A DNA stretch of 64,000 bases from Thalassomonas sp. RHCl1 (GTDB taxonomy: Bacteria; Pseudomonadota; Gammaproteobacteria; Enterobacterales; Alteromonadaceae): positions 1,054,001 through 1,118,000 of the forward strand of contig NZ_CANDNZ010000001.1 of the NCBI RefSeq assembly GCF_947387555.1. The letters run 5' to 3'. Within the stretch, counting starts at the first letter, position 1, and the number at the start of each line of letters is the position of its first letter. Under the pieces are notes generated by a model. That model ran no database searches and was not told the DNA's origin. It saw nothing but the letters and a program-made list of their open reading frames with translations. A program made the translations under genes and the position numbers. Below are positions 1-64,000 of this stretch, piece after piece.

Positions 1-2
1 CG

Positions 3-464
3 CAATTATTTTCTGACTTTTTCCCTGAATATACCTGGGTGGCGGATGAAAACCTTAATCAGGATAACTGGGGCACTTTTGGTGTCGACAGTGTTCATAT
101 GAACTTTGTTGAGTTGTTTGGGGCCACTTATACCGTGCCCGCTGACAGGCAAGGGCTATATTTTGATGAATATGCGGTCACATCAGCTTATTTTGGCCAT
201 GACGATGATCAGGACGGAGCTATCAATGCGGCGTATGTGCGTGACGGTTATGGTTTTGCCAGCTCCGGCAGTGAAATTCCGCCTGTTGCCGTGTTATATA
301 CTGACTGGGTGACCCCGGCAGATCAGGGGGAGAGCCGTTATGGTGTTGCCCTGGTAAGGACGGTCGGTAGCGGCGAAAATACTGTGGCCGTGCCTGAGCC
401 CAATATCCTGGTGATATTTGTCTTAGGTTTGCTGGTCGTTGGCTCTCGTCGTTTGTTAAAGTAA
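3..464 (+). CDS. PEP-CTERM sorting domain protein, C-terminal part
   Basis: The frame is open from the left edge, so the true start lies outside the window; an internal GTG at 39 is not convincing as a start. The last ~25 residues form a PEP-CTERM signal: VPEPN, then a hydrophobic segment (ILVIFVLGLLVVG), then a short basic tail (SRRLLK). In the family such tails direct exported proteins to an exosortase, which cleaves and attaches them at the surface or in the matrix. The visible body is acidic and rich in Asp, Gly and Tyr, as in other exported PEP-CTERM proteins, but no named domain is recognisable. No exosortase gene lies in the window. Confidence 0.8.
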   Translation, partial: QLFSDFFPEYTWVADENLNQDNWGTFGVDSVHMNFVELFGATYTVPADRQGLYFDEYAVTSAYFGHDDDQDGAINAAYVRDGYGFASSGSEIPPVAVLYTDWVTPADQGESRYGVALVRTVGSGENTVAVPEPNILVIFVLGLLVVGSRRLLK

Positions 465-494
465 GATTTTCTTTATTTCTTGTTAAGCTAAAAC

Positions 495-517
495 GGCTGG
501 TTAATCACCAGCCTTTT
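495..517. terminator. Bidirectional intrinsic terminator
   Basis: A GGCTGG/CCAGCC stem (495-500 with 508-513) is followed by TTTTATTT on the plus strand and by GTTTTAG on the minus strand. It separates the convergent PEP-CTERM gene and the histidine kinase gene, and slightly overlaps the kinase stop codon. Confidence 0.75.
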
Positions 518-1886
518 ATTTGTCACTTAGCGGCAATTTTACTGTGGCGATGCTTCCGGGTTTATCGCTGCGGTTATTCAGGTTTAATTTACCTTCATGC
601 ATTTCCAGTATCTGCCGACACAATACTAAACCTATACCCGAACCTTGTTTTTTGGTGCTATAAAAAGGCACAAACAGGTTTTCGGGGTTGCTGATGCCGG
701 TACCCTCATCGGTTATTTTCAGGATGAAGACGTCATCCTGTCGTTGCCAGGAAATCATAATTTTCCCCGGTGTTTCCTTATTGGTATCCGAACTCACATT
801 TTGCATGGCTTCCTGGGCATTTTTAAGCAGGTTGATCAATACCTGTTCTATTTGTACCGGGTCGATCAACAAGCTGATGTTGGCTCCCGGTTTTACGATC
901 AGCTCCTGCTCTTGAAAAAGCGGGATAATTTTGTTGAGCAAGTCATTGATCGCGGTTTGTTTCTTATCCGGCTCAGGCAAGCGGGCAATTTGTTTGTAGC
1001 TGTTGACAAAGTTTTTCAGGTTATGGCTGCGCTGTGAAATGATGGACAGGCCTTCAAGTAGATTCTCTTGCTGTCCCTCAAGCGTTGCCTGGCGCTCAAT
1101 CAAGCGCCTTAATGTCTGACTGATGGAGGCAATCGGTGCTAGGGAGTTATTGATTTCATGGCTGATCACCCTTACCAGGCTTTGCCAGGCGTTGCGTTCT
1201 TCGTTTCTGAGCAGGGTGCTGACATCAGTGAGAAACAATAATTTATGTTGCAGGCCGGTTTCCCTGAACTCTTCCATATGGACTTTAAATTTTCCCTGGC
1301 GCTGGCCGAAGGTGAGCGGCATGACTTTACTCTGGCCTGCTTCAAGCGCTCCCAGTTGTGCCAGCGGCAGTAAGTCGGCGTTTGCGGTGTTATTCTGTGT
1401 TAAGCCCAGCAGTTTATCCGAGGCGGGATTGCTGAGCACAACCTCCCGGTTTTCATTTAAGGCGACTATGGCAACGTCAATATTATTGATCACTGTTTGC
1501 AGCAATAGCTGGCTTTCGGCGGTTTCTATGCGCTGGCGGTTGAGTTTTTGTGCCAGGCCGTTAATGGTATTCACCAGCTCGTTAAGGGCATCATGGTTGT
1601 GATCCGATCGTGCCCGCAGGCTGTAATCGTCCTGAAGCATGGCTTCGAGTATGTTGGTTAAGCTGCGAAACTGGTAGGCGGATTTTTGGTGGATTTTGAC
1701 ATGGCAATATATCAGGGTGAGTCCCGACAGCAATGCCGTCAGCAAGATCAGGTATATTGAGATCCCGGCATAATACATGGCCGGGATCAGCAGGCAAAAA
1801 AGCGGCAGCGAGGATATTAACGACAGCCGGGTTAATTGGGCTTCAAAGGAGGATCTTTTCGGGCCTGGTGCGCCATACTTTGCCAT
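516..1886 (-). CDS. PAS-domain sensor histidine kinase (NtrY/NtrB-like)
   Basis: This 456-aa inner-membrane kinase has two transmembrane segments near residues 25-65, a HAMP-like linker (about 70-120) and a PAS domain (about 125-210). The phosphoacceptor H-box reads VISHEINNSLAPIASIS. The ATPase domain shows an N-box around LINLLKNAQEA, a G1 box (DEGTGI) and a G2 box (GSGIGL). It starts 2 bp after the stop of the sigma-54 response regulator, so the two are translationally coupled and almost certainly partners. The short N-terminal membrane hairpin leaves little room for a periplasmic sensor, so sensing is probably in the membrane or through PAS. The signal is unknown; the neighbouring efflux genes suggest a membrane-active compound or envelope stress. 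Confidence 0.9.
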   Translation of the reverse strand: MAKYGAPGPKRSSFEAQLTRLSLISSLPLFCLLIPAMYYAGISIYLILLTALLSGLTLIYCHVKIHQKSAYQFRSLTNILEAMLQDDYSLRARSDHNHDALNELVNTINGLAQKLNRQRIETAESQLLLQTVINNIDVAIVALNENREVVLSNPASDKLLGLTQNNTANADLLPLAQLGALEAGQSKVMPLTFGQRQGKFKVHMEEFRETGLQHKLLFLTDVSTLLRNEERNAWQSLVRVISHEINNSLAPIASISQTLRRLIERQATLEGQQENLLEGLSIISQRSHNLKNFVNSYKQIARLPEPDKKQTAINDLLNKIIPLFQEQELIVKPGANISLLIDPVQIEQVLINLLKNAQEAMQNVSSDTNKETPGKIMISWQRQDDVFILKITDEGTGISNPENLFVPFYSTKKQGSGIGLVLCRQILEMHEGKLNLNNRSDKPGSIATVKLPLSDK

Positions 1887-1888
1887 TG

Positions 1889-3310
1889 TTATTCACTTTT
1901 CCCCAACCGGCGGTAAAAAGCGCTGCGGCTTAACCCCAGTGATTTTGCCGCCTTGATGGCATTGCCGTTGAAATGGGACAACCTGAGTTCGAGAATTTCC
2001 AACTCAAGCGAGGCCAGGGTATCAAGCTCGCCGTCTTCGTTTTGCTCCAGCGTTGCTAATGTGCCGCCGGGCAAGCTTGTCGGGGTTGAGGCTGTGGCAG
2101 CGGGGGCTAAGGTCAGGCCCAAAGCTTCGGCTGTTATCTCTTTGCCCCGGGATAAGATTTGTGCCCGCTCCATCACATGGTGCAACTCCCGGATATTGCC
2201 GGGCCAGCTGTAACGACAAAGGGCCGACTGTGCATCGCTACTTAAGGTGAGTACTTCCTGACCGTATTTGGCTGCGGTTTTGTGAAGAAAAGACCGCGCC
2301 AGCGGCACGATATCTTCAAGGCGGCTGCGCAGCGGGGGAATTTCTATGGTGATGGTATTGATGCGGTAAAGTAAATCCTTGCGGAACTCCTGCTGCTCAA
2401 CCGCCAGGTTGAGATCGGCATTGGTGGCGCAAATCAGCCGGATATCGACTTGCTGGGTTTTATTGCCGCCGACCTTTTCAAACTCCCTGTCTTCAAGGAC
2501 CCGCAGCAGTTTTCCCTGCTGGGAATAGGGGGTATTGGCGATTTCATCCAAAAACAAACTGCCGCCGTCGGCCAGTTCGAAGCGGCCGATGCGGGTGGCT
2601 TTGGCATCGGTGAAAGCGCCTTTGCTATGGCCGAACATTTCGCTTTCAAACAGGGTTTCGGTGACGGCGCCCATGTTCACGGAAATTTGCGGGGCGTCTT
2701 TGCGCGGCGAATGACTGTGAATATAACGGGCGAACAGGCTCTTGCCGGTGCCGTTTTCGCCGGTGAGCAAGACACTGGCATCGCTTTGGGCCACCTGGTT
2801 GATCATCCCCAGCACCTGCTGCATGGCCGGTGACTTTGCAATGATATCGCCGCTGATATCGCCGTTGACCTGCTGCTGCAATAACTGGTTTTGCCGGCTT
2901 AATTTTTTCGACTGCTGTTCGCTGCTGGCCAGCTTGAGCTGGTTATTGATGATCGCCAGCAAACGGTCGTTTTCCCAGGGCTTCTGGATAAAGTCATTGG
3001 CGCCGTTTTGCATGGTGGCGACCGCGACTTCTATGGTGCCCCAGCCCGTCATCACAACTATGGGGATCTCGTCGTCGTCTTTTCTGACGGCTTCAATCAG
3101 GGCCAGGCCTTCTTCCCCCGAAGTGGTATCGAGGGAGTAGTTGAGATCCATCAGGATCAAATCAAAGGTTTCCCGTTTCAGGGCTGCCAGGGCCGCCTGG
3201 GGGGTTTGTGTTAAGCTGACGTGGTAACCTTCAGACACTAAAAGCATTTTGAGTGCTAACAGGATGTCGTTGTCATCATCCGCTAATAAAATCTTGGCTA
3301 ATGTACTCAT
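1889..3310 (-). CDS. Sigma-54-dependent response regulator (NtrC family)
   Basis: This 473-aa protein has three domains. The receiver (about 1-125) has acidic residues ADDDND and the phospho-Asp in LILMDLNYS. The AAA+ sigma-54 interaction domain (about 150-385) has Walker A GENGTGKS and Walker B GGSLFLDEI. A Fis-type helix-turn-helix lies at the end (NAIKAAKSLGLSRSAFYRR). The sigma-54 contact loop reads GAFTDA instead of the textbook GAFTGA. An AGGA ribosome site precedes the ATG. It is coupled to the downstream kinase. A sigma-54 promoter and twin palindromes stand in front of the nearby efflux operon, so that operon is its likely target (inference). Confidence 0.93.
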   Translation of the reverse strand: MSTLAKILLADDDNDILLALKMLLVSEGYHVSLTQTPQAALAALKRETFDLILMDLNYSLDTTSGEEGLALIEAVRKDDDEIPIVVMTGWGTIEVAVATMQNGANDFIQKPWENDRLLAIINNQLKLASSEQQSKKLSRQNQLLQQQVNGDISGDIIAKSPAMQQVLGMINQVAQSDASVLLTGENGTGKSLFARYIHSHSPRKDAPQISVNMGAVTETLFESEMFGHSKGAFTDAKATRIGRFELADGGSLFLDEIANTPYSQQGKLLRVLEDREFEKVGGNKTQQVDIRLICATNADLNLAVEQQEFRKDLLYRINTITIEIPPLRSRLEDIVPLARSFLHKTAAKYGQEVLTLSSDAQSALCRYSWPGNIRELHHVMERAQILSRGKEITAEALGLTLAPAATASTPTSLPGGTLATLEQNEDGELDTLASLELEILELRLSHFNGNAIKAAKSLGLSRSAFYRRLGKSE

Positions 3311-3421
3311 GTTTTCCTAATGCCGGGGAGTTATCTTCGGCGGTGTTTACCGCACTTTCGCTAACGGTGTTAACTTATTAATGCGACTATATTTTTTTGC
3401 CGGGCGCTTGTCCATTAAAAT

Positions 3422-3453
3422 GCGGCGCCGCGTGATTGCTTTTTCGGCGCCGC
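3422..3453 (-). terminator. Possible terminator after the efflux permease gene
   Basis: A GC-rich inverted repeat, GCGGCGCCG (3422-3430) and CGGCGCCGC (3445-3453), is followed on the minus strand by ATTTTAA. It lies between the permease stop and the regulator gene start. The T-run is short, so termination would be partial. Confidence 0.4.
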
Positions 3454-3479
3454 CGGGTTTTCAGGGGGAAGTTAACACC

Positions 3480-5897
3480 CTATTCATAATGCAGCGCCTG
3501 GCTCGGCTCCATCTCCAGCGCCTTTCGAGTGGGGAAGTAGGTGGCAGCCATCACCACGGCGCCTATGATAAAAGCCGTACTCAGGGCGATAAGGATAATG
3601 GCGCTACCGCCGACCCCCATCACCTGCGCCATGGCAAAGCCCAGGGCGCAGCCGCCAATCAAGCCGGGTATGCTGCCGGCTAAAAATTGTTTAAAGCCGG
3701 ATAATAACAATTCTTTTTTGATACGCTCGTCATCAGCACCCAGGGCACGTTTTACCCCGATTTCCTGGGTTTTTTGGTTGATGGTATTGGACATTACGCC
3801 ATAGATACCGCTGCCGGCGAGGATCACCGCGGCAATGCCAAAGAGCAGCAGTACCTTGCTGATAAAGCGCACCGGGGCATAATTGCGCGCCAGGCTCTGG
3901 TGGTAGGTTTCCACCCTGAAGGCAGGTAACTCCGCATCTATGGCTTTTAGGGTATCGCGCAGCAGTGCCATGGTAGTCACACTGTCGGTTTTCATATGCA
4001 TCGCTATGGTCATTTGCGGGCGCGGCGCCTGGCTAAAGGGACGAAATACCGAAGGCAATTCGCCCCTTTGGGTATCACCCTGGCGGGTATGCTCGACCAC
4101 ACCAACTATGGTCAGCCATTTGGGGGCATAATCGCCGGGCTCTACCAGGCGCAGGCGTTTGCCAAGCGCGCTTTCACCGGCAAAATGTTGTCTGGCAAAA
4201 CTTTCGCTTACCAATACCGTGCTTTTATCCAGGCCCTGATCGCCGCTGGTAAAGTAACGTCCATGCCTGAGCTCGACGCCAAGATTGGCCAGGGTACCTG
4301 GAGTCACGGCGATATAATTGGCCTTAGGGTAACCGCGGTCCAGCGGGTAGACTTTTCCTTCGAGCGCCATAAACGGGCTTTGGCTGTATTTTCCAGGCAG
4401 CGAGGAAAGCATCATAACATCTTCGATACCGCTGTTATTTTCCAGGTTCGATTGCAGGGTTTTGATCAGCTGGCTTTGCGACTCGGGCGTCGGATAATCG
4501 GCTTTTGGTAATTTGATGGTGGCGGTCAGGATGTTATCCGGGTTTGCGCCTATATCAACCGTAGTACGTAAATAACTGGACAGCACCATAACGGCGGCGC
4601 CGATTAATACCGTGATCGAGATTAATATCTCACTGATCACTAAGGTTTTGTTTAAACGACCGGCTTTTTTTCCTTGTGCGCCCCGGGTGCCGTCACGCAG
4701 TGCGGCATTAAAGTTTTCACCGGAGTTTTTCCATGCCGGCAGTAAACCTGTCATCAGCACGGTGGCGATCACAAAGGCAAAAAATAACTTGATTGCAAAA
4801 GCATCCAGGCCGAATTTCCACCAGAAACTGGGCTTTTCCACGAAAAAGGTGGCGGTGATCGCTTGGGTGACCTCCAGGCCCCAGGCAACCATTAATAAAC
4901 CTATTATTCCGCCCAGGGTACAGATAATAATGCTTTCCCATAACATCTGGCTGATCAGGCGTGAACGAGGTGCCCCCAGGGCGACCCGGATGGCGGTTTC
5001 CTTGCTGCGCTCTACTGCCCGGGATAACAATAAATTGCCGACATTAATGGCTGCGAGGATCAGGATCAATATTGCCACTACCTGCATGGCATAAACCACG
5101 GCAATACCGTCGCCGACTGCCGTCATCGGGATAGTGTCGGCATAGGCACTGATATTTTGGTTGCTTTTGGGGTACTTGTCTTCGATACGTGCCATGATCA
5201 TATCCAGCTGGGCATTGATCTCCTGCTTGGAGACTCCGGGATCTAAATGTCCCAGTCCGAAAACCGTACCGGCTTCCTGGCGGGTTAACTGGCCGCGATC
5301 CAGGTGCAGCGGCATCCACAGGTCGGAAACGTTCGGGAAGTAATATTCGCCCGGCATCACCCCGATAATGCGGTGGTTTCTGCCGTTAACGCGCAAGGTC
5401 TGGCCCAGAACCTGTTTATCGCCGGCAAACTGGTTTTGCCAGATGTCAAAGCTGATCACGACCACGGCTTCACCGCCGCGTTTTTTTTCAGCCTCGGTAA
5501 AACCTCTGCCTAATAACGGCGAGGTATGGGTGATTTCAAACATGCCCGGTTGGGTATAAGTGGCACCATAGCGCCGCGAACCGTCACGGCCGACAACATT
5601 GACGTTGGAGGTGTGGTAGGCAAGCAAGTTCGACATGCCTTTGAGACCGGCCTTAACTTCCTTGTAATCGAAAATATTGAGCTCGCCAGAATTCCTTTCT
5701 TTATTTTCCGAGGTGCCGATCACCACCAGGGAGTCGCTGTTTTTAAAAGGAAGGTCCTTAAACAAGACGGTGTTAAAGAAGCTGAACAGAAACAGGCTTA
5801 AGCCTATTCCGGTGGCCATGACTAAGGTGGTTAGCACGGTAAAGCCGGGTTTTTTTCCCAGCAGACGCAAGGCGTATTTAAAATCCTGCATGATCAT
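3480..5897 (-). CDS. ABC transporter permease, FtsX/MacB_PCD type
   Basis: This is the large membrane subunit of a MacB-like efflux transporter, about 805 aa. It shows two copies of the pattern 'transmembrane helix, periplasmic core, three-helix FtsX block'. The first helix is near residue 20 (LTTLVMATGIGLSLFLFSFF), the first FtsX block about 270-420, a second helix near 435, and the last FtsX block at the C-terminus. Duplicated FtsX modules in one chain are typical of this subfamily, in contrast to MacB, where the ATPase is fused to a single module. An in-frame extension reaches 5963, but GGGGAG is correctly spaced (7 nt) from the ATG at 5897, which gives MIMQDFKYALRLL. It follows the ATPase gene by 13 bp. 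Confidence 0.88.
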   Translation of the reverse strand: MIMQDFKYALRLLGKKPGFTVLTTLVMATGIGLSLFLFSFFNTVLFKDLPFKNSDSLVVIGTSENKERNSGELNIFDYKEVKAGLKGMSNLLAYHTSNVNVVGRDGSRRYGATYTQPGMFEITHTSPLLGRGFTEAEKKRGGEAVVVISFDIWQNQFAGDKQVLGQTLRVNGRNHRIIGVMPGEYYFPNVSDLWMPLHLDRGQLTRQEAGTVFGLGHLDPGVSKQEINAQLDMIMARIEDKYPKSNQNISAYADTIPMTAVGDGIAVVYAMQVVAILILILAAINVGNLLLSRAVERSKETAIRVALGAPRSRLISQMLWESIIICTLGGIIGLLMVAWGLEVTQAITATFFVEKPSFWWKFGLDAFAIKLFFAFVIATVLMTGLLPAWKNSGENFNAALRDGTRGAQGKKAGRLNKTLVISEILISITVLIGAAVMVLSSYLRTTVDIGANPDNILTATIKLPKADYPTPESQSQLIKTLQSNLENNSGIEDVMMLSSLPGKYSQSPFMALEGKVYPLDRGYPKANYIAVTPGTLANLGVELRHGRYFTSGDQGLDKSTVLVSESFARQHFAGESALGKRLRLVEPGDYAPKWLTIVGVVEHTRQGDTQRGELPSVFRPFSQAPRPQMTIAMHMKTDSVTTMALLRDTLKAIDAELPAFRVETYHQSLARNYAPVRFISKVLLLFGIAAVILAGSGIYGVMSNTINQKTQEIGVKRALGADDERIKKELLLSGFKQFLAGSIPGLIGGCALGFAMAQVMGVGGSAIILIALSTAFIIGAVVMAATYFPTRKALEMEPSQALHYE

Positions 5898-5910
5898 TGT
5901 CATTCTCCCC

Positions 5911-6633
5911 TTAAGCGGCTGCCGTGCCGTTATCAGTATCCTTCTCTGTATTGCGGTCGGCAATGATTTGCCCGTCTAACAGCTCGACAGTACGTTTCGC
6001 CTGTTTGGCGGAGCGGGGGTCATGGGTGACCATACAGATGGTGGCGCCCTGGGCGTGTAACTTATCCAGCAGTTGCATCACAGCTTCGGCATTTTTTGAG
6101 TCCAGGTTACCTGTGGGCTCATCCGCCAATATGATGGAGGGATTGCCGGCGATGGCGCGGGCCACGGCAACACGCTGTTGCTGACCGCCGGATAATTGTG
6201 CTGGGAAATGTTTGCCCCTGTGGGACATATCGACCTTGGCCAGGGCATCTTTGACCATTTGCTGTCGCTGGCTTTTGCTTAAGTCTTTGCGATAGGTCAG
6301 CGGCAGCTCTACGTTTTCTTCGACATCGAGGTCGCTGATCAGGTTAAAAGACTGGAAAATAAAACCGATTTCTTTGTTGCGGATACGGGCGCGTTCTTTT
6401 TTATCTATGTCTGAAACATCGTTTCCCGCCAGCTGATACTCGCCGCCCGAGCTGGTATCGAGCAGCCCGAGCAGGGATAACAGGGTAGATTTGCCACAAC
6501 CGGAAGGGCCGGAGATGGACACATATTCCCCTTTGTTTATCTTGAGGGAGATATTCATCAAGGCATGGGTTTCAACCTCGTCGGTGTAGAAGACTTTTTT
6601 GACCTGGTCTAATGCAATTAAACATGTGCTCAT
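5911..6633 (-). CDS. ABC transporter ATP-binding protein, MacB/LolD type
   Basis: This is a 240-aa nucleotide-binding subunit. It has Walker A GPSGCGKST, the signature LSGGQQQR, Walker B ILADEPTGNLD and the H-loop MVTHDPR. The overall pattern is that of the MacB/LolD/FtsE group, which power mechanotransmission transporters rather than ordinary import. It lies between the adaptor and permease genes, so the three should form one tripartite pump. No TolC-like outer-membrane channel is encoded nearby and would have to be supplied from elsewhere. Confidence 0.93.
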   Translation of the reverse strand: MSTCLIALDQVKKVFYTDEVETHALMNISLKINKGEYVSISGPSGCGKSTLLSLLGLLDTSSGGEYQLAGNDVSDIDKKERARIRNKEIGFIFQSFNLISDLDVEENVELPLTYRKDLSKSQRQQMVKDALAKVDMSHRGKHFPAQLSGGQQQRVAVARAIAGNPSIILADEPTGNLDSKNAEAVMQLLDKLHAQGATICMVTHDPRSAKQAKRTVELLDGQIIADRNTEKDTDNGTAAA

Positions 6634-6698
6634 AACGGGTTCCTTTTTTTGCTTATCTTATGCTGGTTTAGGGGGATTTTCTATGTCTTGCGCGCGTT

Positions 6699-7955
6699 TT
6701 AATTAATGCGCACTTTCTGATAACTTTCCCAGGTACTGGGATCTGAAATAATGATTTTCTCTCCCGGGGCCAGGCCCTCGAGGATTTGGATTTGATCTAC
6801 CGAGCCTTTGCCCAGTTTTACCTTGACCCGGCTGGCAAAATTGCCGCTGTCGGTGATTTTATAAAAGCTGGCCGTGCTCTGGCTTTGGGCAAATAACGGC
6901 CTGCTGACATACAGGGCATCGCTGATTTCGGCGATTTTAATTTCACCGTCGACGGTTAAGTCGGGGCGGGCATCGGCGGGCAGTTTGTCGCTGAAGCTGA
7001 CATCGACCTGGACATTGCCGTTGACCACGGCGGGGTCGACCCGGGTGACGACGCCCATCGCTTTGTTATTGCGGGTGTCGATCACCACTTTTTGCCCGAT
7101 GATGACATCGCGGATCTGTAATTCAGGCACCTGAAGCTCGGCGATCAGGGAATCCTGGCGGGCAAGTTTAGCAATATTGCCGCCCATGGTGATGCGCTGG
7201 CCGGCTTCGACCGGCACATCCTGTACCACAGAGTTGATGCTGGCATAGATTTTCAGGCTGTTGACATCCTGGCGCACCCGCTCCAGGGTTTTACGCATCT
7301 TTTTCAAGCGGGCATCTCGGGCATTGTTTTGTACGCCGAGGTTTTCGGTCATTTTCGCCAGCCTTTGCTGCTGGATTTGCCAGCGCTGCTTGAACTGTTT
7401 GGTTTCAAGCCGGGTTCTCTGGTAATCAATTTTCGATACCGCGCCGGTTTTTTTCTGAAACAGCTCACTGTGGGCATCCTGCTCTAACTTGCTGCTTTCA
7501 TAATCAAGGCGGGCATTTAATACTATGGTTTTTTGATCCAGCAGGGCAGACTCCTGTATCACCCGCTGTGCTTCGTTTTCCGCAGCGACGGCTTCAAGCT
7601 CCCACTGGGTTTCTTCCAGTAGCTGCACCAGTTTCGGGTTGCTTAACTCAACAATTAAATCGCCTTTGTTGACGATTTTTCCCGGTTTGGCCAGGATACG
7701 CTCTACCCGGGCATCGACATTGGCGGATAACCACTGGATATTGTCGGGCACCAGCACGCCGCTGCCCCTGACAGAGACCGAAAACTTTCCCTGCTTGACC
7801 TGGCCAATCACCAGGGTCTCGCTGTCGATGGCAAAGTCAGCCTGAGCCAGGAAGTAGAGGTAATAGGCAGCACCGGCCAGCAAGAAAGCCAGGATTGACC
7901 AGGGCCAGTAACGGCTTAGCACAGACTTTTTTTGTTTCGCTCTGTTAATATCCAA
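6699..7955 (-). CDS. HlyD-family periplasmic adaptor of the efflux pump
   Basis: This is a membrane fusion protein of about 418 aa. It has one N-terminal transmembrane helix (about residues 18-38), a lipoyl/barrel-sandwich domain, a long coiled-coil hairpin rich in Gln, Glu and Arg (about 105-260) and C-terminal beta-barrel domains. It would bridge the inner-membrane permease and an outer-membrane channel. The open frame extends to an ATG at 7988, but that start would lie upstream of the transcription start expected from the sigma-54 promoter at 7992-8008. The TTG at 7955 is preceded by GGAG at 8 nt spacing and gives LDINRAKQKKSVLSRYW, so I chose it. Confidence 0.85.
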   Translation of the reverse strand: MDINRAKQKKSVLSRYWPWSILAFLLAGAAYYLYFLAQADFAIDSETLVIGQVKQGKFSVSVRGSGVLVPDNIQWLSANVDARVERILAKPGKIVNKGDLIVELSNPKLVQLLEETQWELEAVAAENEAQRVIQESALLDQKTIVLNARLDYESSKLEQDAHSELFQKKTGAVSKIDYQRTRLETKQFKQRWQIQQQRLAKMTENLGVQNNARDARLKKMRKTLERVRQDVNSLKIYASINSVVQDVPVEAGQRITMGGNIAKLARQDSLIAELQVPELQIRDVIIGQKVVIDTRNNKAMGVVTRVDPAVVNGNVQVDVSFSDKLPADARPDLTVDGEIKIAEISDALYVSRPLFAQSQSTASFYKITDSGNFASRVKVKLGKGSVDQIQILEGLAPGEKIIISDPSTWESYQKVRIN

Positions 7956-7991
7956 CTTGGTTACTCCGTGAAAATAAACTGGTTTCAATAG

Positions 7992-8008
7992 AGCAGGCTC
8001 TGTGCCAA
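7992..8008 (-). promoter_or_regulatory. Sigma-54 (-24/-12) promoter of the efflux operon
   Basis: Read on the minus strand the sequence is TTGGCACAGAGCCTGCT. It matches the RpoN consensus TGGCAC-N5-TTGCW with invariant GG and GC at the correct spacing and only the first T of the -12 box changed to C. Transcription would start near 7980, leaving a leader of about 25 nt before the TTG start at 7955. Confidence 0.8.
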
Positions 8009-8081
8009 TTGATTAATGTGTTGATATTTAAAGTGAAAAATTATTTTTGTTATTTTTTAGTACTAGGCTAACTTCACTAAA

Positions 8082-8116
8082 CCCATTTTTGGGATAAACA
8101 AAATCCCAAAAATGGG
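8082..8116. promoter_or_regulatory. Twin palindromes, candidate activator (UAS) sites
   Basis: CCCATTTTTGGGAT (8082-8095) and ATCCCAAAAATGGG (8103-8116) form a perfect 14-bp inverted repeat around a 7-bp spacer. Each arm holds its own dyad, CCCA-N4-TGGG. The centres are 23 bp apart, about two helical turns. The sites lie about 75-110 bp upstream of the -24 element, as expected for an enhancer bound by an NtrC-type activator. They could alternatively fold as a hairpin in a transcript. Confidence 0.6.
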
Positions 8117-8263
8117 ACTGGTGCAGGAAATTTGCCCGATAACCGGGGTTTTCTCTTGATCGTTCCCGGCATTTTATTGATGCCGAGATCTATTGGGCAG
8201 ACTTTTTTGCCTAAAGCACCCTAGTCAGAGTACACTGAGGTTATTATTCCCGATTCATCATAA

Positions 8264-8284
8264 AACGCTTGTTTTTTAAGCGTT
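8264..8284 (+). other. Hairpin just upstream of the Lon-like gene
   Basis: AACGCTT (8264-8270) pairs with AAGCGTT (8278-8284) around a T-rich loop. It ends 16 nt before the ATG at 8301. It may be an RNA stem in the 5' leader or a weak terminator of an upstream transcript. No strong promoter was recognised close by. Confidence 0.35.
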
Positions 8285-8300
8285 AATAGCGAGATTCTGC

Positions 8301-10697
8301 ATGACCCGAGCTGTTGAGCAATTGCGCCTGAAGCCTGCACAATTAACTGCCATTTTATCTGAACACTTATTCTCTATGCCCGCGGCCAGTACCGAGGTGG
8401 AACAGGGCTTTGTCGGCCATGAACGCGCCAAGGAAGCACTGGATTTTGGTTTGTCTATGGATGCCCTCGGCTTTAATGTTTTTGCCATGGGGGAGCCGGG
8501 TACAGGCCGGCAAACGCTGATCAAACAGATGCTGACGGCCCTGGCCAGCGAGCGCCAGACGCCGGCGGAGTGGTGTTATATCAATAATTTTGATGAAGTG
8601 CATGCGCCGTTTAAACTCTATGTCAGCCCCGGAGACGGCAAGCTGCTGCTTAAACGCATGAATACCTTTATTGATGAATTGCTCGATCTTTTCCCGGAAG
8701 TATTCGATAACCCCGGCTATCAGAGACAAAAAGGCGCCATCGACCGCGAGTTTAACCAGAAATATGATGAAGCCATTGCCGTGGTGGAAGAGACGGCGTT
8801 AAAACATAATGTGGTGTTGTTTGAAGAAAACGGCGAAATCGGCTTTTCCCAGATGGTGGACGGTAAACCGTTAAGCGATAAAGAGTTTGCCGAGCAGGAT
8901 GAAGAAAAAAGAGCGGAGTTTTACCTGCTGTTGGCCAAGCTGGAAAACCTGCTGTCGGAGCAGTTGATTGAACTGCCGCTGTGGAAAAGAACCTCGTCGG
9001 ATAAACTAAGAAAACTTAAATATGAAACCGCAGAGCAGGCGGTAAAGCCCCTGTTAAAAGAGCTTGAGCATGAATTTGCCAGCAATCTCGGGGTCTTAAA
9101 ATATTTATCAAAAGTCAAAAGCCATGTGGTGGATGCGGTACTGGAAATCCTGGTGGATGAAGGAGCGGAAAGCCAGAATGACAAGGAAGCACGCAAACTT
9201 GTGGTGGAGCAGTTCCTGCCGAACCTTTTGGTGCCGCGCGAAGCCGGTGAAGGGGCGCCTGTGGTTTATGAGCAAAACCCTACCTACCAGAACCTGTTTG
9301 GCCATATCGACTTTGCCAGCTTCCAGGGCAGCAACTATACCAGCTACCGTTTGATCCGCCCGGGAGCACTGCATCAGGCCAACGGCGGTTATTTGCTGCT
9401 CGATGCGGAAAAGCTGCTGAGTCAGCCGCTGATCTGGTCAAGGTTAAAACTGGCATTAAAGACCCAGGAAATCAGCATTGAAAACCCTTATTCGGAATTC
9501 AGCCAGCCGGGGCTTTACAGTTTACAGCCGGAAAAAATTCCTCTGCAGGTGAAAGTGATCTTACTCGGCGATGCCGATATTTATTACACCCTGCAGGAAT
9601 ATGATCAGGAATTTACCGAGCTGTTCCGCGTGCTGGCGGACTTTGACCGTCACCTGGTCAACAACGACGACAACCTGGTGGCCTATGCCAATTTAATCCG
9701 CCAGCGGGCGCAGCAAAACAGCTATCCCGCGGTGACGGATGCCGCCATGGTGGAGCTGGTGCGTTACGGTTTAAGACGGGCAGAGCACCAGCATAAAATT
9801 TCCGCCAATATTGTCCAGGTCAATGACTTGCTCGATGAAGCCAATTACCTGTGGCACAAACATGACGGCAACGGCGACGGCGAGTTAACTGCCGAATTTG
9901 TTGAAATGGCGCTGGCGGCGAAACAGCGCCGTACCGGACGTATGAGCGAAACCTGGATGAGTGAGATAAAAGAGCGCCAGGTTTTGATCAGCACCGACGG
10001 CAAACAGATAGGTAAAGTAAATGGTTTGACGGTACTGGAAATCGGCGACAGCGTGTTCGGCACACCCGCGCGCATCACCGCTACTGTGTATGCCGGCAGC
10101 CAGGGGGTGACGGATATCGAGCGGGAAGTGGACTTAGGCAAACCTATCCATTCCAAAGGGGTCTTGTTGCTGACCGGTTATCTGGGCCATAAATACGGCC
10201 AGGGGTTCCCGGTATCGATTTCCGCCAATATTGCCATCGAACAGTCCTACGGTCATATCGACGGCGACAGTGCTTCTATGGCCGAGTTATGCGCTTTGGT
10301 ATCGGCCATTACCCATTTGCCGATCGATCAGGGTATCGCCATTACCGGCTCCATCAACCAGCACGGGGAAGTGCAGTCAATCGGCGGCGTCAACGAGAAG
10401 ATTGAAGGTTTCTACCGCCTGTGCAAAGACAAGGGCTTGACCGGTAATCAGGGGGTGATAGTGCCCATGACCAATATCGTCAACCTGATGCTGGCCTCGG
10501 ATGTGATTGAAGCGGTGGAGCAGGGCAAGTTCTCCATCTGGGCGGTGGAAGATATTAACCAGGCGCTGGAAATTCTGATGGATACTCCCGCCGGGGAAAT
10601 GAGCAAAACCGGCCGTTATCCGAGAAAGTCTATCCACGGTATGGTGCTGGACAAGTTGTCGGCTTTTGCCGATATCCTTGACGGCGGCGATGAATAA
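8301..10697 (+). CDS. Lon-like ATP-dependent protease (AAA_32 plus S16 domain)
   Basis: This 798-aa protein belongs to the Lon-related family with an N-terminal AAA-like region (AAA_32, E. coli YcbZ type), an inserted helical segment and a C-terminal S16 peptidase domain (about 565-770). The catalytic serine sits in GDSASMAELCALVSA and the catalytic lysine in VNEKIEGF, so the Ser-Lys dyad is intact. The P-loop-like sequence near residues 51-60 is GEPGTGRQT, with Arg in place of the usual Walker A Lys. The predicted role is energy-linked degradation of specific or damaged cytoplasmic proteins. It stands alone between two divergent minus-strand operons. Confidence 0.88.
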   Translation: MTRAVEQLRLKPAQLTAILSEHLFSMPAASTEVEQGFVGHERAKEALDFGLSMDALGFNVFAMGEPGTGRQTLIKQMLTALASERQTPAEWCYINNFDEVHAPFKLYVSPGDGKLLLKRMNTFIDELLDLFPEVFDNPGYQRQKGAIDREFNQKYDEAIAVVEETALKHNVVLFEENGEIGFSQMVDGKPLSDKEFAEQDEEKRAEFYLLLAKLENLLSEQLIELPLWKRTSSDKLRKLKYETAEQAVKPLLKELEHEFASNLGVLKYLSKVKSHVVDAVLEILVDEGAESQNDKEARKLVVEQFLPNLLVPREAGEGAPVVYEQNPTYQNLFGHIDFASFQGSNYTSYRLIRPGALHQANGGYLLLDAEKLLSQPLIWSRLKLALKTQEISIENPYSEFSQPGLYSLQPEKIPLQVKVILLGDADIYYTLQEYDQEFTELFRVLADFDRHLVNNDDNLVAYANLIRQRAQQNSYPAVTDAAMVELVRYGLRRAEHQHKISANIVQVNDLLDEANYLWHKHDGNGDGELTAEFVEMALAAKQRRTGRMSETWMSEIKERQVLISTDGKQIGKVNGLTVLEIGDSVFGTPARITATVYAGSQGVTDIEREVDLGKPIHSKGVLLLTGYLGHKYGQGFPVSISANIAIEQSYGHIDGDSASMAELCALVSAITHLPIDQGIAITGSINQHGEVQSIGGVNEKIEGFYRLCKDKGLTGNQGVIVPMTNIVNLMLASDVIEAVEQGKFSIWAVEDINQALEILMDTPAGEMSKTGRYPRKSIHGMVLDKLSAFADILDGGDE

Positions 10698-10795
10698 CCT
10701 TCAGCCAGCGGATTGGCGGGATGCTTGCCGCTGTTAATCACCGGCATATGCCTTGGTGTTATGCCGTTCAGAGAGCTGAACGGATAGTGCCAAGG

Positions 10796-12529
10796 TCACT
10801 GAACTGGCGGGGGGAGTTCTGTTTTTATGTCCGCCATATGGTTTTGTGCTATCCACAGGGGGGCATCCTCTGCCGGCATGGGATAGGCAATACCGAACCC
10901 TTGTCCGAAAGGGCAACCGAGATCTATGAGTTTGGCGATGTGTTCGGGGGTTTCAACTCCTTCGGCGATGATTTGATGGCCGAAGGTTTTACACAGGCTG
11001 ATGACTCCCCGGACAATGGAGTAGTCTTCGGCATTTTCGAGCATATTGATCACAAAGCTTTTATCAATTTTCAGGACATCTATAGGTAAACGGCGCAGGC
11101 AGGTAAGGGAAGAATAGCCGGTACCGAAATCATCCAGTGCTATGCTGACCCCCAGGGCTCTGCACTCATCAATGATGGCATGCACAGCGTTGATGTCTTC
11201 GGCTTCCACGGTTTCTAAAATTTCCAGTTCCAGTGCCGTTGCCGGCACCTGAGGCACAGTGCCAAGCAGTGCGCTGAGCCGTGTTGCGAAATCACTGCGC
11301 TGCAGATGTTTTGCTGAAATGTTGACACTGACTTTTAATGACAGGCCCTGCTGATACCAAACCTGGAGTTGCTGCAATACTTCGCCAAGTACCCATTCGC
11401 CGATTTTCACCCCTAACTTATCGTGCTCGCCGGTAAATAAAAATTCCCCCGGGCCGATTAAGCCTTTTACCGGATGCTGCCAGCGCAGCAAAGCTTCGAG
11501 GCCGATTAACTGTGAACTTTTTAGGTCGATTTTAGGTTGATAATAGAGTTGGAATTCATCATTTTTCAGGCCGGAAAGTATGCCCTGAAAAGAATTTTGT
11601 CTGTCTTGCTGGCGTCTTTCGGCTTCGGGGTCAAAAAACTTCAGGTGATCACGGCCGGTATTTTTAACCCGGTACATGGTCTGGTCGGCCTGGCGCAATA
11701 CGGTATCGGCATCCAGGTTTTCATCGCGGATCATGGTGACCCCTATGCTGGCGGTCACGCGTATTTCTATATCATCGGGCAAGAAAATAGGCTGGATTAA
11801 GGCTTTACGGATACGTTGCAGCAGCTTTTCGCATTCATCAACATTAAGCAAATCATTAAGCAGTAAAACAAATTCATCTCCCCCCAGGCGGGCTACCGTG
11901 TCGCTGGCACGTGCACCATGCTGTAATCTCTGGCCCACTTCGACCAGTACCAGATCCCCGGCGGCATGTCCCCAGGTATCGTTAACCGGTTTAAAGTTAT
12001 CGAGATCGATAAAAGCCAGGGCCGCGAGACTTTTATGCCGCCCGGTGCGTTTAATGGTTTGCTGCAGGCGCTCGGTGAGCAGGGTGCGGGTGGCAAGACG
12101 GGTTAAGGTGTCATAGTGGGCAAGTTCATGTATCTGGCGCTGGACATCAATCCGGTGGACAGCCCCCATCAGTGAGCGGATCAGCTGTTTTTCATCGACC
12201 TTGTATTTGACCAGGTAATCGCAGACCCCTTCACGCATGGCGGCAGCGGCGATATTTTCATCTCCCAGGCCGGTGACCAGGATGACAGCACACGGAGTAT
12301 CGATGCGGGCCCGGATCTCCTGTAACAGGTCAAGTCCCGAACTATCCCCCAGATGATAATCGAGGAAAATGCAGTCCCATGTCTGTTTGGCTAATATACT
12401 GAGTGCCTGGGGGGCAGAAGTTGCCTCTTCAATTTGAATGTGATCCAGGCTGTTGTTGAGCATGCGATGTAAACGTTCGCGATCAACATCATCGTCGTCA
12501 ACTATCAGGACATGTAAAGTTTTTTCCAC
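10796..12529 (-). CDS. Response regulator with GGDEF and EAL domains
   Basis: The domain order is receiver (about 1-120), GGDEF (about 140-300) and EAL (about 320-565). Both c-di-GMP motifs look competent: RLGGDEF with an RxxD inhibitory site (RASD) five residues upstream, and EALLRW, DDFGTGYSSL and EGVET for the phosphodiesterase. It could make or degrade c-di-GMP depending on phosphorylation. The frame can be read from a TTG at 12553, but the GTG at 12529 follows a purine-rich GGGAGAGAGG and is the better start. It is the last gene of a three-gene operon with the stand-alone receiver and the PAS kinase. Confidence 0.9.
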   Translation of the reverse strand: MEKTLHVLIVDDDDVDRERLHRMLNNSLDHIQIEEATSAPQALSILAKQTWDCIFLDYHLGDSSGLDLLQEIRARIDTPCAVILVTGLGDENIAAAAMREGVCDYLVKYKVDEKQLIRSLMGAVHRIDVQRQIHELAHYDTLTRLATRTLLTERLQQTIKRTGRHKSLAALAFIDLDNFKPVNDTWGHAAGDLVLVEVGQRLQHGARASDTVARLGGDEFVLLLNDLLNVDECEKLLQRIRKALIQPIFLPDDIEIRVTASIGVTMIRDENLDADTVLRQADQTMYRVKNTGRDHLKFFDPEAERRQQDRQNSFQGILSGLKNDEFQLYYQPKIDLKSSQLIGLEALLRWQHPVKGLIGPGEFLFTGEHDKLGVKIGEWVLGEVLQQLQVWYQQGLSLKVSVNISAKHLQRSDFATRLSALLGTVPQVPATALELEILETVEAEDINAVHAIIDECRALGVSIALDDFGTGYSSLTCLRRLPIDVLKIDKSFVINMLENAEDYSIVRGVISLCKTFGHQIIAEGVETPEHIAKLIDLGCPFGQGFGIAYPMPAEDAPLWIAQNHMADIKTELPPPVQ

Positions 12530-12563
12530 CGCCTCTCTCCCTGGTGTGGCCAAATGGTTTACG

Positions 12564-12989
12564 CTATTGTGGCAGCTTTATGGCTTCACAATAGCTTTCC
12601 ATCAGGGCGGTAAGTTTGCTGAACATAGGGCCAACAGCCGACTTGACCATGTATCCGGCGACGTTTTCGTTATAGGCGCGTACTAAGTCTTTTTCATCTG
12701 AAGAAGTGGTGAGGATAAAGACTACAGTGTCTTTTAAGTCTGCATCGCCGCGCAGAATTTCTAAGAATTCAAAACCGTTGAGGTGCGGCATATTCAAATC
12801 GAGCAGCACCAGCAGGGGTTTTTCAATCGTGCGCTCGTGGCTGCCCCTAAGAATATTCAGGGCAATATCCCCATCTTCAGCAAGTATGATGGGGAATTGC
12901 AGGCCGGCTTTGTTAAAACTGCGGATAACGGCTTCTGCTGCAACATCGTCGTCTTCCACCAGCAGTATGTTAAGGGGGTATGCTGCCAT
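12564..12989 (-). CDS. Single-domain response regulator (Rcp1-like)
   Basis: This is a receiver-only protein of about 141 aa. It has acidic pocket residues LVEDDD, the phospho-Asp in LLDLNMPHLNGFEFLE, and conserved Thr (FILTTS) and Lys (YMVKS). There is no output domain, so it probably relays phosphate. The start at 12989 (MAAYPLNILLVEDDD) has GGAGAG at the correct distance and overlaps the end of the upstream kinase gene by 20 bp. Receivers of this subtype are commonly encoded beside PAS or phytochrome kinases. Confidence 0.88.
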   Translation of the reverse strand: MAAYPLNILLVEDDDVAAEAVIRSFNKAGLQFPIILAEDGDIALNILRGSHERTIEKPLLVLLDLNMPHLNGFEFLEILRGDADLKDTVVFILTTSSDEKDLVRAYNENVAGYMVKSAVGPMFSKLTALMESYCEAIKLPQ

Positions 12990-14484
12990 TAATGTCTCTC
13001 CGGATAAAGCGTGGCCACCATAGGTGGAAGGTTGAGCCACGTTGTTCTTGGTTGGCGGTCACTGTGATTTTACCGCCATGGGTTTCGACCAGGCGCCGGG
13101 TAACGGCAAGGCCGATACCTGAGCCCCGCTTATCTGTGCGGCTCAGGGTCTGAAAAAGTTTGAATATGCGTTCGTGGGCCTGATCGGCAATACCGGGTCC
13201 GTCATCGGTCACCGAAATATGGCACAGGCTATTTTCGCTGCGACTGCGGATGACGATATGGCCACAGCTCCGGTCATGATGTTGTACCGCATTGGCGATC
13301 AGGTTACGTAATGCCGTTTCCAGGGGCACTTTAGCGGTATGGATTGAGGTTAAATCCAGCTGGCGTTCGAGGGTAAAGCCCTCGGGGAGCGGTTGTAACT
13401 CTTCAATGTTATCGAGTACTTCATCAAGCTCAACCAGGCTGATCTCGTTTTGGCTGCGACCGGCACGGGCATATTTCAGCAGGTTATCGATCAGTTTTTC
13501 CATGCGGTGGACGCGTACTGACATGCGCTCGATATTATTGAGCAGGGAGGGGGCAGGATCTTCCCCGAGATCTTCGCGTACCCATTCCAACAAATCTGAT
13601 ATCCCCCGCAGGGGAGAGCGCAGGTCGTGAGAGGCAACATAGGTAAACTCTTCCAGATCAGAATTGATCTGGCGCAGGTCCAGTTCCATTTTTTTGCGTG
13701 CGGTGATATCACTCAGTGCCACCAGCACCATGTCCTGTCCATTCCAGATAAAGGGGCTCAGGCCAATCTCCACCGGAAATTCGGTGCCGTCCTTATGCAG
13801 CCCGGTCAGATCCCGCCCCGGCCCCATGACCCGCATAACAGGCTCTCGTGCGTATTTTGCCCGCAAATTGCCATGTTCTTTACGGTAGCGCTCCGGCAGA
13901 AGTTTCTCTATCGGATTTGATAACAGCTCTTGTTCGCTGTAGCCGAAAATAGAACAGATTAACGGGTTGACTAATTCGATTTTACCCTGTGGATTGATGA
14001 GCATCAGGCCATAGGGGGCACTGTCGACTATCTGGCGAAACATTTGATCCGCCTGCAACCGGGGAGTGATGTCAATCAAGGTAGCCAGTACCAGCGGACC
14101 CTGCTCGGAGGCCAGAGGATTAAGGCCTATTTCTATCGGGATTTCAGAGCCGTCTTTGCACAGGGCATATAAAGAACCGCCATTCCCCATGTTGCGTTTG
14201 AGCGGCTTTTTAAAAAATGAGGCGGTTAACGCACTGTGACCATGGCGAAAACGTTCAGGCAAAAGCATTTCCAGGGGTTGCTTGACTAGCTCTGAGGCCC
14301 TGTATTTCAGGGTCTTTTGCAGCTCCTGGTTGCTTGATTGTATCAGGCCGTTAGCATCCACCAGCAGGGCCCCGGTGGGGACGGCTTCCACCAGGTAATG
14401 CAGGACATCAGGAGTAATCCGGAAGATATCCGGTTTATCAAGGCTAGTGTCCGGGCTGCAGGGGGGAAATTGCAAATCACTCAC
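12970..14484 (-). CDS. Soluble PAS-PAS sensor histidine kinase
   Basis: This 504-aa protein has no transmembrane segment. Two PAS domains (about 25-145 and 145-270) each contain the related core (F)PVEIGL/IPIEIGL, which suggests duplication. They are followed by a HisKA domain with H-box ASHDLRSPLRG and an ATPase domain with DDGPGI and GSGIGL. The start is a GTG at 14484 behind an excellent AAGGAGG at 7 nt spacing. It is the first gene of the operon and overlaps the receiver gene. It probably senses a cytoplasmic signal (redox, light or a small ligand; not decidable here) and feeds the c-di-GMP protein through phosphotransfer. Confidence 0.9.
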   Translation of the reverse strand: MSDLQFPPCSPDTSLDKPDIFRITPDVLHYLVEAVPTGALLVDANGLIQSSNQELQKTLKYRASELVKQPLEMLLPERFRHGHSALTASFFKKPLKRNMGNGGSLYALCKDGSEIPIEIGLNPLASEQGPLVLATLIDITPRLQADQMFRQIVDSAPYGLMLINPQGKIELVNPLICSIFGYSEQELLSNPIEKLLPERYRKEHGNLRAKYAREPVMRVMGPGRDLTGLHKDGTEFPVEIGLSPFIWNGQDMVLVALSDITARKKMELDLRQINSDLEEFTYVASHDLRSPLRGISDLLEWVREDLGEDPAPSLLNNIERMSVRVHRMEKLIDNLLKYARAGRSQNEISLVELDEVLDNIEELQPLPEGFTLERQLDLTSIHTAKVPLETALRNLIANAVQHHDRSCGHIVIRSRSENSLCHISVTDDGPGIADQAHERIFKLFQTLSRTDKRGSGIGLAVTRRLVETHGGKITVTANQEQRGSTFHLWWPRFIRRDINGSIPP

Positions 14485-15123
14485 TCTCTATCCTCCTTGA
14501 CAGATATTGTGAACCGGTCGGCTATGTGCATACACCCAGCACTAGTGCGTATGGCAATACCCTAGTGAAACACTCAGGTATACCCATGTATAGCACTCCC
14601 CCGTATTGCCGTCAAATTGGGCTTTTCCCGCATTTTTCATCTTGAGGAACTTACCGGTTATGCCCGGGAGCATGCCTTAATGTCAGGGGGAAATCTTTAA
14701 AAGTTATTTTGTGGGCGACCAGGGGGCTGTTATTTAGGGGAATCCTGTAAATCATGAAAGCTAAGTATCAGCCGGTTTGCTGTGTTTTTTAGCCAGATTT
14801 AAATTTAAAGATGATGAATTTAAAGAAAAATTTTTCTTTTTCAAATTCTTTACTATGCTTAGGTCAAGATAATAAAAATACAGTCAATTGCGCGTCATTC
14901 AAAAAGTGTCGATTAGCTTGTTGTTACCCCTGAGGCCTTAGCGCCTGCCGTCAGATAAAGCCGTTTAACCAAAGCCGCCGTCGACTCCGCCCATGCAGTG
15001 TATTTTTCCCGTATCAATAAAAGAACAAAGACAACAAGAAAAATATTGGTAAAAAATTAATCCGGCAATCTAGTGCAAAACAATACTAATAAAAGAGCTA
15101 AAGGATTTAGCTTAGGGGGTTAA
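14485..15123. other. Intergenic promoter region between kinase operon and nuo operon
   Basis: This 639-bp stretch has no credible gene. Near the kinase side it holds a 10-bp palindrome, GCACTAGTGC (about 14539-14548). From 14790 to 15080 it is AT-rich, as expected for the nuo promoter and leader, but no clear -35/-10 pair could be fixed. A purine-rich AGGGGG stands just before the nuoA GTG. Confidence 0.5.
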
Positions 15124-15558
15124 GTGCAGAGTGCAAATCAACTGGCGGAGCTATGGCCGATTGCCGCCTATTTTATCATTTTATGTGTCATGTTAGTGGT
15201 CATGATGCTGCTGAGCGTGGTGTTGGGGCCAAAAACACAGACGCGGGCCAAAAATATTCCCTATGAGTCGGGTGTCATTGCCGCCGGTGATGATAAGACC
15301 CGGTTTAGCAATCACTTTTTCCTCTATGCCATCTTTTTCGTGATTTTTGATCTGGAAACGATTTTCCTGTTTGCCTGGGTGATCGCCTTTGAAGAAGTCG
15401 GCTGGGCGGGCTTTATCGAAGCCAGTGTCTTTATCGTGATTTTGCTTGCCGCCCTGGTGTATCTATGGCGCATCGGCGCATTGGAGCTCAAGCAAAGACA
15501 CCAGCCGTTTCGGGTACAAAAACTTAAGCAAATGCAAAGCAGTGTGAGGAAATCGTGA
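15124..15558 (+). CDS. nuoA: NADH-quinone oxidoreductase subunit A
   Basis: This 144-aa membrane subunit is close to the usual length. It has three transmembrane helices: about 10-35, 65-90 and 95-120. The conserved loop NIPYESGV between helices 1 and 2 and the [11 protein letters not shown] stretch are hallmarks of NuoA, which lies at the junction of the quinone site and the proton channel. The start is GTG behind AGGGGG. It is the first gene of the operon, and its TGA overlaps the nuoB ATG (TGATG). Confidence 0.97.
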
Positions 15559-16196
15559 TGGAGTGGTCATTAACTAAGGCTAAGCTGGATGAATTTATGG
15601 GCCAGTCGAAAGCGGTGCAGGAAGAGGAGCTGAACCGTAATGTGTTTATGGCAAGACTCGATGATATGATCAATTGGGGCCGTAAAAACTCCATCTGGCC
15701 GTTTAATTTCGGGCTAAGTTGCTGCTACGTGGAAATGGCCACCAGTTTTACCTCCCGCCATGATATTGCCCGCTTCGGCGCCGAAGTGATCCGGGCGACA
15801 CCGCGCCAGGCGGACTTGATGGTGATTTCCGGCACCTGCTTTCGCAAGATGGCGCCGGTGATCCAGCATTTATACGAGCAGCTGCTTGAACCCCGCTGGA
15901 TCATCTCCATGGGCTCCTGCGCCAATTCCGGCGGCATGTACGATATCTATAGCGTGGTACAGGGGGTGGACAAGTTTATTCCGGTGGATGTTTATGTACC
16001 CGGCTGCCCCCCCAGGCCGGAAGCCTTGCTTGAAGGCTTGTTGCTGCTGCAAAACAATATCCAGCACCAGCCGCGGCCATTGAGCTGGGTGGTGGGGGAG
16101 CAGGGGGTCAGCCAAATCGCCAAACCTTCGCTGCGTGATATCAAGCACGAGCACAGGATCCAGGTCACAAACCTTGACTCGCCGGACAATTGTTGA
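15558..16196 (+). CDS. nuoB: NADH-quinone oxidoreductase subunit B (N2 cluster)
   Basis: This is the PSST-type peripheral arm subunit carrying the terminal 4Fe-4S cluster N2, which passes electrons to quinone. The ligands are visible as the double Cys in GLSCCYVEM, the Cys in GTCFRKM and the Cys in [11 protein letters not shown]. It is about 212 aa. GAGGA favours the ATG at 15558 over the GTG at 15555. Confidence 0.97.
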
Positions 16197-16279
16197 GGGG
16201 AAGTGCTGATGAAGCGCATTAATGACTTTTTATTCTGCTTATTGGCTGGCTGTTTACCAGGGAAGCGCAAGGGGGATGT

Positions 16280-18076
16280 ATGGCAAAAATAGATATGGCA
16301 CTAAGTAGCGACTGGTCGATGTCTGCTCCTGTGCCTGTGATTGATGAGATTCTCACCCTGTCCCCTTCGTTAAAGCTGTTGCCGGTAACCGCCGCTGAAA
16401 ATATTGTTGATGATATCAGCTCATTTTGGGTGGACAGGAAACAGCTGAGCACCCTGATGCAGGTGCTGAGGTTCGATTTACCCCAGCCCTTTGATATGTG
16501 CTTTGATCTAACCGCCATCGATGAAAGCGAGCGCCGCCATAAAGCCAGCCATGTCGGGGACTTTACCGTCAGCTATCACTTACGCTCGTATGAGCGCAAC
16601 CAGGATGTGCGTATCAAGGTCTCGCTCTGTGCCAGCGATAAAAATATTGCCAGTGTCTGCCGGTACTGGCCCAATGCCAACTGGTATGAGCGGGAAGTGT
16701 GGGACATGTTCGGCATTGTCTTTGAAGGCCACCCCCATTTGAGCCGTATCCTGATGCCGGATACCTGGCAGGGACATCCGCTTTTGAAAACCCATCCCGC
16801 CCGCGCCACCGAGATGGACTCTTTTACCCTGCCGCCTTACCAGCAGGATATCGAGCAGCAGGCGCTGCAATTTAATCCCGAAGCCTGGGGCATGAAGCGC
16901 AGGGATAAAGACAACGACTTTATGTTTTTAAACCTGGGTCCCAACCATCCCAGTGTGCACGGTGCCTTCCGTATTGTGCTGCAGATGGACGGTGAAGAAA
17001 TTGTCGATTGTGTGCCGGATATCGGTTATCACCACCGCGGCGCGGAAAAAATGGGTGAGCGCCAGTCCTGGCACAGTTATATCCCCTATACCGATCGCAT
17101 CGATTATCTCGGCGGGGTGATGAATAACTTTCCCTATGTGATGGCGGTGGAAAAGCTGGCGGGGATCCAGGTGCCGGATCGCGCTAAGGTCATCCGTATC
17201 ATGACCGCGGAAATGTTCCGTATCTTAAGCCATTTGTTGTTTTACGGCACTTTTGTCCAGGATGTCGGCGCCTTGTCGCCAATTTTTTATATGTTTGTCG
17301 ACCGGGAAAAACTCTTTGGCATTATTGAAGCTTTTACCGGGGCTCGCATGCACCCGAGCTGGTTCCGTATCGGCGGCGTCGCCCACGACTTACCCAAAGG
17401 CTGGGATACCCTGGTGCGGGATTATGTTAACTATCTGCCCAAGCGATTGGACCAGTATGAAAAAATGGTGATGCAAAATTCCCTGTTGAAACGGCGCAGC
17501 GTCGATGTCGGCGCCTATTCCACCGAGGAAGCCATTGAATGGGGTATCACAGGGCCGGGGCTGAGGGCTACCGGGTTTTCCTGGGATATGCGTAAGCAGC
17601 GTCCCTACGGCGGATATGATCAGTTTGATTTTGAGGTGCCGCTGGGACACAAGGGAGATTGTTACGATCGCTGCCGGGTGCGGGTGGAAGAAATGCGGCA
17701 AAGTATCCGCATTATCGAGCAATGCCTGAACAATATGCCCGAAGGGCCCTATAAAGCGGAGCATCCGCAAACCACACCTCCGGATAAGTCCCGTACCATG
17801 ACGGATATCGATACCTTGATCCCGCATTTTGTCAATGTGTCCTGGGGACCGGTGATCCCTGTCGGTGAGGTGTCCACTTTTGTCGAAGCGACTAAGGGCA
17901 TTATGGGTTACCACCTGATCAGCGACGGCAATACCATGAGTTACCGTACCCGTATCCGCACCCCCAGCTTCCCGCATTTACAAATGTTGCCTGTGATCAG
18001 CCAGGGACAGATGGTGGCTGATCTTATTGCCACCCTGGGCAGTATCGATTACGTGATGGCGGATGTAGACAGATGA
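16280..18076 (+). CDS. nuoCD: Fused NADH-quinone oxidoreductase subunit C/D
   Basis: This is a 598-aa fusion. The NuoC (30-kDa) part is about residues 1-190, with the signature [11 protein letters not shown]. The NuoD (49-kDa) part runs from about 205 to the end, with [10 protein letters not shown] and the quinone-site region [13 protein letters not shown]. The fusion is the normal arrangement in Gammaproteobacteria. It forms part of the quinone-binding cavity together with NuoB. It starts 83 bp after nuoB behind AGGGGG. The first ~40 residues are poorly conserved, and an ATG at 16295 could be an alternative start. Confidence 0.97.
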
Positions 18077-18132
18077 GTTTTTTTTCTTATAGCAACAGTG
18101 GTAAGCCAAGTAGCAAGGCAAGAAGGTGATTT

Positions 18133-18783
18133 ATGCAGATTATTAACACTATTACTCCTGACTACCGCAGCTATCTGAGTAAAGAGGAAATGGCCGCCAT
18201 AGAGCATGAAGCCAGCATCATGGAAACCCGTGAAGCGGCGGGTATCGAGGCGTTGAAAGTGGTGCAAAAACACCGGGGCTGGATTAGTGATGACAGCTTA
18301 TATGCCATTGCCCAGATGTTAAATATGTCAGCGGCCGAACTTGAGGGCGTGGCAACCTTTTATAACCTGATTTACCGCCAGAAGGTGGGGCGTTACGTCA
18401 TTCATATTTGCAACAGCATCAGTTGTCATCTCAGTGGTTACCAGCAGGTATTGCAGGCAATTAAAGCGCACCTGGGAATAGATTACGGGCAAACCACAGC
18501 CGACGGTATGTTTACCTTGCTGTCCAATGCCTGTCTCGGCGGTTGCGACAAAGCGCCGGTGATGATGATAGGGGAGCGGCATTATGAATACCTGACCCCG
18601 GAAAAAGCGGTGGAAATATTAGAAAAAATTGCCGCCGGGGCCAGCACGGAAAATTACTTGTCCTCTTTTTTAAATGAAGGGGATGCTGCAGCCGACAGGG
18701 AAAACAAGCCCCGCTCCCGGGATTATCTCGATGATGACGATGTCGCCGGTGAAATTAGTGAAATGGAGTTAAGTGATGATTAA
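18133..18783 (+). CDS. nuoE: NADH-quinone oxidoreductase subunit E (2Fe-2S)
   Basis: This 24-kDa type subunit carries cluster N1a in the NADH dehydrogenase module. The ligands appear as CNSISC (C-x4-C) and CLGGC (C-x3-C). At 216 aa it is longer than typical NuoE (about 165), because of an acidic C-terminal tail of about 45 residues (DYLDDDDVAGEISEMELSDD) of unknown role. The stop overlaps the nuoF start. Confidence 0.95.
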   Translation: MQIINTITPDYRSYLSKEEMAAIEHEASIMETREAAGIEALKVVQKHRGWISDDSLYAIAQMLNMSAAELEGVATFYNLIYRQKVGRYVIHICNSISCHLSGYQQVLQAIKAHLGIDYGQTTADGMFTLLSNACLGGCDKAPVMMIGERHYEYLTPEKAVEILEKIAAGASTENYLSSFLNEGDAAADRENKPRSRDYLDDDDVAGEISEMELSDD

Positions 18784-20080
18784 AGCCCCTGATAAGCCGT
18801 TAACTTCTCTGGTTAATTTGGAGCAGCCCTTATCAATCGAGGGTTATATCGAGGCTGGCGGCTATCAGGGGGCAGAAAAAGCTTTGCATCACCTTAGCCG
18901 GGCCGAGGTCCTGACCCTGGTGGAAGACTCTACCCTTAAAGGGCGGGGCGGCGCCGGTTTTCCCACCGGCATGAAGTGGAAGTGTGTGCCTATGTATGAG
19001 CCGGGAGACGTTAATGCCCCCGAGTGCAAATACCTGGTATGCAATGCCGATGAGATGGAGCCGGGGACCTTTAAAGACCGGGTGTTACTTGAAGGTGTGC
19101 CGCACCAGTTAATTGAAGCCATGATCATTGCCGCCTATACCATAGGGGCGGAAAAAGCCTATATTTTCCTGCGCGGTGAATATCACCTGGCAGCCCGCCG
19201 TCTGCAACAGGCAATTGATGAAGCCTATCGCAGCAATTGGCTCGGTGAGAATATCCAGGGCACGGATATACACTTAGACCTCTACCTGCACAGCAGCGCC
19301 GGGCGTTATATCTGCGGTGAAGAAACTGCCCTGATTAATGCCCTCGAAGGCAAGCGCGCCAATCCCCGGGCCAAGCCGCCGTTTCCGCAATTTAGCGGTT
19401 TGTTCGGTAAACCCACTGTGGTCAATAATGTTGAGACCTTAAGCAACTTACCTCATATCCTCAAACACGGCGCAGACTGGTTTAAGGGGCTGTCCCCCGA
19501 CAGCGATGCCGGTACGAAAATTTATGCCGCCTGCGGCCGGGTGAAAACCCCCGGCACCTGGGAGTTGCCTATGGGGGCGACCATACGGGAAGTGTTATAT
19601 GACCATGGCGGCGGTATGCTCGACGGCCTTAAGCTTAAAGGCCTGCTGCCCGGCGGCGCTTCCACCGACTTCCTGTTACCTGAGCACCTGGATACGCCGA
19701 TGGATTTTGCTTCTATTGCCAAGGCGGGCAGCCGTTTAGGTACCGGTGGGCTGATTGTGCTGGATGATCATAACTGCCCCGTGTCTATGGTGCTTAACCT
19801 GCTGCAATTTTTTGCCCAGGAGTCCTGCGGCTGGTGTACCCCGTGCCGCGACGGTACCCCCTGGGCGGTGGAAGTGTTAAGCCGCATAGAACAGGGGCAG
19901 GGCAGTCTTGATGATCTCGATACCCTGGCAAAACTCTGTGATTTTATGTGGCTGGGGAAAACCCATTGCGCCCTGGCCCCGGGAGCGGTCGAACCGCTAA
20001 AAAGTGCTTTGAAATATTTTCATGACGATTTTGAGCAGCATATTGAACAGGGCTGCTGTCCTTATCAGGGAGGACACTAA
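18776..20080 (+). CDS. nuoF: NADH-quinone oxidoreductase subunit F (NADH/FMN site)
   Basis: This 51-kDa type subunit binds NADH, FMN and cluster N3. It has the nucleotide-binding loop GRGGAGFPTGMKW, the FMN region (YICGEETALINALEG) and cluster ligands in ESCGWCTPCRDG plus a downstream Cys (THCALAPG). It is about 434 aa, close to the usual length. GGAG at 18765 is 7 nt from the ATG at 18776, which I prefer to the GTG at 18773. Confidence 0.97.
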   Translation: MIKAPDKPLTSLVNLEQPLSIEGYIEAGGYQGAEKALHHLSRAEVLTLVEDSTLKGRGGAGFPTGMKWKCVPMYEPGDVNAPECKYLVCNADEMEPGTFKDRVLLEGVPHQLIEAMIIAAYTIGAEKAYIFLRGEYHLAARRLQQAIDEAYRSNWLGENIQGTDIHLDLYLHSSAGRYICGEETALINALEGKRANPRAKPPFPQFSGLFGKPTVVNNVETLSNLPHILKHGADWFKGLSPDSDAGTKIYAACGRVKTPGTWELPMGATIREVLYDHGGGMLDGLKLKGLLPGGASTDFLLPEHLDTPMDFASIAKAGSRLGTGGLIVLDDHNCPVSMVLNLLQFFAQESCGWCTPCRDGTPWAVEVLSRIEQGQGSLDDLDTLAKLCDFMWLGKTHCALAPGAVEPLKSALKYFHDDFEQHIEQGCCPYQGGH

Positions 20081-20081
20081 G

Positions 20082-23000
20082 ATGGCAGACATAGATCCAA
20101 AAAAATCTGCTGAAAAAAATGGCCGGCAAGTAAGCGAAAACCAGTTGACGGTTTATATTGACGATCAGCCTTACCAGGTAGATAAAAACGATAACCTGCT
20201 CGCCGGCGTCCTGGCCAATCAGCTGAATTTACCTTATTTTTGCTGGCACCCGTCTATGGGCTCGGTGGGGGCCTGCCGTCAGTGCGCCGTAACCCAATAC
20301 CAGGATGAAAACGACAGTCGTGGCCGGATAGTGATGGCCTGTATGACCCCGGTGAGCGACGGCATGCGTATCGGCCTTCAGGAGCAACATGCCAGCGAGT
20401 TTCGCGAACAGGTGATCGCCGCCATGATGACCAACCATCCCCATGACTGCCCGGTGTGTGCCGAAGGGGGCGAATGTCACTTGCAGGATATGACGGTGAT
20501 GACAGGCCACAGCGCCCGCCACTACAGCGGCAAAAAACGCACTTTCACCAACCAGTATCTCGGCGAACTGGTGGGGCACGAAATGAACCGTTGCATCACT
20601 TGCTACCGCTGTGTCCGCTTTTATAAAGATTATGCCGGCGGTAAAGACTTTGACGTCTATGGCTCGAAGAACCAGGTGTACTTTGGCCGCCAGACGGACG
20701 GGGTCTTGGAAAGTGAATTTAGCGGCAACCTGGTGGAAGTCTGCCCCACCGGGGTGTTCACCAATAAGTTATTCTCCGCCCACTTTACCCGCAAGTGGGA
20801 TCTGCAAAGTGCCCCTTCCGTGTGCAGCCACTGCGCTGTTGGTTGCAATACCAGCATTGGCGAGCGTTACGGTGCTGTGCGCCGGGTGGTGAACCGTTAT
20901 AACGAGCAGCTTAACGGTTACTTCTTATGTGACCGCGGCCGTTTCGGCATCGGTTTTGTTAACGGCGAGCAGCGCATCAGGAAGGTCTCGGGCATCAGGC
21001 AGCAGTCGGCGGAAAAACTGACCAAGCTCGATGTCGCCAAGGCGCTGGTGCATTTTAAAGGGCAGAAGTTTATCGGCATCGGCTCGGGCAGGGCTTCGCT
21101 TGAAGCAAATGCCTATTTGAAAAAACTGGTGGGAAGCGATGGTTTCTGCGCCGGACTGACCGGCAGGCAAATGGCGCTGGCGGCGCAGCATAAGTTAGCG
21201 CTACACCGCTACCCGGCACCGGGGATCCCGGAAATCGAACAAAGCGATCTGGTGCTGGTTATCGGTGAAGACATCACCCAGACCTCGCCGCGTATCGCGT
21301 TGGCGGTGCGCCAGGCATTGAGAAATGCCGGCCTGGCAAAAGCGGCGACCATAGGCATAGCTTCCTGGCACGACAGTGCAGTACGCACTGTGGGGGGCAA
21401 GCTGTTTTCGCCGTTATTCTCACTGCAGGGGATGCCGACTAAGCTTGATGATGTCTGCCAGCAAAAACTTTTACTCTCCCCCCGGGAAACAGAGCACACC
21501 CTGGAGGTGCTTAATCAGCAGCTGCGCCTGTTATTGGGTATTACCAGTGAGCAGGGTAAAGCCTCCGCGAAAGGCGATATCTCCGCTGACCGAAAAGCCT
21601 TTATCAGCGAGCTGATCCCGATGCTATTGAGGGCTAAAAATCCTTTAATCATTTCCGGCTGGAGTCATGAATCCGCTGCGGTCTTTGCTGCCATTAATGA
21701 GCTGATGGAGATTTTGCACAGCGATGCCTGCATGGGACATCAAGCGGGCGTAGGGCAGGAAGAAAAGCAGGATGAAGCAACAGCCGATAAGCAGCCGAGG
21801 GCAAAACTGGTCCTGCTGCCACCCCAGAGCAACACTACCGGTTTATTGCATTTAAGCGATGCACAGACCCTGTCCCTTGAACAGGTATTATCCCGGCTTA
21901 CCAAGGAGCAACAAACCGGCGATATAGTTGACGGGGTGATTATTTTAGAAAACGAATTGCCTGCTTTGTCCGAGCAGCAGGCGGCCTTGCTTAGGGAGCA
22001 GGCAGAAACCCTGATAGTTGTCGACCACAGCCAAACGCCTTTCACTGAAATGGCCGATATCCTGATGCCGGCTGCACCGGTCAGTGAAGGGGACGGGCAT
22101 TTTGTCAACTACCAGGGGCTTTGCCAACGTTATTACCAGGTGCATGCCTCGGTATTACCTGTGCTGGACAGTTGGCGCTGGCTTAACCTGATTGAAAGCA
22201 GCATCTTTAACGCTGGCGCTTATGGCGGGCAGAAACCGCAGCAATTTAAAGAGGTGCACTCGCTAACCGAGCTTGATTTATATCTGAGCGAACAAGGCAT
22301 TGAATGGCCGTTTGATAGCAAAGAATTGCACCGGGAAAAGCAAATTGCCCGGCAAAGCCACAGGGCCAGCGGCAGAACCGCGCAGATGGCTAATATCAGC
22401 GTGCATGAAACTAAAACTACCCAAAGCCCATCAAGTGAATTTGGTTTTTCCATGGAAGGTCTGGCAGCGGATGCTGCACCGGATAGGCCTTTTAGTTGGG
22501 CCCCTGGCTGGAATTCAAATCAGTCGGTGAATATGCTGCCAGGACAGGGGGCTGATACTTCGCCCAAGCTTGATTTTGCAAACCCGAACGTCTTGCTTGA
22601 AAGCTGGCCGCTTGTGACAGAGGTTGAGGATGAAACAGCCTTGAGCTCGCAAGACAAGCACAGTTTGACCTTTATCGATCATCGGCAATGGTTTCAAAAC
22701 GAATGGCAATCAAGTGTTAACCCTGAATTTCGCATGCTCTGTCCCGGCAACCAGCTAATTGTGGCAAGTGATTATGCCCGGGAGCAAAGCTGGCAACCTG
22801 GGGATTATGTTGCTTTTAGTTTTAGCTTGCCCGGTGAAGAGCATGCCCGGCAGGGGATAGCCCGGCTGTTATGCCATGATGAGCTGCCAGCACATTTGGT
22901 GGCCGGTAATCTCCTGGCACCGGGACGTAGCAGTGGGGAGGGGGTCATCAGGCTTTCACCGGCACAAGCAAGTGATATCACCTTATATCAGCAGGCAGAG

Positions 23001-23114
23001 CAAGAGCGGTTGGCACAGGCCAAAGCCGATAAAACAGCCCTGCTGGAACGTTTGAAAAGGGCGGATCAAACGATTCCTATCCGCATGGTTGCCGGAGGAC
23101 TGGAAGATGTTTGA
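20082..23114 (+). CDS. nuoG: NADH-quinone oxidoreductase subunit G
   Basis: This is the large Fe-S subunit of about 1010 aa, roughly 100 longer than E. coli NuoG. The N-terminal 2Fe-2S domain has CWHPSMGSVGACRQC. It is followed by the His/Cys cluster (HDCPVCAEGGEC), the CITCYRC and EVCPTGVF clusters, and the extra cluster motif CSHCAVGC with a distal Cys. The molybdopterin-oxidoreductase-like domain (from about 250) is degenerate in catalytic function, as in all NuoG. A low-complexity, Pro/Gln/Asp-rich insertion occupies about residues 765-850. An upstream in-frame extension overlaps nuoF and is rejected; the start is the ATG at 20082. Confidence 0.96.
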   Translation: MADIDPKKSAEKNGRQVSENQLTVYIDDQPYQVDKNDNLLAGVLANQLNLPYFCWHPSMGSVGACRQCAVTQYQDENDSRGRIVMACMTPVSDGMRIGLQEQHASEFREQVIAAMMTNHPHDCPVCAEGGECHLQDMTVMTGHSARHYSGKKRTFTNQYLGELVGHEMNRCITCYRCVRFYKDYAGGKDFDVYGSKNQVYFGRQTDGVLESEFSGNLVEVCPTGVFTNKLFSAHFTRKWDLQSAPSVCSHCAVGCNTSIGERYGAVRRVVNRYNEQLNGYFLCDRGRFGIGFVNGEQRIRKVSGIRQQSAEKLTKLDVAKALVHFKGQKFIGIGSGRASLEANAYLKKLVGSDGFCAGLTGRQMALAAQHKLALHRYPAPGIPEIEQSDLVLVIGEDITQTSPRIALAVRQALRNAGLAKAATIGIASWHDSAVRTVGGKLFSPLFSLQGMPTKLDDVCQQKLLLSPRETEHTLEVLNQQLRLLLGITSEQGKASAKGDISADRKAFISELIPMLLRAKNPLIISGWSHESAAVFAAINELMEILHSDACMGHQAGVGQEEKQDEATADKQPRAKLVLLPPQSNTTGLLHLSDAQTLSLEQVLSRLTKEQQTGDIVDGVIILENELPALSEQQAALLREQAETLIVVDHSQTPFTEMADILMPAAPVSEGDGHFVNYQGLCQRYYQVHASVLPVLDSWRWLNLIESSIFNAGAYGGQKPQQFKEVHSLTELDLYLSEQGIEWPFDSKELHREKQIARQSHRASGRTAQMANISVHETKTTQSPSSEFGFSMEGLAADAAPDRPFSWAPGWNSNQSVNMLPGQGADTSPKLDFANPNVLLESWPLVTEVEDETALSSQDKHSLTFIDHRQWFQNEWQSSVNPEFRMLCPGNQLIVASDYAREQSWQPGDYVAFSFSLPGEEHARQGIARLLCHDELPAHLVAGNLLAPGRSSGEGVIRLSPAQASDITLYQQAEQERLAQAKADKTALLERLKRADQTIPIRMVAGGLEDV

Positions 23115-23149
23115 TGGCCTGTTGCTATTTGTAAGCGGAGGGAACGCTA

Positions 23150-24121
23150 ATGCTTGAATCTGCATTTAAGCTGTTGGAAATTTTTATCATCATCGCCCTG
23201 CTTATTCCTATCGCCGCCATGCTGGTATGGGTAGAGCGGCGCATGATCGGCATCTGGCAGGACAGGTTGGGGCCAAACCGGGTCGGTCCCGGCGGGGTAT
23301 TGCAGTCGCTGGCGGACTTGTTAAAAATTCTTGGTAAGGAAGATTGGGTACCCCAGTTTAGCGATCGCAGCGTTTTTATTATCGCTCCTGTGATAGGTGC
23401 GGTTTGTGTGCTGATGAGTTTTGCCGTGATCCCCTTTTCCCCGGATATCGGCGTATCCAATTTAAATATCGGTTTGCTGTTTTTCCTGGCGATGGCTTCC
23501 CTTGCCGTTTACAGCGTGGTGCTGGCGGGCTGGGCGTCCAAGTCAAAATATGCCCGTTTAGGGGGCATGCGCGCCGCCGCGCAAACCGTCAGTTATGAAG
23601 TGTTTATGGGGCTGTCGGTCATGGGAGTGGTTTTGCTCACCGGCACTTTTAACTTAAGGGAAATAGTTTTGGCCCAGTCGGATACCTGGCTGATCCAAAG
23701 TCAGTTTGTCGGCTTTTCAATTTTTTTAATTGCCGGTATCGCCGAAAGCCATCGGCTGCCTTTTGACTTACCGGAAGCGGAAACCGAACTTACCGCGGGT
23801 TTTCATACCGAGTATTCCGGGTTGAAGTTTGCTTTGTTTTTCCTTGGCGAATATTTGGGGGTCACCCTGATTTCCGCCATGTCTGTGGTGCTGTTTTTTG
23901 GCGGTTGGCTGATGCCCGAGCCTTTGGCATCCTGGTTGCCGCCCCTGGTGTGGTTCATTCTGAAAATTTTATTTTTTGTCATGTTCTTTATTTTATTGCG
24001 TACCTCATTGCCCAGGCCGAGATTTGATCAGTTGCTGGCCTTTGGCTGGCTGGTGATGCTGCCATTGGCGTTAGGGAACTTGTTGATCACCGGGGCATTA
24101 AAGCTGGGAGGCGTTCTCTAA
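23150..24121 (+). CDS. nuoH: NADH-quinone oxidoreductase subunit H
   Basis: This 323-aa membrane subunit with about eight helices forms the roof of the quinone chamber. Family signatures are visible: WVERRMIGIWQDRLGPNR near the N-terminus and the acidic loop AESHRLPFDLPEAETEL. The start has GGAGGGAACGCTA in front. It lies 35 bp after nuoG. Confidence 0.97.
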   Translation: MLESAFKLLEIFIIIALLIPIAAMLVWVERRMIGIWQDRLGPNRVGPGGVLQSLADLLKILGKEDWVPQFSDRSVFIIAPVIGAVCVLMSFAVIPFSPDIGVSNLNIGLLFFLAMASLAVYSVVLAGWASKSKYARLGGMRAAAQTVSYEVFMGLSVMGVVLLTGTFNLREIVLAQSDTWLIQSQFVGFSIFLIAGIAESHRLPFDLPEAETELTAGFHTEYSGLKFALFFLGEYLGVTLISAMSVVLFFGGWLMPEPLASWLPPLVWFILKILFFVMFFILLRTSLPRPRFDQLLAFGWLVMLPLALGNLLITGALKLGGVL

Positions 24122-24184
24122 CCAGGAGTCTGAAGAAAAGTATGGATAAGCACCTGAAAAAAATAATAAGCCGGGAGGGTTACC

Positions 24185-24700
24185 ATGTTTAGTCAAGTTC
24201 GCACCATATGGCAGGTGCTTAAACATACCTTTACCAAAGCCGACACCGTTGAGTATCCGGAGCAAAAGCCGTATCTGGCGCCCCGTTATCGCGGCCGTAT
24301 TGTCTTGACCCGGGATCCTTCCGGGGAAGAGCGCTGCGTGGCCTGTAATTTATGTGCGGTAGCCTGCCCGGTGGATTGTATCGCCCTGCAGCAAACCATA
24401 GATGAAGACGGCCGCAAACGACCGGAATTTTTTCGCATCAATTTCTCCCGTTGTATTTTATGCGGTTTCTGTGAAGAAGCCTGTCCTACCTATGCGATAC
24501 AGCTCACGCCGGATGTTGAGCTGTGTGAATACGAGCGGCACAACCTGGTATATGAAAAAGAGCATTTATTGATTGAGGGGCCGGGCAAATACCCGGATTA
24601 CAATTTCTATCAGCAATCGGGCATCGCCATTGCCGATAAGGGTAAAGGGCAGGGGGTGCAGGAAGCGCCGCCGGTGGATATCAGGGGGCTAATGCCATGA
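24185..24700 (+). CDS. nuoI: NADH-quinone oxidoreductase subunit I (two 4Fe-4S)
   Basis: This 171-aa TYKY-type subunit carries clusters N6a and N6b, which connect NuoG to NuoB. Two ferredoxin motifs are clear: [15 protein letters not shown] and [27 protein letters not shown] site precedes the ATG. Confidence 0.97.
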
Positions 24701-24734
24701 GAAGTGCCAGGAAATATTTAAAGGGAGGCCTGTT

Positions 24735-25259
24735 ATGACGATAGAGCTGATGTTTTATTTGGCGGGAGCCGTGGCGGTTTTGGCCAGCTTAAAGGTAGTG
24801 ACCGGGAAAAATACCATACACGCCCTTCTCTACCTGGTGGTGTCTTTGCTGGCGGTGGCGGTGTGTTTTTATCTGATGGGGGCGCCGTTTGCCGCCGGAC
24901 TTGAGGTTATCGTTTATGCCGGTGCTATCCTGGTCTTGTTTGTCTTTTCCGTGATGCTGTTTAACTTAAATCACGATGAAGTCTTGTTTGCCCGGCAAAG
25001 CCAGGGGTTAGGTTTCTGGGCCGGACCTGTGGTGTTGGCCATGTGCCTGTTGGCCTTGCTGGTTAACATCATTCAAAGCGCAGAGATCCAGGATAAGCTC
25101 ACCGTTAATCTGGTGGATGCCAAACAGGTGGGCATATTGCTTTATGGCCCCTATCTGTTGGCGGTAGAGATTGCTTCTTTTCTGTTACTGGCCGGTTTGA
25201 TTGCCGGGTACCATTATGCAAGACCTGAAGGGCCGGGTAGCCATGGAGGTCGCTCATGA
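24735..25259 (+). CDS. nuoJ: NADH-quinone oxidoreductase subunit J
   Basis: This is a 174-aa membrane subunit with five predicted helices. The conserved glycine-containing helix [20 protein letters not shown] takes part in coupling quinone reduction to proton pumping. GGGAGG precedes the ATG. Its stop overlaps the nuoK start by 4 bp. Confidence 0.96.
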
Positions 25260-25564
25260 CAGCTATTCCGTTAAATCATGTGCTGATACTGGCCTGTATT
25301 TTATTTTCCATAGGTTTTATCGGCGTCATTATCCGCAAAAATACCCTGTTTATCCTGATGAGCCTTGAGATCATGCTTAATGCCGTTGGGGTAGCCTTTA
25401 TCGGTGCCGGCAGTGTCTGGCAGCAGGCGGACGGGCAGATCATGTTTATTTTGATCTTATCGCTGGCGGCGGCTGAGGTCGCCATTGGGCTGGCGCTGCT
25501 GATCAGGATGCAGCGCAGGTATCAGTCGCTCGATATCGATAAACTCAGTGAAATGCGGGGGTAA
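25256..25564 (+). CDS. nuoK: NADH-quinone oxidoreductase subunit K
   Basis: This 102-aa protein has three helices, the standard NuoK size. Membrane glutamates are visible in [12 protein letters not shown] and [13 protein letters not shown], the two conserved proton-path residues. It overlaps nuoJ by 4 bp and lies 2 bp before nuoL. Confidence 0.97.
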
Positions 25565-25566
25565 AG

Positions 25567-27420
25567 ATGTCACTTTTAGCCTGGATACCTTTTTATCCCC
25601 TGATTAGTTTCCTGCTTTTGATCGCCTTAGGCAGACGTTTATCCTGGGGGCTGGCCTCAACACTCAGTATCGGCGCGATTGCCTTAAGCGCTATTTCCAG
25701 TGGCCTGGTGATCAGCCAGCTGGCAAGTGCCGATAGCGGTATTATCAGCGTGAAATTATGGAGCTGGTTCAGCCTGGGCAGTGCTGAGGTCAATTTCAGC
25801 TTTTATCTCGACAGCCTTTCGGCGGTGATGATATCTGTGGTCAGCGGCGTCGGTTTGCTTATCCATGCCTATGCCGCCGCTTATATGAAAAACGATGAGA
25901 ATTTCAGCCGTTTTATGGCTTATATGAATTTATTTATCGTTGCCATGTTGATTTTAGTGCTGGCGGATAACCTGGTGCTCTTGTACCTGGGCTGGGAAGG
26001 GGTCGGCTTGTGCAGCTTTTTGCTGATAGGATTCTGGTACCAGGAAAAGGAAAATGTTCTGGCGGCGCGTAAGGCCTTTATCGTCACCCGGGTCGGGGAT
26101 ACCGCCATGGCCATCGGCTTGTTTTTATTATTTAAATCCCTGGGTGAGCTTAATATTGCCGCCGTCAATGTATCGGCCAGTTCTTTATGGCAAATCGGCG
26201 ATGAGCTGCCTTACTGGATTGCGCTGTTATTACTGGGCGGCGCGGTGGGCAAGTCGGCACAATTGCCGCTGCAAACCTGGCTGCCGGATGCCATGGCGGG
26301 GCCGACGCCGGTCAGTGCCCTGATCCATGCCGCCACTATGGTGACCGCCGGGGTGTATTTGATTGCCCGTATGCAGGGAGTGTTTCTGCTTTCACCTGAG
26401 GTGATGTCCTATGTTGCCTGGGTTGGCGCTTTAACCTTGCTGCTGGCGGGAGTTGCTGCGCTGGCACAAAAGGATATCAAGCGGGTGCTGGCTTACTCCA
26501 CCATGAGCCAGATAGGGTATATGATGCTGGCACTCGGTGCGGGCGCCTGGTCGGCTGGGGTCTTTCATTTAATGACCCATGCCTTTTTTAAGGCGCTGCT
26601 GTTTTTAACCGCAGGCTCTGTGATACTGGCGCTGCATCACCAGCAGGATCTGTTTAAAATGGGCGGCTTGCTGAAGAAATTACCGGTGGAAAGCGGCCTG
26701 TTTATTGTCGGTTTGATCTGTTTAATGGCCTTGCCCGGGACTTCCGGCTTTTTCTCCAAAGAAGCGATTATTGCCACCTTATGGTCTTCGCCTACCGCGG
26801 GGCCTGTCTTGTGGTGGGGGGCAATACTCGGCGCCTTACTGACCAGTATCTACAGCTGCCGGTTATTTTTCCTCGCCTTTCTCGGGGCCAGCCGTGAGCA
26901 TGACAAGGTGCATGACCTGCATCATGACCATCCGACGGTGCTGTTGCGCTGGCCGTTATTTTTACTGGCCTTATTGTCCTTATTTGGCGGATTAATTTCC
27001 CTGGATTTTACTGAGGTGTTCGCTGTTGCCTCTTCAGTTGATGCCGCCCAAGAACCTGCCTGGCTGCATCCCCTTGCCATTGCCACGCCTTTTATCGGTA
27101 TCGCCTTTGCCTGGTTCTTCTTTAAAAGCTACCGGGACAATAACGGGGAAGCGCTTGAGATGAAACCCGGGGGGCTTAACCGCTTTTGCGGCGATGGTCT
27201 CGGGTTTGACTGGCTCTATCATTCTTTACTGGTGCGGCCTTATTGTTTTCTTGCCGCCATCAACCGCCGGGATATTATCGACCAGCTGATCATGTTCAAC
27301 GGCTGGTATGTCAGGTTATGGCATGATGCCATGTCCGCCAGTCAGAACGGCAGCCTGCGCTGGTACGCCGCCGGTATTGGTTTGGCTGTTGTCTGTTTAG
27401 CGGGAGTGACCACCTTATGA
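25567..27420 (+). CDS. nuoL: NADH-quinone oxidoreductase subunit L
   Basis: This is a 617-aa Mrp-antiporter-like proton-pumping subunit. The central proton-conducting domain is recognised by LGWEGVGLCSFLLIGFW, TWLPDAMAGPTPVSALIHAA and YSTMSQIGYM. A C-terminal extension provides the lateral helix that reaches along NuoM and NuoN. Its stop overlaps the start of nuoM by 4 bp. Confidence 0.97.
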   Translation: MSLLAWIPFYPLISFLLLIALGRRLSWGLASTLSIGAIALSAISSGLVISQLASADSGIISVKLWSWFSLGSAEVNFSFYLDSLSAVMISVVSGVGLLIHAYAAAYMKNDENFSRFMAYMNLFIVAMLILVLADNLVLLYLGWEGVGLCSFLLIGFWYQEKENVLAARKAFIVTRVGDTAMAIGLFLLFKSLGELNIAAVNVSASSLWQIGDELPYWIALLLLGGAVGKSAQLPLQTWLPDAMAGPTPVSALIHAATMVTAGVYLIARMQGVFLLSPEVMSYVAWVGALTLLLAGVAALAQKDIKRVLAYSTMSQIGYMMLALGAGAWSAGVFHLMTHAFFKALLFLTAGSVILALHHQQDLFKMGGLLKKLPVESGLFIVGLICLMALPGTSGFFSKEAIIATLWSSPTAGPVLWWGAILGALLTSIYSCRLFFLAFLGASREHDKVHDLHHDHPTVLLRWPLFLLALLSLFGGLISLDFTEVFAVASSVDAAQEPAWLHPLAIATPFIGIAFAWFFFKSYRDNNGEALEMKPGGLNRFCGDGLGFDWLYHSLLVRPYCFLAAINRRDIIDQLIMFNGWYVRLWHDAMSASQNGSLRWYAAGIGLAVVCLAGVTTL

Positions 27421-28910
27421 TATTAACAATTGTGATGTTGGGCTTTTTGCTACTCGGCGCTTTTGCCTGGTATATGGAAGGCATCAGCAGTAGAGCCCCC
27501 CGCTGGATTGCCTTATTTGCGGTGATATTTGCCGCCGGCTTATTTGCAAGTTTTGTCTTGGGCTCGGGGACCAGCTTTGCCGAACTTAAACCTTTAGTGC
27601 GTGTCCCCTGGATCCCGCTTTTTAATATTGAATATGCCTTAGCCATAGATCACCTGAGCATTATCCTGTTATCCCTGACCTTTATGCTGGCGCTGATATG
27701 TGTGCTGGTGTCCTGGCAGGAAATCAAAGAAAAGGCCGGGTTTTATTATTTTAACCTGCTCGCGACCTTTGCCGGCATTATCGGGGTGTTTACCGCGGTA
27801 GATCTGTTTTTATTCTTTTTCTTCTGGGAAGTGATGTTATTGCCGATGACGGCGATTATCGCCATTTGGGGCCATGAAAACCGTCATTTTGCCGCGATAA
27901 AGTTTTTTATCTTCACCCAGGTAAGCAGCTTATTGATGCTGGTGGCCATTATCCTGATGGCGGCGGCGCATTATCAGCAAACCGGGCAATTGAGTTTTTA
28001 TTACTCCGACTGGCTGGCCCTGGATCTGCCGCTGGAATATGCCCGTTGGCTGATGCTGGGCTTTTTTATCGCTTTTGCCGTCAAGCTGCCTTCGGTACCG
28101 GTACACAGCTGGCTGCCGGATGCCCACACCCAGGCGCCGACCGCGGGCAGTGTCTTGCTGGCAGGCGTGCTGTTAAAAACCGGTGCTTATGGCCTGATCC
28201 GTTTCGTGATCTTTTTATTTCCCGAAGCAAGCCAGGGGTTTGCCCCTTTGGCCGCACTGCTTGGTGTAGTGAGCATTTTATACGGGGCGAAAATGGCCTT
28301 TGCCCAGCAGGACTTTAAACGTCTGGTGGCCTATAGCAGTATCAGTCATATGGGCTTTGTGATGCTGGCGCTGTTTTCCTTTAATACCACCGCCTACCAG
28401 GGGGCGGTATTGACCCTGGTGGCCCATGGCTTAAGCAGCGGCGCTTTGTTTTCACTGGCGGGCATTATCTACAGCCGCATTCATTCCCGTAACCTGGCGG
28501 ATATGGGCGGCTTCTGGTCTAGCGCGCCGCGCATGGGGGGATTCACCCTGGCTTTTGCCGCCGCGGCTTTTGGTTTGCCGGGGCTGGCTAACTTTATCGG
28601 TGAGTTTATGAGTTTAGTGGGGGCGTACCAGGTATTCCCCGTTGCTGCGGTTTTTGCCGCCCTGGGACTGATTGGCTCGGCGGTTTATGGCATTGTTTTA
28701 TTCCAGTCGACTTTCCACGGGCCGCCGGGGGACAAGGTAGAAGATTTATCCGGGCGTGAACTGGTGATTTCCGGCTCTTTGCTGGGGTTATTGCTGCTGT
28801 TTGGCCTTTTCCCCAACATGATACTTGAATACAGCAGCGCCGCCGGCGAACAGCTGGCGTTATTGTCCCAGGGAGTCTCGAATTTAACAGGAGTAACTTA
28901 TGCCCACTGA
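27417..28910 (+). CDS. nuoM: NADH-quinone oxidoreductase subunit M
   Basis: This is a 497-aa antiporter-like proton-pumping subunit. Signatures are FFWEVMLLPM (membrane Glu), HSWLPDAHTQAPTAGSVLLA and YSSISHMGFVML. The length is normal. It overlaps nuoL by 4 bp and nuoN by 11 bp. Confidence 0.97.
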   Translation: MILTIVMLGFLLLGAFAWYMEGISSRAPRWIALFAVIFAAGLFASFVLGSGTSFAELKPLVRVPWIPLFNIEYALAIDHLSIILLSLTFMLALICVLVSWQEIKEKAGFYYFNLLATFAGIIGVFTAVDLFLFFFFWEVMLLPMTAIIAIWGHENRHFAAIKFFIFTQVSSLLMLVAIILMAAAHYQQTGQLSFYYSDWLALDLPLEYARWLMLGFFIAFAVKLPSVPVHSWLPDAHTQAPTAGSVLLAGVLLKTGAYGLIRFVIFLFPEASQGFAPLAALLGVVSILYGAKMAFAQQDFKRLVAYSSISHMGFVMLALFSFNTTAYQGAVLTLVAHGLSSGALFSLAGIIYSRIHSRNLADMGGFWSSAPRMGGFTLAFAAAAFGLPGLANFIGEFMSLVGAYQVFPVAAVFAALGLIGSAVYGIVLFQSTFHGPPGDKVEDLSGRELVISGSLLGLLLLFGLFPNMILEYSSAAGEQLALLSQGVSNLTGVTYAH

Positions 28911-30516
28911 GATGGCCGCAGCGCCTTTGCTTAGCAATGTTCAGTTTACTAATGCCATGTTGCTGGCGATATCACCCCAGCTGATTGTCGCTTTTGGCAT
29001 AGTGCTCTCGTTATTGCTGATTGCCTGGAAACGTTCGCGGCGTATGCTGCAGGGGTTGACCTCGGCAATTTTCATCGTCGCCTTAATTGCCTCTGTGCCG
29101 CTGTTATTTAACAACGAGATCCCGGTCACTATCTTGTTAAAGGTGGACGGTTATGGGGTGTTTGCCTTTATGCTGGTGTGTTTTTCCGGTTTGATGGTGA
29201 CCTTGTTAAGCGGGCAATTGCTGCAGCGAAATACCGAGGCCCACGATGAATACTACTTGCTGTTGCAGCTGGTGATATTAGGGGGCGGCGTATTGGTTGT
29301 CAGCGATCATTTTGCCAGCTTGTTCCTGGGGTTTGAATTACTCAGTCTGGCCTTGGTGGGTATGGTGGGTTTTTTCCGCGAGGGCAAACATGCGGTGGAA
29401 ACGGCTTTTAAATATTTGATTTTAAGCGCCACCGCATCGAGTTTTATGTTGCTTGGCATCGCCTTTATTTATAGCCAGACCGGAAGTTTGCATTTTTCTT
29501 TAATTAATACCGGGGTAAATGGCGCAGATCAGCTCGGCGCGGAGCTGACCAATACCTTCCATGCCCTGGGCATGCTGCTGTTTTTTGCCGGCATGGCGTT
29601 TAAGCTATCCCTGGTGCCTTTTCATTTCTGGACCCCGGATGTGTACCAGGGGGCGCCAACCCCGGTGACTATGTTGATGGCGACGGTCTCGAAAGTGGCG
29701 ATGTTTACCGTGTTGATGAAATGCCTGTTCAGCCAGGGAGTCTTTGTTCAGAGTCATATGATGCAGTTGATGGCCCTGGTGGCGATTTTGTCTATGGTGT
29801 TTGGCAATGTGCTGGCGTTAAAGCAGGAAAACCTGAAACGTTTATTGGGCTACTCCTCTATTGCCCATATGGGTTATCTGCTGATTGTTTTGTTGATCAC
29901 TTCGATGCAGGATATTAATTTTGCCTGGCAAAGTGCGCTCTTTTATCTGTCGGCTTATGTGTTGGCGTCTTTGTCGATTTTTATGGTGCTCATCTTTACC
30001 ACCCAAGAGGCTTTATTGCCCGGGCAAAGTCAGCAGCAGGCAGAAGATGATACCACCATCGGCAGCTGGCAGGGGCTTTTCTGGCGCAAACCTATGATGG
30101 CCTTTCTGGCGATCCTGGCAGTATTAAGTTTGGCGGGCATCCCACTGTCGATGGGCTTTATTGCCAAATTTTATCTGTTGACCTTTGCCAGCCAGGCGGG
30201 GTTGTGGTGGTTAATTGCCGCACTGGTAGTCGGCAGCGGCATCGGGCTGTTTTATTATTTGCGGATCATTTTTAGCTTGTTTGCTGCGCCGTTCTCTGAG
30301 CAAAAAGCTGAACAAAAAGTCCAGCAACAAGCGGTATCGAGTGACGGGACCGGGCAGGTACAGGCGTCCGGCAATTGGCCCTGGAAGGGGGTACTGGTCA
30401 CGGGGTTTGTTTTTGCCGGTCTTGTCTTTGGCCTGTATCCGGATGTATTGATGCAGGTGATTAGTCGGCTGGGGGAACTTACCGAGCCTTTAGCGGTATT
30501 GGATCAAACGCCTTAA
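28900..30516 (+). CDS. nuoN: NADH-quinone oxidoreductase subunit N
   Basis: This is a 538-aa antiporter-like subunit, longer than E. coli NuoN (485). Conserved parts include LFLGFELLSLALVGMVGFFR, FHFWTPDVYQGAPTPVT and YSSIAHMGYLL. The extra length is mainly an N-terminal leader and a Gln/Ser-rich loop (EQKAEQKVQQQAVSSDG) before the last helix. It is the last gene of the operon. No strong terminator follows directly; the first hairpin is at 30645. Confidence 0.96.
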   Translation: MPTEMAAAPLLSNVQFTNAMLLAISPQLIVAFGIVLSLLLIAWKRSRRMLQGLTSAIFIVALIASVPLLFNNEIPVTILLKVDGYGVFAFMLVCFSGLMVTLLSGQLLQRNTEAHDEYYLLLQLVILGGGVLVVSDHFASLFLGFELLSLALVGMVGFFREGKHAVETAFKYLILSATASSFMLLGIAFIYSQTGSLHFSLINTGVNGADQLGAELTNTFHALGMLLFFAGMAFKLSLVPFHFWTPDVYQGAPTPVTMLMATVSKVAMFTVLMKCLFSQGVFVQSHMMQLMALVAILSMVFGNVLALKQENLKRLLGYSSIAHMGYLLIVLLITSMQDINFAWQSALFYLSAYVLASLSIFMVLIFTTQEALLPGQSQQQAEDDTTIGSWQGLFWRKPMMAFLAILAVLSLAGIPLSMGFIAKFYLLTFASQAGLWWLIAALVVGSGIGLFYYLRIIFSLFAAPFSEQKAEQKVQQQAVSSDGTGQVQASGNWPWKGVLVTGFVFAGLVFGLYPDVLMQVISRLGELTEPLAVLDQTP

Positions 30517-30600
30517 GGGGTTTTTACACTAACTTTACCTGGTATTAGCATTTTTCATGCCTGAATTTAAGACTTTTGCCCGAGACAGGATAAATATAAC

Positions 30601-30628
30601 TTGTGTCTGGGTTTTACATCTGTATAAT
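30601..30628 (+). promoter_or_regulatory. Probable sigma-70 promoter of deaD
   Basis: TTGTGT (30601-30606) and a perfect TATAAT (30623-30628) are separated by 16 bp. The start would be near 30635, giving a leader of about 185 nt before the deaD ATG. Long leaders are known for csdA/deaD mRNAs in related bacteria. Confidence 0.6.
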
Positions 30629-30644
30629 ACGCGCCTCGCTTATA

Positions 30645-30666
30645 GGGTGCCTTGAAGCACCCTTTT
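30645..30666 (+). terminator. Terminator-like hairpin in the deaD leader
   Basis: GGGTGC (30645-30650) pairs with GCACCC (30657-30662) around CTTGAA, followed by TTTT. It lies about 10 nt downstream of the predicted deaD transcription start. It could end nuo read-through, act as an attenuator, or be a protective 5' stem of the deaD mRNA. Confidence 0.5.
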
Positions 30667-30819
30667 CCCAGCGTTTAAAATGAGTGGGGTTATTTCCGCC
30701 CAATAGACTTGCCAAGCTAATTTCTCCTTAATTAGCATATTGACTGTGCCTCAAGTCTTCCTGGTGGTTTTCCTCGTAAATGTACGCAGGCTTTACCTGC
30801 TATTGAGAAGACAAAATCT

Positions 30820-32607
30820 ATGACTGATACTAACAATGCCGCTGTCGGCTTTGAATCTTTAGGCTTGCCTGAAACTTTATTAACTGCTTTAAATTCTTTA
30901 GGATTTTCCTCTGCGACCGATATCCAGGCGCAAACTATTCCCCCGTTATTGGCAGGTAAAGATGTTTTAGGTGAAGCGCAAACCGGTACCGGTAAAACCG
31001 CGGCATTCGGTTTACCTGCGCTGGCCCAAATTGATACTTCCATCAAAAAGCCGCAGTTAATGGTATTGGCACCGACCCGTGAACTGGCAATGCAGGTAGC
31101 AGAAGCCATTGAGTCATTTTCCAAAAACATGAAAGGTTTGCGTGTTGCTACCTTATATGGCGGCCAGTCTTATGGTCCGCAATTTCAGCAGCTTGAGCGT
31201 GGCGCCCAGGTGGTTGTCGGTACTCCGGGCCGTTTAATGGACCACTTACGCCGTAAGAGTTTAAAACTGGATAACCTGTCTTTCTGTGTGCTTGATGAAG
31301 CCGATGAAATGCTGAACATGGGCTTTTTGGATGACATCGAATGGATCCTTGAGCACTTGCCAGAGCAAACGCAAATGGCCTTGTTCTCGGCCACTATGCC
31401 GCCACAAATCCGTAAGGTGGCGAACCGTTTCTTAAAAGAGCCGGAGCACATTAAAATTGCCGCGGTGAAAAAAGCCAAGGCCAATATCAAGCAATACGCC
31501 TGGAAAGTAAGTGGCATCAACAAAATGACCGCATTGGAGCGTATCGCTGAAACGGTAGAATACGATGCCATGATTATTTTCGTGCGCACCCGTAACGATA
31601 CCGTTGATGTTGCCGAAAAATTAGAGCGTCTGGGTTACCCTGCGGTTGCCTTAAACGGTGATATGAACCAGGCACAACGTGAGCGTACCGTAGATCAGTT
31701 AAAATCCGGTAAGTCTTCTATCATGGTTGCGACCGACGTAGTTGCCCGTGGTCTGGATATTCCGCGTATCTCTTTGGTGGTTAACTACGACCTGCCGGGT
31801 GATAACGAAGCTTATGTTCACCGTATCGGCCGTACCGGTCGTGCCGGTCGCAGCGGTGTTTCCATTTCTTTTGTACGTCCTCGTGAAATGTATTCTTTGC
31901 GTCACTACGAGCGTTTAACGTCCGGTACTATCGAGCAGTATGAACTGCCGACCATTCAGGAAATCGGTAAAGCCCGTATCGAGCGTACCCGTGAAGAACT
32001 GGCCAGTGTTGTTGCCGATAAAGAATTGGCGAGCATGCGTGAAATCATTGAAAGCATGGCCAATGAATCTGAGCTTTCCATGGTAGATTTAGCCGCGGCG
32101 CTGTTATATCAGAAGCAGTTAAAGCAGCCGCTTCAGCCAAAAGAAGATCCTAAACCTCGCCGTGAAGCGCGTGACCGTTTTGACCGTAACGATCGCAATG
32201 GTCGCCGTGACGCACGTGGCGGCCGCGACGGACGTGATAATCGTGGTAACCGCGACAACCGTGGTGAAAGAGCACCGCGTAAGCCTAAGGCAGTACGCAG
32301 CGATGTCGATTGGCAGACTTACCGTTTAGAAGTCGGTAAAGAGCATGGTGCCAAGCCGGGTGATATTGTTGGTGCTATTGCCAACGAAATCTCATTGGAC
32401 AGCAGCTATATCGGCGCCATCAACCTGCATGACCGTCACAGTTATGTACAGTTGCCAAAAGGTATCCCGACCGGTGCTTTCCAGCAGCTGAAAACGGTAC
32501 GTGTACGTCGTCAGGCTTTAGAAATCTCTGTATCTGATGCACCTGCTGCACACGAGCGTCCGCGTCGTTACAATGACCGTCCTGAGCGTTCAAGACGTGC
32601 TAACTAA
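30820..32607 (+). CDS. deaD: DEAD-box ATP-dependent RNA helicase DeaD/CsdA
   Basis: This 595-aa helicase takes part in ribosome assembly and in mRNA unwinding or decay, especially in the cold. The motifs appear in order: Q motif region, AQTGTGKT (I), PTRELA (Ia), DEAD in VLDEADEMLNMGF (II), SAT (III), ARGLDIPR (V) and HRIGRTGRAGR (VI). A linker rich in Arg, Asp, Gly and Asn (about 450-490) leads to a DbpA-type RNA-binding domain (about 500-575). Codon use looks more biased to favoured codons than in its neighbours, which fits high expression. Confidence 0.97.
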   Translation: MTDTNNAAVGFESLGLPETLLTALNSLGFSSATDIQAQTIPPLLAGKDVLGEAQTGTGKTAAFGLPALAQIDTSIKKPQLMVLAPTRELAMQVAEAIESFSKNMKGLRVATLYGGQSYGPQFQQLERGAQVVVGTPGRLMDHLRRKSLKLDNLSFCVLDEADEMLNMGFLDDIEWILEHLPEQTQMALFSATMPPQIRKVANRFLKEPEHIKIAAVKKAKANIKQYAWKVSGINKMTALERIAETVEYDAMIIFVRTRNDTVDVAEKLERLGYPAVALNGDMNQAQRERTVDQLKSGKSSIMVATDVVARGLDIPRISLVVNYDLPGDNEAYVHRIGRTGRAGRSGVSISFVRPREMYSLRHYERLTSGTIEQYELPTIQEIGKARIERTREELASVVADKELASMREIIESMANESELSMVDLAAALLYQKQLKQPLQPKEDPKPRREARDRFDRNDRNGRRDARGGRDGRDNRGNRDNRGERAPRKPKAVRSDVDWQTYRLEVGKEHGAKPGDIVGAIANEISLDSSYIGAINLHDRHSYVQLPKGIPTGAFQQLKTVRVRRQALEISVSDAPAAHERPRRYNDRPERSRRAN

Positions 32608-32633
32608 AACTTATTCCTAATAAGTTATTTGAT

Positions 32634-32661
32634 AAAAAAGGTGCTGTTAAGCGCCTTTTTT
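32634..32661 (+). terminator. Intrinsic terminator of deaD
   Basis: A GGTGC/GCGCC stem with loop TGTTAA is flanked by six A upstream and six T downstream, so it can work in both directions. It begins 27 bp after the deaD stop. Confidence 0.85.
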
Positions 32662-32699
32662 ATTGCCGGTGAAATAGTTTTCTGTTGTTGCGGCCTGGT

Positions 32700-32728
32700 T
32701 TGACTTCATCAAATGGCTTTGATAGTTT
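32700..32728 (+). promoter_or_regulatory. Possible promoter of the small double-glycine peptide gene
   Basis: TTGACT (32700-32705), 17 bp, then TAGTTT (32723-32728). The -10 box is imperfect. The position suits a short leader before the ATG at 32796. Confidence 0.4.
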
Positions 32729-32795
32729 GGTTTGTGTACTAAGGTCGTCGTAGATGCGGCGCCGGTATAAACTAATAAAAAATAAGGATATACCA

Positions 32796-32966
32796 ATGAA
32801 ATTGACTTTAAATATACAGAAATTAAAAAACCTTTCTCGCGACAAGAAGGACTTGCCGGTGGATATGACGCCCCGGGTTGGCGGCGGTATCACCGGCACA
32901 GTGTGCGGTCCGGTGAAGACAACCGTGCCTACCTGGGCATGTCCGACCTATTATTACCTGTGCTAG
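32796..32966 (+). CDS. Putative RiPP precursor, class I lanthipeptide-like
   Basis: This is a 56-aa peptide with AAGGA at 8 nt from the ATG; an upstream in-frame ATG at 32754 lacks a site. The N-terminal half looks like a leader: MKLTLNIQKLKNLSRDKK, then LPVDMTP and a glycine run (VGGG, residues 28-31). The remaining 25 residues look like a core: six Thr, three Cys (37, 49, 56), and a YYYLC end. The layout recalls double-glycine leaders of LanB/LanC-type lanthipeptide precursors, in which Thr is dehydrated and joined to Cys. No dehydratase, cyclase or peptidase-ABC transporter is nearby, so it would depend on enzymes encoded elsewhere. It could instead be a peptide bacteriocin without modification. 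Confidence 0.6.
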   Translation: MKLTLNIQKLKNLSRDKKDLPVDMTPRVGGGITGTVCGPVKTTVPTWACPTYYYLC

Positions 32967-33492
32967 TGCCTTTAACTGCCTGATCTTTAATGATCTTTAA
33001 AACGGTTATACGGGCCCGTTAAACCGGGCTCATTGTTAGCATGCGCTTTTACGCTGCCGTGATGCCTTTAGCAGCAAGCCCTTAAACACTTCCCCCCTGC
33101 TTTTTCCGCCGGTTTTGCTTTCTTGTACAAGTTATCTCTTTATAGCCAGCATGCAGGATAAATGTCGGCTAAGCATTATTTTTAACAAACTCCTTAAAAA
33201 GAGCGGCGGTTAGCGCTTGGAAAATGTCCGGTTTTTAGCGCTTGAGCCGGTAATTTTTGTTAGCAATAAATTTTTGCAAAGGGGATTTTATAGCGCTATT
33301 TTCTGGGTGTTAAAAATTCTTTACAGCTGCCTTTCAGGGCTTATCTGCGCTGGCTTGATGTAGATCATATTTTTGCCACTTTTTGCGTACAATTTCTGTT
33401 ACAGGTCTCTTTTTTTTCTGTTTCCCGCAGGTCTTTTTCTTTCCCGAAATCAGTTTAATAATGAAGTCATACTATTGAAGAGAGATACCAAT
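32967..33492. other. Intergenic region between the small peptide gene and hppD
   Basis: This stretch of about 525 bp has no credible gene. A GCCCG/CGGGC inverted repeat near 33018-33033 may end the small peptide transcript, though no T-run follows. The second half is AT-rich and must contain the hppD promoter, but no confident -35/-10 pair was found. The open frame from 33373 is only an upstream extension of hppD. Confidence 0.45.
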
Positions 33493-34536
33493 ATGACCGA
33501 AGTAAACAACCCGCTAAATTTACGCGGCATTGAATTTACCGAATACGCAACACCCGACAGCGATTACATGGAAAATGCTTTCTATGGTTTTGGCTTTTCA
33601 AAAACTAAAAAGTTTAAAGGGCGTGATATCGACTACTTCAACCAAAATGATATTCACTTCTTATTAAACAATGAACAGTCGGGTTTCTCCCGTGAATTCG
33701 CCAAAAGCCATGGCCCGGCCATTTGTTCTATGGGCTGGCGTGTAGATGATGCCGAATTTGCTTTTACCGAAGCGGTGAAGCGCGGTGCCAAGTCGGCACA
33801 GGAAGCGCCAAATAAACTGCCATACCCGGCCATTTACGGCATCGGCGACAGCTTAATTTATTTCGTTGATAAATTTGGCGCGAAAGGCAGTATTTATGAA
33901 GATGATTTTGAAGCCTTGGACAAGCCAGTATTGGTGGAAGACAAAGGTTTTAAAGCGGTTGATCACCTGACCAACAATGTTTACCAGGGTACCATGGAGC
34001 ACTGGGCAAACTTCTATAAAGATGTCTTTGGTTTCACCGAAGTGCGCTATTTTGACATCAAGGGGATTCAGACTGCATTAATCTCTTATGCCTTACAATC
34101 CCCTTGTGGCACTTTCTGTATTCCAATCAACGAAGGTAAAGGCGATAAGAACAACCAGATTGATGAATACCTGGATGAATACAACGGGCCGGGCGTACAG
34201 CACCTGGCGTTTATTACCGATGACCTGGTAGGTTCGTTAGATAAACTGGATAAATCTATTATCGATACTTTGGATATCGTACCGGAATATTACGATGATA
34301 TTTTTGACCGTGTACCTTGGGTGAAAGAAGATAAAAAACGCATTCAGGAACACCAGATCCTGGTAGATAGCCAGAAAGAAAACAGCTATCTGTTGCAGAT
34401 TTTCACCAAGAACATTTTCGGTCCTATCTTTATCGAAATGATCCAGCGTGTTGATGACAGAGGTTTTGGTGAAGGTAACTTTACCGCCTTGTTCAAGTCT
34501 ATCGAGCTGAACCAGATGGAACGCGGCGTACTGTAG
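33493..34536 (+). CDS. hppD: 4-hydroxyphenylpyruvate dioxygenase
   Basis: This is a 347-aa non-haem Fe(II) enzyme that converts 4-hydroxyphenylpyruvate to homogentisate in tyrosine degradation. Two vicinal-oxygen-chelate domains are visible. The iron ligands are the His in DHLTNNVYQG, the His in GVQHLAFIT and the Glu in GPIFIEMIQR. The start at 33493 (MTEVNNPLNLRG) has GAAGAGAG upstream; a 40-residue hydrophobic extension back to 33373 is rejected. No other homogentisate pathway gene lies nearby. The homogentisate product can polymerise to brown pyomelanin if downstream steps are slow. Confidence 0.93.
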   Translation: MTEVNNPLNLRGIEFTEYATPDSDYMENAFYGFGFSKTKKFKGRDIDYFNQNDIHFLLNNEQSGFSREFAKSHGPAICSMGWRVDDAEFAFTEAVKRGAKSAQEAPNKLPYPAIYGIGDSLIYFVDKFGAKGSIYEDDFEALDKPVLVEDKGFKAVDHLTNNVYQGTMEHWANFYKDVFGFTEVRYFDIKGIQTALISYALQSPCGTFCIPINEGKGDKNNQIDEYLDEYNGPGVQHLAFITDDLVGSLDKLDKSIIDTLDIVPEYYDDIFDRVPWVKEDKKRIQEHQILVDSQKENSYLLQIFTKNIFGPIFIEMIQRVDDRGFGEGNFTALFKSIELNQMERGVL

Positions 34537-34554
34537 CGTTTTTTAAATCAAGAC

Positions 34555-34584
34555 AAGGGCGGCTGTAATAGCCGCCCTTTTTTT
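34555..34584 (+). terminator. Intrinsic terminator of hppD
   Basis: The strong stem GGGCGGCT (34557-34564) and AGCCGCCC (34570-34577) with a 5-nt loop is followed by seven T. It lies about 20 bp after the hppD stop. Confidence 0.92.
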
Positions 34585-34591
34585 ATGCTCT

Positions 34592-34727
34592 GGACGAGCG
34601 GTATCCTGCGGGTTCATGGATGAACAGGAGCCGGGTATGCTCACGACTAAACGGATTTAGGAGGTAGAGCGAAGCAGGAAACCAGAGCCGAGGACGAGCG
34701 GTATCCTGCGGGTTTATGAACGAACAG
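34592..34727. repeat. Direct repeat pair, 36 bp, spaced exactly 100 bp
   Basis: The unit beginning GGACGAGCGGTATCCTGCGG occurs at 34592-34627 and 34692-34727. The two copies differ at only three positions near the end. The sequence between them is not repeated. It has no coding sense and fills the gap between the hppD terminator and the TonB receptor stop. It is probably part of a dispersed genomic repeat. Confidence 0.7.
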
Positions 34728-34736
34728 ACTGTCTGC

Positions 34737-36833
34737 TTAGAATCTGTAGTTCAGGCTCAGGGAAAAGTTAAGCTCTTCATCCGGGTGTCCTTCAGGTAAG
34801 CTGAAGGTACTCGGGGTGGCGTTATCACGGTCGAATATATTGTGAATATAGCCGGAAAGTCGCCAGTTTTTTGATACTTGCCAGTGGCCTGAGATATCCA
34901 GCTTGAAATAATCGGGCAACTCATTGGGGTCTGCTATCGCCCCGGAAACCACAGCACCTGAGGTCCGGTTGATATGCCATTGGTTTTGGATAAAAAACTC
35001 AACCGGATAGTGGCTGAGTTGATAACCCAGTTTCAGGTTGATTATGTAGTCGGGGAAGGAGTCGTAATCGAAGTTTTCGGTCTCGTTTTTACTGTCGACA
35101 TATGCCGCATTGGCCTTTAAAGACCAGCTGTCTTGCACATACTGGTAACTCAGTTCGATGCCTTTAGCTGTTTGTTCGCCGATATTGCTGAATTCTAGGC
35201 TAAAATTGGGGTCTGTGGTGGATACCGCCAGGATGCCGTCGCTCCAGTCGCTTTTGAAGAAGGTGACATTTAACTTCCAGTGGTCGCTGTGCCTGATATA
35301 AACCAGTTCATAGGTATCGATAATTTCCGGGCCTATCTCGCGGTTTCCTTTGATGGTGACCCCGCCAAAAATGTCTAACGAAGAGGGTGGGGTGAACGCC
35401 TGGCCGTAAAGTAATTTAATGGCCTGTTCCTCGTCCGGATAATAAATAACCCCAAGACGGGGGGAGTCCTGGTGGCCAAAAGCATCGATATAATTATCTA
35501 TTCTGAGGCCGTAGAGCAGATCCAGGCGATCGTTAAAAAGGTGGCTTTTGGCCTGAAAGACAAGACTGTTGATCTTACGTTCATAACCCTGTGAGACATT
35601 GATGCCTTCACGTAATACGCTGTTATCTACCAGGGATATGCGCCGGTTGTGGTTGTCGTCGAGCCGGGCTCTGCTGGCTTCCAACCCCAGCAGCCATTGA
35701 GTGTTCCAGGGATTGTCCGCCTGTTTTAAATATAAACGCACCCCTTTGTGGCTTTCTTCAAAGAAAATCTGGTCCTGGGTCGGCTGACCTGCCCGGTAGC
35801 GGGAAAAGGTTCGGGTGATATCTGTGTCCCAGAAATAACCGTTGCCTTCAAGAATGAGCTCCCTGGCAAAGGTTTGGCTGAAGCCGGCTTTTACCATGTA
35901 AAAGTCTTCGTCCGAGTCTGAGTGGTCGATATCCAGGGTATCTCTGTTGGGACCTAACCCCGGTCCCTGATCAGAATGACGCCCTTTGGCATACAGGTTG
36001 AGATAGGTAGACAACTGATTGGAAAAGTCTGAGTTGAATTTTAGCACCCCGGTGTAGGCATTATAATCTAAATCCCGTTCGCCGGTTACCAGCTGGTCAT
36101 TGGTTAAGTTAATGTTTTGATAGTTTTGGTCCTGACTGTTTTGCTGGCTATAGGCAAAGGCGCTGTTGACTCTATGCGACTGGTTTAATGCCTGGCTGAT
36201 GTTGATATCTGCCTGGCTAAATCCCAGGCTGCCCAGTTTAACTGATACCCGGCGCTGATCTTCGTCGGCGCTGTAGGTATTGGCGGCAATAACGCCGTGA
36301 AAAGCGTCCGACCCGTGTATGGCTGAACCCGGTCCCCGGATCAGCTCCAGGCTGTCTAAGGCGCCTAACTGGTAGCTTAAGGTATCAAACAGGGCGCTGT
36401 TGGTGCGCAGTAAGGTCATGGGCACATCATCGAGTTGTACAGCGATGGCTGAAGATGAGGTATTACCGAAAAAGCCCCTGATTGCAATGGCACTGCCATT
36501 CCATAATGAAGGGGAAACTACAGTGGCAACTTGAGTGGCAAGTGCTTCCCTGAGGCGGTCTGCTCCCCGGTTTATCCATTCCTGGCGGGTGATTTTACTG
36601 ACAGAGGAACCCAGATTAATTTCATCTTCATTAAAGCGGGAAGCGATTGAGACGGTTATTTTCAGTAAGTTTTCCAGTGAAATGGAATGCAGGTGTTCAT
36701 TTTCCGGCTCTGGCTGTTCACGGTGCTCAGTACCGGCATGATTGCCGGCAAAAGTTAAAGGGGTTAAGACATTTAAGCTGATAACAAGCATCAGCGGGCA
36801 ATTGAGATGAAAACAGCGAAGAGGAGAGTACAT
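34737..36833 (-). CDS. TonB-dependent outer-membrane receptor
   Basis: This 698-aa protein has an N-terminal signal-like hydrophobic stretch (LMLVISLNVLTPLTFAG), a plug domain (about 55-180) and a 22-strand-type barrel with alternating aromatic repeats. The plug shows REALATQVATVV, AIRGFF, LDDVPM and ELIRGPGSAIHGSDAFHGVI. The C-terminus ends in the outer-membrane signature LSLNYRF. It transports a ligand using TonB energy; the ligand (siderophore, vitamin or other) cannot be read from sequence. It stands alone, without a periplasmic binding protein or regulator beside it. Confidence 0.9.
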   Translation of the reverse strand: MYSPLRCFHLNCPLMLVISLNVLTPLTFAGNHAGTEHREQPEPENEHLHSISLENLLKITVSIASRFNEDEINLGSSVSKITRQEWINRGADRLREALATQVATVVSPSLWNGSAIAIRGFFGNTSSSAIAVQLDDVPMTLLRTNSALFDTLSYQLGALDSLELIRGPGSAIHGSDAFHGVIAANTYSADEDQRRVSVKLGSLGFSQADINISQALNQSHRVNSAFAYSQQNSQDQNYQNINLTNDQLVTGERDLDYNAYTGVLKFNSDFSNQLSTYLNLYAKGRHSDQGPGLGPNRDTLDIDHSDSDEDFYMVKAGFSQTFARELILEGNGYFWDTDITRTFSRYRAGQPTQDQIFFEESHKGVRLYLKQADNPWNTQWLLGLEASRARLDDNHNRRISLVDNSVLREGINVSQGYERKINSLVFQAKSHLFNDRLDLLYGLRIDNYIDAFGHQDSPRLGVIYYPDEEQAIKLLYGQAFTPPSSLDIFGGVTIKGNREIGPEIIDTYELVYIRHSDHWKLNVTFFKSDWSDGILAVSTTDPNFSLEFSNIGEQTAKGIELSYQYVQDSWSLKANAAYVDSKNETENFDYDSFPDYIINLKLGYQLSHYPVEFFIQNQWHINRTSGAVVSGAIADPNELPDYFKLDISGHWQVSKNWRLSGYIHNIFDRDNATPSTFSLPEGHPDEELNFSLSLNYRF

Positions 36834-36984
36834 AATAAAATCCGGTTAAGATTAAAGTTTTACCTTCAATCCATGAAGCCGGTAGTTTTTATAGTTTAGT
36901 TGATTTTGTACTTTTAATTTTTCGCCGGGCTGAGAAGGCAGCGGAATCGGGCACTGAAAAAGAGGGTGATATCAGGTTTGCAAT

Positions 36985-37012
36985 AACAGGATGAGACTTG
37001 CCTCATCCTGTT
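36985..37012 (-). terminator. Probable terminator of the carbonic anhydrase gene
   Basis: A perfect 11-bp stem, AACAGGATGAG (36985-36995) and CTCATCCTGTT (37002-37012), has a 6-nt loop. It stands between the carbonic anhydrase stop and the TonB receptor start on the same strand. The T-run is weak (CTGTTATTG). Confidence 0.55.
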
Positions 37013-37053
37013 TGAATATTGTTTTTTGCCTGTCGGTGACAGCTAAGGGGTCG

Positions 37054-37644
37054 TTACACCGATACCTTGAGATCTTTTAAGATACCGTCGGCAAGGTTAT
37101 AAACAAAACCATGGACCGTGATGTCCTGACCTGCCTCGCGGGCATTACGTATGATAGTGGTATTGCAGACATTGTTGACCTGTTCGATGACATTGAGTTC
37201 GCATAATAAGTTCATGCGTTTGCCGTGATCGGTTTCGGCATCGAGCTTGTCTTTGTGGAAACGGTAAACATCCTGGATATGTCTGAGCCAGTTGTCGATC
37301 AGGCCGTAACTGTTGTCATCGGCAGAAGCATGAACACCGCCGCAACCGTAATGGCCGCATACGATAACATGTTTCACTTTCAGTACTTCAACGGCGTACT
37401 GGATCACCGAAAGGCAGTTGAGATCGGTATGGATCACCTGGTTGGCGATGTTGCGGTGAACAAACACCTCGCCTGGTTTCATGCCTAAAAGTTCATTAGC
37501 CGGCACCCGAGAGTCGGAGCAGCCAATCCATAAATATTCCGGGGTTTGTTGCTGGGATAATTGCTGGAAAAAATCAGGCTCTTGCTCTGTTATTTCCTGG
37601 GCCCATTTTTTATTGTTATCAAACAAGTGGTCTATGGACGACAT
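37054..37644 (-). CDS. can: Beta-class carbonic anhydrase
   Basis: This 196-aa zinc enzyme interconverts CO2 and bicarbonate. The zinc ligands and catalytic dyad are clear: Cys42 with Asp44 and Arg46 in WIGCSDSRVPAN, and His/Cys in CGHYGCGGVHA. The length and motifs match the E. coli Can group. It is probably cytoplasmic, since no signal peptide is seen. It lies downstream of the DUF2897 gene on the same strand with an 87-bp gap. Confidence 0.95.
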   Translation of the reverse strand: MSSIDHLFDNNKKWAQEITEQEPDFFQQLSQQQTPEYLWIGCSDSRVPANELLGMKPGEVFVHRNIANQVIHTDLNCLSVIQYAVEVLKVKHVIVCGHYGCGGVHASADDNSYGLIDNWLRHIQDVYRFHKDKLDAETDHGKRMNLLCELNVIEQVNNVCNTTIIRNAREAGQDITVHGFVYNLADGILKDLKVSV

Positions 37645-37731
37645 ATTATAAAGCCCTTTACTTTAATTAAAAAAATCCATGACATTTTATGTCATGGCTT
37701 GATGAAGTAAAGTAAAACATGGTCAAACCTG

Positions 37732-37899
37732 TTATTTTTCCTGCTGCTCTTCTTTTTCCAGCTCTTGGTTACGGGCTTTGATATCTTTTAATTGCTGCTC
37801 GGTGAGGTTGAATTTTTTCGCTGATTTTTTTAGCAGTAAAATGCCGCCGATAATCATGCCAAGGCATAGCAGCAGAATGATCACACCTGTGATGGACAT
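37732..37899 (-). CDS. DUF2897 family small membrane protein
   Basis: This 55-aa protein begins MSITGVIILLLCLGMIIGG. It has one N-terminal transmembrane helix (about 4-23) followed by a charged helical tail (KKSAKKFNLTEQQLKDIKAR) rich in Glu, Gln and Lys. The pattern matches the DUF2897 family of marine gammaproteobacteria, whose function is unknown. GGAG at 5 nt from the ATG supports the start. Confidence 0.8.
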   Translation of the reverse strand: MSITGVIILLLCLGMIIGGILLLKKSAKKFNLTEQQLKDIKARNQELEKEEQQEK

Positions 37900-38099
37900 A
37901 GTTACTCCGCATTCTCTTTAGTGTCTGCCATTATATGAGCAAATGTTGACGCTTTTATCAATACTCTTATAAGGCAGAGGTTAAGTTATTATTTCGAGCT
38001 GGCTTTAGGGGAGGGGAGCACTTAAAGAGCTTGTTGTGTTAATACTCAGAAGTTTAGCCATCCGAATTTGTGTATTTTAACATAGTTCAACCTTCATCA

Positions 38100-38984
38100 T
38101 TAGCCTGTCGTGTTGGCTCTTTCTTGAAACAGTTGCCACAGCCTTTGTGCAACCGGACCGACAGGTTCAGACTCTAATCTTGCAATGCGAAACTCAGCCT
38201 CAGTCCATGTAAGGCCACCCTCTACTTGAAGAGGAGCGAGTATCCCCTGTTCAAGCTCTTCTTTGATGAGATGTTCCGGCAAACTTCCCCAGCCCATCCC
38301 CTGAACAATAAGCTCTTTTTTGGTTTGAAAATCATTCACTCTCCATTGATCGCCACCTTCCAGGACACCATAGGTTTTCTTTGAAGATTTTCGACCGCTA
38401 ATGACCACCTGCGGATGAGTTTTCATAACAGTTTTAGGTACTACCTGATATTCTTTTAACAGCGGTGATTGCGCTGAAATAACAGAAACAAACCGCAAAT
38501 TCATGAAAGGCAGCGACTCCAATGTTTCGAAATTCTTTATCCACGGAATAATGAGCAGCGAAGCTTGGCCATTCTCAAGTAAATCGAGTGGCCCCGTACC
38601 ATTTTCTGAATATATTTCGAGCCGGGTTCGGGGAAATTCAATCTTACACTGCCTGATGGTATTCAGTATCGGGGCAACGGGAATAGCGGAGGTAAAGGCA
38701 ATGCCCACTTCTAATTCTTCCCCCGTTGTTAGTTGTTTCGCAAGATTTTCAAATGACTGTACCTGTCCCAAGACTAACTTTGCCTTTTTATAAAGCGCTT
38801 CTCCCTGTGGTGTTAGTTTGTTTCTGTATTGTGCCCGGTCAAAGAGTTCAAGGCCGAGTTCCTTTTCCAGATTTTTTATCGCTACGCTGATAGTAGGTTG
38901 TGTTCTATGTAGATTTTCAGCCGCCACCCGCAGAGAGCCGCCCTCAACAATTGCTTGCAGCGATTTCAGTTGATCCAAAGTCAT
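38100..38984 (-). CDS. LysR-family transcriptional regulator
   Basis: This protein of about 294 aa has an N-terminal winged helix-turn-helix (about 3-62; LRVAAENLHRTQPTISVAIKNLE) and a C-terminal effector-binding domain. It is divergent from the FAD oxidoreductase gene, the classic layout in which a LysR protein controls its neighbour. AAGGAG is better spaced to the second ATG (38984) than to the first (38987). The ligand is unknown. Confidence 0.92.
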   Translation of the reverse strand: MTLDQLKSLQAIVEGGSLRVAAENLHRTQPTISVAIKNLEKELGLELFDRAQYRNKLTPQGEALYKKAKLVLGQVQSFENLAKQLTTGEELEVGIAFTSAIPVAPILNTIRQCKIEFPRTRLEIYSENGTGPLDLLENGQASLLIIPWIKNFETLESLPFMNLRFVSVISAQSPLLKEYQVVPKTVMKTHPQVVISGRKSSKKTYGVLEGGDQWRVNDFQTKKELIVQGMGWGSLPEHLIKEELEQGILAPLQVEGGLTWTEAEFRIARLESEPVGPVAQRLWQLFQERANTTG

Positions 38985-39114
38985 CATATCTCCTTAGGTA
39001 AAAGCTAATATCTATGTAGTTATTTCGAAATATTCTTTGAATATATCTAATGATATGCTTTTCGCATGATTAAGTGAAGCCAGTTATTGAATGGCTATTG
39101 GATGGAAAGTGACC

Positions 39115-40194
39115 ATGATGAACAAACACACAGATGTACTGATTATTGGCGGAGGTTTTGCCGGTGTAGGTGTCGCCCAGAAGTTATCAAAAGAGGGAGT
39201 TGATGTTACTTTGGTCGACCGGAAAAATTATTTTGAAGTAACGTTCGCGACCCTGCGCAATGTTACCGCGCCCCAGAAACACGGCAACACACCGCGTAAA
39301 CTTTATGATGATTTTATTAACGGCACTTTTATTCAGGCTGGCGTAACTGCTATGAATGGTAGGCGGGCGATGCTTGAATCTGGTGAGACTATCCACTTTA
39401 AACAAGCCATTATCGCAACAGGAAGCCGTTATCCTACGTTGCCGGAGGCCAAGTCAAATTCAAAATTTGATTATGCAGAGCGCAACCAGGAGATGCTGGA
39501 TGCCCACGCGTCTCTTTCATCAGCAGAGTCAGTGCTGGTAATTGGTGGTGGTGTGGTAGGTGTTGAATTTGCCGGTGAAATTGCCAGTGCTTTTCCCGGT
39601 AAAGATATAACGCTTGTTCATAGCAAGAATAGCCTGTTAGATAATGCAGAGCCTAAGGCACAACGTAAGGTATTGGAACAGTTAACCGCTAAAGGGGTTA
39701 AGGTAAAACTTAACCGAAGATTCTCAAAGCATGAAGATATTTACCGCTGCGCTAACACGGGTGAGACGATTAAGGCAGACATTGCTTATGAATGTGTTGG
39801 TATGGTCCCGAATACCGATTTCCTTCGAGCAGAATTGTCCAAGGTGCTTGATAGTAGAGGTTTTATCACCGTTGACGAATATATGAGAGTTAAGGGTTAT
39901 GAAAATCTGTACTCATTGGGAGATTGCGCTACCCTCGACAGTCATAAACATGGCTATCTTGCCAGTGTGCAAGGCGCTCGTTTAGCGGATATGTTGTTAA
40001 AAGCGATGAAAGGAAAAAAGGTTAAACCTTATAAAACCCCTCCGGTTGTGGTGGTAACCCCTACAGGTACCGACTCAGGCGTGGCGCAGCTTCCGTTTGC
40101 GGTTACTACCATGAATTTCTTTGTGAATCTGAAACAAAAAGATATGGGGATCAGTAATATGTACAAAATGTGTGGGACTATACCAGATAGTTAA
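39115..40194 (+). CDS. FAD-dependent NAD(P)H oxidoreductase, NDH-2/AIF-like
   Basis: This protein of about 359 aa has two Rossmann dinucleotide sites. The FAD site is near the N-terminus (VLIIGGGFAGVGVAQKL) and the NAD(P)H site is in the middle (VLVIGGGVVGVEFAGEIA). It has the conserved second FAD motif (YSLGDCATL). There is no C-terminal membrane anchor and no redox-active CxxC pair, so it resembles soluble AIF/FSP1-like quinone reductases more than thioredoxin reductases. The ATG at 39115 gives MMNKHTDVLIIGGG. It is probably controlled by the divergent LysR gene. Confidence 0.85.
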   Translation: MMNKHTDVLIIGGGFAGVGVAQKLSKEGVDVTLVDRKNYFEVTFATLRNVTAPQKHGNTPRKLYDDFINGTFIQAGVTAMNGRRAMLESGETIHFKQAIIATGSRYPTLPEAKSNSKFDYAERNQEMLDAHASLSSAESVLVIGGGVVGVEFAGEIASAFPGKDITLVHSKNSLLDNAEPKAQRKVLEQLTAKGVKVKLNRRFSKHEDIYRCANTGETIKADIAYECVGMVPNTDFLRAELSKVLDSRGFITVDEYMRVKGYENLYSLGDCATLDSHKHGYLASVQGARLADMLLKAMKGKKVKPYKTPPVVVVTPTGTDSGVAQLPFAVTTMNFFVNLKQKDMGISNMYKMCGTIPDS

Positions 40195-40201
40195 GCGCTT
40201 T

Positions 40202-40254
40202 TTAAGGGATGGCTTGCTGATTTCGTTGCTAAAGCAGGTCATCCTTAAGTTTTA
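40202..40254 (+). terminator. Probable terminator of the FAD oxidoreductase gene
   Basis: TTAAGGGATG (40202-40211) pairs with CATCCTTAA (40240-40248) with one bulge, followed by GTTTTATT. It begins 8 bp after the stop codon. Confidence 0.5.
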
Positions 40255-40376
40255 TTAGTTATATAAAACAGTGCTCGGTCTCACTTGTCCATAACACTTA
40301 GCTGATGCAGTGCATCCAGCTCAGACTAATCGTATAATGCGATACTACTGAGACTTTACGAGCAAGACCATAGTTA

Positions 40377-41006
40377 ATGCCAACCACTAACCAGACCCGT
40401 TTAACCGAATCTGCCGAGCCAAACCAAAATCACCAGCACTTCAAAGTATTTAAGCCATATGGTTTTCTAAGTCAGTTTGTACCTGAATCACGAAAGAAGA
40501 AACGCCTGTTAGGCGAGCTGTTTAACTTTCCCGATAAAACGATGGCGATAGGGCGATTAGATCACGACTCTGAAGGGTTATTGCTACTGACTACCGACGG
40601 TATGATGAGCTACGAAGTCAGAAGCAAAGGCATAGAAAAAGAGTACTATGTGCAAGTTGATGGAGCGATCACTGAAGAGGCCATATTACAGCTGCAAAAG
40701 GGAGTTGAGATTGGTATCAACGGCACTAAATATCTAACCCTGCCTTGTAAAGTTGTAAAGCTGGACGGTGAGCCTCAACTTCCCGATCGTGGCCGTAAAA
40801 TTCGCGATCCCAGACACGGCCCTACCAGCTGGATTTCTATTACCCTCTGTGAAGGGAAAAACCGTCAGATAAGAAAAATGACGGCTGCTGTGGGCTTTGC
40901 CACATTAAGACTGGTAAGGGTTCGGATTGGCGATATTCATATTGAGAGCTTGAATGCCGGTGATGTTGTTACGTTGCCTGATTTTGACGCTGCACTTAAT
41001 CGCTAA
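40377..41006 (+). CDS. rluE: 23S rRNA pseudouridine synthase, RluE type
   Basis: This 209-aa enzyme of the RsuA/RluE branch lacks an S4 domain, as RluE does. The catalytic Asp lies in GRLDHDSEGLLLLTTDG, and a second conserved block is EGKNRQIRKMTAAVG. It would isomerise a single uridine in 23S rRNA (position 2457 in E. coli). It begins KVFKPYGFLSQFVPE after a short variable N-terminus. Confidence 0.88.
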   Translation: MPTTNQTRLTESAEPNQNHQHFKVFKPYGFLSQFVPESRKKKRLLGELFNFPDKTMAIGRLDHDSEGLLLLTTDGMMSYEVRSKGIEKEYYVQVDGAITEEAILQLQKGVEIGINGTKYLTLPCKVVKLDGEPQLPDRGRKIRDPRHGPTSWISITLCEGKNRQIRKMTAAVGFATLRLVRVRIGDIHIESLNAGDVVTLPDFDAALNR

Positions 41007-41100
41007 TGCCTCAATGAGCAAAATTGATAGGCTTGCCCTAGGATCCGGCTGTTAATCTTTATTTGCATCAGCTGAGCAGATAAAGCAAATACTTTATGGT

Positions 41101-41613
41101 TTAAAACAGTTCTACAAGAGTGCCAGAGTCAAAGTGCAAACCCACAATGTCTTGCCTTGACTGTGATGCCTGTTTTAGTGCGGCAAGTACGAAGTTCACC
41201 ATACTTTCTCCATCATCACCTATGTTAAAATGACAATTTGCGCCGATAAAAGTGAGCTCGGGAGGTCCAAGGTGAAAAGCATGGGCTAATAAGGTGAGGA
41301 AACCACTTTCACTGGAGAACACATAACATTTTCCACTGTGGGGTAAGGATAGTATCCGGCGTTTTTTTTCCGTGACTCCCCCGGCTTCCAGGGCAAGCAG
41401 TAGTTTGTTCTCCGCTGCGGAATAAGGGGCCGGGGTGGGGATAAAAAAGAACAAGCGAGAAGCTCCTTGGGGTAGGGGCGTCAGTGTTGAAGTGATAGTT
41501 GTTATAATTTGCTCTGAAACCCGGCGTTCATCACAAGGGGTGAAATCTTCTTCCCAGTTGATCTGAGGCAGGAATCGACAAAGCTGGACTACCGACAAAG
41601 GACAAAGCGACAA
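41101..41613 (-). CDS. Unrecognised protein, possibly 5'-truncated
   Basis: This open frame of up to 170 aa is not assigned to any family. It has no signal peptide or membrane helix. The middle contains short hydrophobic strands (ASRLFFFIPTP, CYVFSSESGFLTLLAHAF) and the end reads DIVGLHFDSGTLVELF, so it looks like a small folded alpha/beta domain. The only start is a TTG at 41613, lying inside short repeats of the type GCTTTGTC, and no ribosome site is evident. The N-terminus may have been replaced by that repeat, making this a remnant. Confidence 0.4.
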   Translation of the reverse strand: MSLCPLSVVQLCRFLPQINWEEDFTPCDERRVSEQIITTITSTLTPLPQGASRLFFFIPTPAPYSAAENKLLLALEAGGVTEKKRRILSLPHSGKCYVFSSESGFLTLLAHAFHLGPPELTFIGANCHFNIGDDGESMVNFVLAALKQASQSRQDIVGLHFDSGTLVELF

Positions 41614-41638
41614 AGCTGGACAGCCAAAAACTGAACTA
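41611..41638 (+). repeat. Direct repeat, left copy
   Basis: The motif CAAAGCTGGACAGCCAAAAA followed by CTGAACTA recurs with four differences at 43934-43960. The two copies bracket the transposase, the REP-like palindromes and the truncated DUF4214 gene. Confidence 0.5.
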
Positions 41639-41799
41639 TACCGATGACAATATTATGAATATCAGCAAAGGTAACAAGGGAATTTCATTTATTCTATGAG
41701 CGGATATATTTCTTTCAAAAAGGAGATAATTGAAGAATTTAGAACAAGATAGACCGTCACTATCAATTAGCGGGCATCGTTACAGTTAAAGCTTGAAGA

Positions 41800-42798
41800 T
41801 TAGTGAAAGATAGCTTCTTGCTCTCGTTGTCCTGCTATCCATTTTTTCCCCATATGTTGGGCATAAAGGGATAATTCCGCTAAAGAGCCTACGGCTCGGT
41901 GATACTTTTTGCCAAAGTGCTGCGCTAAGTCTATCCAGTCATCACCAGAAAACCCTAGTTGCTGTAATAGCGGATAAGCATTTTCATCAATATAACCCCG
42001 TTTATCCTCTCTAATGGCTTTACCGGTAGCTTCCACCAACTCAAAGTAATCAACAAGTGAAAAAACTATACCGTAGGGTTGGTCTTGATGTTCATTGCCA
42101 ATAAAACCGAGTAAGGGCTTAACTTTAAACGGAAGCGTTGATGGATTGTCTTGCTGACTGGCTTTATCATGTGCCCGCTCGTATGCTGAGGTGTATTCAG
42201 ATTCTTGCACAGTACTGGCCATTTTAGCGCGAATAGGATTTAAATCGACATAAGCCATACAAGCGAGTAGTGCTTTTTCATCCAGCAAGGCTTGAGATTT
42301 AAATCTGCCTTCCCAAAAGCGCCCCTGGCAGTTATCTTCTTTATTTGCTTTACGGGCAATATACTCATTAAGACTGCGCATCAACCAGGAAATATCACTA
42401 AGTCTGCCGCGCCATTCTTCGATAATCTCCAATGCTGCAGCCTTCTCAGTACTTGTTTTCACTTCTCCGGATAACCAGCGTTCGACTAAAGGTTTATTGG
42501 CATAGAGTTGTAACCAGCGCCGGCAAACTTCTTCATTACTCCAGCTATTGGCTTCCTGCTCATTAACATATACCACTAAGTGATAGTGATTTGACATCAC
42601 CGCATAAGCGGCCACTTCAATTGCAAATACCGAGGTAAGAAAACGGATACGGTCAACCATCCACTGCCGCCTGTGCTCATAATTCTTGTTGGTGTATTCA
42701 TCATCACCGCACAGGAAAGCGCGGCGAATACAGCGGGAAACCAAATGGTAATAACAGGTATCGGAAAGGGAAATTTGAGAACGTCGTGCTTGAGTCAT
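41800..42798 (-). CDS. REP-associated tyrosine transposase (RAYT, Y1_Tnp)
   Basis: This protein of about 332 aa belongs to the IS200/IS605-like single-strand transposases that are domesticated in many gammaproteobacteria. The HUH metal site is visible in VMSNHYHLVVYV. The nucleophile Tyr is probably the one in SLNEYIARKANK, and the family block GRFWEGRFKSQALLDEKALLACMAYVDLNP follows (positions about 165-200). The start at 42798 (MTQARRSQ) is preferred to further upstream codons. It is flanked by tandem palindromes typical of its REP substrates. Confidence 0.9.
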   Translation of the reverse strand: MTQARRSQISLSDTCYYHLVSRCIRRAFLCGDDEYTNKNYEHRRQWMVDRIRFLTSVFAIEVAAYAVMSNHYHLVVYVNEQEANSWSNEEVCRRWLQLYANKPLVERWLSGEVKTSTEKAAALEIIEEWRGRLSDISWLMRSLNEYIARKANKEDNCQGRFWEGRFKSQALLDEKALLACMAYVDLNPIRAKMASTVQESEYTSAYERAHDKASQQDNPSTLPFKVKPLLGFIGNEHQDQPYGIVFSLVDYFELVEATGKAIREDKRGYIDENAYPLLQQLGFSGDDWIDLAQHFGKKYHRAVGSLAELSLYAQHMGKKWIAGQREQEAIFH

Positions 42799-42862
42799 AG
42801 TGAACACCATTGTCAGTAGAAATAACCGTGACACAAAGGTAGTTCAGTTTTTCACATTTACC

Positions 42863-42926
42863 AAGGTTTGGGTGTCCACGCTTGGACTCAAGGTTTGGGT
42901 GTCCACGCTTGGACTCCGCTTGGACT
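42863..42926. repeat. Tandem REP-like palindromes
   Basis: A 27-bp unit beginning AAGGTTTGGGTGTCCACG is repeated at 42863-42889 and 42890-42916, with a 10-bp partial third copy. Each full unit contains the hairpin GTCCA-CGCT-TGGAC (42874-42887 and 42901-42914). They lie just upstream of the RAYT gene, as expected of REP sequences mobilised by such proteins. Confidence 0.75.
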
Positions 42927-43386
42927 AAGTCGATCTGCGAGTTCGGCCGAAGTAAGTGATTGGGTAGCACAAATGAAGTCTGGCTTATCACGAGAGCAAC
43001 TCATTGTTGAGTTTACAAAGTCTTCAGAATTTTGGACGCTCTCAGGTGAAACAAATAGTGGCTTTGTTCACAGGCTTTATACAACGATACTTAATCGGGA
43101 ACCAGATGGAGCAGGCAAAACATATCATACCGAAAGGTTGGATGCTGGAGAGTCAAAAGAGTCCGTCATCAGAGATATTCTTTACTCTGATGAACATTTA
43201 AGCCTCTTTATTAGCACCCAATATCTTCGGTTATTAGAAAGAAGTGCTGAACCTTCTGCTATAGAAGCCTGGAAAAGCCGCATGAAATCTGATTTAAACC
43301 AACAAGGCTTGATTAAAGAGCTTTTACTGTCTCAGGAGTATTTTGATTTAAGCATGAAAAAGGGATATGAGAGGAATAATAAATAG
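42868..43386 (+). pseudogene. DUF4214-type protein, 3' fragment
   Basis: The frame encodes about two DUF4214 units (FVHRLYTTILNREPDGAG is typical). From residue 25 the sequence is normal domain (SASSAEVSDWVAQMKSG), but the first ~20 residues (GVHAWTQGLGVHAWTP) are translated REP-like repeat. The fragment therefore begins at the repeat junction near 42925 and lacks its natural start. Intact DUF4214 proteins are long exported repeat proteins, often beside calcium-binding repeats. No ribosome site is seen, so it is probably not expressed. Confidence 0.75.
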
Positions 43387-43471
43387 TGTAACGCTCTAAT
43401 TATAAACTTATATGGCTAATCTTTGTTCTGATGCTAGCGGTGTCAGGTAGTCATTGTAGCTATGAGTCGAA

Positions 43472-43524
43472 GGGGTCAGGTCAGTTGAACAATAATTTGT
43501 TTACACAGTTCAAAGCCTGACCCC
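43472..43524. repeat. Two-part hairpin (GGGGTCAGG element)
   Basis: GGGGTCAGG (43472-43480) pairs with CCTGACCCC (43516-43524). Inside, TTGAAC (43485-43490) pairs with GTTCAA (43508-43513). It resembles dispersed extragenic palindromes associated with transposase genes of the RAYT type. No gene overlaps it. Confidence 0.6.
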
Positions 43525-43579
43525 GGGGCTCCCTACTTAAGCGTAGATATTACAGGTGCAGCTTAACTAGGCTGCGGGG

Positions 43580-43750
43580 TTAAAACAGACAATAACGGGC
43601 CACGAGTTGACAACCGTAGGTATTACCAGCTTCACACATGTTTTCATATACCAGACACTGTTCCGGACCCGGGTAGCTAACGGCTGAAACCGAAACGCTG
43701 ATGCCCATACTTATTGCTAACAGTGCCATTTTTACGCGAGAGTTTTTCAT
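43580..43750 (-). CDS. Small secreted four-cysteine peptide
   Basis: This is a 56-aa ORF. It starts MKNSRVKMALLAISMGISVS, a clear signal peptide with a likely cleavage after VSA (residue 23). The mature part of about 33 residues has Cys at 32, 39, 47 and 54, enough for two disulphides, and ends ARYCLF. AGGA is 6 nt from the ATG. No family is recognised. It stands alone next to repeat elements. It could be a toxin, a signal or a remnant; the good start site and signal peptide argue that it is real. Confidence 0.65.
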   Translation of the reverse strand: MKNSRVKMALLAISMGISVSVSAVSYPGPEQCLVYENMCEAGNTYGCQLVARYCLF

Positions 43751-43933
43751 AAAACATCCTGTTTAGTTATTGGTTTAATTGTTGTTATTTAACTTATTTC
43801 ATTACATTATGTTTCCATAGTGTTAAATTAATGTATCCTTTGTTTGTTTTTATATCAAGTGTGAACTGGTTTTTAGGCTGACTAAACTAGTACCTAAACA
43901 CAGTAAAGATGAACGATTGAATTCAGCCAAGAG

Positions 43934-43960
43934 CAAAGCTGGATAGCTAAAACTGAATTA
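43934..43960 (+). repeat. Direct repeat, right copy
   Basis: CAAAGCTGGATAGCTAAAAC followed by TGAATTA matches the copy at 41611-41638 with three substitutions and one missing A. The orientation is the same. Confidence 0.5.
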
Positions 43961-44028
43961 CGTTATAGAGTGAAATGCGCATCGATTTATCTACTGAATA
44001 GACTGTTACAATGGATATCTTATTTGCT

Positions 44029-44595
44029 TTAGCCAGGTTTTCTCGCCAACATAGTCGCAAACTGCAATTTCGCGCCATTGTGCATAGTACCTAGATCTTC
44101 ATTGTACTTAATCAGCTCCCAGCCCTCATAAGCCTCACGCAATTGCCCTGCTTTTAGGGTATAAGGGAAGGGAACCGGGCATGGATGTTCTTCAGTGCTC
44201 ATAGCACAAACAATCAGGTTATAACCGCCGGCAAGCGTATGCTGTTGCATATCGGCAATAACAGCTTCAATACGCGCAGGGTCGATAAACATTAAAGTTA
44301 CGGTACAGCTAATAAAGCCGTAGTCCTCACTAAGGCTGGCACTGTTAATGTCGTATACCTGCGCCTTAATATTACTCATATTCTCTTCAATGCTGATACT
44401 TTGCAGCATATCAATGGCGCCGGGATTGTTATCTATGGCGGTAACGTTAAATCCGAGTTGGCCGAGGTATACAGTATTGCGGCCATTAGAACACCCCATG
44501 TCTAAGGTATCGCACGGCTCAATAATTTTGCACGCTTCTACTACTTCACTATGCGCGGGGTTTAAGCCGTAACGGCTATTTAGATCAACTGTCAT
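44029..44595 (-). CDS. tehB: Tellurite resistance methyltransferase TehB
   Basis: This is a 188-aa class I SAM-dependent methyltransferase. The SAM-binding motif I reads TLDMGCSNGRNTVYL. The family features YGLNPAHSEVVEA, GGYNLIVCAMSTEEHPCPVPF and KYNEDLGTMH agree along the whole length with E. coli TehB. TehB methylates tellurite, selenite and related anions, giving resistance. TehA is not encoded beside it. Confidence 0.92.
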   Translation of the reverse strand: MTVDLNSRYGLNPAHSEVVEACKIIEPCDTLDMGCSNGRNTVYLGQLGFNVTAIDNNPGAIDMLQSISIEENMSNIKAQVYDINSASLSEDYGFISCTVTLMFIDPARIEAVIADMQQHTLAGGYNLIVCAMSTEEHPCPVPFPYTLKAGQLREAYEGWELIKYNEDLGTMHNGAKLQFATMLARKPG

Positions 44596-44788
44596 GGTAA
44601 TAACTTTGTTTTGAAATGAGGGCTGTTATCTTACTACTGATCTTGCTCTATTGAATATGAATCGGCGTGCTTTATAGACTTTGTTTGACCCTAATCAACA
44701 ACGTTATTGATTGGAATTAAGTGAACCGAGAGCCGTTATTTGCCATCAACTTCTGGCTCCTATCTTGAATAATACAATTACCTGCCTG

Positions 44789-44826
44789 CCAAGCTGCTGA
44801 ATCGGCGTTGAAACACAGCAGCTTGG
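44789..44826. terminator. Inverted repeat between symE and tehB
   Basis: A perfect 11-bp stem, CCAAGCTGCTG (44789-44799) and CAGCAGCTTGG (44816-44826), lies downstream of the SymE-like gene. There is no long T-run on the minus strand, so termination is likely but unproven. Confidence 0.5.
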
Positions 44827-44861
44827 CTTTATTACCCTTTTTTCGGGCTATTCCTCAGTAT

Positions 44862-45125
44862 TTAGCTTGCCTGCTTAGGTGTGATGATTAGCTCATCTTG
44901 ATTTACCCTAATACTGATCTTTTGCCCATTGGTAAAACCGGCCAGTTTAAGCCATTTCCCCCTGAGCACAATGCAAGGTTCAAGCTTTACCGGCACATAG
45001 TTAATACCTATGCCACGGGTTTTCGAAGCCGTACAACAAACGGTTTCCTGCACGGTAAGTTGCCGATAAATGGGATATTTTACTTTTGCCGAGCCTGGCT
45101 CTGACGTATGATGACATTCAGCCAT
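44862..45125 (-). CDS. symE: SymE-like type I toxin
   Basis: This 87-aa protein has a C-terminal SymE domain (PCIVLRGKWLKLAGF, then IRVNQDELIIT), an AbrB-like fold. E. coli SymE is an SOS-induced toxin, recently viewed as a nucleoid- or RNA-acting protein, held in check by the antisense RNA SymR. The N-terminal half is Cys/Thr-rich and not conserved. The region upstream on the opposite strand is structured and ends in a strong terminator, which fits an antisense RNA. No clear LexA box was found. Confidence 0.75.
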   Translation of the reverse strand: MAECHHTSEPGSAKVKYPIYRQLTVQETVCCTASKTRGIGINYVPVKLEPCIVLRGKWLKLAGFTNGQKISIRVNQDELIITPKQAS

Positions 45126-45326
45126 GACGTACTCCTCGCTAGTTCGTTGTGGTTAGCGACCTCTGGGTGTCCTACCACTCAGGGGTTGCGACTTGAGTTG
45201 TTGCCTAAAGGGCAACAGCTGGTGAATTAAAAATCTGGAATGGGTGCTCTCCTTATTTGGATGGATCGCACTATTAAATAAAGACCGCTTAGCTGGATAA
45301 ATCAACAGCAAGAGGTCTTTTTTTTG
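45126..45326 (+). ncRNA. Candidate antisense/structured RNA opposite the symE leader
   Basis: The plus strand contains an imperfect stem around ACCTCTGGGTG...CACTCAGGGGT and the tight hairpin GTTGCC-TAAA-GGCAAC (about 45201-45218). It ends in an intrinsic terminator at 45280-45325. No protein is encoded here. A transcript running rightward from the symE start would be complementary to the symE 5' leader, as SymR is. The promoter and exact ends are unknown. Confidence 0.35.
45280..45325. terminator. Bidirectional terminator (buf operon end / antisense RNA end)
   Basis: AAAGACC (45280-45286) pairs with GGTCTTT (45314-45320), with an inner CTT/GCTG - CAGC/AAG stem. Eight T follow on the plus strand and TTTATTTAA on the minus strand. 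It lies 110 bp beyond the last buf gene. Confidence 0.75.
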
Positions 45327-45435
45327 AAAGAAATTTGAGGATGTTTTTATCCCTTAAGGCCAGATGAAATCTTATTTTAATAAGCCATAAAATCAAGTGC
45401 TTATTGATTTATCTTTGCCGTTGATGTTCACCGGG

Positions 45436-46227
45436 TTAAGGTGCCCGAAGCAGGCCTTGTTCTATCCAGGCGGATAGGTAGTTCAGGGCGACCGTGGTGA
45501 CATCGGTGCTATCATTTGTGCTGCCGTTATGGCGCTCTAGCAAGTAATCACATAAGGCGCTGAAATCTTCCCCCGCCAGTATCATCTGAAATAAACCGGC
45601 TTCTTCTTCTGATATTGAACGAAACTCTGTCAGCTTATCCCGGTTGCGCCACAGCAGCCAGCAGCTGTTGTGTTCCCTGGCTGGTTCGGGGGCCTGCTCT
45701 GTTTTTAATGCCTGCCAGCTTTCGACACTGTTCCAGTGCATAAAGGTAAGCTGCACGCTGGGATGAAAATGAAATATCAACGACGGCCATAAATCATGGG
45801 CAATGCTCTGGAGATGCTCAAGGGCAAAGCGGTTAACATCGGCGGCGTCAAAGGCCGTTAACAATAAACGCTCAAAACGGGCAAGTTCGCTTAGCAAGGG
45901 GAAATCGGCAAAGGGGACTTGTGTGGCCAGGAACTCGGGCAAGTTATCGCCGTATTGGCGTAAACTGGTGTAACGGGAGGGATAGAGGTCAATATAACCG
46001 TCTACCATTTGCTCGAACAATTCGTCGCCAAGGTATAAGCCTAAAATCTCATGGTCGGTATCTAAGGTTTCTTTTAGCCGCATCCGGTAGGCATTTTTAT
46101 AGATATTAAGGCGGGTATGATTATCTATGCTTCCCTGGCTGATAATGTTATCGCTGATACTCTCATCATCACAGGTTAAATAATCTATCATCTGCTGCTG
46201 CAGTTTTTCTAAGCGGGTATTTTCCAT
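45436..46227 (-). CDS. bufC: HvfC/BufC-type RiPP partner protein (DUF2063)
   Basis: This is a 263-aa protein. The N-terminal DUF2063 domain (about 1-100) is recognised by LNIYKNAYRMRLKETL and LYPSRYTSLRQYGDNLPEFL. The family acts with MNIO (DUF692) enzymes, probably by presenting the precursor peptide to the maturase. It starts 2 bp after the stop of the maturase gene, so it is translationally coupled to it. Confidence 0.88.
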   Translation of the reverse strand: MENTRLEKLQQQMIDYLTCDDESISDNIISQGSIDNHTRLNIYKNAYRMRLKETLDTDHEILGLYLGDELFEQMVDGYIDLYPSRYTSLRQYGDNLPEFLATQVPFADFPLLSELARFERLLLTAFDAADVNRFALEHLQSIAHDLWPSLIFHFHPSVQLTFMHWNSVESWQALKTEQAPEPAREHNSCWLLWRNRDKLTEFRSISEEEAGLFQMILAGEDFSALCDYLLERHNGSTNDSTDVTTVALNYLSAWIEQGLLRAP

Positions 46228-46229
46228 GG

Positions 46230-47174
46230 TTATATCGCTTGCTTGCCTTGGGCTATGCCTGTACTTATAGTGTGGTTAAGGGTTTGTGCGGCGATATTGC
46301 GGGCAATATCCAGCTCTGCCATAAGCTCGGCAAGGGGCGGAATATTATCATCGCGCTCTATCATGGTACTGACGTAGCCGAAACGTTGTAATGCCTGGCG
46401 GTATAAATCCCACACCGGATCGGCCACCTCGTGGTCATGGGTGTCGATAACGTAATCGCCGTAATCTGTGTGTCCGGCCAGGTGGAATTGCCTGACCCTG
46501 TCTTTGTCTATGCCGTTAAGATAATCTAGCGGGGCAAAGTTATGATTGCGAGCGCTGACATAGATGTTGTTGATATCAAGCAGCATTAAACAGTCGGCAC
46601 GTTTCACCACTTCGTTGATAAACTGCCATTCGCTCATGTCTGAGTCTTTATAACTCATGTAGCTGGAGACATTTTCTATTAGTATTTGCTGGCCGAGGAA
46701 GTCCTGCACCCGGGAGATGCGATCGGCAACATGCTGTAAGGTTTCTTCGTTATAAGGCAAAGGCAGCAGGTCATGGCTGTTAACTTGTTTGTTGGTAGTC
46801 CAGCACAAATGATCCGAGAGCCATTCTGGCTGAAGTTCATTGGCCAGCACTTTAAGTTTACGCAAATAGTCCATATTCAGGGGCTCGGTAGAGCCGATAG
46901 ACATGGAAACCCCGTGCATTACCATGGGATAGTGTTCACGTATGGCGTGCAAGTAGTGTTTAGGTTTACCGCCGTCTACCATGAAATTTTCCGAAACCAC
47001 TTCAAACCAGTCAAGTGCGGGTTTTTGTTCCAGCACATCCTGGAAGTGATCTGTGCGTAATCCCAGGCCGAAACCGAGAAAGTGCTCTGGTATGCCTTGC
47101 TGACCCTCAGGGGAAGAAGCGGGGGTTAACCCGCCTCCTTTTACTGCATTATTTACCAACTTTGCCCCCGACAT
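46230..47174 (-). CDS. bufB: MNIO-type RiPP maturase (DUF692, BufB/HvfB)
   Basis: This multinuclear non-haem iron oxygenase of about 314 aa has a TIM-barrel fold. Conserved metal-binding His, Asp and Glu appear in VMHGVSMSIGS, SDHLCW, LIENVSSYM, LLDINNIYVS, FHLAGHTDY and DTHDHEV. Relatives oxidise precursor Cys residues to heterocycles such as thiooxazoles. The ATG at 47174 lies inside the precursor gene (26-bp overlap); the open frame extends further upstream but only through precursor sequence. The substrate is almost certainly the Cys-rich peptide encoded just upstream. Confidence 0.9.
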   Translation of the reverse strand: MSGAKLVNNAVKGGGLTPASSPEGQQGIPEHFLGFGLGLRTDHFQDVLEQKPALDWFEVVSENFMVDGGKPKHYLHAIREHYPMVMHGVSMSIGSTEPLNMDYLRKLKVLANELQPEWLSDHLCWTTNKQVNSHDLLPLPYNEETLQHVADRISRVQDFLGQQILIENVSSYMSYKDSDMSEWQFINEVVKRADCLMLLDINNIYVSARNHNFAPLDYLNGIDKDRVRQFHLAGHTDYGDYVIDTHDHEVADPVWDLYRQALQRFGYVSTMIERDDNIPPLAELMAELDIARNIAAQTLNHTISTGIAQGKQAI

Positions 47175-47616
47175 CGTTACATGCCTTCGGTGACATTTTG
47201 ACAAAGCCCTGGCCTTTACAGGATGCCTGGCCTTTACAGGCGTTGTTGGCGGTTTTACAGTCGTTGTGGCCGCCGCAAACATTGACGTTGTAGCAATGGG
47301 CCATATCTGCGGTGGTGACTTTGCCGCGCCAGTCGTCTTTTACTGTGCCGCCGATATCGCCGCAAGACTTGGTGGGCATGGCGACAAAACCGTGGCCTTT
47401 ACAGGATGCCTGGCCTTTACAGGCATTCTCGGCGGTTTTGCAGTCATTATGGCCTGAGCATTTATTCACGCCGTAACAATGGCCCAATTCTGCGGTGTTT
47501 TTTGCCGCATATGAAGAAGAGCCTGATTGGCTGCCGGTTTGTGCGCAGCCCATCATGCCGGCTACGGCCAGGGCTACCGCTGCGCCCTGTAATGTTGTTT
47601 TAGTGTTTGCTTTCAT
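47149..47616 (-). CDS. bufA: Bufferin-like RiPP precursor with two tandem Cys-rich domains
   Basis: This 155-aa protein has an N-terminal export signal (LQGAAVALAVAGMMGC) with a possible lipobox Cys at 24. It is followed by two homologous domains (about 41-91 and 102-152). Each has six cysteines: 47, 53, 59, 66, 72, 85 and 108, 114, 120, 127, 133, 146, an exact shift of 61. The shared block is GHNDCKT-x2-NACKGQASCKG. Peptides of this group are modified by MNIO enzymes and bind metals such as copper in the periplasm; the function here is inferred. GGAGAAAG precedes the ATG. The operon continues with the maturase and DUF2063 genes. Confidence 0.85.
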   Translation of the reverse strand: MKANTKTTLQGAAVALAVAGMMGCAQTGSQSGSSSYAAKNTAELGHCYGVNKCSGHNDCKTAENACKGQASCKGHGFVAMPTKSCGDIGGTVKDDWRGKVTTADMAHCYNVNVCGGHNDCKTANNACKGQASCKGQGFVKMSPKACNDVGGKVGK

Positions 47617-48065
47617 GTCTTTCTCCGGTGTTGAACGATGAATTAACCCTGTTACTGCCTGTTATTTTAATTACAGTGAGTGATAACGCATGTTAGAGAA
47701 AAATAAAGGCCGAGTTATCACAATTTGATCACAAAACGGAACGTTTCCTTCACTTTACTACCGGTCTTTTTATTATCCCGCTTGCCAGATTTACTATAGT
47801 TGACAATTTTTATACTGTCGTTACTGTTTGAAAAATAGGCTTAAAGTTTGTTTTAGTCGTTGCTTGTCCGCTACCGGGCAGGGAAAACAAATATTTGATA
47901 ACAGTAAGCGCCCGCATTCTTCCGGCCTTTTCTTGAATTAACGCCGGGTTTTACTGGATCTCAGGCATGGTTAGGGTACATTAGGCCGGTAACTCTGCTT
48001 TTATACTGCTTGGAAGAGATGTTCAGCAGTGATTTCAATAAGTTTTCAAAAATAAGGGATTGAAC
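47617..48065. other. Divergent intergenic region, buf operon and selD
   Basis: This is about 450 bp without a gene. It must hold promoters for both divergent units. A TTGACA at 47800-47805 with TACTGT 16 bp downstream could serve selD on the plus strand, but the -10 is poor. No CueR-like or Fur-like operator was recognised with confidence. Confidence 0.4.
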
Positions 48066-49097
48066 GTGAGCCAAGTAAAATTAACCCAGTACTCCCACGG
48101 CGCCGGTTGCGGCTGTAAAATTGCTCCGGCGGTTTTAGATGATATCCTCAAGTCTTCATTGTCGCTGCCGCCTCAGCCTGATTTACTGGTGGGCAATCAA
48201 AGTAAAGACGATGCCGCGGTATACGATATCGGCAATAACCAGGCGGTTATTTCCACCACAGACTTTTTCATGCCGATTGTCGACGACCCCACAGACTTTG
48301 GCAAAATAGCTGCCTGTAATGCCATCAGTGATATTTATGCCATGGGGGGTAAACCCCTGATGGCGATTGCTATTTTGGGTTGGCCTATCAATAAACTTTC
48401 CCCTGAGGTGGCGCAAAAGGTGCTGGACGGCGGGCGTATGATCTGCGCAGAAGCCGGGATCCCGCTGGCGGGAGGGCATTCAATCGATGCCCCCGAGCCC
48501 ATTTTTGGTCTGGCGGTTACCGGGTTAATCGATACCGACAAGGTGAAACGTAACAATAATGCCGGAGCCGGAGATCTGTTATACCTGACCAAACCTTTAG
48601 GTGTCGGCATATTATCTACCGCGCAAAAACAGGGAAAACTTCAGCCGCAGCATGCCGATATTGCCCCGGATGTGATGAAAACCTTGAATAGCCCGGGGCT
48701 GGCCTTTGCCGAATTAGCCGGGGTTAGTGCGATGACAGATGTGACCGGTTTTGCTTTATTGGGGCACTTACTGGAAATGTGCCAGGGCAGCGGACTTGCT
48801 GCCGAGCTTGATTTTGCCAAAGTGCCTTTGCTGGAGCAGGTCGAGCATTATATAGATCAAGGCTGTATTCCGGGGGGCTGTGGCCGTAATTTCCAAAGTT
48901 TTGGCGATAATGTCAGTGAATTAACCCCTTTGCAGCAAACTATTTTGTGCGATCCGCAAACCAGCGGCGGCTTATTGGTGGCGGTAAAACCCGAGAGCCG
49001 GGAAGTGTTTGAAACCCTGGCGCAAAAACTGGGCTTATCACTGGAGCCGATAGGCAAAATGGTGCCGGAGCAAAGCCCGGTGATCAGTGTGGTTTAA
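48066..49097 (+). CDS. selD: Selenide, water dikinase (selenophosphate synthetase)
   Basis: This enzyme of about 343 aa makes selenophosphate from selenide and ATP. The active-site loop GAGCGCKI contains Cys where some species have selenocysteine. The ATP-binding domain shows DDAAVYDIG and STTDFF and is followed by an AIR-synthase-like fold ([18 protein letters not shown]). The frame opens at a TTG at 48060, but AAGGGA is correctly placed for the GTG at 48066. It lies 2 bp before mnmH, its metabolic partner. No selA/selB is seen here. Confidence 0.95.
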
Positions 49098-49099
49098 TT

Positions 49100-50227
49100 A
49101 TGGCGGTAGAGGTTACAGCAGATAGCAATAAAACAGGCCAGTCCTCTCGGCCCGACAGTAATGACTATCACAAGATACTTGCTTCAGGTTTGCCGTTACT
49201 GGACTTAAGGGCGCCGGTTGAATTTGCCCGCGGCGCGTTTGAGCAAGCGGTTAATATTCCTTTGATGACAGACGATGAAAGGGCTGCTGTCGGCACTTGC
49301 TATAAAGAGCAGGGCCAGCAGGCGGCAATCGAGCTGGGGCATCAGTTGGTGTCGGGTAAAACCCGGCGGGATCGCGAGCAGGCGTGGCAGCAATTTATCC
49401 ATGAGCACCCGGGCGGTTATTTATATTGTTTTCGCGGCGGTTTGCGCTCGCGCACGGTACAGGCGTTTTTAAAAGAAGCGGGTGTTCACTATCCGCTGAT
49501 CAAAGGCGGTTACAAGGCCTTAAGGCAATATTTGCTGGATCAGATTGCTGAGTTAAGCGCCCATCCTTTGCTGATCCTGGGCGGGAAAACCGGTTGTAAT
49601 AAAACCGAGTTTATCACCAGTCGCAGCGACAGTCTGGATCTTGAAGGGGCGGCCGGCCACCGGGGGTCGAGCTTCGGCGGTTTTGCCTGGCCGCAGTCGA
49701 CCCAGATCACCTTTGAAAATAAGCTGGCGCAGCAATATATCCGCAGGGATTTTGCAAAGGGGCAGCGCATTCTGCTTGAAGATGAAGGCCGTGTTATCGG
49801 CAGTGTCCATGTGCCGCAGGAGCTGAGGGAAAAAATGCGACTGTCGCCGGTAGTGGTAGTGGAAGAAAGCTTTGATTATCGTCTGGAGCAGCTTTTTAAT
49901 GAATATATCGTAAAAATGCTGCAGGACTTTGTTGCCTTAAAAGGAGAAGAGTCGGGCAGGGCTGCTTTTAGCGAGTACTTTTTTCAAGGTGTGTTTAAGG
50001 TGCGTAAACGTTTGGGCATGCAAAGGTATCAGGCTTTGCTTGGCTTGCTGGAAAAGGCCTCCTCGGGACTGCACCGGGAGGATTTAAGCGGTTATTATGA
50101 TGTACTCAGGGATTTGATGGTGCAGTATTATGATCCCATGTATGACTACCAGCTGAGTTTAAAAAGCGAGCGTATTGTCTTTCGCGGCAACAGCGACCAG
50201 TGCCGGACATATTTAGATGCACTTTAA
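49100..50227 (+). CDS. mnmH: tRNA 2-selenouridine synthase
   Basis: This 375-aa enzyme replaces sulphur with selenium at the wobble 2-thiouridine of tRNAs, using selenophosphate from SelD. An N-terminal rhodanese domain (about 25-145) has the catalytic Cys in YLYCFRGGLRSRT. It is followed by a P-loop domain. The P-loop reads GGKTGCNKT, with Asn where the usual motif has Gly before KT. The operon with selD, 2 bp apart, supports the role. Confidence 0.93.
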   Translation: MAVEVTADSNKTGQSSRPDSNDYHKILASGLPLLDLRAPVEFARGAFEQAVNIPLMTDDERAAVGTCYKEQGQQAAIELGHQLVSGKTRRDREQAWQQFIHEHPGGYLYCFRGGLRSRTVQAFLKEAGVHYPLIKGGYKALRQYLLDQIAELSAHPLLILGGKTGCNKTEFITSRSDSLDLEGAAGHRGSSFGGFAWPQSTQITFENKLAQQYIRRDFAKGQRILLEDEGRVIGSVHVPQELREKMRLSPVVVVEESFDYRLEQLFNEYIVKMLQDFVALKGEESGRAAFSEYFFQGVFKVRKRLGMQRYQALLGLLEKASSGLHREDLSGYYDVLRDLMVQYYDPMYDYQLSLKSERIVFRGNSDQCRTYLDAL

Positions 50228-50370
50228 TGTGTATTTTTAATGACTTAAACCAGGCGCCTTTGTGATATGCTAGGGCGCCTGAGCAGGGCGATGATAATGC
50301 CGATATCCGGGATATCTATTATCTTTATTGTCATATAATTTAATAATCAAACAGTTAGTGTCCTAATTCC

Positions 50371-51615
50371 ATGTTTCAACCGGTTAGCTTTTTTATTGGC
50401 TTACGTTACAGCCGTAGCCAGAACCGTTCCGGGTTCGTGTCTTTTATTACCTTTTTTTCCATTGCCGGGATTTTATTGGGGGTTGCCTCACTGATCACTG
50501 TGGTTTCCGTGATGAACGGTTTTGAAGGGGAGTTGAAGAAAAAAATTCTCGGCCTGGTGCCCCATGTGGTGATGTCTGAGCAGTCCCCCGAGGGTAAAAC
50601 CCTGAATATGTCAGACTGGCAACAGCAAAGAGCCAAGCTGTTAACTTACCCCGGGGTCAAGGCGGTGACGCCTTTTATCGAAAGCGAAGCCTTGATCCAG
50701 TCGCCCTCGACCCTGCAAGGGGTATTGGTGCAGGGGATTATTCCGGAATATGAGACCGGACATATTATTAATCAGCATATGGTGGCGGGGGATTTAGCCA
50801 GTTTAGAGGATACGCCCTATTCCCTGGTCATGGGGCAGGCGCTGGCGCATAAACTGGAAGTGAATGTCGGCGATAAAGTCCGGTTGGTGATCCCGAATAA
50901 AACCATGTTTACCCCTATGGGTCGGGTGCCGGTGCAAAGAACCTTTACCCTGAGCGCTATTTTTAATGTCGGCTCGCAGATTGACGATGCCGTGGTCTAT
51001 ATCCACAGCAAGGCCGGAGCCAAGTTATTGCGGCGAAAGGGCGACGGCATTAACCAGCTCAGGTTATATCTGAACGACGCCTTTTATGCCGGAGAGCTTG
51101 CGCCAAGGCTGACACAGGACTTGCCCACTTATACTTTTGCCACCTGGAATGAAAGTCAGGGGGCGTTATTTGCCGCTGTCAGCATGGAAAAGAATATGAT
51201 GTGGCTGATGCTGAGCCTGATAGTTGCCGTGGCCGCCTTTAATATTGTCTCGGCCCTGGTAATGGTGGTGATCGACAAGCAGGGGGAGATCGGCATCTTG
51301 CAGACCCTGGGACTGGCCAGGGCGGAAATCGTGAAGATTTTTATTACCCAGGGTATGGTGAACGGTTTATGGGGCGTGATTTTGGGCAGTATTTCAGGGG
51401 TGCTGCTAACTTTGAACCTCAATACTTTGATGTCGGTCACCGGCATCAATATTTTTGCTCCCGGTTATGCCTCGCAGGTATTGCCGATACAGCTTGAGGG
51501 CTGGAATGTCGCTGTGATTGTTTTTTCCGCGTTAATGATGAGTTTTGTTGCGACCTTGTATCCCGCCTACCGGGCATCGAAAACGCAACCGGCAGAGGTT
51601 TTACGAAATGAATAA
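50371..51615 (+). CDS. lolC: Lipoprotein-releasing ABC permease LolC
   Basis: This is a 414-aa inner-membrane permease of the Lol system, which extracts outer-membrane lipoproteins and hands them to LolA. It has an N-terminal helix (FFSIAGILLGVASLITVVSVM), a large periplasmic domain (about 45-265) and three C-terminal helices. It starts with FIGLRYSRSQ, typical of LolC/E. It overlaps lolD by 8 bp. Confidence 0.95.
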   Translation: MFQPVSFFIGLRYSRSQNRSGFVSFITFFSIAGILLGVASLITVVSVMNGFEGELKKKILGLVPHVVMSEQSPEGKTLNMSDWQQQRAKLLTYPGVKAVTPFIESEALIQSPSTLQGVLVQGIIPEYETGHIINQHMVAGDLASLEDTPYSLVMGQALAHKLEVNVGDKVRLVIPNKTMFTPMGRVPVQRTFTLSAIFNVGSQIDDAVVYIHSKAGAKLLRRKGDGINQLRLYLNDAFYAGELAPRLTQDLPTYTFATWNESQGALFAAVSMEKNMMWLMLSLIVAVAAFNIVSALVMVVIDKQGEIGILQTLGLARAEIVKIFITQGMVNGLWGVILGSISGVLLTLNLNTLMSVTGINIFAPGYASQVLPIQLEGWNVAVIVFSALMMSFVATLYPAYRASKTQPAEVLRNE

Positions 51616-52312
51616 GGTGTTAGTTTGCCAACAGTTAAAAAAATCCTACCAGCAAGGCCAGATAGAAACCAAGGTTTTGCAGGGCTTAGACCTGGAGGTT
51701 GAGCAGGGGGAGTTGTTGGCGGTAGTGGGTAGCTCGGGTTGCGGTAAAAGTACGTTTTTGCATTTAGCCGGTGCGCTGGATGTACCGACAGCCGGTGAAG
51801 TCTTCATCAATGAGGTTAATATCCACAAATTATCGGATAAGGAAAGGGCGGCGTTTCGCAACCGCCATATCGGTTTTATTTACCAGTTTCATCACCTGAT
51901 GATGGAGTTCTCGGCGCTGGAAAATGTCGCTATGCCGTTACTTATCCGCGGTGATAATGCCAAGAGCGCCCGGGAAAAGGCGCAGGCTATGCTGGCCAAA
52001 GTGGGGCTGGATCACAGATGTGCTCACCGGCCGGGAGAATTGTCGGGCGGCGAGCGCCAGCGTGTTGCTATCGCCCGCGCCCTGGTAACCGAGCCGTCGC
52101 TGATTTTGGCGGATGAACCTACAGGTAACCTCGACTTTGATACCGCAGAGCAAATCTTCCAGCTGCTGAAAGAACTCAATGCCAGCGTTAATACCAGCTT
52201 TGTTATCGTCACCCATGACCTTGGTCTGGCGGCGCGTATGGATCGCCAGCTGAAACTTGACCATGGCAAGTTATTGCCTATGGCTAGCCAGCAGGAAGTG
52301 GCCAATGTTTAA
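51608..52312 (+). CDS. lolD: Lipoprotein-releasing ATPase LolD
   Basis: This 234-aa ATPase has Walker A VGSSGCGKST, the Lol-specific loop FIYQFHHLMMEFSALENV, the signature LSGGERQR and Walker B LADEPTGNLD. The start at 51608 (MNKVLVCQQLKKSY) overlaps lolC, and an in-frame extension upstream is rejected. It overlaps lolE by 8 bp. Confidence 0.97.
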   Translation: MNKVLVCQQLKKSYQQGQIETKVLQGLDLEVEQGELLAVVGSSGCGKSTFLHLAGALDVPTAGEVFINEVNIHKLSDKERAAFRNRHIGFIYQFHHLMMEFSALENVAMPLLIRGDNAKSAREKAQAMLAKVGLDHRCAHRPGELSGGERQRVAIARALVTEPSLILADEPTGNLDFDTAEQIFQLLKELNASVNTSFVIVTHDLGLAARMDRQLKLDHGKLLPMASQQEVANV

Positions 52313-53609
52313 GCCGCTCAGTTTATTTCTTGGTTTGCGTTATGTGCGCAGCCGCCACGGCAATGGCTTTTCTTCGTTTATTTCCGCCTCTTCCACTATC
52401 GGTATTGCCCTGGGGGTGATGGTGTTGATCGTGGTGTTATCCGCCATGAACGGTTTTGAGCGGGAACTTGCCCAGCGGTTATTGTCGATTGTGCCCCATG
52501 CGGAAATCATCGGCGTTAACGAGCCGATGAATAATTGGCGCCAGCAAGTGAGCAAGGTTGAAGAAAATCCCCGTGTGATTGCCGCCGCCCCGGTGATCAA
52601 GATGTCGGGTATGATGCAAAAAAATGCCGAATTAAAAGCAGTGGAACTCAGGGGAGTGGATAGTGCCCTGGAAAAGCAGGTCTCAAGCATAGAAGATTAT
52701 ATGGTTGACGGGAACTGGTTAAGCTCTGCCGGTAATAACGGCGCAACAGGTGCTGGTAATATGCCCGATAACCAGGTGGTGTTAGGCGCCGGTATAGCGA
52801 AAAAGCTCAGGGTGAAAATAGGGGATACGGTGCAGGTGCTGCTGCCCAAGCAGTCACTCTCTCCCCAGCAAAAACAGCAGCAGCTGAACCAGAGTTTCCA
52901 GGGCATATTAACCCGTAACCTGGTGGTGACGGGGATATTTAAGTTTGGCGGTACGGTGGATGACAGCCTGGCTTATATTTCTTTATCGCAGGCCGGGGAC
53001 ATCAGTCATTTAAAGCCAGACCAGGTGCATGGCATACGTTTAAAAATCGATAATGTTTTCCAGGCACCGGCGATTGCCCGGGAAGTGGCCTACCAGGTGG
53101 ATCATTATGTCTACATCTACGACTGGACCCGCAGCCAGGGGCATTTGTTTAACGACATTCAGCTGGTGCGTATGGTGATGTTTATTGTGCTGGTGCTGGT
53201 GATTGCCGTGGCAAGTTTTAATATCGTTTCTACTCTGATCATGGCGGTGAATGAGAAAAAAGGCGATATCGCCATTTTAAAAACCATGGGGGCGGGTACC
53301 GGAGTGGTGATGATCACTTTTATTATCCAGGGGGCGGTGAACGGTGTTCTAGGCTCGCTTATCGGTGCCTTGCTCGGCGTTTATCTGGCCTTGAACCTGA
53401 CGGATATTATTTTAGCGGTAGAAGGCTTGTTTCAGGTGAAGTTTTTATCGGCAGATGTCTATTTTATCGACTTTTTACCCAGCTTGTTAAATTGGCCGGA
53501 TGTTTATATAACCGTTATCACCGCCCTGGTGATGAGTTTGCTGGCCACTATTTATCCCGCCTGGCGCGCCACGAAAGTTGAACCTGCTCAAGTGTTGGGG
53601 CAATTGTAG
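52305..53609 (+). CDS. lolE: Lipoprotein-releasing ABC permease LolE
   Basis: This 434-aa partner of LolC has the same topology: FLGLRYVRSRHGNGFSSF at the start, a periplasmic domain, then three helices ending PAWRATKVEPAQVLGQL. It recognises the lipoprotein in LolCDE. The start at 52305 (MFKPLSLFLG) overlaps lolD. Having separate LolC and LolE, rather than one LolF, fits the gammaproteobacterial assignment. Confidence 0.95.
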   Translation: MFKPLSLFLGLRYVRSRHGNGFSSFISASSTIGIALGVMVLIVVLSAMNGFERELAQRLLSIVPHAEIIGVNEPMNNWRQQVSKVEENPRVIAAAPVIKMSGMMQKNAELKAVELRGVDSALEKQVSSIEDYMVDGNWLSSAGNNGATGAGNMPDNQVVLGAGIAKKLRVKIGDTVQVLLPKQSLSPQQKQQQLNQSFQGILTRNLVVTGIFKFGGTVDDSLAYISLSQAGDISHLKPDQVHGIRLKIDNVFQAPAIAREVAYQVDHYVYIYDWTRSQGHLFNDIQLVRMVMFIVLVLVIAVASFNIVSTLIMAVNEKKGDIAILKTMGAGTGVVMITFIIQGAVNGVLGSLIGALLGVYLALNLTDIILAVEGLFQVKFLSADVYFIDFLPSLLNWPDVYITVITALVMSLLATIYPAWRATKVEPAQVLGQL

Positions 53610-53678
53610 GTTATTGGGGTTGTGAGAGAGATTAGTATCAATCTATAAGCTGAAAACAGATTTATCAGTGGTTGGTAT

Positions 53679-53715
53679 AAACGGGAGATAATTAGACATT
53701 ATCTCCCGTTTTTAT
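53679..53715. terminator. Bidirectional intrinsic terminator
   Basis: A perfect 14-bp stem, AAACGGGAGATAAT (53679-53692) and ATTATCTCCCGTTT (53698-53711), is followed by TTTATTTT. It lies between the convergent lolE and DUF2062 genes. Confidence 0.92.
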
Positions 53716-53716
53716 T

Positions 53717-54235
53717 TTAAGGTTTCGTTCGCAGCTTACGTTTACCCCATTCCTTGACCACGGAATGGCGCCATAACGCCTGGATACCGAAATAGCCGAT
53801 AATGGAAAAGAGCACGGATAATACGGCGCAGCCCAGGAAAAAGGCCGGGCCTATGGTAGATAAGCTGTCAAGCACCCATTGCCAGGTGGCTTCAAAGGCA
53901 AAATCCTGTTCCGGTACCCCCAAGACCCAGGTACCCACCAGGTAACAGAAATAAAAAATGGCCGGCATGGTTAAAGGGTTGGTGATCCATACCAGGGCGA
54001 TGGATAACGGCAGGTTGGCATGTACTATAATGGCAATACCCGCTGCTAGTATCATTTGAAACGGCACAGGCACAAAGGCGAAAAACAAGCCGACGGCGAA
54101 GGCTTTCGCGACAGATCTGCGGTTCAGGTGCCACAGGTTGGGGTTGTGCAACAACTCGCCAAAGATGCTTAAATGCTTGTGATTTTTTATCTTGTTATGA
54201 TCTGGCATCATACGCTTGATGATTTTTTTTGGCAT
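53717..54235 (-). CDS. DUF2062 membrane protein
   Basis: This 172-aa protein has a DUF2062 signature: LWHLNRRSVAKAFAVGLFFAF, then PVPFQMILAAG and WITNPLTMPAIFYF. Three or four transmembrane helices are predicted. The function is unknown. It is divergent from comEC with only 35 bp between starts. A basic N- and C-terminus faces the cytoplasm by the positive-inside rule. Confidence 0.88.
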   Translation of the reverse strand: MPKKIIKRMMPDHNKIKNHKHLSIFGELLHNPNLWHLNRRSVAKAFAVGLFFAFVPVPFQMILAAGIAIIVHANLPLSIALVWITNPLTMPAIFYFCYLVGTWVLGVPEQDFAFEATWQWVLDSLSTIGPAFFLGCAVLSVLFSIIGYFGIQALWRHSVVKEWGKRKLRTKP

Positions 54236-54270
54236 ACACTCTTTACTGTAAATGGAACTAAAGGTTCACT

Positions 54271-56721
54271 ATGGACTGGTGGCTGTTAAGCTTCTTTCTT
54301 GGTGCTATATTGTCACTATTTCTGCCAATAGTACCAGCGCTTTTTTACCTATCTTTGTTTTTTATCACGGTAATTGGTCATTATTATTACAAGCCGTTGA
54401 AAAATGTCAGCGGCTTAGTGCTGGGATTACTGTGGATGATGCTGCATGCCTACCTGTACCAAAACATCTGGCAGCTAAATGATATCGAGCCAAGCAAGCT
54501 GTCGGGTAAAGCTCAATTATTGCAAGGACAGGTGATTACGCTGCCGGTAAATACTTCCGGCGGTTATGACAAGGATAAACGCCAGGATATCAGCCGTTTT
54601 AATTTTCGTGTCGAGAAACTCAACCAGCAGCCGTTAAGGCGAAGCTTTATTGTCCGGCTGCGTTGGGATGAGGCCGGGGTCAAGCCTGCTTTAGGGCAGG
54701 AATACCTGTTAACGGTGCGGATGAAACCGGCCCATGGTTTGGCCAACCCCGGTACTTTTAGCTACCAGACCTGGCTGCGTTATAAGCATATTGCAGCAAC
54801 CGGCTATGTGCTGGACAAACCCTTACCACAATTATTAGGCCATGATCTGCCCGTGCGTCAGCACCTTTTTAGCCGTTACCTGCAGCTATTGCCGAAGGGA
54901 GAGGTTGCCGCCTTGCTGCCGGCCCTGAGTTTTGGTGAGCGTAGCCGTATTACCCAAGAGATGTGGCAGGTATTGCAAAGAAGCGGCACTTCACACCTGA
55001 TGGCAATTTCCGGGTTACATTTGGGATTAGTGGCTACCGGCAGTTTTTTTGCCATCTTGTGGTTGCTAAGGAGGTTTCCCCTCGCTGCGGTGTTACCCCA
55101 AGGGCTGGCCCAGTCCCTGATGCAGATGAACCTTAATAAGCTGGCTATTGGCGTAAGCTTATCTATTACCTTGTTTTATGCCTACCTGGCCGGTTTTTCC
55201 CTGCCGACACAAAGGGCGCTGGTGATGTTGTTTTTGTATTGGGGTATACGTCTTTTGGGCGCTAAATTCACTTTGAGACGCTGGCTGCTGATTGCCTTAT
55301 TTTTGCTGGTACTTGTTGATCCCTTTAGTTTATTCAGTGCCAGTTTTTGGTTATCTGTATATGCTATCAGCTGTATTTTTTTGTTGTTATGGCGTTTCGG
55401 TGTCTTATTTGATCAGGGCAGCAAAGCCAAAAAAGTCGTTAACTCCCTGCTGGTCATTCAATTGGGATTGACGCTGTTTATGATCCCGGTTACCGCGCTG
55501 TTTTTTCAACAGTTTTCCCTGGCCTCTTTTCTGGCCAATATTGTTGCCGTACCTTATATGAGCCTGATCTCTATTCCCTTGTGTTTACTGTCGGCGCTGA
55601 GTTTATTTTTTAGCGACTCGCTGGCAAGCCTTTTTATGCATTTAGCGCTGCAGAGCCTGGATCTTTTGTGGACTTATCTGGTGTTTCTTTCCGGGCAAAG
55701 CTGGGCCTTGATCAATTTATCCCTTTATCAGGTCTATTATTTATGCATTTTTTTACTGCTGGTGATGGCCTGGTGTTTTTTAACGCCGAACCTGTTGTAT
55801 CCCTGGCATTTTCTTAGGGGGAATGTGGAGCGCGGTTGGCAAAAGCTTGCGCCGGGTGTTTTGCAAAAACCGGCAATGAGGGGGCTGATCATGGCGGGTA
55901 TTGCTATTACCGGGTTTTCCCTGTCCGGGTTAAGGACGCCGCCGGTTACTGAAGCGGTGAACCAGCCATTGATAAACCCATGGCAAGTATATGTGCTTGA
56001 TGTCGGCCAGGGACTGGCGGTGGTTATCCGCCGGGGCAGCCGGGCCATTCTTTATGATACCGGCGCTGCTTATCCCGGCGGTTTTAATTTGGCGCAAAGC
56101 GTGATTTTACCTTTTTTGCAATATCAGGGCATATCTGGTTTGGATAAAGTGATCATCAGCCACAGCGATAATGATCATGCCGGCGGTTTGCCTGTGCTTA
56201 AAGCTGAAGTGGTTATTGATGAAGTCATGGCCAATGACCCGGTACTCGAAGGCCGGGGGGTTTGCCTTTTGGGGCATGACTTTAGCTGGCAGGGGCTGCA
56301 CTTTTCCATGATATGGCCGCCGGATATCAAAGGGGAAGCCAACGATGATTCTTGTGTGGTTGAAATCAGTGACGGGGTGCATTCCCTGTTATTGACCGGG
56401 GATATTTCAAAAAAAGTTGAGTCGAAGCTGTTAAATAAACTTGGGCATAGCCAGGTACTTATAGCCCCGCACCATGGCTCAAAAAGTTCTTCCAGCCAGG
56501 CGTTTATAGACCGGGTATCGCCCCGATACGTGATTTTCAGCGCCGGTTATTTAAATCGCTGGCACATGCCCAGTGCAGAAGTGCTGGCACGTTACCAAAA
56601 AGTGCAACCTGAGATTTTTACCACCGCCGAAAGTGGCATGATACAGCTTGAATTTAGCAAGTCAGGCATCCATATAAAGCAATACCGTCAGGATTTATGG
56701 CCATTCTGGTTTGCCAATTAA
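54271..56721 (+). CDS. comEC: DNA uptake channel protein ComEC/Rec2
   Basis: This 816-aa protein is normal in length. It has an N-terminal hydrophobic block with a DUF4131-type OB region and a Competence domain (about 210-490; SGTSHLMAISGLHLGL and LPTQRALVMLFLYWG). The C-terminal metallo-beta-lactamase-like domain is at about 570-790 (VLDVGQGLAV, SHSDNDHAGG, APHHGSKSSSS). It carries single-stranded DNA across the inner membrane in transformation. The metal-site residues are present, so the nuclease-like domain may be active. No other competence gene is nearby. Confidence 0.95.
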   Translation: MDWWLLSFFLGAILSLFLPIVPALFYLSLFFITVIGHYYYKPLKNVSGLVLGLLWMMLHAYLYQNIWQLNDIEPSKLSGKAQLLQGQVITLPVNTSGGYDKDKRQDISRFNFRVEKLNQQPLRRSFIVRLRWDEAGVKPALGQEYLLTVRMKPAHGLANPGTFSYQTWLRYKHIAATGYVLDKPLPQLLGHDLPVRQHLFSRYLQLLPKGEVAALLPALSFGERSRITQEMWQVLQRSGTSHLMAISGLHLGLVATGSFFAILWLLRRFPLAAVLPQGLAQSLMQMNLNKLAIGVSLSITLFYAYLAGFSLPTQRALVMLFLYWGIRLLGAKFTLRRWLLIALFLLVLVDPFSLFSASFWLSVYAISCIFLLLWRFGVLFDQGSKAKKVVNSLLVIQLGLTLFMIPVTALFFQQFSLASFLANIVAVPYMSLISIPLCLLSALSLFFSDSLASLFMHLALQSLDLLWTYLVFLSGQSWALINLSLYQVYYLCIFLLLVMAWCFLTPNLLYPWHFLRGNVERGWQKLAPGVLQKPAMRGLIMAGIAITGFSLSGLRTPPVTEAVNQPLINPWQVYVLDVGQGLAVVIRRGSRAILYDTGAAYPGGFNLAQSVILPFLQYQGISGLDKVIISHSDNDHAGGLPVLKAEVVIDEVMANDPVLEGRGVCLLGHDFSWQGLHFSMIWPPDIKGEANDDSCVVEISDGVHSLLLTGDISKKVESKLLNKLGHSQVLIAPHHGSKSSSSQAFIDRVSPRYVIFSAGYLNRWHMPSAEVLARYQKVQPEIFTTAESGMIQLEFSKSGIHIKQYRQDLWPFWFAN

Positions 56722-56747
56722 GCCTTATTTGCGCTAGAGCAGTTATT

Positions 56748-57061
56748 TATACCCAATTCACCTCAATATGCAGGTTCAGAGTTCAGCGAGGTAATCAGAG
56801 CAAGGCGCAGCACGAAGAGAATGGTTGTTCCATTGTCGAGTGTTGCACAGGTTTCAGTTCCAGACAAAACCTAAGTACATACATCCATGTATGCAACGTT
56901 GCACTGGTTTTCTCGCTGAGCTCCCGCAGGGCAAGGCGATAAGCGGCTATCTGCGGCGTTATTAAAGATTCAAATAGAATAACTATTCTTCATCTTTAAT
57001 GCCTTGCACCTAGCCGCTTATCGACTTGCTGAAGTCTGCATCTTGAGATGGATTGGGTATA
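56748..57061. mobile_element. MITE-like element with terminal inverted repeats
   Basis: This is about 314 bp without coding sense. The left end TATACCCAATTCACCTCAAT and the right end, read inversely as TATACCCAATCCATCTCAAG, match with few differences and continue into ATGCAG. The right half contains a long imperfect hairpin built on CGATAAGCGGCTA and TAGCCGCTTATCG with an AT-rich inner palindrome (AATAGAATAACTATTCTT). It lies between comEC and the msbA promoter. A transposase in trans is presumed. Confidence 0.75.
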
Positions 57062-57075
57062 GAGTGGTTAATTAG

Positions 57076-57104
57076 TTGGTTGAACAGCAAAATAACGCTA
57101 GAAT
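57076..57104 (+). promoter_or_regulatory. Probable promoter of the msbA operon
   Basis: TTGGTT (57076-57081), 17 bp, TAGAAT (57099-57104). It starts 15 bp after the right end of the MITE-like element. The leader would be about 110 nt before the msbA ATG. Confidence 0.5.
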
Positions 57105-57220
57105 AGCCCGAAATTAAACGGCACTGCCAGATGCTCATTCATTTACGCAGTCATTTTTCAAATATATTTACGCAGTAACTTTTTACGAAGTACTTTACCT
57201 GGCAAACAAAGAGAGACTGA

Positions 57221-58963
57221 ATGCAGCCTATTTCATCCCCGACCACCTGGCAGAATTTTAAGCGCTTATTATCTTTTGCAAAACCTTATAAACTCGGCTT
57301 TGTCGTGGCCGTTATCGGCATGTTGGGTTACGCGGGTATAGATGTTTATTTTTTGTCAAAGCTGCAGCCGTTAATTGACGAAGGCTTAACCGGTAAAAAT
57401 CTCGATTTTATGAAATGGGCGCCGCTGTTTATTATTGTCTGTTTCCTGATCCGCGGCCTGTGCCATTTTATCGGTAATTATTGTCTGGCCTGGGTCGGTA
57501 ATAATGTGGTGGCTGACTTAAGACAAAAGCTGTTTGAACATATTATGGCCATGCCGGTGCCTTATCATGACAAGGAGTCTACCGGCACCCTGATCTCTAA
57601 ACTGACCTTTGATACCGAGCAGGTATTGCAGGCCACAAGTAAATCTATTTTGACTTTAGTACAGCAGGGGGCTTTTGTGCTCGGTCTGCTGGTGATGATG
57701 TTTTACAGTAGTTGGCAATTGTCGGCGATCTTCTTTTTGATTGTGCCTCTGGTGGCGGTGATTGTTACCACGGTTTCCCGCCGTTTTCGCAAAATCAGCA
57801 AGAACATCCAGGGGGCTATGGGGGAAGTGACCAGTGCTGCCGAGCAAACTTTCAACGGCCATAAGGTGGTACTGACCTTTGGCGGCCAGGAGCGTGAAGC
57901 CAAACGTTTTGGCCAGATCAACAAACATAACCGCCAGCAGCGTATGAAAATGGTGGCAACCAAGGCTGCCAGTGTGCCGCTGATCCAGGTGATTGCTTCC
58001 TTTGCGCTCGCCTTTATTTTTTATGTGGTCACCCTGGACAGCATGAAAGATATCCAGCCGGGCACTTTTATTGCTGTGGTCACTTATATGACTATGCTGC
58101 TCAGGCCGCTGAAATTACTGACGACAGTTAACAGTGAGTTTCAAAAAGGCATGGCCGCCTGTACCAGTATTTTTGCCGTGTTGGATCAGGACAAGGAAAA
58201 GGATACCGGCAGTAAGGCATTAACCAGGTCTGCGGGAAAAATTGATTTTAAAGACGTGAATTTCAGCTATCCGGGGGCGGAGAAAGTCGCCCTGAAAAAG
58301 TTGTCATTTACTGTCAGCCCGGGGGAAACCTTAGCCCTGGTGGGTCGCTCCGGCAGCGGTAAATCAACCGCCAGTTCGCTGTTATTGCGCTTTTACGATG
58401 CCGACAGCGGTGAAGTACAAATAGACGGTGAGAATATCCAGGACTATAAACTGGAAGATTTACGTCGTCAGTTTGCCTATGTTTCGCAGCAGGTGGTGCT
58501 CTTTAACGATACTTTGGCCAACAATATTGCCTATGGCCGTCCGGGAGCAAGCGAAGAAGAAATTATTGCCGCCGCCAAAAGTGCCCATGTTTACGAATTT
58601 GCGCAAAATATGCCGCAAGGGTTAAACACTAACATAGGTGAAAATGGTGCCGAACTCTCCGGCGGCCAAAGACAGCGGGTGGCGATTGCCCGGGCATTAC
58701 TGTGCGATGCGCCGTTTTTGATTTTAGATGAAGCCACCAGTGCCCTGGATACCGAGTCTGAACGCCATATTCAGGATGCGCTTCAGGTGTTGCAGCAAAA
58801 CCGTACCTGTATAGTGATTGCCCACCGATTATCGACCATAGAAAATGCCGATAAAATTATCGTGCTGGAGCAGGGGGAGATTATCGAACAGGGTGAGCAT
58901 AAAAGCCTGCTGGCACAAAACGGTGCTTACGCCCAACTTCACAGCCTGCAGTTTGGTCAGTAA
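57221..58963 (+). CDS. msbA: Lipid A export ATP-binding/permease MsbA
   Basis: This 580-aa half-transporter flips lipid A-core across the inner membrane. It has six N-terminal helices (about 1-320) and an ATPase domain with Walker A LVGRSGSGKST, the signature LSGGQRQRVAIARA, Walker B FLILDEATSALD and the H-loop IAHRLST. The length matches E. coli MsbA (582). GAGAG precedes the ATG. It lies 3 bp before lpxK, its usual partner. Confidence 0.96.
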   Translation: MQPISSPTTWQNFKRLLSFAKPYKLGFVVAVIGMLGYAGIDVYFLSKLQPLIDEGLTGKNLDFMKWAPLFIIVCFLIRGLCHFIGNYCLAWVGNNVVADLRQKLFEHIMAMPVPYHDKESTGTLISKLTFDTEQVLQATSKSILTLVQQGAFVLGLLVMMFYSSWQLSAIFFLIVPLVAVIVTTVSRRFRKISKNIQGAMGEVTSAAEQTFNGHKVVLTFGGQEREAKRFGQINKHNRQQRMKMVATKAASVPLIQVIASFALAFIFYVVTLDSMKDIQPGTFIAVVTYMTMLLRPLKLLTTVNSEFQKGMAACTSIFAVLDQDKEKDTGSKALTRSAGKIDFKDVNFSYPGAEKVALKKLSFTVSPGETLALVGRSGSGKSTASSLLLRFYDADSGEVQIDGENIQDYKLEDLRRQFAYVSQQVVLFNDTLANNIAYGRPGASEEEIIAAAKSAHVYEFAQNMPQGLNTNIGENGAELSGGQRQRVAIARALLCDAPFLILDEATSALDTESERHIQDALQVLQQNRTCIVIAHRLSTIENADKIIVLEQGEIIEQGEHKSLLAQNGAYAQLHSLQFGQ

Positions 58964-58966
58964 GTT

Positions 58967-60001
58967 ATGCGTTTAATCGAGAAGGTCTGGTTTTTTCGCC
59001 ACCCGGGCAAGTATGTACTGGTGCCGTTATTATTGCCGCTGACCCTGGTTTTTGCATTAGTCTCCGGCCTGCGCCGCCTGGCTTACCGTTTGGGACTGAA
59101 AAAAACAGGTCAGCTTGATAAGCCGGTGATCGTGGTCGGCAATATTGGCATCGGCGGGAACGGTAAAACCCCTGTGGTGATTTTTCTGGTGAAACTGTGC
59201 CGCAGTTTAGGCTTAAATCCCGGGGTGATCAGCCGTGGTTATGGCGGTCAGGCAGAATCTTATCCCTATTTGTTAGACGAGAACTCTACCCCGGCAGTGG
59301 CCGGTGACGAGCCGGTGTTGATTTATCAAAGGTGCCTGGCCCCCGTGGCCGTGGGGGCCGATCGTATCGCCAGCGGCCGTCTTTTGCTGAAGCAGGGCTG
59401 TGATATTATTATTGCCGATGACGGCCTGCAGCATTACCGGTTGCCGCGCCAGTTAGAGTTGATTGTCGTGGACGGTAAACGCCGCTTTGGCAATGGTTTA
59501 CTCTTGCCTGCCGGCCCGTTAAGGGAGGGTAAATGGCGGCTGAAACAGGCGGATGGTATTATTTATAACGGTGTGGCCGAAGATAACCTGGGACAGGAAA
59601 AAAACCATGGCGGCGCTGAAAATATCAGCATGCTGCTGGCAGCAAGCTCAGTTTGTCATTTAAAAACCGGCGAGCAATTACCCATCGGCGAATTTTTGCA
59701 AAAATACCCGCAAGTTAATGCCATGGCGGGCATAGGGGATCCCGGGCGCTTTTTTACTACGCTGACCGCTTTAGGTTTTAGTTTGCAGCAGGCGCAGGGC
59801 TTTAATGACCACCATGATTTCAGCGCCGGGGAGTTTGCTCATTTTGAAGATAATATCCCCTTGTTGATGACGGAAAAAGATGCGGTAAAATGCCGGGTAT
59901 TTGCTCAAGATAATATGTGGTTTGTGCCGGTGAGCGCAGCGATACCGGAGCAACAGCAAGATATATTGAAAGAGAAGATCAACAAGATAGCAGCCGGTTA
60001 A
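58967..60001 (+). CDS. lpxK: Tetraacyldisaccharide 4'-kinase
   Basis: This 344-aa kinase adds the 4'-phosphate to the lipid A precursor. It has an N-terminal membrane-associated helix (about 17-35), a P-loop-like motif [12 protein letters not shown] and conserved blocks [21 protein letters not shown] and MTEKDAVK. The start follows the msbA stop directly. Confidence 0.95.
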
Positions 60002-60089
60002 CGGCACTGGAAATTCGCTTTTGCTGTTTAATAAGCGAGTGACCCAATACACTGAATTTATAGACTTAATTAAAGAAAGAGATAACCCG

Positions 60090-60272
60090 ATGGCTTTTGA
60101 TACTAAACTGATGGAAATACTGGCCTGCCCCGTGTGTAAGGGCAAACTTGATTATGATAAGGCGCAGCAGGAACTGATCTGTAAATTTGATCGCCTGGCC
60201 TATCCGATAGAGCAGGATATTCCTGTGTTGCTGGAAAATGAAGCGCGCCGCATTTCAACAGAAGAGAGCTGA
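60090..60272 (+). CDS. ycaR: Trm112/YcaR family protein
   Basis: This 60-aa protein has [17 protein letters not shown] at the N-terminus and [17 protein letters not shown] at the end, typical of the YcaR/Trm112-like family. Only one CxxC pair is present, so zinc binding is uncertain. The frame opens at 60021, but the ATG at 60090 follows AAAGAGA and fits the family start. The family is regularly encoded between lpxK and kdsB; its role is not settled. Confidence 0.9.
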
Positions 60273-60274
60273 TT

Positions 60275-61045
60275 ATGTCATTTGTTGTGGTGATCCCCGC
60301 CAGATACCAGTCTTCCCGTTTACCGGGCAAAGTGCTGGCGGATATTGAAGGCAAACCCATGATCCAGTGGGTGGTGGAAAAAGCTCAGCTTAGCGGCGCC
60401 AGCCAGGTAATCGTGGCGACGGACAATGATGATGTCGCGGCGGCGGTTACGGCTTTTGGCGGCGAAGTCTGCCGTACCCGGGCGGATCACCAGTCGGGCA
60501 CCGAGCGTTTGGCCGAGGTTATGGAAAAATATCAATTCCCCGATGACCAGGTCATAGTGAATGTCCAGGGAGATGAACCTTTTATTCCCGCGGAAAACAT
60601 TGCACAGGTAGCGAAAAACCTGGCAAGCCAGGACAAGGCCCGGATGGCGACCCTGGCGGTGAACATCAGGGAGGTTGAAGAAGCCTTGAACCCTAACGTG
60701 GTTAAAGTGGTGTGTGACAGCCAGGGTTATGCCCTGTATTTCAGCCGCTCGACTATCCCCTATGACAGGGAAAGGTTCTTAAATCAGGATGAGGTTAAGG
60801 AAATCGGTGATTTTTACCTGCGCCATATCGGCATTTATGCCTACCGGGCAGGTTTTATCAAAGATTATGTTTCCTGGCCGGCAAGTGCGCTTGAGCAAAT
60901 CGAGTCGCTGGAGCAGCTGCGGGTATTATGGCAGGGAGAGAAGATCCATGTTGATGTAGCCGCCTCAAACCTGCCGGTAGAAGGGGTTGATACCCCGGAA
61001 GATCTGCTTAAAGCCCAACAATATGCCAAATCATTGAACGGTTAA
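60275..61045 (+). CDS. kdsB: 3-deoxy-manno-octulosonate cytidylyltransferase
   Basis: This 256-aa enzyme activates KDO with CTP for attachment to lipid A. It has the nucleotide-binding start [30 protein letters not shown] with the metal-binding Asp, and the C-terminal GVDTPEDL. The length is close to E. coli KdsB (248). It starts 2 bp after the ycaR stop and completes the lipid A/KDO operon. Confidence 0.96.
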
Positions 61046-61059
61046 CCCGCTTTAATACG

Positions 61060-61090
61060 CTTGCTGTGTTGCTAAGGACACAGCAAGTAT
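61060..61090 (+). terminator. Probable terminator of the msbA-kdsB operon
   Basis: A perfect 9-bp stem, CTTGCTGTG (61060-61068) and CACAGCAAG (61079-61087), is followed by TATCATCCTCTTTTC. The T-run is delayed and imperfect. It lies 15 bp after the kdsB stop. Confidence 0.5.
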
Positions 61091-61204
61091 CATCCTCTTT
61101 TCTTTGAATTGTTTTTAATTATAAATTCAGCTATTTAGCATAAAGTTTTTTATCGTTTAGCCGATATTAGCTTTGACCTTGTAATTTTCGAAAGGATTCA
61201 AACC

Positions 61205-61741
61205 ATGTTAACGACCCAATTGGGTGCATCTTTAACTATCGCCCCAAAAGTCAGCGCTCAAGAACCACCGCCAGTGGCACATTTAACTGAAGAGGTAAAA
61301 AGTGCTTCAGGCAAGCCGGAGACATCAGCAAATAAACCGGGGAGACCGGCAAGTACACCGGTAACTTTAAAGACGGATACGGTAACCCTCTCCGACGAGG
61401 GGAAAGCTGCTCAGGCCAGTGCTGCAGAGAAAGAACAAGCCAAGAACAATGAAGAGCTCGATAATGAAGCTTTACATAAATTGAGTTCGGGTGAAGCGCA
61501 TAATAAAGAAGTTAGCGAACAAGATGAGGTCGATACCTCAGTGATTGATGCGCTTATTGCTAAGCTTGAAGAAAGAATTCTTGAAGTTGAACAACAAATC
61601 AAAGAATTAACCGGCCGCGATGACGAAGCATCAGTAGAACAGTTAAAAACCTTGTCAGAGCAATTAGTGATGTTAAACGGCCAGTTACTGGCTTTGTATA
61701 AGGAAAAAGAAGAAATGATCAAAGGCGGAGCAAATACTTAA
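61205..61741 (+). CDS. Coiled-coil protein of unknown function
   Basis: This 178-aa protein has no recognised family. The first ~90 residues are low in hydrophobics and rich in Pro, Ala, Thr and Ser (disordered). They include TVTLSDEGKAAQASAAEKEQ, a Ser/Asp motif seen in other small marine-bacterial proteins. Residues about 110-170 form a heptad-like coiled coil (LIAKLEERILEVEQQIKEL, LSEQLVMLNGQLLALYKEKE). The N-terminus is not a convincing signal peptide. AAGGATT precedes the ATG at a suitable distance. It has no operon partner. Confidence 0.65.
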   Translation: MLTTQLGASLTIAPKVSAQEPPPVAHLTEEVKSASGKPETSANKPGRPASTPVTLKTDTVTLSDEGKAAQASAAEKEQAKNNEELDNEALHKLSSGEAHNKEVSEQDEVDTSVIDALIAKLEERILEVEQQIKELTGRDDEASVEQLKTLSEQLVMLNGQLLALYKEKEEMIKGGANT

Positions 61742-61921
61742 ATAACCTGGTTATCTCCTGTTGAAAAGAGCACTCCATACGGTTGAAGGTTAACTATGGC
61801 AATGAAAGTAATAACAGCAAACCCGGTTCTAATAAGTTATTGCCCTTGCAGCTAATAGTTTCAATGGTGAACCAATTTGGCTGTGTGCGAAATGCACGAA
61901 TAACCTGATGAGTGGGCGGAT

Positions 61922-62227
61922 ATGAAGCTGATATATACAAATGAAAACCTTTTCCTGGTAGCCAATGCCAAGAATATCCTGGAAGCTCATCGCATAGAGG
62001 TCATGGTCAAAAATGAGTTTGCCCAGGGAGCCATAGGGGAGATAGCGGCATTTGATGCCTGGCCTGAGCTATGGCTTGTTAATGATGCCGACTATGACAA
62101 AGCAAGTACCATTCTCGAAAATGCTTCAAGCGCTCAAGGAGGTACTGAATGGATTTGCAACCATTGCTGCGAACGCAATGATGCGTCGTTTGAGCTGTGT
62201 TGGAACTGTCAAAGTGAATGTTGTTAA
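61922..62227 (+). CDS. DUF2007 domain protein with zinc ribbon
   Basis: This is a 101-aa protein. Residues 1-65 match the DUF2007 'putative signal-transducing' fold (LIYTNENLFLVANAKNILEA, then EIAAFDAWPELWLVNDADYD). The C-terminus has a zinc-ribbon pattern: CNHC then CWNC, plus extra cysteines at the very end (CC). Function is unknown; the family is related to PII-like small domains. It is not part of an operon. Confidence 0.85.
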   Translation: MKLIYTNENLFLVANAKNILEAHRIEVMVKNEFAQGAIGEIAAFDAWPELWLVNDADYDKASTILENASSAQGGTEWICNHCCERNDASFELCWNCQSECC

Positions 62228-62493
62228 CCGCACTCAAATGAGCTGAAACTTTCCCAAAGACTTCCATTGATATCCTGATGTTCTGGCAGGTATTTAATTA
62301 TCTCTTACCGGTAACTTTTTACTGTCAGCATTACCTCTGATAAAGCCTTTAAAAGTGAATTAACGTCAATATTTCTCTAACCTTTTGATCTAAAGGCTAT
62401 TACACTTACACTTTGTATGTGCATTAAGCTGGAACTTAAGTCGCCGGTTTGTTGTCAACACTTGCTTATTTAGAACAATAAAGGGGTATCAAA

Positions 62494-63579
62494 ATGAAGA
62501 ATATCAGCCTGCTCGGAGTTATCTCCCTGTTAGTTTTTAGCCCGTTGAGTCTGGCTCAGCAAGCGATGAAACCCGGTGTCGTGGTGACTCAGGTGACTGA
62601 GCAGGATGTCACTAAGGTCTTTTCCCACGTCGGTCGGGTGGTGGCGATAGACAAGGTTGATATCCGCGCCCGGGTCAGCGGTTATTTGTTAAAACGCCAT
62701 TTTATTGAAGGAGCCGAGGTAAAAAAAGGCGATTTGTTATTTGAAATAGAAGCGGACACCTATGAAATCACCGTACGCCAAAGGCAGGCGGATCTTGCCA
62801 GTGCCAAGGCAAATCTGAAAAAAAGCAAGGCGGCGTTAAAGCGCCAGCAGGACTTGAAAAAGCGCGGCGTGGCCTCAGCAGCCGACTTGGACCAGGCGGC
62901 GGCAAGCGAAGCGGTTGACGAGGCCAGTGTGTTAAAGGCTCTGGCCTTGTTAGCCGAAGCCGAGCTGAGTTTAAGTTATACCAAAATCTATTCTCCCATC
63001 GACGGCAAAATCAGCCAGGCGGTTTACAGCACGGGTAATTTGGTCGGCGCCGACAGTGGCGCCCTGGCAACGGTGACCAATATGAATCCGGTTTACGTCA
63101 GTATGTCGGTGAGCGAAAAAATTCTGCTTGAAGCAAGAAGGCAGGGCATAGGTCAGAAAACCTCGCCGGTGGCGCCGACACTGAAACTCTCCGATGGCAG
63201 TGACTATGGTCAGGCCGGGGAATTTGACTATCTCGATACCCAGGTGAGTGAATCTACTGATACGATTTTGGCGCGGGCGGTTTTCCCCAATGATCAAGGG
63301 ATTTTACTGCCGGGAGAATTTGTTCAGGTTGATGTGACCCCGAAAGAGAAAAAACTCTCGGCGGTTGTCCCCCAGTCGGCGGTACAAAAAGATCAGCAGG
63401 GTTATTTTGTCCTGGTGGTAAATAACGACAATATCGTTGAAGTACGCCGGGTGGAGCTTGGCGCGCAAAAAGCGGGCAACTGGGAAGTACGTGCCGGTTT
63501 GGCGCTTGGGGAAAAAATTATTATCGAGGGGCTGCAAAAGGTCAGGGCCGGCGCTGCTGTTAATCCGGTGGAGGGCTGA
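62494..63579 (+). CDS. RND efflux periplasmic adaptor
   Basis: This is a 361-aa membrane fusion protein of the AcrA/MexE type. It has a signal peptide (residues 1-21, ending SLAQQ), a lipoyl domain (RVSGYLLKRHFIEGAEVKKG), an alpha-hairpin with Lys- and Ala-rich heptads (about 85-150), and beta-barrel domains (YSPIDGKISQAVYSTGNLVG and later). No lipobox Cys is seen. It lies 2 bp before the RND pump gene, so the two are coupled. Substrate is unknown. Confidence 0.92.
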   Translation: MKNISLLGVISLLVFSPLSLAQQAMKPGVVVTQVTEQDVTKVFSHVGRVVAIDKVDIRARVSGYLLKRHFIEGAEVKKGDLLFEIEADTYEITVRQRQADLASAKANLKKSKAALKRQQDLKKRGVASAADLDQAAASEAVDEASVLKALALLAEAELSLSYTKIYSPIDGKISQAVYSTGNLVGADSGALATVTNMNPVYVSMSVSEKILLEARRQGIGQKTSPVAPTLKLSDGSDYGQAGEFDYLDTQVSESTDTILARAVFPNDQGILLPGEFVQVDVTPKEKKLSAVVPQSAVQKDQQGYFVLVVNNDNIVEVRRVELGAQKAGNWEVRAGLALGEKIIIEGLQKVRAGAAVNPVEG

Positions 63580-63581
63580 TC

Positions 63582-64000
63582 ATGTTTACTGATTTTTTTA
63601 TTTCCCGGCCTAAATTTGCCTTTGTTATCGCCATTGTCATCATGATAGCGGGGGCCATCAGTCTCAATGCCATACCGGTGAACCAGTTCCCCGACATCAC
63701 GCCGCCCCAGGTGGTGGTGACAACCGCTTACCCGGGGGCCAGTGCCCAGGTGGTGGAAGAGTCGGTGGCTGCCATTATTGAGGCGGAAGTAAACGGGGTG
63801 GACGATATGATTTATATGTCGTCAACCAGCGGCAATGACGGCAGTTACTCCCTGACGGTGACCTTTGCCGTAGGCACAGATCCCGATATGGCCACGGTGA
63901 ATGTCCAGAACCGGGTGGCCCAGGTGAGTGCCAAGCTGCCCAATGATGTCAGCCGTCAGGGCATAGTCACCAAGAAGCAGTCGTCGAGTATGCTGATGGT
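63582..64000 (+). CDS. RND efflux pump, N-terminal part
   Basis: The gene runs off the right edge; 139 codons are visible. It begins MFTDFFISRPKFAFVIAIVI, followed by LNAIPVNQFPDITPPQVVV and PGASAQVVEESVAAIIE, the standard first helix and periplasmic start of an AcrB/MexF-type (HAE1) inner-membrane pump. Together with the adaptor it would export hydrophobic compounds through a TolC-like channel. Confidence 0.95.
   Translation, partial: MFTDFFISRPKFAFVIAIVIMIAGAISLNAIPVNQFPDITPPQVVVTTAYPGASAQVVEESVAAIIEAEVNGVDDMIYMSSTSGNDGSYSLTVTFAVGTDPDMATVNVQNRVAQVSAKLPNDVSRQGIVTKKQSSSMLM

Follow-up and report, generated by a model that had tools for sequence, protein, structure and literature searches.

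The locus analyzed here is a doubled form of the Buf2 type of bufferin operon, a described minority class that is usual among the relatives of this bacterium, and it is very probable that this BufA2-type, 12-Cys operon makes a modified and exported product with two metal-chelating domains. Across related loci, the cysteine cores of the two domains vary together within each protein, and one position beyond the cores mostly carries Val in one domain and Ile in the other. The window is the whole stretch of 64,000 nucleotides from Thalassomonas sp. RHCl1 that was analyzed; in its list of open reading frames, three minus-strand genes run in one direction from 47616 down to 45436. The features in window coordinates are as follows.

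47149..47616, minus strand: BufA2-type two-domain precursor of 155 aa with 13 Cys (open reading frame and NF050166 profile)
47545..47616, minus strand: putative export signal, residues 1-24, ending in a lipobox-like MMGC (sequence reading and regular expression)
47362..47478, minus strand: domain 1, C47 to C85, six Cys (cysteine register)
47179..47295, minus strand: domain 2, C108 to C146, six Cys, each at +61 (cysteine register and DNA repeat)
46230..47174, minus strand: BufB-type MNIO maturase (PF05114), with ATG 47174 as a candidate start for its upper end and the stop at 46230
45436..46227, minus strand: DUF2063 partner of 263 aa (PF09836 profile), beginning 2 bp past the MNIO stop
47793..47821, minus strand: tentative promoter-like ACGACA-17-TATAGT upstream of the precursor (sequence scan)

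Each of the three genes is matched by its profile, in agreement with the bufferin-type operon that the sequence-only reading had proposed. The precursor scores 138 bits against NCBIfam NF050166 (BufA2; cut-off 60, E = 8.9e-41) in two separate stretches, and both stretches exceed the cut-off individually, so this match is not due to chance. The MNIO scores 389.8 bits against NF050167 (BufB; cut-off 310) and 384.3 bits against Pfam PF05114, and only 67.2 bits against the methanobactin MbnB profile TIGR04159, below the cut-off of 325; its DTHD motif is present in the listed rows of one-domain and two-domain loci alike. The third protein scores 65.6 bits against PF09836 (cut-off 27.2) and 44.2 bits against the HvfC profile NF050145, below the cut-off of 142, and corresponds to a PME-type 1 partner in the wording of PMC12452194 (partial text). 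As for the overlapping or 2-bp junctions that had been described, the 2-bp gap between the MNIO and DUF2063 genes (46228-46229) stands, whereas the overlap of precursor and MNIO is less sure. The MNIO open frame spans 46230-47282 on the minus strand, and a start at ATG 47174 gives a 26-bp overlap with the precursor; among three genus relatives, however, a TAG follows the corresponding ATG in the same frame in L007 (G002) and L010 (G001), the frame being open in L009 (G003), and the true MNIO start may thus be a later codon.

The order precursor-MNIO-DUF2063 is kept in 76 of 80 related loci. Among the four others, the locus stops close to the precursor in L117 and L134, while L165 gives only a partial MNIO match and L154 none; L154 (8462 bases) contains a two-domain precursor with no match to MNIO or DUF2063 in the locus, and is possibly a stand-alone precursor gene. 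A DoxX gene belongs to many, not all, bufferin clusters. In a search with one query and no positive control, DoxX had no match in the 80 related loci, and by reading none is present among the open reading frames listed around the window operon. A plasmid search gave 18 records, none of which covers 80% of the query.

The cysteines of domain 1 (C47, C53, C59, C66, C72 and C85) recur in domain 2 as C108, C114, C120, C127, C133 and C146. In the DNA, the precursor contains one direct-repeat family of two 156-nt copies (47159-47314 and 47342-47497) with 77% identity, and their spacing of 183 nt equals 61 codons; the shift of every cysteine by 61 residues is thus borne out in both the protein register and the DNA repeat. 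The same step is found in 30 of 30 and 79 of 80 two-domain loci, i.e., 109/110, and the remaining locus, L131, has a step of 62 because of one extra residue in its domain 1. In L131 (4001-4486), both domains show a one-residue insertion at the same place, with CKGQGGF in each. All 12 domain cysteines are invariant across 63 aligned two-domain proteins, and the linker residues D94, W96 and G98 are partly conserved in this alignment. The AF2 model of the precursor is weak in the cysteine cores (mean pLDDT 64.7, pTM 0.56); a Foldseek search of the PDB with this model gave no match, nor did PDB sequences searched with the precursor profile up to E = 1.

How common the doubled form is was estimated in three overlapping samples that all include the own genome. 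Counting only genomes over the BufA2 cut-off (any match at E = 0.001: 13, 85 and 62 genomes for relatives, order and phylum, respectively), two domains are present in 9 of 9 genomes from 59 relatives, in 25 of 30 from an order sample of 394 and in 4 of 26 from a phylum sample of 398, and all four of the latter belong to the window's own order. For the 22 single-domain genomes of the phylum sample one locus each was counted, further over-cut-off matches being frames of 89 to 151 aa elsewhere. In a contig scan, the best 80 of 230 confirmed loci are all two-domain, which is not a frequency because the ranking was by likeness to a two-domain query. Going by the record names of these 80 loci (Colwellia, Pseudoalteromonas, Shewanella, Marinicella, Neptuniibacter, Marinobacterium, Porticoccus and others), the two-domain form extends beyond a single order and is common in marine Gammaproteobacteria. 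In the available portion of PMC12452194, Buf2 (formerly "Buf_6/12Cys") has 6 Cys in 90% of cases and 12 Cys in the rest, and one 12-Cys Buf2 is modeled as duplicated domains. The earlier statement that most precursors of the family have a single domain is consistent with this 90% and with 22 of 26 genomes in the phylum sample. The doubling itself is not news, and a novel architecture was rejected as an explanation, because the 12-Cys class is already published (PMC12452194, in the part available) and is the usual state in this lineage. The sequence-only reading had named the domain count of homologues beforehand as the test that could refute it, and half of that outcome was found: two domains are the common state in the lineage, but a minority in the family as a whole.

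For evolutionary comparisons we used 137 loci, 110 two-domain (from two collections that share some genomes) and 27 single-domain; 129 of them have a long enough MNIO, and 95 proteins kept below 93% identity, 73 of these from two-domain loci, were placed on a BufB tree. Architecture needs 2 label changes on this tree. Three single-domain rows (L032-L034) lie inside the two-domain part of the free quick tree, and when all 73 two-domain rows are kept in one group, the resulting tree gains 21.5 log units over the free quick one (p-AU 0.836), so that one origin is not rejected, which does not amount to proof.

For the column tests, L131 was omitted for its step of 62, and the 109 remaining pairs of domain 1 (D1) and domain 2 (D2) were reduced to 48 by dropping those at least 90% alike. 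D1-D2 identity is higher within proteins (0.784) than between proteins (0.723), and the largest of 20,000 permutations, which ignore relatedness, is 0.745. The excess is greatest from Cys III to GFV (0.867 vs. 0.747), smaller N-terminal of Cys III (0.842 vs. 0.799) and absent from the C-terminal part (0.578 vs. 0.592). The codons show a similar pattern: at same-residue sites between Cys III and GFV, aligned codons agree more often than do non-aligned codons for the same residue within that protein (difference 0.087, interval 0.043 to 0.132, P = 0.00057, Wilcoxon test), with no clear excess in the N-terminal part (0.037, P = 0.11) or the C-terminal part (0.011, P = 0.57). The longest identical D1-D2 stretch of DNA in the window is 32 bp, compared with a maximum of 31 among 2,256 between-protein pairs, and 25 of the 48 proteins reach the 95th percentile of the between-protein stretch, to which shared codon bias contributes. 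On the tree, D2 is never opposite to D1 in a starred independent pair in any of ten tests of residues in columns 9 to 30, although the number of such pairs is small (2 to 11 for each test) and none of the tests reaches P = 0.05; each of four comparison tests outside the core (columns 7, 36, 39 and 41) has some pairs opposite. It is also evident that the domains are not fully homogenised, as just 3 of the 48 proteins have a D1 closer to its own D2 than to every other D1; the own D2 is the nearest D2 to D1 in 16 of 48. Gene conversion, selection by the shared maturase, or both would explain how the cysteine cores are kept alike, and the excess at synonymous sites favors some gene conversion. No earlier report of concerted evolution of Buf2 domains was found in the literature searched, including PMC12452194 in the part available.

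The likeness of the cores is accompanied by a consistent difference three residues past the last cysteine of each domain (positions 88 and 149 of the window precursor). At this position, 72 of the 110 two-domain loci have Val in D1 and Ile in D2, 27 have the reverse (Ile/Val), 5 have Ile in both, none has Val in both and 6 have other combinations; the window precursor is of the Ile/Val type. The same residue occupies both domains in 2 of 48 proteins, compared with 40% expected, and single-domain proteins mostly have Ala (16/27) or Lys (8/27) there. The distribution of the two arrangements requires 10 changes on the BufB tree, and among 7 starred independent pairs 5 are together, 0 opposite and 2 without difference (P = 0.0625). 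Judging from these sequence patterns, an interface between the domains would explain the reciprocal Val/Ile. We consider it doubtful, as a wider proposal, that the two domains form one coupled asymmetric unit rather than independent sites, in which gene conversion or shared-maturase selection would keep the cores alike and the reciprocal Val/Ile would keep the domains distinct; in such a unit, the Val/Ile residues would perhaps pack at an interface particular to the two-domain, often membrane-anchored form.

These observations bear on two other explanations. The likeness of the cores might come from several independent recent duplications instead of one old duplication kept alike, as long identical DNA stretches between the domains of some proteins would suggest (47 bp in L006 and the 32 bp of the window protein). 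This is very improbable, since the 61-residue step is nearly fixed, the linker residues are partly conserved, the maturases of two-domain loci fit one clade, and a fresh duplication would leave both domains with an identical residue at the Val/Ile position, a state found in 5 of 110 proteins (all Ile/Ile). The duplication looks old and fixed. It could also be argued that a single domain is modified, the other staying unmodified and acting as a spacer or as a module that the maturase recognizes, because the domains differ consistently outside the core, both in the reciprocal Val/Ile and in the lack of excess likeness in columns 34-45; however, the six cysteines of each domain are invariant in the 63 aligned proteins and the two cysteine cores vary together, which makes modification of one domain only quite unlikely. 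Two modified metal sites per chain, as the sequence-only reading had proposed, would be plausible.

The N-terminus of the precursor has a basic and a hydrophobic stretch, as read directly, followed by a 13th cysteine, C24, which was absent from the sequence-only reading and lies in the lipobox-like MMGC. MMGC is not a canonical lipobox; relatives carry LVGC, LMGC (G010) and LAGC (G004), among others. With start codons set by a simple rule, a loose lipobox expression matches 84 of 110 two-domain loci vs. 1 of 27 single-domain loci, and the sole single-domain match, in L037, is far upstream of the likely start and spurious. In the thinned tree set, the motif is present in 55 of 73 two-domain loci. 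If this association of doubling with lipobox-like signals is confirmed, it would suggest anchoring, and not a free periplasmic state, for many two-domain forms. Position +2 after C24 holds Ala, and under the general sorting rule for lipoproteins this would point to the outer membrane. Given the lipobox-like motif at C24, the peptide that had been called periplasmic may need to be corrected to a membrane-anchored lipoprotein. Lipoprotein signals are predicted in about 16% of Buf2 in the accessible text of PMC12452194.

In the mechanism that we propose, the precursor would be synthesized in the cytoplasm, and the MNIO-DUF2063 pair would oxidize core cysteines in domain 1 and domain 2, 5-thiooxazoles being the probable outcome. 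Export of the product would be through Sec, with possible lipidation at C24. The final protein would be anchored in the membrane and would chelate metal, most likely copper, with its two domains. Thiooxazoles, copper, export and lipidation would hold for the window precursor by analogy with the family. According to preliminary results in the available part of PMC12452194, the mass loss per Cys of Caulobacter Buf2 equals that of Buf1, whose thiooxazoles bind copper, and its absorption at 305 nm is likewise shared with Buf1; in PMC13097082 (partial text), products of this kind are classed as captophorins and BufA2B2C2 is modeled. A bufferin-like product that serves another metal or redox stress, not copper, is unlikely. 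For it speak the divergent neighbor genes from 48060 and 49100, which resemble what we take to be selenium genes and not copper genes. The Legionella gig operon responds to both copper and gold (PMC5413113, in part), and PMC12452194, in its accessible sections, counts gig operons among the bufferin gene clusters and takes up other metals and other stresses; on the other side, the preliminary results of the same source indicate a function of Caulobacter Buf2 similar to that of the copper-chelating Buf1.

Several observations concern the surroundings of the operon and the rest of the genome. The region upstream of the precursor (about 47640-47860) is conserved in four genus members, including the GAAACGTTC and TTTTGTGAYCAAATTGTGATAA blocks, and the promoter-like stretch is nearly identical in the four when aligned. 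Such promoter-like sites number 7 in the region vs. 4.9 expected in shuffles, so the site is no evidence on its own, and promoter and terminator scans of the region stay near the shuffled expectation. Downstream of the operon, a small minus-strand open reading frame (44862-45125) matches Pfam SymE_toxin with 47.1 bits (cut-off 29). A 56-aa open reading frame (43580-43750) has an apparent signal sequence, four Cys and no Pfam match. The own genome bears two MNIO loci besides the window operon. The first (L087:2224-4881; G000:C3) is a second bufferin-like operon, with a precursor of 98 aa and four Cys that at 27.9 bits stays below the BufA2 cut-off, an MNIO with 284.7 of 310 bits to BufB, a partner-like gene with 29.1 bits to HvfC and an HvfX/DoxX-like gene with 48.5 of 80 bits; by Cys number and gene order it would be Buf1-like. 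The other (L086:116-2319; G000:C26) contains the third MNIO gene of the genome, which with 230 bits falls short of the BufB cut-off and is preceded by a 219-aa gene without NCBIfam match and an open reading frame that by eye resembles an acetyltransferase.

The locus represents a further case of a widespread metal-protection RiPP. As a test case, precursors of the 12-Cys Buf2 type raise the question of whether a single MNIO complex acts on both six-Cys cores of the same chain, and the natural variation among the concerted cores could serve to map how the substrate is recognized. The closest known system is the 12-Cys Buf2 of PMC12452194, which, as far as its available text goes, shares with the window operon two six-Cys domains, the MNIO and DUF2063 genes and a signal peptide, putative in the window; no essential difference was found, and by reading no DoxX gene is seen in the window operon. 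One of the two Buf2 proteins modeled there is from Cognaticolwellia aestuarii; because the C. aestuarii locus in our set (L108) is two-domain and 70% identical to the window precursor, we infer that the modeled protein is the 12-Cys one. Single-domain Buf2 has the same domain, maturase family and partner, but the domain occurs once, 26 of 27 loci lack a lipobox-like motif, and the Val/Ile position is mostly Ala or Lys. The lipidated MNIO RiPPs DybA and NedA (PMC12636315, partial text) resemble the window precursor in carrying a lipoprotein signal, putative in the window, on an MNIO substrate, and the same source finds such signals in a subset of bufferins as well; unlike the product proposed for the window operon, DybA has a macrocycle and a hydantoin-type heterocycle, and NedA is of the EGKCG oxazolin type. 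The fontiphorin/oxazolin captophorins (PMC13097082, in the part available) likewise combine an MNIO with a DUF2063 partner and bear thiooxazoles on repeated Cys units, although these units are short EGKCG repeats (Lys-Cys group) and not six-Cys domains.
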